Source: a virus
Direction: 5' to 3' (one strand)
Length of the DNA stretch: 28,631 bases
Virus record (IMG/VR): IMGVR_UViG_3300020470_000155
Coordinates: 1-28,631 of that record
Shown: one piece after another, positions 1 through 28,631 of the stretch
Layout of the letters: each line of letters opens with the position of its first letter
How positions within the stretch are numbered: the stretch's first letter is position 1
Made by a program: the position numbers and the translations under genes
Notes under the pieces: generated by a model
The model's database searches: none
Seen by the model: only the letters and a program-made list of their open reading frames with translations
What the model was told of the DNA's origin: nothing

Positions 1-39
1 AATAAAATTTGATAATTTGTTAGGACTTTCTGTTGCCAT
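1..39 (-). CDS. Start of a gene running off the left edge (unidentified; possibly gp3 position)
   Basis: Only the first 13 codons are visible, reading MATESPNKLSNFI with no stop before the window edge. The ATG shares bases with the stop codon of the upstream gene in a TAATG overlap. A good Shine-Dalgarno, AAGGAG, lies about 9 bases upstream, so this start is credible. It is the third gene of the minus-strand unit gp4, the ~198-aa protein, then this gene. In T4, genes 4, 2 and 3 are neighbours, so position alone would suggest the tail-completion protein gp3. Thirteen residues cannot confirm that. Confidence 0.55.
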   Translation of the reverse strand, partial: MATESPNKLSNFI

Positions 40-635
40 TAAATTGTGCTCCTTTTACGTTCAGGAATTTTATTACTATGTCTCCAAACTGTTCTATCCG
101 ATGCACCTGTAAAGTCTTGTACTGGTAAAAATATAGCTGCTTTCCAATGTTCTGGATCAACTTTTAAAAGTCTACCTTGTATTTGATTACTTAAATATTT
201 TTTAATTGAATTCCTTGCTCCTGGAAACCTTGTAAAGTTTTGTACTATTCTCCAATCAGATGCTAATTTGTCTTGTTTAGTTATTTGAAAATCCTGTTTA
301 TTTTGTGGCATAAGTTGGCCTAACAATTCTGCTCTTTTTAATGGAGCTAGATAATGTAAGTTAATACCACTGAATCCGTTTGGCAAAGGTTCAGAAATCA
401 TAACAAGAGGAAAGCCATCGTAATACTTTAATGTTTCCTTATGTCTAGGATCATATCTAAACATATACATTGAACCTACTTCTAATTTATTAGTTATCTC
501 TCCGATATCTGTTTTAAGAACTTCTGCATAGGTATTAATACCCTCAAGATACTTTCTTATAGCTGCTTGATACCATTGTGCTGATCTATCTATATCACCA
601 GCTGCTGTTCTTATATTTTCAAATGGGTTTGCCAT
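39..635 (-). CDS. Conserved phage protein, T4 gene 2 position (possible DNA-end protector), 198 aa
   Basis: The chosen start gives MANPFENIR and a 198-residue soluble protein with no membrane segment. A longer start at 659 would add eight residues and overlap gp4, but a perfect TATAAATA sits between that start and this one, so the inner ATG is preferred. The middle holds a run of aromatic and proline residues (YMFRYDPRHKETLKYYDGF, then GFSGINLHYL). From memory this YYDxFPL...GxNLHYL pattern recurs in small proteins of many tailed phages, but its role is not settled. The gene directly follows gp4. Genes 2, 4 and 53 are adjacent on the T4 map, so by position it may be the counterpart of gp2, which protects packaged DNA ends. 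That is inference from synteny only; T4 gp2 is longer (about 274 aa). Confidence 0.6.
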   Translation of the reverse strand: MANPFENIRTAAGDIDRSAQWYQAAIRKYLEGINTYAEVLKTDIGEITNKLEVGSMYMFRYDPRHKETLKYYDGFPLVMISEPLPNGFSGINLHYLAPLKRAELLGQLMPQNKQDFQITKQDKLASDWRIVQNFTRFPGARNSIKKYLSNQIQGRLLKVDPEHWKAAIFLPVQDFTGASDRTVWRHSNKIPERKRSTI

Positions 636-640
636 ACTTG

Positions 641-648
641 TATTTATA
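641..648 (-). promoter_or_regulatory. T4-type late promoter, perfect TATAAATA, abutting the start codon
   Basis: Reading the minus strand, TATAAATA begins right after the gp4 stop codon. It is followed by CAAGT and then the ATG at 635. T4 late promoters consist of this -10 element only and start a few bases downstream. The predicted RNA start therefore falls at or next to the A of the ATG, giving a leaderless or nearly leaderless message. Confidence 0.6.
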
Positions 649-1095
649 TTAGATACCAAGTTCTTTTTCAGTAATAATCATAAATTCCATATTTTGTTTC
701 TTACAAAATTGTTTAGCACTTTCCCATTTTGCTTCGTTGACACCCCATTGTGCAACTTCTTGTAAGTATTTTTTAGTTTTTCTTCTGGGCTCTGGAGGTT
801 TTGTAAATCTTTTTGGTTTTACTTCTATTAGATATTTTTTAACAGAACCGTTTACTTGTTTAATTTCTGCATAAAAATCTATATAATATTTGTGTATTCT
901 TCTATCTAGTGGACTACGATAAGGTATTGCTATTTCCTCTGATACCCAACCAATTACAGATTCATTAAGATCACACCAATTCATAAACTTTAATTCATAA
1001 CTAGACCTGTAGATTATATCTGAGGCATTTCCCAAATATTTTAATCTATTTCGAGGAATAAATCGTCCTTTGTATATTTCTTTAGCATAAACCAT
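649..1095 (-). CDS. 4: Head completion protein gp4, predicted nuclease
   Basis: The 148-residue product matches the length of T4 gp4 (about 150 aa), which acts on the filled head before the tail joins. The family start is recognisable: KGRFIPRNRLKYLG, then IIYRSSYELKFMNW, then a WVSEEIAIPY strand, then the YYIDFYAE and YLIEVKPK segments. The spacing E(YRSSYE)...D(YYIDF)...E-x-K(IEVKPK) fits the TnsA/PD-(D/E)XK nuclease arrangement, with D and ExK as likely metal and catalytic residues. It is the first gene of a minus-strand unit and diverges from gp48. No strong Shine-Dalgarno is seen. A CATAAATA late promoter lies about 30 bases upstream, inside the start of gp48. Its stop is followed at once by the next gene's promoter. 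Confidence 0.8.
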   Translation of the reverse strand: MVYAKEIYKGRFIPRNRLKYLGNASDIIYRSSYELKFMNWCDLNESVIGWVSEEIAIPYRSPLDRRIHKYYIDFYAEIKQVNGSVKKYLIEVKPKRFTKPPEPRRKTKKYLQEVAQWGVNEAKWESAKQFCKKQNMEFMIITEKELGI

Positions 1096-1102
1096 ATAAA
1101 TA
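1095..1102 (+). promoter_or_regulatory. T4-type late promoter for the gp48 baseplate operon
   Basis: A perfect TATAAATA lies 27 bases upstream of the gp48 ATG. That leaves room for a short leader carrying the GGAG Shine-Dalgarno at 1121-1124. No -35 box is expected for this promoter class, which is driven by the phage sigma factor gp55 and the sliding clamp. Its first base overlaps the start codon of gp4 on the opposite strand. Confidence 0.75.
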
Positions 1103-1124
1103 AGATAAAGATAACTTCATGGAG

Positions 1125-1132
1125 TATTTATG
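1125..1132 (-). promoter_or_regulatory. T4-type late promoter (CATAAATA) for gp4, divergent
   Basis: On the minus strand CATAAATA ends 29 bases before the gp4 ATG. It overlaps the start codon of gp48. With the plus-strand TATAAATA at 1095-1102 it forms a compact divergent promoter pair. Each element sits on the start codon of the opposite gene, and the 5' ends of the two transcripts should be complementary over roughly ten bases. Confidence 0.65.
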
Positions 1133-2503
1133 TCAACAGACACAAAGGTATCAGATCAAAGAGTAAATGCACAACGTCCAGACGATGCAGAAATCAAACG
1201 TAAAGGTTTCTTGGAGCATGCAGACGCATGGATTCCTGGTGCCTGGACAGACCATGAGAAAGAACAAAAGAGACGATCTCAACAAAATAAAGACCCGTCT
1301 TATAAATCAAATATAGATGATTATCAAGTTGAAAGAATGGGTTATAGAGATCGTAAAAATGATCCTGACTTTGATGAAAATGAAGATGATAGATGGGAAT
1401 TTGTAGGTAGAGAAGAAGGTAAAGGTAACAGAAGACCTAGTGCCAAACAAATACAACATGGCGTAAACATGTTTAAATACCCTGCTGAGATAGGTGGTGA
1501 CCCGTATCCACATAGTGTTATATTTTATATAAACGCAAGAGAGAATACAGTATCAGGAACAACAGCTCTTGCTAAAGGTAATTCAGGTGATGAAAAATCA
1601 CAAGCGGCATTTAAAAAAGCACAAGCACAGAAAAATGCAGACTACACTCAACAGAACAGAGCAAAATCAGAAGAATATAATGATGTGATGGCAGGTACTT
1701 CAGCAATAGCAGGTGGTACTGTAGGTTTTGGACTTGGTAAAAAACTTAAAGGACAAAATGGGGGAGCACAAACAGAATTTTTAACAGGTACTGGAGGTGC
1801 ATTACTAGGTGCTGCAGTATCTCAAGGAGTAGATTTAGTTTCAACTGTTAGATTAATGGATGCAATTCAATTACATATACCAGCAGCACAAATAGCACAA
1901 TACACGGCCAATTGGGACGAAGACTCATTAGGAACAGCAATGGGATTATTAGCTTCAGGTAGAGGTGATATTAAAGATGTATTTTCAAAAGAAGGTTTAG
2001 AATTTGGTGGAAGAAATATGGCAGCAGCAATAGCAAATATACCTTCTCAAATGGGTATTGGAGATCTTAACGCAGGAGCAGCTGTAGAAGCAACATCAAA
2101 GAAGGTTAACAATCCATATAAGGAACAATTATTTAAGAGTATGGGCTTTAGAAAGTTTGCATTTAATTATGTATTTGCTCCTAAAAACCAAGGCGAATAT
2201 GCCTCGATTGTTAAAATTGTAGACACATTTAAATATCATATGCACCCAGAAATATCTCCAGATGATTTGTTTATGATTTATCCTTCAGAGTTTGATATAG
2301 AGTATATGTACAGAAATAAAGAAAACACACAATTACATAGAATATCAACTTGTGCTTTAACAGATTTAAAAGTAACATATGGTTCAGATGGACAAATGAC
2401 ATCATTTAGAGATTCTGATGGTGCACCAAACGAAATAGCATTACAGTTATCATTCACAGAACTAGAAACACTAACAACAGACAGAATAGACAGAGGATTC
2501 TAA
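1130..2503 (+). CDS. 48: Baseplate tail-tube cap protein, gp48-like
   Basis: A 457-residue baseplate protein, longer than T4 gp48 (364 aa). The first ~110 residues are highly charged (KEQKRRSQQNKD, RNDPDFDENEDD). The middle, about 185-240, is Gly/Ala-rich and hydrophobic (GGTVGFGLGKKL, GGALLGAAVSQG). The C-terminal ~130 residues carry the signature I associate with marine T4-like gp48: FAFNYVFAPKN, TFKYHMHPEISPDDLFMIYP, LHRISTCALTDLKV and the ending LSFTELETLTTDRIDRGF. T4 gp48 likewise ends in a Phe-rich sheet with a Leu/Thr-rich terminus. It should cap the hub and nucleate the tail tube. The related cap protein gp54 is the main alternative. The stop shares its last base with the gp53 ATG (TAATG), which implies coupled translation. 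Confidence 0.7.
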   Translation: MSTDTKVSDQRVNAQRPDDAEIKRKGFLEHADAWIPGAWTDHEKEQKRRSQQNKDPSYKSNIDDYQVERMGYRDRKNDPDFDENEDDRWEFVGREEGKGNRRPSAKQIQHGVNMFKYPAEIGGDPYPHSVIFYINARENTVSGTTALAKGNSGDEKSQAAFKKAQAQKNADYTQQNRAKSEEYNDVMAGTSAIAGGTVGFGLGKKLKGQNGGAQTEFLTGTGGALLGAAVSQGVDLVSTVRLMDAIQLHIPAAQIAQYTANWDEDSLGTAMGLLASGRGDIKDVFSKEGLEFGGRNMAAAIANIPSQMGIGDLNAGAAVEATSKKVNNPYKEQLFKSMGFRKFAFNYVFAPKNQGEYASIVKIVDTFKYHMHPEISPDDLFMIYPSEFDIEYMYRNKENTQLHRISTCALTDLKVTYGSDGQMTSFRDSDGAPNEIALQLSFTELETLTTDRIDRGF

Positions 2504-3027
2504 TGTATTTTAAAACACTACCTAATATTGTATATCCATTTAAAGAGTCCGCTACAAGTAAGACAGCAAAGACGAAAGTAGTAAAGGATATATTTAGGCG
2601 AATACAATTAGACAAATATATTGTTAACAGACAAAAGTTAGAAACTTATTTTGTTAGAGATGGTGAAACACCTGAAATAGTTGCACATAAATTATATGGT
2701 AATCCTAAATATCATTTTATATTGTTAATATTAAACAATATTATAGATCCTAGAAAAGAATGGCCTAAAGGAAATAGAGAATTAAGATTATATGTTGAGC
2801 AAAAATATGGTGCTAATAATACAACTGATGTTCATCATTATGTAGAGGCAACTGATTCAGATATTATAGTAGACTGGGATACGACTAGATTACAAAACGG
2901 AGAAATAAAAGCAGTTACAAATATGGAATATGAAGAAGAATTAAATGAAGATAAGAAACAAATATTCATATTACCTAACACTCAAATTAAAGACTTTGTA
3001 GACCAGTATAAAAAATTGGTAGGTTAA
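2503..3027 (+). CDS. 53: Baseplate wedge subunit gp53
   Basis: At 174 residues it is close to T4 gp53 (196 aa). The diagnostic core is YFVRDGETPEIVAHKLYGNP followed by YHFILLILNNIIDPRKEWP. It matches the T4 pattern YYIKGSPRPEELANAIYGNP then YWVLLMCNDNYDPYYGW, a LysM-like fold. The C-terminal helix (EEEL...IKDFVDQYKKLVG) also fits the family. gp53 joins neighbouring wedges during baseplate assembly. The gene sits between the hub/cap genes, overlaps the gp48 stop by one base, and is followed four bases later by gp27. The Shine-Dalgarno for the next gene (GGTAGG) lies within its last codons. Confidence 0.88.
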   Translation: MYFKTLPNIVYPFKESATSKTAKTKVVKDIFRRIQLDKYIVNRQKLETYFVRDGETPEIVAHKLYGNPKYHFILLILNNIIDPRKEWPKGNRELRLYVEQKYGANNTTDVHHYVEATDSDIIVDWDTTRLQNGEIKAVTNMEYEEELNEDKKQIFILPNTQIKDFVDQYKKLVG

Positions 3028-3030
3028 ATT

Positions 3031-4359
3031 ATGGCAGAAGGCAATCTTGCAAGTTGGGTAAAATGTGAACTTGTCCCTAATGAAGGGGTCTCAGGCACAG
3101 AACCCTTAGACATAAGAGCAATGTGTTTGGAATGTTTAATACATGAGGATATATTTTCTCCAACAATGTATGGGTCTTTGACTTTAGCAGATAGTGTTAA
3201 CTTAATAGGCAATACTCCTATAATGGGAGGCGAAAAATTACATCTTTCTTTTGTAAATAAATCAATTAAAGATCTAGGTGAAGACACACCTGATACTATA
3301 ATAGAAAGAACATTTATAGTATATGCTATTGAAGACAGAAGATTAAACAACGATCGTCAACAATTCTATACATTAAAATTTATTTCACCTGAAGCGTATG
3401 TAGACAATGAAGTTTCTTTATCAAAAAGTTATGAAGGAACAACAGACGAAATAGTTGAAAAAATATTTAATGAAATTTTTGTAGACAATGATATATCTAG
3501 ATTTGATGGTGGTGAGCCTTCAAATTTAACTATTGCAGATAGACCACACTTAACTAAACTTAAATATATTTCTAATTTTTGGACACCCTTTCAAAATTTT
3601 GCTTACTTATCTAAAAGAACTAAAGGGGCATCATTATTTGGTAGTGATTGGTTCTTTTATGAAAGTAATAAAGGTTTTTATTTTACATCATTACAAGCTT
3701 TAATACAAGCACAAAAAGATAATCCTTGGGCTACATTAGTTTATAATCCTACATCAGGATCAGGTAGTGCAGAACAACCAGCTTTCCCTAGAACAATAAC
3801 TGAAATAAAAGTACCTAGAACTATTGATATATTAGAAAATCAGGACTCAGGTTACTTAGCAAGTTCTGTTAGAGCATATGATTTAATGGCCAAAAAGATG
3901 GAAGAAAAAGAAATCGATATAAGGGAGAATTGGACTAACTTTGTACATACAGATGAAGGTGTGCCTGTTCCAGCAGGAGTTGGTAGAACACCTTTTTTAA
4001 AACAAACATTTAAAGTATTAAATGCAGTGCCTTATAATGACTTTGAATATAATCATAAACTTTATGTTGATAATGAATTAACTAGAGATAATTATATAAA
4101 CTCATTTAATAATTATAGATTTGAACTTGAAATGCCTGGGAGAACAGATATAGAAGCAGGAGCTATGTTTACTTTAGACTATCCTAGCATGAAAGAAAAA
4201 ATTGTAGGTATGGGACCTGATGAAGTACTTGATCCAATACTTTCAGGAAATTATTTAATAACAGCCGTAAAACATAGGATTACTCCTATGAATTATATAA
4301 ACCAAGTAGAGTTTGTCAAAAATGGCATAGCTGCTGGAGATATGGGAGATGAAGAATGA
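3031..4359 (+). CDS. 27: Baseplate central hub protein, gp27-like
   Basis: The 442-residue protein has the layout of T4 gp27 (391 aa), which forms the trimeric torus holding the gp5 spike. Segments line up in order: an N-terminal strand pair with SPTMYGSLTLADSVNL (T4: DSLYGRNEGMLQFYDSKNI); GGEKLHLSFVN; IIERTFIVYAIEDRR; LKFISPEAYVDNEVSLSKSY; EIVEKIFNEIF; and an Ile-Ser-Asn-Phe-Trp-Thr-Pro-Phe-Gln-Asn-Phe-Ala-Tyr-Leu stretch matching T4 IPWTSTFENYLSYV. WFFYESNKGFYFTSLQAL follows, then a C-terminal TDIEAGAMFTLDYP barrel strand. The next gene overlaps it by ATGA and encodes gp5, the physical partner of gp27. The match is from remembered family sequence, not an alignment run. Confidence 0.75.
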   Translation: MAEGNLASWVKCELVPNEGVSGTEPLDIRAMCLECLIHEDIFSPTMYGSLTLADSVNLIGNTPIMGGEKLHLSFVNKSIKDLGEDTPDTIIERTFIVYAIEDRRLNNDRQQFYTLKFISPEAYVDNEVSLSKSYEGTTDEIVEKIFNEIFVDNDISRFDGGEPSNLTIADRPHLTKLKYISNFWTPFQNFAYLSKRTKGASLFGSDWFFYESNKGFYFTSLQALIQAQKDNPWATLVYNPTSGSGSAEQPAFPRTITEIKVPRTIDILENQDSGYLASSVRAYDLMAKKMEEKEIDIRENWTNFVHTDEGVPVPAGVGRTPFLKQTFKVLNAVPYNDFEYNHKLYVDNELTRDNYINSFNNYRFELEMPGRTDIEAGAMFTLDYPSMKEKIVGMGPDEVLDPILSGNYLITAVKHRITPMNYINQVEFVKNGIAAGDMGDEE

Positions 4360-5921
4360 AATTGAAAAATCATGGTAGATTAAATACACCTGATTTTATA
4401 TGGTGGATAGGTGTAATTGAAAATAGAATTGATCCTTACAAACTAGGAAGGTATCAAGTAAGAGTAATGGGATATCATACAGGTAATAAGGAATCATTAC
4501 CTACTGAGGATTTACCTTGGGCAACGTTATTAAATTCTGTTACAAATGCAAGTATGTCAGGAATAATGGAAACCCCTAATCTTGTTGAAGGCTCTACAGT
4601 AGTAGGATTCTTTAGTGATGGTGAAGACGGACAAATGCCTATTATAATGGGTTCATTAGCAGGTATGCCTTACGAGGCTCCTGTAGAAGATGGCTTTGCA
4701 GATCCTAGAGGAATATATCCTAGAAGAATAGAAGAGGGAGCAGAAGACGAAGGTTTAAATGTATTAAATGAATCTGACTTACCTAGACTAGCAAGAGATA
4801 AAGATGCTGAAAAACATATTACATTAATTAATAAAAGAGAACAAAGAGAAACAGAAATAAGAACAGCAAAGGCACCTTCAGTATCAGAGGAAACAGGCGA
4901 TGCTATATTAGATGATAAATCAGGTGTTGATTACGAAGGAGTAACATGGGACGAACCACACCCAAGAGGAGCAGAAACATTAGAATATTTTGACCCACAA
5001 ACTGATGAGGAATATCAGGCAGGTCCAGACTTTGAAAAACACAATTCTGTTTATCCATTTAATAGAGTTAAAGAAACAGAATCAGGACATGTATTTGAAG
5101 TAGATGATACACCACAAAATGGAAGGATTCATGAGTATCATAATGCAGGCACATTTAGAGAAGTACAAAGAGACGGAACAACAGTAACAAAAATTGTTGG
5201 AGACAAATATGAGATAATAGCAGGTAGTGAAAATGTTGTTATAAGGGGTGCAGCAAATGTTACAATAGCCGGCGATTGTAAGATGTTAGTAAAGGGTGAT
5301 AAATATGAAGAGATAGAAGGAAATCACTTTGTATCTGTATATGGAGATCGTATTACAAAAATTAATGGTAATGATATACGATCAGTTATTACAGACGTTA
5401 CTGAACAAATTAATGGCAACAGAACAGTAAGGGTTACAGGAGATGACACAGAAACAGTTGAAGGTAAACAAAGTGAAACAGTTGGTAAAGAAAAATCAGT
5501 AACTGTTACAGGTAATTTATTACAAACTTATTCATCTAATCATACTTCTAATGTAGCAGGATTTAGAATGGATGAGGTAATAGGAAATAGAACTATGATA
5601 ACAGGCGGTAATATACAATCAGGTGCTGGAGGAACAAGTTTATTCTCTTCTAAAGGAGACCAACATTTAAAAACAGAAGGGAATCAAAAGGTTGAAGTAA
5701 CAGGAAGTATAACTGAAACAGCAGCTAGTGCAGATGAGGCATATACAGGAACACATAAAACAGCGGCAGGTACAGCAGATAAAGTATATGACGCAGGTGA
5801 GATTACAGTAGCTACTATAACACATACTCAACATACACATCAAACAACATCAATGGATACTGGTAATGGTGCTAATTCAGGTAAGAAGAATGCTTCTGAT
5901 TCACCAAATAGCGGAACATAA
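4356..5921 (+). CDS. 5: Baseplate hub spike, gp5-like, lacking the lysozyme domain
   Basis: A 521-residue spike protein. Residues 1-110 form the OB-fold that docks on gp27: WWIGVIENRIDPYKLGRYQV, DLPWATLLNSVTNASMSG, VEGSTVVGFFSDGEDGQMPI, IMGSLAGMP. Residues ~130-260 are charged and show no lysozyme-like E...D/T catalytic arrangement. From ~270 on, short valine/glycine strand repeats (VVIRGAANVTIAGD, TVRVTGDDTETVEGKQ, SVTVTGNLLQ) build the trimeric beta-helix needle. T4 gp5 (575 aa) carries its lysozyme between these two parts; here only a linker remains. Near the C-terminus, HTQHTH at residues 490-495 could bind a metal ion at the tip, as the HxH motif does in the P2 gpV spike, but a Gly/Ser/Asn-rich tail of 26 residues follows it. 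Start and stop overlap gp27 by ATGA. Confidence 0.82.
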   Translation: MKLKNHGRLNTPDFIWWIGVIENRIDPYKLGRYQVRVMGYHTGNKESLPTEDLPWATLLNSVTNASMSGIMETPNLVEGSTVVGFFSDGEDGQMPIIMGSLAGMPYEAPVEDGFADPRGIYPRRIEEGAEDEGLNVLNESDLPRLARDKDAEKHITLINKREQRETEIRTAKAPSVSEETGDAILDDKSGVDYEGVTWDEPHPRGAETLEYFDPQTDEEYQAGPDFEKHNSVYPFNRVKETESGHVFEVDDTPQNGRIHEYHNAGTFREVQRDGTTVTKIVGDKYEIIAGSENVVIRGAANVTIAGDCKMLVKGDKYEEIEGNHFVSVYGDRITKINGNDIRSVITDVTEQINGNRTVRVTGDDTETVEGKQSETVGKEKSVTVTGNLLQTYSSNHTSNVAGFRMDEVIGNRTMITGGNIQSGAGGTSLFSSKGDQHLKTEGNQKVEVTGSITETAASADEAYTGTHKTAAGTADKVYDAGEITVATITHTQHTHQTTSMDTGNGANSGKKNASDSPNSGT

Positions 5922-5933
5922 TAGGAGGGTAAA

Positions 5934-6533
5934 ATGAGTTGCGGACCAGCAGAAAAAATGAGAGCAATGGCAGATGAGATAGATGCCTTAAATAAAAAAG
6001 CAGAAGATGCAGTAAACGCTGCTATAGGAGATAAACTAGGTGCGTTACAACAGGAAGCACAAGATAAAATTAATGGTATAATGGCTAAGGTAGAGGGTAT
6101 GATACCTTCTATTGGTTTCCCTAAACCTTCCACCAATAGTATAACTGACTTAGAAAATATTGCCAAACTTATTATGTTAGGTAAACTAGCAGAGCCACAA
6201 GTTGAAGCAGCAATAAAACAGTTTAAATCTGCATGGGGTGGAGATATAGACATAGACAACTTAGCAGATAGATTAAGAAAGGGGTCTTTAGCAATAGATC
6301 AAATTTGTAAAGCTATCCCAAATTTAGAAACAGATGGTGTACAGGTTACAGTTAAAGGGACACCAACTTCATTCCCTGAAGTAGATGCTGTTGCATTATT
6401 AAAGGGTGGAGACTTACCTGAATATAAAAAACCTAAATTACAGTATGATATTACAAAAAGAACAAAAGAGGCAACAGATTCTTTCCTAAAAGTTAAAATG
6501 CCTCGAATAAAAATAGGACCAGGACACCTATAA
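5934..6533 (+). CDS. Unidentified baseplate-region protein with N-terminal coiled coil, 199 aa
   Basis: The start has a very strong Shine-Dalgarno (AGGAGGG, 5923-5929). The first ~65 residues are Ala/Glu/Lys-rich with heptad-like spacing (MADEIDALNKKAEDAVNAAI, KLGALQQEAQDKINGIM) and should form a coiled coil. The middle is helical (LENIAKLIMLGKLAEPQVEA, LADRLRKGSLAIDQICKAIP). The end is basic and Pro/Ile-rich (LKVKMPRIKIGPGHL). No membrane segment or catalytic motif is seen. It lies between the spike gene and gp25, where I know of no T4 counterpart with this sequence. Given its setting it may be a baseplate or chaperone-like component, but no function is recognised. Confidence 0.7.
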   Translation: MSCGPAEKMRAMADEIDALNKKAEDAVNAAIGDKLGALQQEAQDKINGIMAKVEGMIPSIGFPKPSTNSITDLENIAKLIMLGKLAEPQVEAAIKQFKSAWGGDIDIDNLADRLRKGSLAIDQICKAIPNLETDGVQVTVKGTPTSFPEVDAVALLKGGDLPEYKKPKLQYDITKRTKEATDSFLKVKMPRIKIGPGHL

Positions 6534-6536
6534 TGG

Positions 6537-6544
6537 TATAAATA
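6537..6544 (+). promoter_or_regulatory. T4-type late promoter, perfect TATAAATA, abutting the gp25 start
   Basis: TATAAATA begins three bases after the upstream stop codon and is followed by CTAAT and then the gp25 ATG. The RNA would start at or next to the A of the ATG. No Shine-Dalgarno precedes this ATG. The layout TATAAATAC-N4-ATGGC is the same as at 648-633 on the minus strand. Confidence 0.65.
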
Positions 6545-6549
6545 CTAAT

Positions 6550-6954
6550 ATGGCAACTTTAAAGAAAAAAGTATCAAGGATATACAAAGATTTTGACATG
6601 GCTTTTAATGTCAACGCAACTACCGGCGACTTAATGAAAAAGTTAGATGACAATGCAGTTAAACAATCTATAAAGAACTTAATGTTGACAGAAAGATATG
6701 AGAGGCCATTTCAACCTGAAATAGGATCAGGGCTTTATACAATGTTATTTGAACCAATGGATTTGTTAGTAGCACAGTCTATGAAGAAACAAATTCATAA
6801 TATGATTACAAACTTTGAACCTAGGGTTGAAATAAAAGAAATACAAGTTATTCCTGATTTTGACCAAAACTATTATGGAATAACTCTTAGGTATAAAATT
6901 AGAGGGGTAAATGAACCACAAGAACTGCAAACAAAATTAACAAGGTTAAGGTAA
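6550..6954 (+). CDS. 25: Baseplate wedge subunit gp25
   Basis: At 134 residues it is almost the same length as T4 gp25 (132 aa) and has the GPW/gp25 fold: YKDFDMAFNVNATTGDLM, a short helix with VKQSIKNLMLT, ERYERPFQPEIGSGLYTMLF, then NFEPRVEIKEIQVIPDFDQN. The E-x-P-F-x-P-E-x-G and EPR motifs are hallmarks of the family, which also occurs in contractile secretion systems. gp25 with gp6 and gp53 forms the wedge core that triggers sheath contraction. It has no visible ribosome site and a late promoter directly against its start. Five bases separate its stop from gp6. Confidence 0.93.
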   Translation: MATLKKKVSRIYKDFDMAFNVNATTGDLMKKLDDNAVKQSIKNLMLTERYERPFQPEIGSGLYTMLFEPMDLLVAQSMKKQIHNMITNFEPRVEIKEIQVIPDFDQNYYGITLRYKIRGVNEPQELQTKLTRLR

Positions 6955-6958
6955 AGAA

Positions 6959-8866
6959 ATGGCACAGTTAAACGTAACAGAATTAGATTTTGATCAAATC
7001 AAATCAAACTTAAAAACATTTTTAAAATCTCAAACAGAATTTTCAGATTATAATTTTGAAGGTTCTTCTTTTGCAGTTTTAATAGATCTATTAGCATACA
7101 ATACACATTATAATGGTGTGTTGGCAAGTATGTTAGCAAACGAATCATTTTTAGATTCAGCAGTTAAAAGAGAATCAGTAGCATCATTAGCAAAAGCAAT
7201 AGGTTATACACCAAGGTCTAATAGAAGTCCTACTGGAAAAGTAAACTTAACAATTACACCTACATCTGGTTATACAAGTACAAACCTAACTTTACCTAGG
7301 TCCACAACTTTTACATCTACATTTGAAGGTGTTACATATCAATTTTATCCAAAAGAAGATGTTACTGTATCAAAATCAGTGGTAGACAATGTTGGTGTTT
7401 TTGTTTTTAATGACTTAGAACTTAAAGAAGGAATAAGAGTAACAAACCAATTTACAGTAGAAACAGCAAATCCACAAGGTCCTTATGTTATACCTAATAA
7501 AAGAATAGACACTACAACTATTAGAGTAAGAGTACAAACATCATTATCTGATACAACATTAACAACTTGGAATGTATCAGATAAGTTTTTAGATATAAAA
7601 AATGATACAAAGACATGGTGGTTAGAAGAGGGAGCAGATGGTTTATACCAATTAAGATTTGGAGATGGTGTAATAGGACAAAAATTAACTGTAGATAATG
7701 TAGTTATAGTTGATTACATTGCTACAAAAGGAGATGATGCTAATGGTTGTAAAACTTGGTCAATAAGTTCTACAGTAACAGGATCAGGCGAAACGGCTTC
7801 ACTAACTACGGTTGCTGATGCGTCATCGGGAGCAGCAAAGGAATCTATAGATAGTATTAGATTTAATGCACCAAGAGTTAATGCTACAAGAGATAGAGCA
7901 GTAACATCAAAGGATTACCAATCATTAATTTTAGCAAGTAATCCAAACATACAATCGGTTGCAGTATGGGGCGGAGAGAAAAATGACCCACCTATATATG
8001 GTAAAGTGTTTATATCACTTAATCCTGTATCAGGATATACAATAACAACACAAGACCAAGATAATATTTTAAACTCTATTATTAATCCTAAAACACCAGT
8101 AGCGATTCAACCTGAATTTGTAGATCCGGAATTTGTTTATATAGGATTAAAAATTAAAGCAGCATATGATCCTAAGGTTACAACATTATCTCAAGGACAA
8201 ATTAAGTCTGCTATAAGTTCTTCTGTTAATGAATATTTTGAACAAAACTTAAACAAACTTAATAAAAGTTTTTATATTTCAAGAATACATGATCTAATAG
8301 TTTCAGATTCAGAATCAATTATATCAGTTAATATAGAACCTTACTTACAGAAAAGAATAGATCTTACTTTAAATTCTCCTTTTGCTTATGAGGCAAAATT
8401 TAATACTAAGGTACAACCAAGAGAATTAAAAAGTTCATATTTTGATGTAGAACTATCAGGAAATACACATAAAGTCTATTTAAGTGATACACCAGCGTCA
8501 ACAGTAGTTGCACCTAATTATACTGGAACAGGTACAGTTAATTTTGTTGACACAGATGGAACTACAATAATAGGAACAGCAGGAACAATTGATTATGATT
8601 CTGGAACAGTTTCATTAAATTCCATGACAGTTAAATCATTATATGGCACAGATAAAAAATTAAAAGTAAGAATTAAACCACATGATTCATATAAAGACAT
8701 CACAACAGATGCTCTTATACGAACATCGGATACATCAACAGCAGCAGTAGTAGCAAAACCATCTAGGAATACGGTATTAACTCTAGATGATAGTGCAGCA
8801 AGTTCAACAACAAATACTGATGTTGGTGTTGATATTACAGTAACACCTGAAGTAGAAGAGATCTAA
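6959..8866 (+). CDS. 6: Baseplate wedge subunit gp6 (baseplate J-like)
   Basis: The 635-residue product is near the length of T4 gp6 (660 aa). Its N-terminal helical domain is typical: [68 protein letters not shown]. The ring-forming baseplate-J core follows, with [13 protein letters not shown] (a near-invariant G-D-G strand turn), [20 protein letters not shown] and the [13 protein letters not shown] segment. The last ~150 residues ([20 protein letters not shown] onward) are beta/Thr-rich. gp6 dimers clamp gp25 and gp53 and make the inner baseplate ring. An AAGG-rich stretch at the end of gp25 serves as Shine-Dalgarno. The stop overlaps the gp7 start (TAATG). Confidence 0.9.
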
Positions 8867-11421
8867 TGACTGATTACATACCAGCCTTTTATAGATATGT
8901 TTCATCTATAACAATAACAGCAGCAGGCTCTGGTTACACTACCGCACCTACAATTTCAATAACAGGTGGAGGTGGCACAGGAGCAACAGCAACTGCTACT
9001 ATTTCAACGTCTGGTACAGTAACAGGAATAACAATTACAAATAAAGGAACAGGTTATACAAGTGTTCCTACAGTAACAATATCTGGTGGGGGTGGTACAG
9101 GAGCAACAGGAACAGCAGTATTAGATGCTGCACAAGGCTCTATTTCAGAAGAAACACATAAAACATCTTGGACAGTAGAAGAACAATTCCCTTCTTATAT
9201 TAAAGACACTCATCCTAACTTCGTAACTTTTGTTAAAAAATATTATGAATTTATGGATCAAACAGGGAAACAAAGCGATTCAATAGCAAACTTTAATGAA
9301 ACAGATATTGATTATGCACAAGAAAAATTCTTAGAAAAGTGGAGATTAGTATTAGCAAATGACTTTCCTAAAAATATAAAAGCAGATAAATCCTTTTTCT
9401 ATAAAAGAGCCAAAGACCTTTATGAATCTAAAGGTACAAGAAGATCAATAGAAACATTCTTTAGAGTGTTATATAACGAAAACGTAGAAGTTACATATCC
9501 AGGTAAATATGTATTAAGAGCATCTGATGGTATTTGGAGTAAAGAACAAGCAATTAAAATACAAGAAGCTGAACATGGTGGAGCAAAAGAACCTTTATCA
9601 TTAGAAGGTAAAAATGTAGACATTAGATATTATGAAACAGGTGCTTCAAGTCAGGTTACAGTTTTAAAAACATTAAATGCAAGTGTTGCAAGAGTAGAAA
9701 AGAACACATATCAAACAAATGGTTTAACATTACAAAGATTTGAATTAGTTCTAAAATTCCCAGATGGTGCAGTTACAGAAGCAGATGTCCACGGGCCTGG
9801 AGCAGGTGCTGTTGGTACTGTTACATTATCTGGTGGAGCAGTTACAGGTGTAACATTATCTAATGATGGTTATCAATATAACGCAGCACCGGTTGTTAAT
9901 TTCTATGGAGATGGCACAGGAGCAAAAGGACACGCATTAGTAGACGGCAGTGGAAATATTTCAAGTGTCGTTGTAACAGCAGGCGGTTCTGGATACACCG
10001 AATGTAAAGTAGAATTTGAAACTGATACTTTAAAATCTTTTGTTATTGATGATGGCGATACAGATGCAATTTCAAACATATATGGTTATTTAACAAGAGT
10101 GTTGCAAACAGTAGGAGCAGGAACTTATGCAGGCTCTAAAACAGATGCAGGATTTAGAGTAGATCAAATTTATAGAATTAATGAATCTGGAGATGATGGT
10201 AGAGGGTATGCTGTATCAGGTTACTTTGCAGAAGACTACACATTTATAGGTGGTCAGAATAATGCTTATGTTAGAGTTACATCAATAGGTGCAAACGGAA
10301 GTGCTACAACAGGTGTTCCATTAACATTTACAGTTATTAATCCAGGTTCTAACTTCTTCGAGAACAACGCAACGATAACACTTGTATCTCCAACAGGAGA
10401 AAGTGTTACAGTAACATTAACCTCAGGTTACTTATTTGAATATGAAGGTAAGTGGAAAGATGACAGAGGTAAGATATCTGACGTTAATGTTATACAAGAC
10501 AATAATAGATATCAACCATATTCATATATTATTAAATCAGGTCTTCAGCAAACAGAGTGGGGTAGAAGAATAAAAGATACAATACACCCAGCTGGTATGG
10601 CAGTATTTGGTGATTTAATAATTAGAAGTGATATAGAATTCAATACAGAAATTTCTGTTACTACAACAGGAACAATATTCTGGAAATTTATTTCTACAAC
10701 TGAAGTTACAACTTCTGAGGTAGTAGTAAAATCATTCAGTCTGGTTAAAGCAACTACAGCGACGGCAACAGAATCCCATGCCATACACTTTGTTCCAGCG
10801 AACAAAGAAGATGTTGTACTAGCAACAGACCAAGAATCCGATCCTTATGTTGTCCAGGGTGACGGCGGTACACCTAATTCAGCATATTGGAACGACTCAT
10901 CTGATGGAAATGACGCAGATAACTACAACGTAGGTAATCCTGCTTTCTCATGGTCATTAGGTAAAAACGTGAGCGAGACACAAACTGCTAGTGATACATT
11001 CTCTAAAGTTTGGAATATTATTCGTTCATATAGTGATTCAGCAACAACCAGCGATCAAATATTATTTGATTTCCCTAAAGAATTTACTGACTCCACAACA
11101 AGCGTGGCAGATAGTTTAGTATTAGCAGTTAGTAAAGCTCTAGCGGACACATCAACAGCAACAGACGCTTTAAATAGTATATCGGTCGGTAAAAATATTA
11201 CTGAATCTAAATCCGCAACAGATGTTATTACAAGTATAAATACAAGTAAAGCATTAACAGATACAGGAACAACCTCAGAATCTGCAGCTAAAGCACTAAC
11301 AAAACCAGCGGTTGCTGATACGGCGACAGCTACAGATACTGGTATAGGATCAATGCAAGATTACGTTGATCCTACCTATTTGAGTGAAGACTATGTAGGA
11401 CAAGGTTGGAACTTTACATAA
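8866..11421 (+). CDS. 7: Baseplate wedge initiator, gp7-like, with two repeat decorations
   Basis: An 851-residue protein. Residues ~110-210 match a conserved part of T4 gp7: [59 protein letters not shown] (T4: FYSTKGIEASYKFLFKVLYN). A later [14 protein letters not shown] segment matches the T4 VHPVGFGF region. The N-terminus (15-86) and residues ~312-385 each hold a tandem pair of a Gly-rich GSGYTSAPT module. From residue 610 on, the tail is built of a 19-residue Ser/Thr/Asp repeat. T4 gp7 (1032 aa) has neither decoration. gp7 starts wedge assembly and binds gp8 and gp10. Position between gp6 and gp8 supports the call. The start overlaps the gp6 stop. Confidence 0.75.
8908..9123 (+). repeat. 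GSGY-module tandem pair 1 (gp7 N-terminus)
   Basis: Two 40-residue units, at residues 15-54 and 55-86 of gp7. Each reads hydrophobic strand, G-[ST]-G-Y-T-[ST]-x-P-T, strand, [12 protein letters not shown]. This is the clearest copy of the module that recurs in gp8 and in the giant protein. Confidence 0.85.
9800..10020 (+). repeat. GSGY-module tandem pair 2 (gp7 interior)
   Basis: A diverged pair at about residues 312-385 of gp7. The first unit has [20 protein letters not shown] and the second [14 protein letters not shown]. Spacing matches the N-terminal pair, but the sequence is more worn. Boundaries are approximate. Confidence 0.65.
10693..11340 (+). repeat. 19-residue (57-bp) tandem repeat forming the gp7 C-terminus
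   Basis: Units begin with a small/acidic pair and a T-[AST]-x-[DE] core, for example [39 protein letters not shown] and ADTATATD. They repeat every 18-19 residues with a hydrophobic second half ([22 protein letters not shown]). At least seven units are clear. Two earlier ones ([16 protein letters not shown]) share the spacing, with an irregular gap between. The pattern suggests a fibrous beta or coiled extension. Confidence 0.75.
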
Positions 11422-11424
11422 ATA
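11417..11424 (+). promoter_or_regulatory. T4-type late promoter (CATAAATA) before the 149-aa gene
   Basis: CATAAATA overlaps the stop codon of gp7 and lies 26 bases upstream of the next ATG. It leaves a short leader with a GGAG Shine-Dalgarno at 11441-11444. The spacing is like that of the gp48 promoter. Confidence 0.6.
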
Positions 11425-11450
11425 AAAGAAAGATTTCATAGGAGATAAAG

Positions 11451-11900
11451 ATGGAACAAAACAATGATTTAAAAGCTCTAGGTAAACTAGATATTGTTGT
11501 TAGAGACAAAGACGGTTATATAAAGGAAGCTAAAACTGTTGACAACTTGGTTGTTACTGCAGGTTTAGGTTTTATTGCAAGTCGTATGAAAGACACATCA
11601 GCGACAGCAATGGGTTTTATGGAACTTGGAACAGGAACTACTGCAGCAGCAGCTGGTGATACAGCTCTTGAAACAGTAATTGGAAGTTCAAGAACTGCAT
11701 TAACTTCAACAACTGTTACTTCTAACGCAGTAGCTTATGTCTGTTCATTTGCAGCAGGCACAGGTACAGGTGCAGTTACAGAAGCAGGTATTTTAAATGC
11801 TTCTTCAGGCGGAACATTACTTTGCAGAACAGTATTTAGTGCTGTTAACAAAGGAGCATCCGACTCAATGACTATCACCTGGACTATTACAATATCATAG
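11451..11900 (+). CDS. Small virion-like protein inserted between gp7 and gp8, 149 aa
   Basis: The product is Ala/Thr/Gly-rich and predicted beta-structured. The N-terminal part, GKLDIVVRDKDGYIKEAK and then VDNLVVTAGLGFIASRM, is followed by MGFMELGTGTTAAAAGDTAL, a TALTSTTVTSNAVAYVCSF strand pair and a Thr-rich end. From memory, the x-N-x-V-V-T-x-x-G-x-x-x-I-x-R plus GTGTTAA-AGDTALE pattern recurs in small tail or appendage proteins of marine and other tailed phages. I cannot name a function. T4 has no gene between 7 and 8. Here the gene has its own late promoter (11417-11424) and a good Shine-Dalgarno, so it may be an added structural cargo gene. Confidence 0.75.
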   Translation: MEQNNDLKALGKLDIVVRDKDGYIKEAKTVDNLVVTAGLGFIASRMKDTSATAMGFMELGTGTTAAAAGDTALETVIGSSRTALTSTTVTSNAVAYVCSFAAGTGTGAVTEAGILNASSGGTLLCRTVFSAVNKGASDSMTITWTITIS

Positions 11901-11916
11901 TAAGGGATATTAGGCA

Positions 11917-13527
11917 ATGGCACTGGTACTGAGAAAACTAGGAAGAGTCGAGTTAGCACGTTCTTATTATAGGGACATACGAAACAATAATGACTATTTC
12001 CATTTTGCTATAGGTAGAACAACGGCATGGGAGGACGACACAAGTCCTGAATTGCCTATTGATTCTGACAAGTATATATCAACATATAGACGTAGCATGA
12101 TGTTTACTCAACTGGTGTCATCAGCCGATGTTTGTTTATTATCTAAACGAATAGATTGGAACACAGGAACAGTTTATGATGAGTATGATGATAATTATAC
12201 ATCATCAAACCAATCATATTCTGGAGCTTCATCTTTAGCAGATTCTAATTTTTATGTAATGACTGATGAATATAAAGTTTATAAATGTATCAGTAATAAT
12301 AGTAATGCAGCAAGTACAACTAAACCTACAAGTACAGGTACAGATGTTTTTGAATTAGCAGATGGATATAATTGGAAATTTATGTACCAAATATCAGCAT
12401 CTGACCAAACAAAATTCTTAGATGCTGATTGGATACCTGTAAGAAAAGTATCTGGCAATCCAACATTTGATGTTAATGGAGAGGTAGATAGTGTTACAGT
12501 AGATGCTGGAGGTTCAGGATATACTTCTGTTCCAACAGTAGTTATTGCAGGAGATGGTACAGGAGCAGCAGGTACAGCAACAGTATCAGGTGGGGCAATT
12601 ACAGCTGTTACAGTAACATCAGCAGGCACAGGATATAGTTTTGCACTTATATCTTTTGTAGGTGGCGGAGGTTCTGGAGCAACAGCAACAGTAAACTTAG
12701 GAGACGCAGATAGCTTACCAGCATTACAAAATGCAGTAGAAGGAGCGTCTACAGTAGGAACATTAGATAGAATCGTATTAACAGAAGGCGGTTCAGCATA
12801 TAACGAAGGAGCTGTTACAATAACAGTTACAGGAGACGGAACAGGAGCTGAGGCTTCTGCTTATGTTAACGCAGCAACAGGTGCTCTAACAAGTATTAGA
12901 GTTACAAACGCTGGCTCTGGTTACTCTTACGCAGATATAACCGTTGTTAATACTGCAAACACAGACAATAGTCATGGTGGTACAGTAGCAACAGCAAGAG
13001 CAATTATAAGTCCTCAAGGTGGACATGGTTCAAATGCAACAAGAGAATTGTTTGCATCAAATTTAGGGGTAGCGGTATCGTTATCCGACAACGACAACAA
13101 AGATTTAATTATAGGTAATGACTTCAGACAAGTAGCACTAATAAAAAATATGAAAACACCTGGAGCATCACCTTCAACTTATACAACAGCAACAGGCACT
13201 ACATGTTATATTGTTAATGTTGCATCTGGTCAGACAAGTAATTATGCAGTAGATGATATCATCACAACAGATGATTTAGGAGAGTTTCAAGTAGCACAAG
13301 TAGATACAGACAATAATAATATTTACTTAATAGCAAAGATACCCCTAATAACTTCTTCATCAACTTTAGCAAATACTACAAAAAGTTTGACGAGTTTGAG
13401 TATAAATAGTGTTACAAGTCCAGAAGTTGATAATTCTTCTGGAGAAATAATTTATATTGATAATAGAAACCCTGTTACTAGGTCAACAGATCAAGTAGAA
13501 ACATTAAAGGCAGTTATAAAATTTTAG
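11917..13527 (+). CDS. 8: Baseplate wedge subunit gp8, enlarged by GSGY modules
   Basis: At 536 residues it is about 200 longer than T4 gp8 (334 aa). The ends match the family. Near the N-terminus are [20 protein letters not shown] and [20 protein letters not shown], then the [12 protein letters not shown] and [20 protein letters not shown] segments (T4: WLVYRCLDV, GDGYVWEYLFEIP). At the C-terminus is [20 protein letters not shown] (T4: GEMIYMENRPPIIMAMDQTE). The extra length is two GSGY tandem pairs at residues ~189-261 and ~282-348, inserted in the middle. gp8 dimers connect gp6, gp7 and gp10 in each wedge. The leader has AAGGGATATTAGG before the ATG, much like the leader of the 430-aa gene. 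Confidence 0.88.
12481..12700 (+). repeat. GSGY-module tandem pair 3 (gp8)
   Basis: Residues ~189-261 of gp8: [20 protein letters not shown] then [20 protein letters not shown], followed by ATATV. It is absent from T4 gp8 as I remember it and interrupts the family core. Confidence 0.8.
12760..12960 (+). repeat. GSGY-module tandem pair 4 (gp8)
   Basis: Residues ~282-348 of gp8: [20 protein letters not shown] then [14 protein letters not shown]. The first unit has lost the T-x-P-T loop. A ~20-residue linker separates it from pair 3. Confidence 0.7.
13401..13408 (+). promoter_or_regulatory. Possible late promoter inside the gp8 end, for the giant gene
   Basis: A perfect TATAAATA lies within the gp8 coding sequence, 127 bases before the ATG of the 2268-aa gene. 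The distance is longer than at the other late promoters here, and TATAAATA can occur by chance in AT-rich coding DNA, so this is only a candidate. Confidence 0.3.
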
Positions 13528-13535
13528 GATAAGAA

Positions 13536-16500
13536 ATGGCATTAAATTTAAACGCATCACCATATTATGACGATTTTACAGAATCGTCAAAGTATCACAA
13601 GATCCTATTTAAACCAGGAGTTGCGGTACAAGCCAGGGAGCTAACACAATTACAGACTATATTACAAGACCAATTCCAAAAAGGTTTTAGTTTTGTAGTT
13701 CAAGAAGGTACTGTAATATCAGGTTGTTCCGAGATAACAAACAGATTAGAGTATATTAAAGTCAATGATACTGATAATGCCTCAGCAGCAATTGATAATA
13801 CAACTATGGCCAGCTTTGTTGGAGACACAGTAGGTGGTGGCACAACAGGAATAACAGCAGATATTGTTAGAGTAGCAACAGGAACAGAAGGTGCTGCCCC
13901 TTTAACTAAAACATTATATTTAAAATATACTTCACACGGCAGTCAAACAAAACACACATTTCAAGCATCAGAAGTATTAACAGTTACTTCTAGAGTTTCA
14001 GAAACAATAACCGTATCAGCAGGTGGTAGTGGTTATACAAGTGCACCAACAGTAGCATTTAGTGCACCAACAGGATCAGGACAAACAGAAAAAGCCACAG
14101 GTACAGCAACAGTATCAGGTGGTGCCGTTACAAAAATTACCTTAACAAATAAAGGTAAAGGTTATACAAGTGCACCTACTATTACATTAACAGGTGGTGG
14201 AGGCTCAAGTGCTACTGCTACAGCAACATTAGATAGTTCAAATGCAGGTAAAACATTTGTTGTAAGAACAACAACATCAGCAACAGTAGAAAAAGATAAC
14301 TTTTTTGGAATAGCACCTTTAGTTAAATTATCAGAAGGTATTATATATGCTAGAGGAGCATTTATAAAAACAGACGCATTAGATGTATTAATTAATCCTC
14401 ATGGTGTATCTGGAGATAAAAAAGTAGGTTTTGTTGTTACAGAAGCAGCAGTTAACTCTGCAACAGATACAACACTATTAGATCCTGCAGCAGGGTCTTA
14501 CAACGCTAATGCTCCAGGAGCAGATAGATTAAAATTAACTGTATCCTTAGCATCATATTCTAAAACAGATACAATACCTGAAAACTTCTATACCTATATG
14601 CAATACACCAATGGTATAGCAAGAAGGTCACAAACAAAAGAAAATCCTTTAGCTGGTTTAGGACAAATACTAGCAAACAGAACAATGGACGAGTCGGGTA
14701 ACTACGTCGTTAAAGGATTACAAGTAACAATAAGAGAACATTTAGAAAACGCAGCAAAAACAAATGGTGGTTATTTACCAGCTGCTCTAGGCGGTCAAAG
14801 TCATTTGTTGGCAGCAGAAATTTCACCAGGTAAAGCTTATGTAGGTGGATTTAAAAGAGAATTACTTTCATCTAAAAGAATTCAGATTGTTAAACCTAAA
14901 GATACTAAATGGATAGCAGATCAAACAATATCAACATCATCAGGAACTTATGTAGAAGTTAATGAAATGTGTGGTTATTGGGATATTGATAGTGGTTCAG
15001 TAGTAGATTTATATGGATCAGCACAGGATGCTGTTTCAGGTGGAGCACATTCAGCAGATTCATTAACAGGTAGTATTGTTGGTAAGGCAAGAGTTAAAAG
15101 TATTAAATATTCATCAGGTACAGTAGGTGCTGCAGCAGCGGTATTTAGACTTTATCTATATGATATAAAAATGGCTTCCGGAGATTTCTCAGCAGTTAAA
15201 TCAATTGTATATGAACATGCAGAGACAAGAGGAATTGCAGACACAGTTTTAGATGGAGATAGTAAAGCTACACTTAAAGAAGCAGAACTTAACAAACAAC
15301 TATACAGATTACCTAGATCTAATGTTAGAACTATAAAAACAGCAAGTTCAGGTACTGCTTATGATAACAGCTTTACATACTTAAAAGAATTTGATGGAAC
15401 ATTAGATGCTTCCCAAGGTAATATAACAATTACTACATCTGGTGATGAAACATTTAACGTTTCAGGAACTTTAACAGATACACAAATTTTAGATAACTTT
15501 ACATTAATAGCAAAAGATGGTTATACACAAAACTCTGCTACTATAGATGAAGGTCAAATGATTGACTTAACATCATCTAATTCTGACGCATCGGTAACAG
15601 TTAACAGCGGAACATCAGTTACTATTGATTTAGGTGGTGCAGTTACAGGTGCCAATAGAGGTGTTAGAATATATGCTATTGTAAAGAAAACAAATGCAAC
15701 ACCAATGGCAAAAGCATTGGCATCAAGCAGATATGTAAAAATTGATACGGGCACTCACTTAAATGGTGCAAGTGGACCGTTTAGTTTAGGAATACCTGAT
15801 GGTTGGAAATTAGAAACTCTTACAGCAGGAACAAATTCAGACTACACAACAGGACAAACAGATGTTTCAAGTGAATTTAAATTTGACACAGGACAAAATG
15901 ATAACTTCTATGGACACGCAACACTATTTAAGAAGTCTTCAAGTACAACAGACTTTTCAACAAATAGATATATTGTAGCTAAGTTTACACACTTCACTCA
16001 TACAAAAACATCAGCAACATATTTTACTGTTGATTCATATCCAGTAAATGATGCAACAGATACATTTAGAACTGAAGATATACCTATATACAATTCAGTT
16101 AAACATGGAGATTTTGATTTAAGAAATTGTTTAGACTTCCGTCCGTTAGCAGTGGCAACAGCAACTTCAACAGCAACATTAGGAAGTGCAACAGTTAATC
16201 CAGATTCAAGTGAAGTATTAGAATCAGCACTAACACAACCAAATCCATCAGGAACATTTACTACTGATCTATGGTATTATATTGGAAAGGGTGGTAGAGT
16301 TATATGTGACCAAGATGGTATATTTAGAGTAATATATGGCACACCTGAGGACACTCCTAATATTCCACCTGAACCAGAAAATACAATGTCGTTGGCAGAA
16401 TTTACTTTGCCTCCTTATCCAACATTGTCAATAGGTTCAGCAAGATTAGTAAATAGATTTGATTTATCAGTAAATATTAAACAAATAGAAAACAAACATT

Positions 16501-19500
16501 ATACGATGAAAGACATTAGTCAGTTAGAAAATCGTATATCAAATCTAGAATATTACGCATCACTTAACTTACTAGAGAAAGCAGCAAAAGACCAAAAGAT
16601 TGTTAATTCATCAGGTATCGATAGATTTAAAAATGGCATCTTAGTAGATCCATTTACAGGACATAATATAGGTTCAGTAACAAACCCTGACTATAATATT
16701 GCAATAGATGATAAAAAACAATTAGCAAGACCTTATTACGATGTAGAAAATATAAACTTAAAGTTAAATTCAACTAACTTTGGATTTACACAAAGAGGCG
16801 CATTAGTATCATTACCATTTGAACAAGTACCATTCATGCAACAAAATAAAGCAAGTGGTATTGTTAATGTTAATGGAGAAGACATACATGATTACTTTGG
16901 AGAAATGAATATTCAACCTCCAGTAGATAACTTTGTAGACATATCCACAAAACCAGATGTATTAGCTAATTTTGATGGCAACTATGATGCTTGGGAAAAA
17001 TATCACAACGATAATCCTTTTAAAACTTCTTGGGGAGCTTGGGAAAATGTTGGGGGTTCACGTGTTATAGCATCATCTGTTGATTCTGTAGATGTTAGAA
17101 GCGCAACAACAACAAGAACAGACACAATTTATACAAATACAGTTGAACAAAATCAAACAAGAACAGGTGTTAGGACAACAGTTACACCACAAACAAATGA
17201 ACAACGACTAGGACAAAAAGTAGTTAATGCTTCTTTAGCACCTTTTATGAGAAGTATTGAACTTAACATAACTATTTACAGACTTAAACCAAATACAAGG
17301 CACTATCCATTCTTTGATGGTAAACCTGTTACAGATCATTGTAAAAGAGGAGCAACATCAGCAGCAACATTAGGTGAAGCATTATATACAGATGCTTCAG
17401 GTACACTATCAATTAATTTTGTAATACCACAAGGAGAATTTAGAACAGGCCAAAGAGTATTCAAGGTAACAGATTCAAAAGTTAACAATGATAAAATAGC
17501 AAGATCAAGAGCCAGCGCTCTTTATGAGTCTACAGGATTACAACAAGAAGTTCAAGACACAATAATTTCTATGAGAACTGCTAATTTCTCATCAGTAACA
17601 TTTACAGATGATAGAACAATAACAGACACAAGTGTAGATAGAACAATAGGATCTGAGATACCTATTGAACCTGTACATCATTACAATCCACCAATGTCTC
17701 AGACTAGAAAACCAGAACCATCAGATCCGACGCCTCAAGATTCTAATGTAATTGGGTGTAACTTAGATGACAACAAAGACACAAGCCCAACTGGAGGTCA
17801 TAAAGACATAATCCCAGATCCAGATGCAATAGACTTAACATCGGATAATGATGACACTCCTTCTAATACCAATCAAGATAATGATACAGGAGAAGAAGAA
17901 AATTCTACTGATAATGTAACAAAAACCGATGATACACATGACAACACCGCAGACGTAGATCCAACTGGAACTAATAGTGAAGGAGATAATGTTGATGAAG
18001 ATCCTAATACAGGCGGTTATAGAATACATTCAAATACAGAAAACATTATGCACATTGGTTTCGAAGGTCCTCATGGTGCTATGCACTATGGAGGTAATAT
18101 AATGATGCCTATAGCAGGAGATCTTGATGTAACAGGTATAGTAGGAATTAGTGCAATTAGTTACAGTCCACCTGCACCAATAACACATACTAATAAAGCA
18201 TTGACGTATGTTAAAAAAGAAACCAGTAGTTTTGCATCACATGTATCCAGTTACAGTCCTATAGAAGGCGGTATATATGGCGAATTCGATGGCAACAGTT
18301 TAATGGAAGGTGGTTATCACGGTGGTGGTATGTATAATGCAGTTGAATTTGCATCACAATTAATGATGAAATGTCATGGACAAACTTTTAAAGTTACAGG
18401 AAAACCTGGTGGTGTTTATATAGATTCAATAGACTTGTTCTTTAAGAACAAACCATTAGATGTTGATACAGGAGTTACAGTAGAAATAAGAGAAGTAGTT
18501 AAAGGAATGCCTGGACCTAAGGTAGTACCACATGGTACAGCTTTTGTTAACAGAAATAACATTGGAGTATCACAAGAAGTTGGAGGTGTAACAACATTTG
18601 TTCCAACTAACTTTAAATTTGATTCATTAGTTTATCTTAAAAATAATACAACATATTGCTTTATTCCATCATCACTAAATTCAGTTAGTGGTTTTGATAT
18701 GTATATGGCAAAACTAGGAGACAATGAAGTAGGAACAACAACAAGAATAGATAAACAACCACATGAAGGTATGATGTTTACAAGTTCAACAGCACTAGGT
18801 GCTCAAGCAATACAAGATCAAGACTTGATGTTTAGAATATACAGAGCAAGATTTGATACTTCAGCAGCAATGACAGGTTCATGGAATAATGACCCTTCAG
18901 ATTATATAACATTTAAAGATTGGGGCAACAGTATAACAAAATTCCCAACAGGAGAATATATTAATGGATTTGATTTCACAATATCAAATGCAGGATCTGG
19001 TTATAGTAGTGCACCAACAGTAACAGTATCTGGAGGCGGAGGAACTGGACTTGCATTAACAGCAGTAATGGCAGGCTCTGGTTCAACTCAAACAGTTAGT
19101 AGTCTAACAATAGATACAAGTTCTGGATTCCCAAGTGGTTATACAAGTGCACCTACAATTACAATAGCAGCACCTGGTGGCGGTGGAACAACTGCTACAG
19201 CTACTGCAACATTAAATAGAGGTTATGTGGGTTGGTGTAATACTGCAGATGACTATGCAATAGTTAAAGTATTAGAGGGAAGTTTCCAAGCTAATGACGT
19301 ATTGTTTGGACCAGCAGGTTATGCAACAGTATCATCAATAGATAACAGAGTTCTTAATGATATAACAATGAACGCAGGTGTTCAAAATCCATATGGTACT
19401 CTACTATACGCAGAAATGAAATTAACACCAACAGGTGCAGCAACTGAAACAAATTATATTCCGTTAGAGATAAACAAAACTCAAAAATTAAATAAAGAAT

Positions 19501-20342
19501 ACACTATATACAGTCGTTCAAACGAGGTAGCATCATATAGCGGTAATAACACAGCAGAAATAAGAATGACAATGCAGACATCATTAGACAATGTAAGCCC
19601 TGTTTTAGATATGTACCAATTTGATTTGTTGGGTATAACTAATAAAGTTAATAATGATTCAACAAATGAAACTAATCCTAAAGGAGGCAATGCTACTTCT
19701 AAATATATAACAAGGACGGTTGTATTAGAAGACGGGCAAGATGCAGAAGACATAAAAGTTTATTTAACAGCATCTATACCTAATACATCTAGCATAGAAG
19801 TTTATGGTAAGTTTTTACACGGTTCAGATGATGGTAATTTTGATGAAGATATTAACTGGACAAAACTTTCAACATCAACTAGCCCAGCAGAAAGAACAGA
19901 TGAGTTTGCAGAATATAGTTGGACAATACCTGCTAAATCAGGAGGTGTAGGCCTAAACGGATCTGGTGCATTAGAATATGATGTAGGAAGAATATCATCG
20001 ATAGCTGTTAGTGGGTCAATGTCAGGTTACAATAACATACCTACAATAACATTATCGGGTGGCGGTGGTTACGGAGCAACTGCCACAGCAACAGTCTCAG
20101 GTGGGGCAATAACAGCAATTAATGTTGTTAACCCTGGCAGAGGATATACAAGTGCTCCAACGGTTGCTATAACACCTCATGCTAGTGATTCATCAGCTAC
20201 AGGAGCTTCAGGAACCGCAACAGTAGGAACAACCACTTATACAGGATATAAATCCTTTGCAGTTAAAGTGGTGCCTTTAAGTTCAACAACAGTCTCTCCT
20301 CCTTTCTTTAAGGAGTTAAGAGCAATAGCATTACAGAGTTAA
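13536..20342 (+). CDS. Giant tail/baseplate structural protein, DUF4815-like, 2268 aa
   Basis: The N-terminus ([59 protein letters not shown]) is the start I associate with DUF4815 tail proteins of marine T4-like phages. It may anchor the protein to the baseplate. After a GSGY pair (156-233) come long beta-rich stretches. A conserved-looking segment [28 protein letters not shown] falls near 1240-1275. An acidic disordered linker follows at ~1382-1495, then a jelly-roll-like region ([32 protein letters not shown]) and two more GSGY pairs at ~1812-1894 and ~2152-2217. It occupies the T4 gene 9-12 region, so it probably supplies outer baseplate or fibre-attachment functions, but direct homology to gp9-gp12 is not seen. 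An AGGATAA ribosome site precedes the ATG. Confidence 0.8.
14001..14235 (+). repeat. GSGY-module tandem pair 5 (giant protein, N-terminal third)
   Basis: Residues ~156-233: [20 protein letters not shown] then [20 protein letters not shown] with SATATATL. Both units keep the Y-T-S-A-P-T loop. Confidence 0.85.
17680..18018 (+). other. Acidic, disordered linker inside the giant protein
   Basis: About 113 codons rich in Asp, Asn, Thr, Glu, Ser and Pro with almost no bulky hydrophobics, for example [20 protein letters not shown] and [20 protein letters not shown]. It separates the N-terminal two thirds from the C-terminal third. It could be a flexible tether, and the many Asp residues could bind Ca2+. 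Both roles are inference. Confidence 0.65.
18971..19218 (+). repeat. GSGY-module tandem pair 6 (giant protein, C-terminal third)
   Basis: Residues ~1812-1894: [20 protein letters not shown] then [20 protein letters not shown] with TTATATATL. The second unit is longer between its parts than in other pairs. Confidence 0.8.
19990..20185 (+). repeat. GSGY-module tandem pair 7 (giant protein, C-terminus)
   Basis: Residues ~2152-2217: [20 protein letters not shown] with ATATATV, then [20 protein letters not shown]. It lies within the last ~120 residues of the protein. Confidence 0.8.
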
Positions 20343-20344
20343 TT

Positions 20345-20578
20345 ATGACAACGGCACAAAAAAACCTTATAAATATAGATGGAGAGAGTGCTTTAGTTCG
20401 TGATAAGAATTCAAAGGCAGTTTTAAATAGGGATAATGAGGGATTAAAAGCATATAAATTGCAACAATCTCGAATTGATAAATTTATAAAATATGAAAGT
20501 GATATAAATACTTTAAGAACAGAGATAACTGAACTTAAAGATTTAATTCAGGGTTTAGTAAATAAAATTAACAAATAG
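20345..20578 (+). CDS. Small protein with C-terminal coiled coil, 77 aa
   Basis: The ATG follows the stop of the giant gene after two bases, so translation is probably coupled; no clear Shine-Dalgarno is seen. The N-terminal half reads NLINIDGESALVRDKNSKAV-LNRDNEG. The C-terminal half has heptads of Ile/Leu (FIKYESDINTLRTEITELKD, LIQGLVNKINK), predicting a short coiled coil. It resembles small proteins found next to tail-fibre genes in marine T4-like phages, from memory only. A role as oligomerisation or attachment partner of the giant protein is possible. Function is not recognised. Confidence 0.7.
   Translation: MTTAQKNLINIDGESALVRDKNSKAVLNRDNEGLKAYKLQQSRIDKFIKYESDINTLRTEITELKDLIQGLVNKINK
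20503..20510 (+). promoter_or_regulatory. Possible late promoter for the 167-aa and 430-aa genes
   Basis: TATAAATACTTTAA lies inside the end of the 77-aa gene, 77 bases before the next ATG. The sequence after TATAAATA (CT) agrees with the extended T4 late consensus. The leader would be longer than at other sites here. Confidence 0.4.
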
Positions 20579-20587
20579 GCAGGAGAC

Positions 20588-21091
20588 ATGGCAACAATAA
20601 CATTAAGATCAAGCAAAGGTAGCCCGCTTACTAATAATGAAGTAGACGCCAACTTTACAAATCTAAATACAGATAAGTACGAGTCAGGTAATAATATTTC
20701 GGCAGGAACATTGTCAGCGTCTTCTAATTTATCAGTATCAGGATCATCTACTTTAAGCGCTGCAACAGTATCGGCAGCAGGAACCACACAGGGTGCGGCA
20801 ACTGCTTTGACAAACACATTTAATATTGTTACATCAGCTACAGCATCATCAGCAGATAGTGTTAAACTACCTGACACAGCAACTGGTTTAGAAGTTACAG
20901 TAATGAATGACACCACAGCACTAATTAATATCTTCCCATCAACAGGCGAATCAATAGACGCAGGTTCGGCAAATGCAGGAGTTACATTAGCAGCAGGACA
21001 TACATTAAAATTAGTAGGCATTAGTTCTACAAAGTGGAACAGATTAAGCCCAGTTATTGTTTATGATAGTAGCGGTAGCAGAATAAATTAA
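20588..21091 (+). CDS. Virion protein resembling the N-terminal domain of T4 gp10, 167 aa
   Basis: A GGCAGGAGAC ribosome site precedes the ATG. The first ~35 residues (TLRSSKGSPLTNNEVDANFT, NLNTDKYE) match the pattern K-x-N-E-N-F-D-E-L-Y at the start of T4 gp10 and other tail adaptors. A Ser/Ala/Thr-rich stretch follows (33-75). A beta-barrel-like part then has SVKLPDTATGLEVTVMNDTT, INIFPSTGESIDAG and TLKLVGISSTKWNRLSP, echoing T4 gp10 strands TINLPKGT...VTLVAASGDTI...LVYCAPGRWEYV. T4 gp10 is 602 aa, so this would be only the N-terminal adaptor, with the rest missing or supplied by neighbours. The gene lies where T4 keeps genes 9-12. Similarity is remembered, not aligned. Confidence 0.6.
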   Translation: MATITLRSSKGSPLTNNEVDANFTNLNTDKYESGNNISAGTLSASSNLSVSGSSTLSAATVSAAGTTQGAATALTNTFNIVTSATASSADSVKLPDTATGLEVTVMNDTTALINIFPSTGESIDAGSANAGVTLAAGHTLKLVGISSTKWNRLSPVIVYDSSGSRIN

Positions 21092-21102
21092 GGGAATAGG
21101 CA

Positions 21103-22395
21103 ATGAGACCATTAAGAGTAAAAGCATCTGGATCGCCAGTTAGTTCTTCAAACTTCCAAGGTTTGCAGGAAATGACTGATGCCGAGATCGAGAAATATTA
21201 TTCAGCAATTATTACAAAAGATTTTGCAGACAATACAGACGGTACAGGTACTGCAGAATTAAATGTAACAACTAATGCTTCAGGTGCTGGAACTACTATT
21301 GGTACAGTAACCGATACAAAAAGAGATGACGCAGTAGGCACTCACCCTACAGATGGTGCTTCATCAACAGTTACTACATACACAGCAAAACAAGTAACAG
21401 GAGCAGCATCAGAAAGTATTACTAACAGACCTGTAGGTTGGGAAACATCAGGTAATGTAGGTATAAATGAATTTACAGATTCAGAGTTAGATTCAGACAT
21501 TATTGATAAAATAATAGCAGATATGGTTGGACAAGGAAACTATACTGTTGGTCAATATTCATTAAACGCAAGTTCACCAAGTGGTGGAACATGGACATCT
21601 AGATATACATTAGCAGATACATTAGTAGACGGCACAACCAATAACATGTATATTTGGCAAAAAACAGCAGCAACAACAGCAGCAGATGATGATCTTAAAC
21701 CTATAAAATTAGTTGAAACTTCAAACCTTAGAGAAATGACCGTTGCTGAGATGGAACAAATTGTTGCTAACTTTAGAAACAGAATTGTAGAAAACTTTTC
21801 TACAACACAAGGTGTTGGTACATATAAATTACAAGCTTCTACACCTAGTGAAACAGGGACTTGGACTCAAATGGGAGATGCAGCAGGATTTACAGATACA
21901 AAGAAAGACGTAGGTTCACAAAACTATACTGGAAGTTATAGTGGTGCTTATTCAGGAAACTATGCAGGTAATTACACAGGTCCAAAAACTTATGCAGGTA
22001 ATTACACAGGTCCAAAATCGTATGGAGGTAACTATTCAGGAACATCAGCATATGCAGGAACATATGGTGGTACATCAGGATATGCTAAAACATACGCAGG
22101 AGCATACTTACATGATTATGGTGGGTATGGCGGACCACCTAGTTACTCAGGAAACTATGTAGGATATTATACAGGACCTAAAAACTATACAGGTAACTAT
22201 ACAGGACCTAAGGTGTATGCAGGAGCATATACAGGAACATCAGCATATGCAGGAACTTACACAGGAACATCAGCATATGCAGGCACATATTCAGGAACAT
22301 TTACTGGTACATTCGAAGGAACATATGCAGGTGATACAATACTAAACACTAGCTCAACAGTCAGTACGGTAAAATTGTGGCTAAGAACTGCTTAA
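21103..22395 (+). CDS. Tail-fibre-like structural protein with Tyr/Gly decapeptide repeats, 430 aa
   Basis: The start has an AAGGGAATAGG ribosome site. The first ~270 residues contain duplicated helix-strand motifs: LQEMTDAEIEKYYSAIITKD, INEFTDSELDSDIIDKIIAD and LREMTVAEMEQIVANFRNRI. Each is followed by a beta part (GTGTAELNVT, TVGQYSLNAS, GVGTYKLQAS), so this part looks like three copies of one domain. The rest (273-~415) is a YAGNYTGPKT / YAGTYTGTSA repeat with no Cys or Lys-rich core. The last residues (TSSTVSTVKLWLRTA) are ordinary. It is the last gene before the next late promoter and is likely a surface-exposed appendage. Repeat expansion or contraction is expected to make its length variable. 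Confidence 0.7.
   Translation: MRPLRVKASGSPVSSSNFQGLQEMTDAEIEKYYSAIITKDFADNTDGTGTAELNVTTNASGAGTTIGTVTDTKRDDAVGTHPTDGASSTVTTYTAKQVTGAASESITNRPVGWETSGNVGINEFTDSELDSDIIDKIIADMVGQGNYTVGQYSLNASSPSGGTWTSRYTLADTLVDGTTNNMYIWQKTAATTAADDDLKPIKLVETSNLREMTVAEMEQIVANFRNRIVENFSTTQGVGTYKLQASTPSETGTWTQMGDAAGFTDTKKDVGSQNYTGSYSGAYSGNYAGNYTGPKTYAGNYTGPKSYGGNYSGTSAYAGTYGGTSGYAKTYAGAYLHDYGGYGGPPSYSGNYVGYYTGPKNYTGNYTGPKVYAGAYTGTSAYAGTYTGTSAYAGTYSGTFTGTFEGTYAGDTILNTSSTVSTVKLWLRTA
21921..22340 (+). repeat. 30-bp minisatellite encoding the Tyr/Gly decapeptide
   Basis: Units of 30 bases encode Y-A-G-x-Y-[TS]-G-x-x-x. The copies at 21961-21987 and 21991-22017 are identical over 27 bases. A 23-base block at 22231-22253 recurs exactly at 22261-22283. 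Half-units of 12 bases (YSGx) open the array. The near-identity indicates recent duplication by slippage or recombination. Confidence 0.9.
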
Positions 22396-22402
22396 TTAGC
22401 AG

Positions 22403-22410
22403 TATAAATA
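22403..22410 (+). promoter_or_regulatory. T4-type late promoter, perfect TATAAATA
   Basis: It lies in the 36-base gap after the 430-aa gene, 21 bases before the ATG at 22432. A GGAG Shine-Dalgarno lies between. It would drive the 165-aa protein, glycosyltransferase and oxygenase-like genes, which follow with overlaps. Confidence 0.75.
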
Positions 22411-22431
22411 AATTTACATTATGGAGATATT

Positions 22432-22929
22432 ATGGCGAAGAATCAACCAAAAGTTGAACGTATAACAAACGAAGATCCCAAACCAAAAAAATACGAATAT
22501 CGAGATCCTTATTGGTCTAATAAAGATAACGAGCATATGATCGTTACTTTAGAATATCCCGATGGTAGGAAATCTACAGCATCAATAACGGGAAAAGATA
22601 ATCCTGATTTTAAAGCTGTTATAGAACAGTTTGGTGAAAAGACTTTAGATGAGAATACAGCGGAAGGCATCAAAAGACGTGATACTCAAATAAAACAAAG
22701 ATTAGAAAGAAGAGAATCACAAGCTGCTAGACAACAACAAGAAGTATTATTCAATGCAAAGTTAGAAGCATTTGAAATTGAAGCAGTTAAAGACTCTAAA
22801 AATACACCACTCAAAAGACTTATTCGTAAAGCAAAAACTCCATTAGAAGTAACAGCATATACGACAATATTAATAACAGATCAATTGAAGGCAACAGGTG
22901 TATTAGATGGCAAAAAGAAAAAGAAATAA
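22432..22929 (+). CDS. Basic helical protein of unknown function, 165 aa
   Basis: The first ~60 residues are charged with one beta hairpin (HMIVTLEYPDGRKSTASITG). A long Arg/Gln/Glu helix follows (RRDTQIKQRLERRESQAARQ), probably a coiled coil. The C-terminal ~50 residues contain LKRLIRKAKTPLEVTAYTTI and LITDQLKATGVLDG. The protein ends in five lysines. The lysine-coding A-rich end overlaps the glycosyltransferase start by 23 bases in another frame. I do not recognise the family beyond its recurrence after fibre genes in marine T4-like phages. A virion-associated or fibre-related role is conceivable. Confidence 0.7.
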   Translation: MAKNQPKVERITNEDPKPKKYEYRDPYWSNKDNEHMIVTLEYPDGRKSTASITGKDNPDFKAVIEQFGEKTLDENTAEGIKRRDTQIKQRLERRESQAARQQQEVLFNAKLEAFEIEAVKDSKNTPLKRLIRKAKTPLEVTAYTTILITDQLKATGVLDGKKKKK

Positions 22930-23698
22930 TATACCAGACAATGGTTTCTTAATTGTTGCCAGTTTATATAATCCTTTTTACAAAGCAGCTATTGAACTAG
23001 CAGAGTCAATTAAATTATTTTATCCAGAAACACATGTTACAATATTTATAGATTCATCTGAAATACAGTACCTGTGGAAAGAAAAATTAAATACATTACC
23101 ATTTAAAGCATCCTCAGATTGGTATGAACATATAGATCAAATGGTTTCAACAGATGTGCCTAAACATATAAGAGCTAAACTTTGGGCATTAAGTAAAACA
23201 CCATACAAAGGCAAAACAGTTTATTTAGATGCTGATATGATGTGTGAACATGAAGATGTAGAAAACATATTTGATCAACTAACAGATGATTTAGATTTAT
23301 TATTTACAAAAATAAGACCTTATAATGCTAAGGTAACAAAACTTACAAACACAGAAGAAATGACAGCCCATTGTGGTATGTTTATATACAGAAATAATCC
23401 TCAAACAATTACCCTAATGGAATCTTGGTATGGGGAATATTTAAAACAAACTGAAAAAACAAATAAAGGTGGTTGGGTTAATACAATAGGACAGTATCCA
23501 GATGATGTTAGAAAGTGGGATACTTTTACAATGTGGAAATTATTAACATATAGTGATCATGGTGTCAGGTGGGACGATAATTTACATTGCCGTTGGAATT
23601 TTGTAAATGGTTATCATCCTAATGAGTTAGAAGATTTAGATAGAGTATTTTATCATTATACTATACCGGAGCATGTTATACACGCTAAAAAGAAATGA
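22907..23698 (+). CDS. Glycosyltransferase, GT-A fold (GT8-like)
   Basis: The 263-residue product starts with a basic MAKRKRNN leader, then a Rossmann-type strand and helix (GFLIVASLYNPFYKAAIELA-ESIK) and THVTIFID. HIRAKLWALSKTPYKGKTVY precedes the LDADM motif with a D-x-D at residues 108-110, which in GT-A enzymes binds the metal and nucleotide-sugar phosphates. Later features typical of GT8-like proteins are THCGMFIYRNN-type strands (TAHCGMFIYRNN), GGWVNTIGQYPDDV and a C-terminal VFYHYTIPEHVIHAKKK with a metal-ligand-like His. It might glycosylate virion proteins, lipopolysaccharide or DNA; the substrate cannot be read from sequence. The gene overlaps its upstream neighbour by 23 bases and its downstream neighbour by ATGA. 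Confidence 0.75.
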   Translation: MAKRKRNNIPDNGFLIVASLYNPFYKAAIELAESIKLFYPETHVTIFIDSSEIQYLWKEKLNTLPFKASSDWYEHIDQMVSTDVPKHIRAKLWALSKTPYKGKTVYLDADMMCEHEDVENIFDQLTDDLDLLFTKIRPYNAKVTKLTNTEEMTAHCGMFIYRNNPQTITLMESWYGEYLKQTEKTNKGGWVNTIGQYPDDVRKWDTFTMWKLLTYSDHGVRWDDNLHCRWNFVNGYHPNELEDLDRVFYHYTIPEHVIHAKKK

Positions 23699-24351
23699 AG
23701 TTTATAGATATATCAGATGAATTGTTAGAAATGTTAGAGCCATATTCGGATTGGTTCTTCAAACAGGACCTAACACATTTGATAGAAATGTCTGAACAAA
23801 ATCCAAAAAATACAGGTGAGAGTTTAGAGTATTGTTGCAGTGAAGAATACTTAGATGTTATTGTTACAAAAGATGGTAGACATGAAGGGTATCCTGAAAT
23901 ATCATATAGCTGTGATATAATGGAAAACTCTGGAAAGATAGACAAAAATTTTAAAGAACCACAGAAAGAATTACAAACAAAATTAACACAATGGTTAGGA
24001 GCAAGGAATGAAGCGGTTCATGTATTTTATCCTGTCAATGGTTTTATGGGGTGGCATAATAATTGGAATGCCCACGGTTATAACATACTTCTTTCTTACA
24101 CAGAAAACGGAGGAGGGTTCTTTAAATACAGAGACCCAAAAACACATGAAGTGGTTCACTTACAGGACCCTGGTGGGTGGTCATGCAAAGTAGGTTATTA
24201 TGGTAGGGGTCGAGAACCTGATAAAGTTTACTACCATTGCGCTGGAACTACAGAGCCTAGAGTGACCCTAGGGTATGTTATACCCCACCTAGAACTCTGG
24301 AGGGACATGTGTAGCGATATTTCGGGGCAAGACTGCTATAATTTTGAATAA
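23695..24351 (+). CDS. 2OG-Fe(II) oxygenase-like protein with atypical metal triad
   Basis: The 218-residue protein has the order of a double-stranded beta-helix oxygenase. GFMGWHNNWNAHGYNILLSY puts a His at 121, but with Asn at 123 where Asp/Glu is usual. A strand with GGGFFKYRDPKTHEVVHL follows, then a distal VYYHCAGTTEPRVTLGYVIP with His181 and Arg189, in the places of the second metal His and the 2-oxoglutarate-binding Arg. If the motif assignment is right, the facial triad is H-x-N...H, so the enzyme could be altered, use a water ligand, or be inactive. Related HTN-type proteins occur in marine T4-like phages from memory. Translation is coupled to the glycosyltransferase through ATGA, so the two may act on the same target. 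Confidence 0.5.
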   Translation: MKFIDISDELLEMLEPYSDWFFKQDLTHLIEMSEQNPKNTGESLEYCCSEEYLDVIVTKDGRHEGYPEISYSCDIMENSGKIDKNFKEPQKELQTKLTQWLGARNEAVHVFYPVNGFMGWHNNWNAHGYNILLSYTENGGGFFKYRDPKTHEVVHLQDPGGWSCKVGYYGRGREPDKVYYHCAGTTEPRVTLGYVIPHLELWRDMCSDISGQDCYNFE

Positions 24352-24387
24352 AAACACGAAAAAAACCCTATTTTTTTAAAAAAAAGG

Positions 24388-24416
24388 TTGACTCTTGGTT
24401 CGTAAGAGTGCATAAT
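24388..24416 (+). promoter_or_regulatory. Strong sigma70-type promoter (probable early promoter)
   Basis: TTGACT at 24388-24393 and CATAAT at 24411-24416 are separated by exactly 17 bases. A TG sits just before the -10 box and an A-tract (24378-24385) just upstream of the -35. This differs from every other promoter here and would be used by host RNA polymerase with the housekeeping sigma factor. It lies in the 103-base gap before the gene at 24455. Confidence 0.8.
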
Positions 24417-24454
24417 ACAAGCATAATTAATAAAAAGTGAGGAGTTTAATAATT

Positions 24455-24874
24455 ATGATACTAGAAAATACAGTAGAAATAGCAGGCGAAACAGTAAGAA
24501 AAGAACGTTTTGGACTTGCTGCACATCACGATGAGAACAAAACTTTTACAGGTAATGTTCTATTCAAATCTCAATTAAGAGAAAATGAAACTTACGATAA
24601 TTCAATTGAAACGAATTTTCAAAACACAGCTCAAGTAGATGGTCTTACAGTTTGGAAATCAAACGGTGAGGTTCCATTCGCGGACATGCTTTTAGACTTT
24701 GTTCAAATTGGAGCAATTACTTTTGAACAAGCAGAGTTTTCATTAATCCAAAAACAAAAAGATCAAAGCGCAAGTCTTGATACTTTGTATAGAAACGAAG
24801 ATGGTCATCTTGTTTTAGGTGAGGGTGCTCTAGATTATAGAGACGAAAGACTAGCAAAACTGGAGGTGGCATAA
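24455..24874 (+). CDS. Unknown protein, probable early gene, 139 aa
   Basis: The ATG at 24455 is preferred over a GTG at 24437, because that GTG is part of the Shine-Dalgarno GTGAGGAG placed 10 bases before the ATG. The product starts MILENTVEIAGETVRKERFG. Notable segments are TFTGNVLFKSQLRENETYDN, DGLTVWKSNGEVPFADMLLD, FVQIGAITFEQAEFSLIQKQ and GHLVLGEGALDYRDERLAKL. It is acidic, has no membrane helix and shows no catalytic motif. It is first in a three-gene unit driven by the sigma70-type promoter. Its stop overlaps the next start (ATAATG). No family is recognised. Early small proteins in this position often redirect host functions, but nothing here shows that. Confidence 0.75.
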   Translation: MILENTVEIAGETVRKERFGLAAHHDENKTFTGNVLFKSQLRENETYDNSIETNFQNTAQVDGLTVWKSNGEVPFADMLLDFVQIGAITFEQAEFSLIQKQKDQSASLDTLYRNEDGHLVLGEGALDYRDERLAKLEVA

Positions 24875-25194
24875 TGAAGTTTCATTTACAACTCAAAGTT
24901 CCAGGAATGGACGCTAATCAGATAATGGCCAAACTTAATGGCAAAGGTTTCAAATTTAGAAAAATGAGATCTGAGATATGGGAAAGTAAGCATAAGATTA
25001 CAAATGCAATGGACGACACCAATATTTTATTTGAAGATGAAAGAGTAGAGATTCAAGGTGGTGGAGATTTCAATACACATAATTTTATTAGCTTCCTTGC
25101 AGGTCAATTGGAAGTTAACAAACCATGGTACAGACATACAAAGTCTGATATCGGATATGAAAGACATGGATGGAGACCGTTAAAAAGATGTTAG
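24874..25194 (+). CDS. Unknown small protein, 106 aa
   Basis: The start shares a base with the previous stop (TAATG) and follows a GGAGGTGGC ribosome site, so it is well supported. It reads MKFHLQLKVPGMDANQIMAK, LNGKGFKFRKMRSEIWESKH, then TNILFEDERVEIQGGGDFNT and a basic end WYRHTKSDIGYERHGWRPLK. The alternation of strands and helices suggests a small alpha/beta fold. There is no membrane segment. It overlaps the downstream membrane-protein gene by 7 bases. No family is recognised. Confidence 0.72.
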   Translation: MKFHLQLKVPGMDANQIMAKLNGKGFKFRKMRSEIWESKHKITNAMDDTNILFEDERVEIQGGGDFNTHNFISFLAGQLEVNKPWYRHTKSDIGYERHGWRPLKRC

Positions 25195-25349
25195 AACTAA
25201 TTGGATTTATAACACTACTATATCTTGCAATAAGATTTTTCCCGCAGATATTAATGTTAGCTTTTCAAATGTTTTTGATACTTGCTATTATAGTATTAGG
25301 ATTCTTAGCATTCGAATTTATTTACGGTTATATTTACTTTCGAATCTAA
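25188..25349 (+). CDS. Small membrane protein, 53 aa
   Basis: An ATG seven bases before the upstream gene's stop opens 53 codons: MLELIGFITLLYLAIRFFPQ, ILMLAFQMFLILAIIVLGFL, AFEFIYGYIYFRI. It is almost wholly hydrophobic, with one or two membrane helices broken by R-F-F-P-Q, and a positively charged end. The overlap with the upstream gene and in-operon position support that it is real. The A-rich TTAAAAAG before it is a weak ribosome site, so translation is probably coupled. Its 3' end overlaps the 3' end of the opposite-strand 91-aa gene by 32 bases. A holin- or inner-membrane-acting role is possible but not shown. Confidence 0.6.
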   Translation: MLELIGFITLLYLAIRFFPQILMLAFQMFLILAIIVLGFLAFEFIYGYIYFRI

Positions 25350-25593
25350 GTCTGATTAATGCTTTTCTTACAATAGCAATACCAGTCAATCCCAAAAAAT
25401 TTATAAACGCAGCCATCTCAGACGAGGTGCCTGCGTAGTCAATGCATGCCTTGATAATTGCAACACTCAATGGGAACATAATTATTGCGCCTATTGCAGT
25501 ATCAACTGTTGACTCGTGAAGTGCTCTTCTTAATCTTTTACTTTGAACCAATTGCCATAAACCTTTCAAAATATACTTTACCATTCCAATCAT
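25318..25593 (-). CDS. Small two-helix membrane protein, 91 aa
   Basis: After a basic amphipathic start (MVKYILKGLWQLVQSKRLRR) there are two hydrophobic segments, AIGAIIMFPLSVAIIKACID and AFINFLGLTGIAIVRKALIR, then a basic tail. The layout of Q-S-K-R, a first membrane helix starting T-A-I-G, a second membrane helix and R-K-A-L-I-R-L-R-F resembles the small phage membrane family annotated DUF7220; this is from memory and uncertain. The first ~50 bases overlap the end of the methyltransferase-like gene. The start could be the ATG at 25593 or the one at 25584. It is last in the minus-strand operon and converges on the 53-aa membrane protein. Confidence 0.65.
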   Translation of the reverse strand: MIGMVKYILKGLWQLVQSKRLRRALHESTVDTAIGAIIMFPLSVAIIKACIDYAGTSSEMAAFINFLGLTGIAIVRKALIRLRFESKYNRK

Positions 25594-26206
25594 AGTAAAA
25601 TTGTTTTACCTTGCCAGAATAAAAAGTATCTTTCAACCCTGCATTTTCTATTAATGCTTTTTCACTATCCACACAATTAATACCATACATCTCTTCTATT
25701 ACATTCGAATTCTGTACAGCAAATATAGCGTGTTTGTTTGCAGTGGTTAATTCTTTTAATGGGTACATCTGTTCTGCTCCCATTGTGATTACTACATCTA
25801 CATTCAGTTGATTTAATTCATCAAAAGCAAAAGGAACATCTAAGTTCCAGTGATTTATTTTAATATATTCTTCTGCTATATAATGTTTATGGAATACTTT
25901 AGATAACTCTAGAGCTTCCTGATCTATATCAACTAAGTGTAATTCTCCTACTGATAAATTTTCACATAATAAAGGAACTAAAGGTATCCCTAACCAACTA
26001 TTTAAGATTAATATTTTAAACTGTTCGTCTTTCATATAATCTTCTAAGGATTTTTGTAGTTCTTCTACTAACCAAATACCAGCTTCCATTGTATTAGGAT
26101 TTAAACTTTGCCTAAAGTCATCATGCTTATGTTTCATTTCATGTTCAACTTTAGCGAGGCCTTCTCCCCAATATTTCATACTATTTAAAAAGTTAAAATT
26201 TAACAT
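25538..26206 (-). CDS. SAM-dependent methyltransferase-like protein, 222 aa
   Basis: The ATG at 26206 (MLNFNFLNSMKYWGEGLAKV) is chosen because GCAAAGAAG precedes it and the overlap with the upstream gene is then only 14 bases; an ATG at 26263 would overlap by 71. A Rossmann-like core follows a helical start: FKILILNSWLGIPLVPLLCE at motif I, LHLVDIDQEALELSKVFHKH with the acidic residue that usually binds the SAM ribose, and VDVVITMGAEQMYPL at the motif IV place. Motif I is degenerate (N-S-W-L-G-I instead of D-x-G-x-G), so SAM binding is uncertain. The substrate is unknown. It lies between glycosyltransferase and membrane-protein genes in one overlapping operon. Confidence 0.55.
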   Translation of the reverse strand: MLNFNFLNSMKYWGEGLAKVEHEMKHKHDDFRQSLNPNTMEAGIWLVEELQKSLEDYMKDEQFKILILNSWLGIPLVPLLCENLSVGELHLVDIDQEALELSKVFHKHYIAEEYIKINHWNLDVPFAFDELNQLNVDVVITMGAEQMYPLKELTTANKHAIFAVQNSNVIEEMYGINCVDSEKALIENAGLKDTFYSGKVKQFYYDWNGKVYFERFMAIGSK

Positions 26207-26873
26207 CTTCTTTGCGTCCCATTGAATCAAATAAACAGACATATGGTATTTGTCTGAATACATGCGTTTCTACATCATGTGGAAATATATAGCCATAGTT
26301 ATAACTATAAAACCACCCTAAAGGAAAGTATTTAATTCTTGCTACACCTTTGTGCATAAAGAAGTTATCTAATCCCCTATAGTACCATAAGATTTTTTCT
26401 TTGTGTGCTTTAAAATAAAGAGTAATATTTTCTTTATCTAAGTTATCATTCCATCTTAATATACTAGAATTTAAATCTGTATATCTGTGAGGAACATGTT
26501 CTGTTTCTTTTGCTTGTGTTTCTAAATCGTGCCAATGTGTCTGTCCAAAACATAAACAATCCTCAGGATCAAAGTTCGCTATATCATCTATGTTCTTTTG
26601 TATAATAATATCTAGATCAAAGAAAAGATTCTCTCCTTTTTGTCTAACAACATTATCATCAAACAGATACATTTTGTTCCACCATTTTTCTAATTTGTTA
26701 TCTGCTGGAAAAGGAATAACATTAATATCCTTATCCAGTCCTTGTTCTTTTTCTGTTAGACAGTAAAATGTAAAATCTTGTGTAATATACTCTTTACAAG
26801 ATTCGTATATTTGATTAACATGTTTAGCAGAATATTTACTGCCCCATTTTACTGTATAAATGTTCATTGCCAA
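26193..26873 (-). CDS. Glycosyltransferase-like protein, paralogue of the next gene upstream, 226 aa
   Basis: The protein opens with a strand and K-W-G-S-K-Y loop (IYTVKWGSKYSAKHVNQIYE), then FTFYCLTEKEQGLDKDINVI-PFP. A glycosyltransferase D-x-D motif follows in LFFDLDIIIQKNI (D86, D88). The same blocks occur in the same order in the gene immediately upstream in the operon, so the two arose by duplication. This copy lacks the ~30-residue insert before the D-x-D that its paralogue has. The C-terminal half (YRGLDNFFMHKG, FPLGWFYSYNYGYIFPHD, PYVCLFDS) also matches its partner. The start may be ATG 26873 or 26867; either overlaps the upstream stop. Substrate unknown. Confidence 0.7.
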   Translation of the reverse strand: MAMNIYTVKWGSKYSAKHVNQIYESCKEYITQDFTFYCLTEKEQGLDKDINVIPFPADNKLEKWWNKMYLFDDNVVRQKGENLFFDLDIIIQKNIDDIANFDPEDCLCFGQTHWHDLETQAKETEHVPHRYTDLNSSILRWNDNLDKENITLYFKAHKEKILWYYRGLDNFFMHKGVARIKYFPLGWFYSYNYGYIFPHDVETHVFRQIPYVCLFDSMGRKEDVKF

Positions 26874-27679
26874 TGCTTTAATAATTGTGGATCAACCAAA
26901 TCATTTTGTTTAACATGCCCTCTACCTTTAGTCATTTGTTTAGGTAGTAAGTCAATATTAAATACACAAAGAATAGGTGTTTCCCTATATATTTCTGTTT
27001 GCAAATCATCATCGTCCCAACTACGACCTCTATTATATGAGTAAGCATAGTCTGCTGGGAAATGATCCCATAATTTTTTACCCCAATCTCCCCATCGCCA
27101 ACTGTGGTAATTGTCTGTTCCGTCTGTATATGTAAACCATATCTTTTCTTGATTTTCTAAAACATCTTCCCATATACATTCTGCTTGGTCGTCGGACCAA
27201 ACTTGGCAACTGCCATTTGTATATGCTCCATGTGATAATTTAAATCTCCGCGTCTTCATTGGGCGCGGGTCTTGCCACCAACTTCTTAATTTAGTTGGTC
27301 TTTCCATATTATAGGTCAATAAAGGCTCTATATTATTTTGTATTATTATATCTAAATCAAAGAATATAAATCTACCTGTTGGTTTATCTTCTGCAAAATT
27401 ATGAGTATTGAAAACCATTGTTTTAGGTCTATCCCAACACCTTGCCATTCCATATTTAAAATCTTCTCCACCAAACCAATACTTAGGATGTATATTAGGT
27501 ATATCTGGAAAAGGTATTACTTTTACATCTTCATCTAAACCTTCAGCATCATCAGTATAACAATAGAAATGGAAATCATGTTTCTCATCACAATTTCTTC
27601 TTGCCATATTTTTTAATCTGTTTACAAAATGAGGACCATATCTTGTGCCCCATTTAGAACAAACTACATTAACTCTCAT
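26864..27679 (-). CDS. Glycosyltransferase-like protein, 271 aa
   Basis: It has the shared blocks VCSKWGTRYGPHFVNRLKNM, FHFYCYTDDAEGLDEDVKVI-PFP and FIFFDLDIIIQNNI with D-x-D at residues 108-110. The insert before the D-x-D (YWFGGEDFKYGMARCWDRPK) is missing from the paralogue. The C-terminal part is Trp- and Asp-rich (KLRSWWQDPRPM, TDGTDNYHSWRWGDWGKKLW, DYAYSYNRGRSWDDDD) and could form an unusual acceptor site. The fold should be GT-A with a metal-dependent nucleotide-sugar donor site. It overlaps the 78-aa gene upstream by 11 bases and its paralogue downstream by 10. The target may be phage particles, the host envelope or a small molecule. Confidence 0.72.
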   Translation of the reverse strand: MRVNVVCSKWGTRYGPHFVNRLKNMARRNCDEKHDFHFYCYTDDAEGLDEDVKVIPFPDIPNIHPKYWFGGEDFKYGMARCWDRPKTMVFNTHNFAEDKPTGRFIFFDLDIIIQNNIEPLLTYNMERPTKLRSWWQDPRPMKTRRFKLSHGAYTNGSCQVWSDDQAECIWEDVLENQEKIWFTYTDGTDNYHSWRWGDWGKKLWDHFPADYAYSYNRGRSWDDDDLQTEIYRETPILCVFNIDLLPKQMTKGRGHVKQNDLVDPQLLKHWQ

Positions 27680-27905
27680 AACCTGCCCTTGCTATTACAT
27701 AATTATCACCGTATTGCAAACCTGCGTCTGCTAACCAACCGGTTACAGCGATACATCTATCTTCGAAATTATCTATTTCCGAATGAATAATTATTGTTGA
27801 AAATTCTTCTTTTGCTACTCTTTTGACAAACTTTCTCATATCTAAATGTAGTTCTGGTTTATCAAAAGTACCTTCGATCACAATTCCATTTTTTATTTTT
27901 AACAT
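27669..27905 (-). CDS. Small HAD-like protein with altered catalytic motif, 78 aa
   Basis: The order is a first strand GIVIEGTF, helix LHLDMRKFVKRVAKEEF, strand STIIIHSE and then RCIAVTGWLADAGLQYGDNY-VIAR. This resembles the minimal HAD phosphatase layout, with D-x-D-G-T on strand 1, T/S after strand 2 and W-L-x-x-x-G-x-x-Y-D later. Here the first Asp is replaced by Val9 and the second by Glu11, while G12-T13 are kept. If the assignment is right, phosphatase activity should be lost, and the protein may bind rather than cleave a ligand. The similarity is weak and judged by eye. It overlaps both neighbours (7 and 11 bases) in the radical SAM / glycosyltransferase operon. Confidence 0.6.
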   Translation of the reverse strand: MLKIKNGIVIEGTFDKPELHLDMRKFVKRVAKEEFSTIIIHSEIDNFEDRCIAVTGWLADAGLQYGDNYVIARAGYES

Positions 27906-28631
27906 ATTCCACCTTGTTCATCATGTATAATTTTAGGATTTAATTTTAATAAGTTATTAAAATAACCCTTATAAAAATCATTAGTAAATATCTCTTCTAA
28001 TGTATAGTTATTTATATTGTTTTTAGACCAGTCATATAAGAAGTCTGTCTTGTGTTCAGGAGATGATTCTGCTGTTTCAATAGTTAAAGCAACATGCTTA
28101 CATGGGAAAACATTTCCTTTAGCACTTAAATAAAACTGATTATTAACTTTACCCTCACACTTTACATGCGGACTAAATTTAATTTTTCGTTCTTTATATG
28201 TGTCGTCTTTTTTTCTGGTCTCTAGAGTTTCTAATTCTATTAGTTTATAGTCTGGTAACTCTTTTTTAATTACTTTTTTCTTAGGTACAACTTCTTCAGG
28301 TACCTCATCTACATATACAAAGCCTGTGAACTTATATTGTTTGCATAATTTCTTTGCTTTTTGTATATCATTATCTAATTGTCTAGTATGCGTATATGCC
28401 CAGAATACTCTACACCCTGTGTCAATTAATGATTTGGCATTTTCAAATATTCTTTTATCTGGATTACCTGTATTAATATTAAATGTTATGTTACCTGTTT
28501 CTTTAAATAACATACCAATATTATTCCACCATATAGGATCGTGATTAATACCTATAGTATCCATGTCAACACCTATACCCCATTCTTTCATAAAGTAATG
28601 AGCTATATCAAACATTTCTGGATTGTCTGTT
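27899..28631 (-). CDS. Radical SAM protein with SPASM-like C-terminus, cut by the right edge
   Basis: The frame is open to the window edge (TDNPE before the first internal Met at 28615), so this is the 3' part of a longer gene. T-D-N-P-E is typical of the segment after the GGEP motif of radical SAM proteins. NIGMLFKETGNITFNINTGN and CRVFWAYTHT would be later barrel strands. The C-terminal part has HVKCEG, QFYLSAKGNVFPCKH and a final GGIC: the C...strand-G-x-V-x-P-C layout of SPASM domains that bind auxiliary iron-sulfur clusters. The diagnostic C-x3-C-x2-C lies off the edge and is unseen. A charged Lys/Glu linker (VPKKKVIKKELPDYKLIELE) separates the parts. It heads the minus-strand operon in this window. 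Confidence 0.68.
   Translation of the reverse strand, partial: TDNPEMFDIAHYFMKEWGIGVDMDTIGINHDPIWWNNIGMLFKETGNITFNINTGNPDKRIFENAKSLIDTGCRVFWAYTHTRQLDNDIQKAKKLCKQYKFTGFVYVDEVPEEVVPKKKVIKKELPDYKLIELETLETRKKDDTYKERKIKFSPHVKCEGKVNNQFYLSAKGNVFPCKHVALTIETAESSPEHKTDFLYDWSKNNINNYTLEEIFTNDFYKGYFNNLLKLNPKIIHDEQGGIC
28009..28016 (-). promoter_or_regulatory. Possible internal late promoter for the minus-strand glycosyltransferase genes
   Basis: On the minus strand a perfect TATAAATA lies inside the radical SAM gene, 103 bases before the 78-aa gene's ATG. It could give late transcription of the downstream modification genes. It may also be chance in AT-rich coding DNA. Confidence 0.35.

Follow-up and report, generated by a model that had tools for sequence, protein, structure and literature searches.

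Searches for 2-oxoglutarate (2OG) oxygenases rely on an HxD/E motif, or on HxA/G in the case of the halogenases, according to the available part of one account of these enzymes (PMC10947486). A family that kept all of the iron site except the acid, with Asn fixed in its place, would therefore be missed. The same partial source describes oxygenases in which the acid ligand is altered or absent: two His ligands suffice for AspH, and even one for its variants, and in FIH some activity survives when the acid is replaced by Gly, though not by Ala or Glu (PMC10947486). On these excerpts an acid ligand is dispensable, since AspH is active without one; an Asn is nevertheless not obviously benign, because in FIH activity is kept in part with Gly only.

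Glycogenin (GT8), a protein glucosyltransferase that serves here as a fold comparison, glucosylates a Tyr of its own. The mimivirus protein L230 has dual hydroxylase and glycosyltransferase activity. Human LH3 and L230 both pair a collagen lysyl hydroxylase with a glycosyltransferase around a Gly-rich repeat protein, going by the portions of that literature at hand. In pelagimyophages GT8 is the commonest glycosyltransferase family, and an aspartyl/asparaginyl beta-hydroxylase annotation stands among the core genes, as given in the accessible part of the study (PMC7029224). Among the literature matches listed, which lay mostly outside subscription journals and bioRxiv and were seen in part, none dealt with a 2OG oxygenase bearing HxN, with the HxN protein family or with a phage fibre cassette of the kind described here.

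The window, meaning the whole stretch of DNA that was analysed, comprises the 28,631 bases of a virus record. Baseplate- and tail-type genes precede a cassette which encodes, in order, a probable tail fibre with (Y/F)xGx repeats, a small protein, a glycogenin-like glycosyltransferase and an oxygenase-fold protein that we call the HxN protein. The last, of 218 amino acids, is the product of an ORF with an ATG start (23695..24351, + strand) and includes the stretch ...FMGWHNNWNAHGYNI... in its sequence. W120 H121 N122 N123 are encoded by bases 24052-24063, and H121-N122-N123 (24055..24063) takes the place of the canonical HxD/E. A distal His, H181 (24235..24237), and an Arg of the 2OG type, R189 (24259..24261), follow on the same strand. 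The original prediction, made from the sequence of the window, had named a WHNN motif, a distal His and an Arg, all of which are present.

An AlphaFold2 model of the HxN protein, built with 55 family sequences, has a mean pLDDT of 94.3, a pTM of 0.90 and eight core strands (residues 108-112, 117-121, 128-136, 141-146, 153-157, 161-170, 180-185 and 189-196). In this model the second strand ends with HxN, the first turn of the seventh contains H181, within the predicted strand, and the eighth opens with R189. Canonical 2OG enzymes have the same strand order for proximal His, distal His and Arg. The top VIA-align matches are PHD2 and the Pseudomonas putida prolyl-4-hydroxylase (3oui and 4j25; both Z 9.8, with rmsd 4.0 and 3.5 over 152 and 149 residues), and the jelly-roll match to the prolyl hydroxylases spans residues 1-198. 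Among the Foldseek matches are P4H, AlkB, AspH and the P4H of a chlorella virus, with E from 9e-5 to 1e-3, the AspH chains 5apa and 7yb9 having E below 1e-3; their TM-scores by query of only ~0.25-0.39 indicate a likeness of fold and not close kinship. One uncharacterised phage protein in a library of viral models matched over its full length (TM 0.91, 35 percent), and the remaining 49 among the matches listed had a TM of 0.40 or less by query. The HxN protein is, on this model, a double-stranded beta-helix, a jelly-roll resembling that of the prolyl hydroxylases. This is the fold originally predicted, and neither VIA-align nor Foldseek yielded an alternative.

The likeness to PHD2 and the P. 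putida P4H thus consists of the modelled jelly-roll and the order of the three residues, whereas Asn stands for the acid ligand and no significant sequence match links the family to these enzymes. AspH is comparable as a Foldseek match and as a 2OG oxygenase described, in the accessible part of the source, as active without an acid ligand (PMC10947486). It differs in reading HxG, a motif absent from the family, and the HxN protein has no match to a Pfam 2OG family. With the 2OG halogenases (HxG/A) the family shares the lack of an acid ligand; these have Gly or Ala at the position occupied here by Asn, and the HxN gene has glycosyltransferase and fibre partners.

Sequence libraries gave no convincing Pfam, PHROGs or NCBIfam match for the HxN protein of the window. 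No Pfam 2OG family exceeded its curated cut-off with this protein, with 33 members or with six further members, and a search of PDB sequences returned 0 hits. Several weak matches were rejected, namely an HNH endonuclease in PHROGs (E 0.097), antibody and PDE-delta PDB profile rows with E above 0.4, taken as chance, and CENP-T_C in 10 of 33 members (best E 0.00054), which was set aside against the fold result. A mini-G-protein PDB profile match (E 0.00079) covered profile positions 44-93, outside the core, and was also taken as chance. One divergent member aligned with PHROG 61, a 2OG-Fe(II) oxygenase, over residues 63-127 at E 0.0048, too weak to use. Alignment by hhalign with canonical 2OG oxygenases of the same phages (PF13640 proteins) was non-significant, at probabilities of 5.4 and 0.8 percent, and the global profile alignment covered only 22 columns; as read from the non-significant local alignment, N123 pairs with Asp, H181 with His and R189 with Arg, a placement consistent with the assignment above. 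Matches to canonical PF13640 oxygenases are also present in 10 of 14 phage records with an HxN gene (G001, G002, G003, G006-G008 and G010-G013; 9 over the cut-off), with up to four matches per record.

Relatives were confirmed by tblastn in viral contigs, in overlapping search sets from each of which at most 80 loci were taken. The window protein as query gave 130, the first alignment 211, the homologue from phage C48C1 115, a WHTN member 114 and a divergent member 11. Of 50,697 phage records, C48C1 (OQ984149) was the only one with a homologue reaching E 1e-5 (34 percent); a remote homologue in a 595-kb uncultured phage record reads WHSN. A pattern-based scan of a bacterial and archaeal genome collection confirmed 4 loci, on metagenome-bin contigs that probably represent phage DNA; two of them share one contig, and one of these two follows a tail-tube homologue. 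L248, from the same scan, is a family member on a contig binned as Bifidobacterium breve, which may be misbinned phage DNA. The HxN family would appear to consist largely of proteins of aquatic phages.

For conservation, 343 hits in 342 loci were reduced to 174 distinct aligned sequences, 173 of which have a residue at position 123. This residue is Asn in 173 of 173, which is above chance and upholds the earlier claim of an Asn at the acid position. H121, N125, N130, D158, G161, W162, K165, H181 and R189 are likewise identical in 173/173, so that the two His and the Arg of the 2OG type are invariant down to ~30% identity. Position 122 varies (N 133, T 39, H 1), and a fixed Asn beside a variable middle residue is the pattern expected of an H-x-N ligand motif. 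A set of 30 loci taken from large phage records, partly re-fetched and covering two divergent clades, likewise reads WHNN or WHTN throughout (30/30); in six DnaB-side members of this set K165 is replaced by Arg, by reading of the alignment output. The WHNN stretch formed part of the seed in most searches, which biases these counts towards it, a bias from which the search seeded on the glycosyltransferase is free. Of the hallmarks of the Fe(II)/2OG oxygenase superfamily, the family therefore has the distal His (H181, 173/173) and, in R189 (173/173), a predicted counterpart of the Arg/Lys on the last core strand that holds the 2OG carboxylate; the proximal motif is HxN in place of HxD/E (173/173, and 30/30 loci), and neither is it the HxG/A of the 2OG halogenases.

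Directly upstream of the HxN gene lies a gene for a glycosyltransferase of 263 amino acids (22907..23698, + strand), assigned from its model, VIA-align scores and invariant residues as glycogenin-like (GT-A fold of the GT8 type). The model has a pLDDT of 91.5 and matches human glycogenin-1 (3t7n) with Z 15.9 and the PBCV-1 capsid glycosyltransferase with Z 14.3. D108, D110 and H250 are invariant in 50 sequences, the first two forming the DxD metal motif expected of the GT-A fold. The likeness to glycogenin thus extends over the fold, the conserved DxD and a late His, whereas Pfam, NCBIfam and the PDB contain no sequence match for this protein. A profile search against PDB sequences gave weak rows only (best E 0.027, ribosomal eS25), which were rejected. 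The gene ends in the same ATGA (23695..23698) in which the HxN gene starts. The coupling of the two genes claimed at the outset is thus real, and it is conserved, the 4-base overlap recurring in 142 of 307 loci with a glycosyltransferase, some contigs being counted twice. Two more glycosyltransferase-like ORFs lie on the opposite strand of the window, at 26193-26873 (PHROG 1962, E 4.3e-10) and 26864-27679 (E 0.012), beside a weakly methyltransferase-like ORF (25538-26263, - strand; Spermine_synth, E 0.012).

A constant third partner, overlooked in the original prediction, is the ORF with (Y/F)xGx repeats. In the window it encodes a probable tail-fibre protein of 430 amino acids (21103..22395, + strand), which we propose as substrate; its identity as a fibre rests on place and repeats, the ORF having no PHROG match at E 0.01. 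The repeat region, read from the sequence, comprises residues 275-408 (21925..22326, + strand). As means over 194 distinct repeat ORFs, position 1 is Y 0.70 and F 0.30, position 2 is T 0.37, S 0.23 and A 0.18, and position 4 is N 0.31 and T 0.20. The repeats are thus rich in Tyr, Thr, Ser and Asn, and across these 194 ORFs no hydroxylatable position is invariant and none singles out a target residue. They are not of the Gly-X-Y type found in collagen. A similar C-terminal peptide is common in the repeat proteins (for example VKLWLRTA and YTLYVRVA; 22369-22392 in the window) and is perhaps a signal for assembly or for modifying enzymes. Peptide repeats also recur in tail ORFs at 8866-11421 and 13536-20342 of the window, which match parts of many tail and virion PHROGs. 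Between fibre and glycosyltransferase lies the gene for the small protein (165 amino acids; 22432..22929, + strand), which has a homologue at the same place in phage C48C1; a count of its family was discarded, since the rise from 305 to 625 hits on iteration reflects drift.

The linkage of these genes was counted over loci, which are not independent events, many contigs appearing twice and near-copies being abundant. Of 318 loci with 900 bases or more of upstream sequence, 307 have a glycosyltransferase homologue, the 11 others all belonging to a clade found behind a tail-tube gene; in 296 loci it falls within the twenty commonest spacings, which range from a 103-base overlap to 1126 bases apart. 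A fibre-repeat ORF is present in 244 of the 256 loci with at least 3000 bases upstream, and 8 of the 12 exceptions are from the tail-tube clade. In the first neighbour set of 175 family hits, in which the window figures twice (once as L082), the upstream sequence exceeded 900 bases in 159. A glycosyltransferase homologue ended at most 600 bases upstream in 153 of these and at 0.6-1.1 kb in the other 6. Of 130 loci with 3000 or more upstream bases, 125 contained an ORF with five or more YxGxY, such ORFs numbering 145 of 5539 overall. The strand of the HxN gene is opposite to that of fibre and glycosyltransferase in L347, L375 and L415, and hence operon coupling is not universal.

The association also holds in the reverse direction. 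A search seeded on the glycosyltransferase found the HxN gene in 73 of 73 newly numbered loci, two WHTN forms included; 17 of the 73 are, by reading of the listing, on contigs new to the analysis. A scan for DNA matching five YxGx units, in which the enzymes played no part, gave at least 120 stretches. Of the 80 loci taken from it, several on contigs already known from the forward searches, 49 satisfied the fibre rule and 31 did not. Both enzymes were present in 32 of 34 testable loci; 15 more were too short, ending within 1600 bases of the fibre, and 4 of these already show the glycosyltransferase. The two exceptions lacking the HxN gene are L353, with 1637 bases, and L374, with a different-looking repeat. 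These figures are to be read with the fibre rule and the 1600-base limit in mind, as both were set after the listing was inspected and the limit was applied only to loci without the gene; the fibre rule also differs slightly among the repeat counts.

Not every family member has a glycosyltransferase partner, as two further clades demonstrate. Phage C48C1 carries three members, one in each of the three contexts: the first behind a repeat gene and a glycosyltransferase, the second directly behind a tail-tube gene, and the third with a NifU-like gene on one side and, a small gene away on the other, a DnaB-like helicase. Across 18 records searched, some of which may be fragments, 6 have three members, 2 have two and 10 have one. 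All 18 loci of the tail-tube clade, two pairs of which represent the same place, have a tail-tube homologue upstream, within ~40 bases in 17 and at 0.8 kb in L501. All 6 loci of the DnaB-side clade have a DnaB homologue no more than 0.9 kb upstream. This third clade reads WHTN, with Arg for K165, and has the DnaB helicase upstream. The HxN gene stands directly before a gene for a NifU-like iron-sulphur scaffold in L480 (28131-29176 of phage C48C1) and in L510. In a tree of 58 representatives of 373 hits, the tail-tube rows form one supported group and the DnaB rows another, and the glycosyltransferase context is spread over the remaining rows; one row, L498, is very long and of unsure placement. 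Since the glycosyltransferase context spans the family tree, the link is old.

We infer that the HxN protein binds iron and 2OG and is catalytically active as an Fe(II)/2OG-type oxygenase. On the simplest account, its predicted metal site would be formed by His121 and His181, either alone or together with a neutral Asn123 that binds through its amide oxygen. The oxygenase would most likely hydroxylate residues in the (Y/F)xGx repeats of the fibre, the gene for which stands third upstream within the cassette, and the glycogenin-like glycosyltransferase might then glycosylate the new hydroxyl, or act on the same repeats in parallel. The adjacency of fibre and tail-tube genes argues for protein substrates, though adjacency is no proof that the fibre is one, and the ~30 percent of aromatic repeat positions occupied by Phe count against the proposal. 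Overall, a hydroxylase of this kind modifying the fibre, perhaps before glycosylation, is a reading that we put forward tentatively, at a little under an even chance. Hydroxylation before glycosylation had been proposed in the original prediction; this order, suggested by the pairing, fits that pairing and the glycogenin-like partner, and is impossible for the sister clades without a glycosyltransferase neighbour. With two of three contexts lacking an adjacent glycosyltransferase it cannot be a family-wide rule.

The original prediction, right as to fold, Asn and coupling, had allowed that the fold might be used without catalysis. The protein might then be an assembly factor binding fibre or sugar, with the metal site a structural relic. 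The acid ligand is missing throughout the family and the gene lies among fibre, tail-tube and assembly genes, as this would have it; against it, both His and the Arg are kept in 173/173 down to ~30 percent identity, where relics would usually be expected to lose them, and AspH is active with two His and its variants even with one, in the accessible part of the source (PMC10947486). We accordingly disfavour a non-catalytic protein and regard it as improbable. The analogy with halogenases, in which the missing acid leaves room for a halide, is weaker still: no acid stands at the HxD/E position and a largely aquatic family might well meet a chloride-rich setting, yet halogenases have HXA/G, by the same partial source (PMC10947486), and the invariant Asn of the family would presumably fill the halide site. 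A halogenase would also leave the dedicated glycosyltransferase partner unexplained, and we consider it very improbable indeed.

A canonical triad, completed by another acid or by deamidation of N123 to Asp, seems quite unlikely. D158 is invariant and might be thought to serve, but in the model it sits in the turn joining the fifth and sixth strands, which we take, from the usual jelly-roll topology, to be at the end away from the metal. E68 and E174 are not invariant among the 174 aligned relatives (E174: E 138, D 26, Q 7, S 1, gap 2), and N123 is followed by Trp or Ala in 171/173 and never by Gly, which speaks against deamidation. The pair might, lastly, be active on host glycans, lipopolysaccharide or nucleotide sugars, for example altering a receptor, and not on the fibre. 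Pelagimyophages have a host-recognition cluster with several glycosyltransferases, for which O-chain modification has been proposed in the part of the study available (PMC7029224), and the window holds its two additional glycosyltransferase-like genes. The enzyme pair nonetheless tracks the repeat fibre in both search directions, and no glycan role is evident for the sister clades behind the tail-tube gene or near the DnaB helicase; we think such a role unlikely.

As a fibre-modifying pair, the two enzymes would resemble LH3 and L230, with the differences that they are encoded by separate genes in bacterial viruses, that the repeats are (Y/F)xGx and not Gly-X-Y, and that the oxygenase has an HxN site. 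For the sister clade beside the tail-tube gene, the tail-tube protein is a possible target. That these are widespread phage 2OG oxygenases with an obligatory Asn, which hydroxylate virion proteins, namely fibre repeats for a dedicated glycosyltransferase as well as the tail tube, is a broader and more doubtful proposition. If true, it would make the family the first natural class with an Asn triad among the literature matches listed, themselves seen in part, and it would parallel, in bacterial viruses, the hydroxylation and glycosylation of collagen. A family with a fixed Asn tests how little the iron site needs, and the tight cassette names a candidate substrate for mass spectrometry. It would then become possible to test directly how tail fibres are modified in aquatic phages and what this does to adsorption and stability.

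Follow-up and report, generated by a model that had tools for sequence, protein, structure and literature searches.

Pelagimyophages carry a 'host recognition cluster' that combines fibre genes with several glycosyltransferase genes, GT8 being the most represented family, and radical SAM cassettes are mentioned for it as well (PMC7029224). For the GT8 genes, modification of the host O-chain and avoidance of coinfection were proposed (PMC7029224). A comparable cluster in Pelagibacter phage Mosig EXVC030M (MT647606, Mosig_00082 to 00094) adjoins fibre and VrlC genes. Its radical SAM proteins keep the CX3CX2C motif (Mosig_84 together with Mosig_85, and Mosig_88), unlike the fusion protein described below, and it contains aminotransferase, carbamoyltransferase and nitroreductase genes, none of which was seen in the present cassette.

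Genomic setting

The window analysed here is an entire virus record of 28,631 bases with a G+C content of 34%. PHROG matches identified T4-like baseplate genes (tail tube cap, wedge subunits and hub/tail lysozyme). For baseplate gp6, the nearest cultured relative was Pelagibacter phage HTVC008M (41%), followed by Methylophilales phages, and from these relatives a SAR11-type host may be guessed. A VrlC-like baseplate protein of 2268 aa (13536..20342, plus strand; PHROG 358, 1057 bits), annotated as VrlC at the matching position of HTVC008M, borders the host recognition region. Two fibre-type genes of 167 and 430 aa (20588..22395, plus strand), so labelled from context and composition, flank the cassette in relatives and were found beside it in 20/24 and 23/24 distinct loci. 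The window ends inside the host recognition region, of which the neck gene gp14 marks the other border in pelagimyophages, and the cassette is truncated by the contig end.

Among distinct loci with enough flank, fibre-type genes were present in all 30 upstream flanks of the cassette and in 23 of 24 downstream flanks, and VrlC lay approximately 5–8 kb from the cassette in five of six long records. The region matches a host recognition cluster in that its VrlC side holds fibres and glycosyltransferases; any gene located in such a region would be expected to be linked to fibres as well. The locus is thus of a known kind, resembling the pelagimyophage cluster in its T4-like setting, VrlC beside fibres, GT8-type glycosyltransferases and radical SAM genes, and differing from it in that the order of the cassette is conserved and not hypervariable (PMC7029224). 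What is new is a GT8/radical SAM fusion without catalytic motifs, of which the text found on that cluster makes no mention (PMC7029224). An earlier sequence-only reading had seen here the likeliest place for an undescribed pathway, a description that was too strong because the region type, the GT8 genes and the radical SAM cassettes had already been published (PMC7029224).

Searched by tblastn for cultured relatives among 50,697 phage records, the radical SAM-like part of the fusion, the glycosyltransferase GT-C and the methyltransferase gave no matches, and the complete fusion gave matches at chance level only. Cellular genomes yielded one relative, an 11,980-base contig within a Flavobacteriales MAG (L248), which is probably a misbinned phage contig.

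Arrangement and conservation of the cassette

The cassette comprises six overlapping minus-strand ORFs (28630-27899, 27905-27669, 27679-26864, 26873-26193, 26263-25538 and 25593-25318), as had been read previously apart from minor differences in the choice of starts: 26206 is the likely start for the 26263-25538 ORF, and 25584 a possible one for the 25593-25318 ORF. Consecutive ORFs overlap by 7, 11, 10, 14 (with start 26206) and 47–56 bases. Median overlaps across approximately 100 related loci were likewise 7, 11 and 10 bases, which argues against a chance layout and supports the coordination proposed for these genes. Beyond the window edge, IMG/VR relatives carry two more glycosyltransferase genes (~220 and ~260 aa) and the full-length form of the cut gene (~495 aa).

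Co-occurrence of the set in related phages, a check that the earlier reading had called for, was borne out. With GT-C as query, the fusion gene adjoined GT-C in 73/73 loci having at least 900 bases upstream, among the 80 best scan matches; with the methyltransferase as query, it was present in 65/67 loci with room upstream, again among the 80 best. These counts overstate conservation at larger distance, since each sample consists of the best matches of its scan and several contigs are common to both. The exceptions were two distant loci, L180 and L181, in which the fusion is absent and another methyltransferase-like gene lies inside the cassette (Pfam Methyltransf_24 in L181). That these two manage without the fusion was counted against the model of cassette function set out below.

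Build of the fusion protein

The gene cut by the contig end (27899..28630, minus strand) encodes the C-terminal 243 aa of a GT8-like/radical SAM-SPASM-like fusion. A complete relative (L127:4817-6301) shares 95% identity over this part, and complete copies have an open frame of 488–512 aa. An AlphaFold2 model built with 37 sequences had a mean pLDDT of 81. In the model, residues 1–202 resembled the GT-A fold of GT8 structures (3tzt, GlyE and glycogenin, Z 9–10; for 3tzt, Z 10.4 over 188 aligned residues at 5.5 Å), while residues 202–488 resembled the radical SAM/SPASM enzymes PqqE, SuiB and SkfB (Z 15.8–17.8; for PqqE, Z 17.8 over 223 aligned residues at 3.1 Å). Foldseek recovered both GlyE and SuiB (E 2e-6). 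The C-terminal part is thus predicted to have, catalysis aside, a radical SAM/SPASM fold, in which a partial TIM barrel is followed by a SPASM/twitch domain.

A profile of the neighbouring glycosyltransferases reached the N-terminus of the fusion (hhalign E 8e-6; HMM matches for five of ten records, with E between 7e-6 and 6e-4). Pfam PF04055 matched one fusion copy (G009) with E 2e-6, below cut-off and over model positions 46–116 only, and Pfam SPASM matched the part in the window with a score of 19.6 against a cut-off of 21.5. A PDB sequence search with the fusion profile gave nothing significant. Among close relatives, dN/dS of the fusion gene was 0.06–0.12, a rough figure from simple Nei-Gojobori counts on few pairs. 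Together, the low dN/dS and the open 488–512-aa copies rule out random decay and indicate a protein conserved under purifying selection.

Catalytic motifs of the fusion protein

The earlier reading had named a radical SAM/SPASM enzyme and proposed looking for its cysteine motif in the missing upstream DNA, and it had counted absence of the motif as a refutation of its proposal. The corresponding part lies outside the window and was therefore read from 37 complete relatives: in their alignment, CX3CX2C is missing from the core position of every full-length representative (present in 0/37), in contrast to PqqE, SuiB and SkfB, from which the protein differs also in being joined to a GT8-like domain. 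No substitute set of cysteines was found near the barrel start, the commonest cysteine column in residues 200–260 being occupied in 5/37. The glycosyltransferase domain is similarly altered; at the place of the DxD found in GT8 proteins it has an invariant TPN (37/37), whereas the separate paralogs retain DLD. The SPASM part, by comparison, keeps CX13GX4C nearly throughout (C410 in 37/37, C429 in 34/37), as well as a C-terminal cysteine (36/37), the remaining SPASM cysteines being mostly lost.

Ten long relatives served as a control in a search with Radical_SAM. G001 (170 kb) gave nine matches and G005 seven, and all sixteen ORFs read at these places have CX3CX2C. Phages with the fusion also carry intact radical SAM paralogs. 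One intact protein (L243:2311-3426) aligns with the fusion's radical SAM part by blastp (E 2e-10) and hhalign (E 1e-13), and the alignment between the two starts past the cysteine motif. By the control and this alignment, true radical SAM proteins are relatives of the fusion, which lacks their motif.

Of the earlier assignment, the SPASM-like tail is supported, by the sub-cut-off Pfam match and the fold, and the functional radical SAM enzyme is not confirmed; catalysis of this kind was rejected on the core motif missing in the 37 representatives. Loss of the motif does not by itself prove inactivity, and the fusion might still be a radical SAM enzyme with unusual cluster ligands, or work through a SPASM-type cluster alone. 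The modelled radical SAM/SPASM fold, the retained SPASM and C-terminal cysteines, and a further C-terminal CX3CX2C in the distant members L126 and L169 would fit such an enzyme. The lack of a conserved cysteine set near the barrel start does not, nor is an auxiliary cluster alone known to cleave SAM; we consider this account improbable. Our preferred reading makes the fusion a conserved pseudoenzyme with two domains. A search of the open-access literature found, among the titles listed, no report of a radical SAM pseudoenzyme or of a glycosyltransferase-radical SAM fusion in phages, and a conserved GT8/radical SAM-SPASM fusion with neither catalytic motif is apparently an unusual, unreported component. 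An annotation trap is corrected here: the label 'radical SAM/SPASM protein' in this phage lineage does not amount to radical chemistry.

Glycosyltransferases and methyltransferase

Two GT8-like proteins with a DLD motif follow in the cassette, GT-C (26864..27679, minus strand; 79–99% identity in relatives) and GT-D (26193..26873, minus strand; PHROG 1962 'glycosyltransferase', 4e-10). The DxD motif was present in all distinct sequences of each (GT-C 56/56, GT-D 50/50), Pfam GT8 matched 4/19 members (best E 1e-4), and weak homologs occur in the Mosig cluster (Mosig_92 and Mosig_94); a PDB sequence search with the glycosyltransferase profile gave nothing significant. Both are well supported as predicted glycosyltransferases, and the paired glycosyltransferases of the earlier reading are upheld, as is the glycan-type chemistry that it had suggested for the cassette.

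DNA glycosylation is known among T4-like phages, and the glycosyltransferases could in principle modify phage DNA for restriction escape. The GT8-like paralogs, however, stand in series among fibre genes and not in a DNA metabolism module, which makes this use very improbable.

The next gene encodes a probable class I SAM methyltransferase (25538..26206, minus strand; the ORF opens at 26263, and the alignment favours the start at 26206). Weak spermidine synthase-type matches (Spermine_synth) were found for 11/17 members, and the profile matched Mosig_90, annotated as a putative methyltransferase, with E 5e-8. NSWLG and VDID are conserved, as candidates for the SAM-binding motif I and for the acidic residue after strand 2. 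The PDB sequence search with this profile gave nothing significant. The methyltransferase assignment made earlier is thus moderately supported.

Possible function of the cassette

We favour, with somewhat less than even confidence, a glycan-decoration cassette with a non-enzyme fusion scaffold in a pelagimyophage-type tail-fibre region, the fibres being the likeliest acceptor. Four GT8-like glycosyltransferases with DxD would act serially and build a short glycan, which the methyltransferase would probably tailor. The fusion, with two substrate-binding folds and no catalytic motifs, would hold the acceptor or the active glycosyltransferases together, as a scaffold or acceptor-binding subunit; this role is suggested by the loss of both motifs with retention of both folds. 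The acceptor would most likely be some exposed portion of the virion's fibres, whose genes lie to either side of the cassette. Complex formation, acceptor, sugar and methylation are all steps that we infer. Glycosylation of a phage's own virion proteins is known from some mycobacteriophages, whose enzymes for it are encoded near structural genes.

A glycan of the host surface is almost equally likely as acceptor. The cassette may alter host lipopolysaccharide or another surface glycan and so block coinfection by competing phages, with the fusion as a helper subunit. This account is quite possible, held at lower confidence, and agrees with the GT8 family resemblance, with the small membrane-type protein within the cassette and with the same proposal for the pelagimyophage GT8 genes (PMC7029224). 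It sits less well with the fixed place of the cassette between fibre genes, inside a structural region, and with the lack of sugar-nucleotide genes, suggested earlier as possible neighbours, both among the genes of the window and around the cassette in those loci that were read. It is this fixed place between fibre genes that inclines us to the virion's fibres as acceptor. A bolder form of the fibre-decoration model, which we regard as rather unlikely, has the pseudoenzyme fusion as the substrate-presenting scaffold of a phage glycosyltransferase complex, which would put a coat of sugars on the receptor-binding fibres of the phage itself. If the scaffold idea is true, selection keeps a non-catalytic radical SAM fold that is linked to glycan decoration of the end by which marine phages adhere. 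The cassette offers a small, defined gene set for asking whether such phages glycosylate fibres or hosts.

Small proteins and flanking genes

Between the fusion and GT-C lies a small alpha/beta protein of 78 aa (27669..27905, minus strand), predicted by AlphaFold2 as beta-alpha-beta-alpha-beta (pLDDT 84). Across 37 sequences its only invariant residues are G, L and Y, and it gave no significant match in Pfam, PHROGs, NCBIfam or PDB sequences. Its best fold match was a nucleotidyltransferase (Z 7.0, not significant), and HAD chains were absent among the fold matches listed. The degenerate HAD protein proposed previously for this gene thus found no backing in family, fold or motif searches, a conserved DxD being absent; the protein may nonetheless have a HAD fold.

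The closest folds of the fusion include the RiPP maturases SuiB and SkfB, and the cassette could be imagined to make a modified peptide, as the earlier reading had suggested. The fusion has no CX3CX2C, however, and no precursor-peptide gene, for which the earlier reading had suggested looking upstream, was seen next to the fusion, either in one relative (L002) or in those distant loci that were mapped; the sole small neighbour is the 78-aa protein, which is predicted to fold. A RiPP-like pathway is therefore largely refuted, and we give it scarcely any weight.

On the fibre strand, two genes usually adjoin the cassette in relatives. One encodes GT-E (22907..23698, plus strand), a glycosyltransferase-like protein with a DAD motif and no Pfam or PHROG match; the other (23695..24351, plus strand) encodes a protein without a family match that was likened, by eye only, to 2OG-Fe(II) oxygenases. 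The last cassette gene encodes a protein of 91 aa (25318..25593, minus strand) with hydrophobic stretches, conserved in relatives, which we read from its sequence as a putative small membrane protein; it matched DUF7220 and PHROG 4276 weakly.

The cassette is modular, since additional genes of the Methyltransf_24 type are inserted in distant relatives (loci L180:3500-4099, L181:6012-6611 and L179:6771-7391) between GT-C and GT-D, two of its GT8-like glycosyltransferases. In some relatives the cassette end is taken by a 127-aa protein that, read by eye, resembles an A-type Fe-S carrier (GGCAGFEY; L179:8741-9124 and L167:8741-9124), and which occupies the place of the membrane-type protein found in other relatives.

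Distant copies (about 43%) of the fusion of GT8-like and radical SAM-SPASM-like parts, at L126:6270-7772 and L169:726-2231, retain more of the SPASM-type cysteines and carry a C-terminal CX3CX2C near residue ~490; the core motif is absent from these two copies as well. The fusion gene also occurs on a short contig of a Flavobacteriales MAG (L248:8001-9488), which is probably a misbinned phage contig. Radical SAM genes bearing CX3CX2C are numerous in related phages, with nine in G001, a 170 kb phage record, and seven in G005, another long record. Such genes lie at L236:2502-9232 (G001) and L241:2939-10750 (G005), and those of related phages include tandem arrays of five and six.

In the 2OG oxygenase-like neighbour of the cassette (23695-24351), an H-N-N ... 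H ... R pattern was invariant, so that the usual HxD would read HxN. The protein may be inactive, or may be of another kind.
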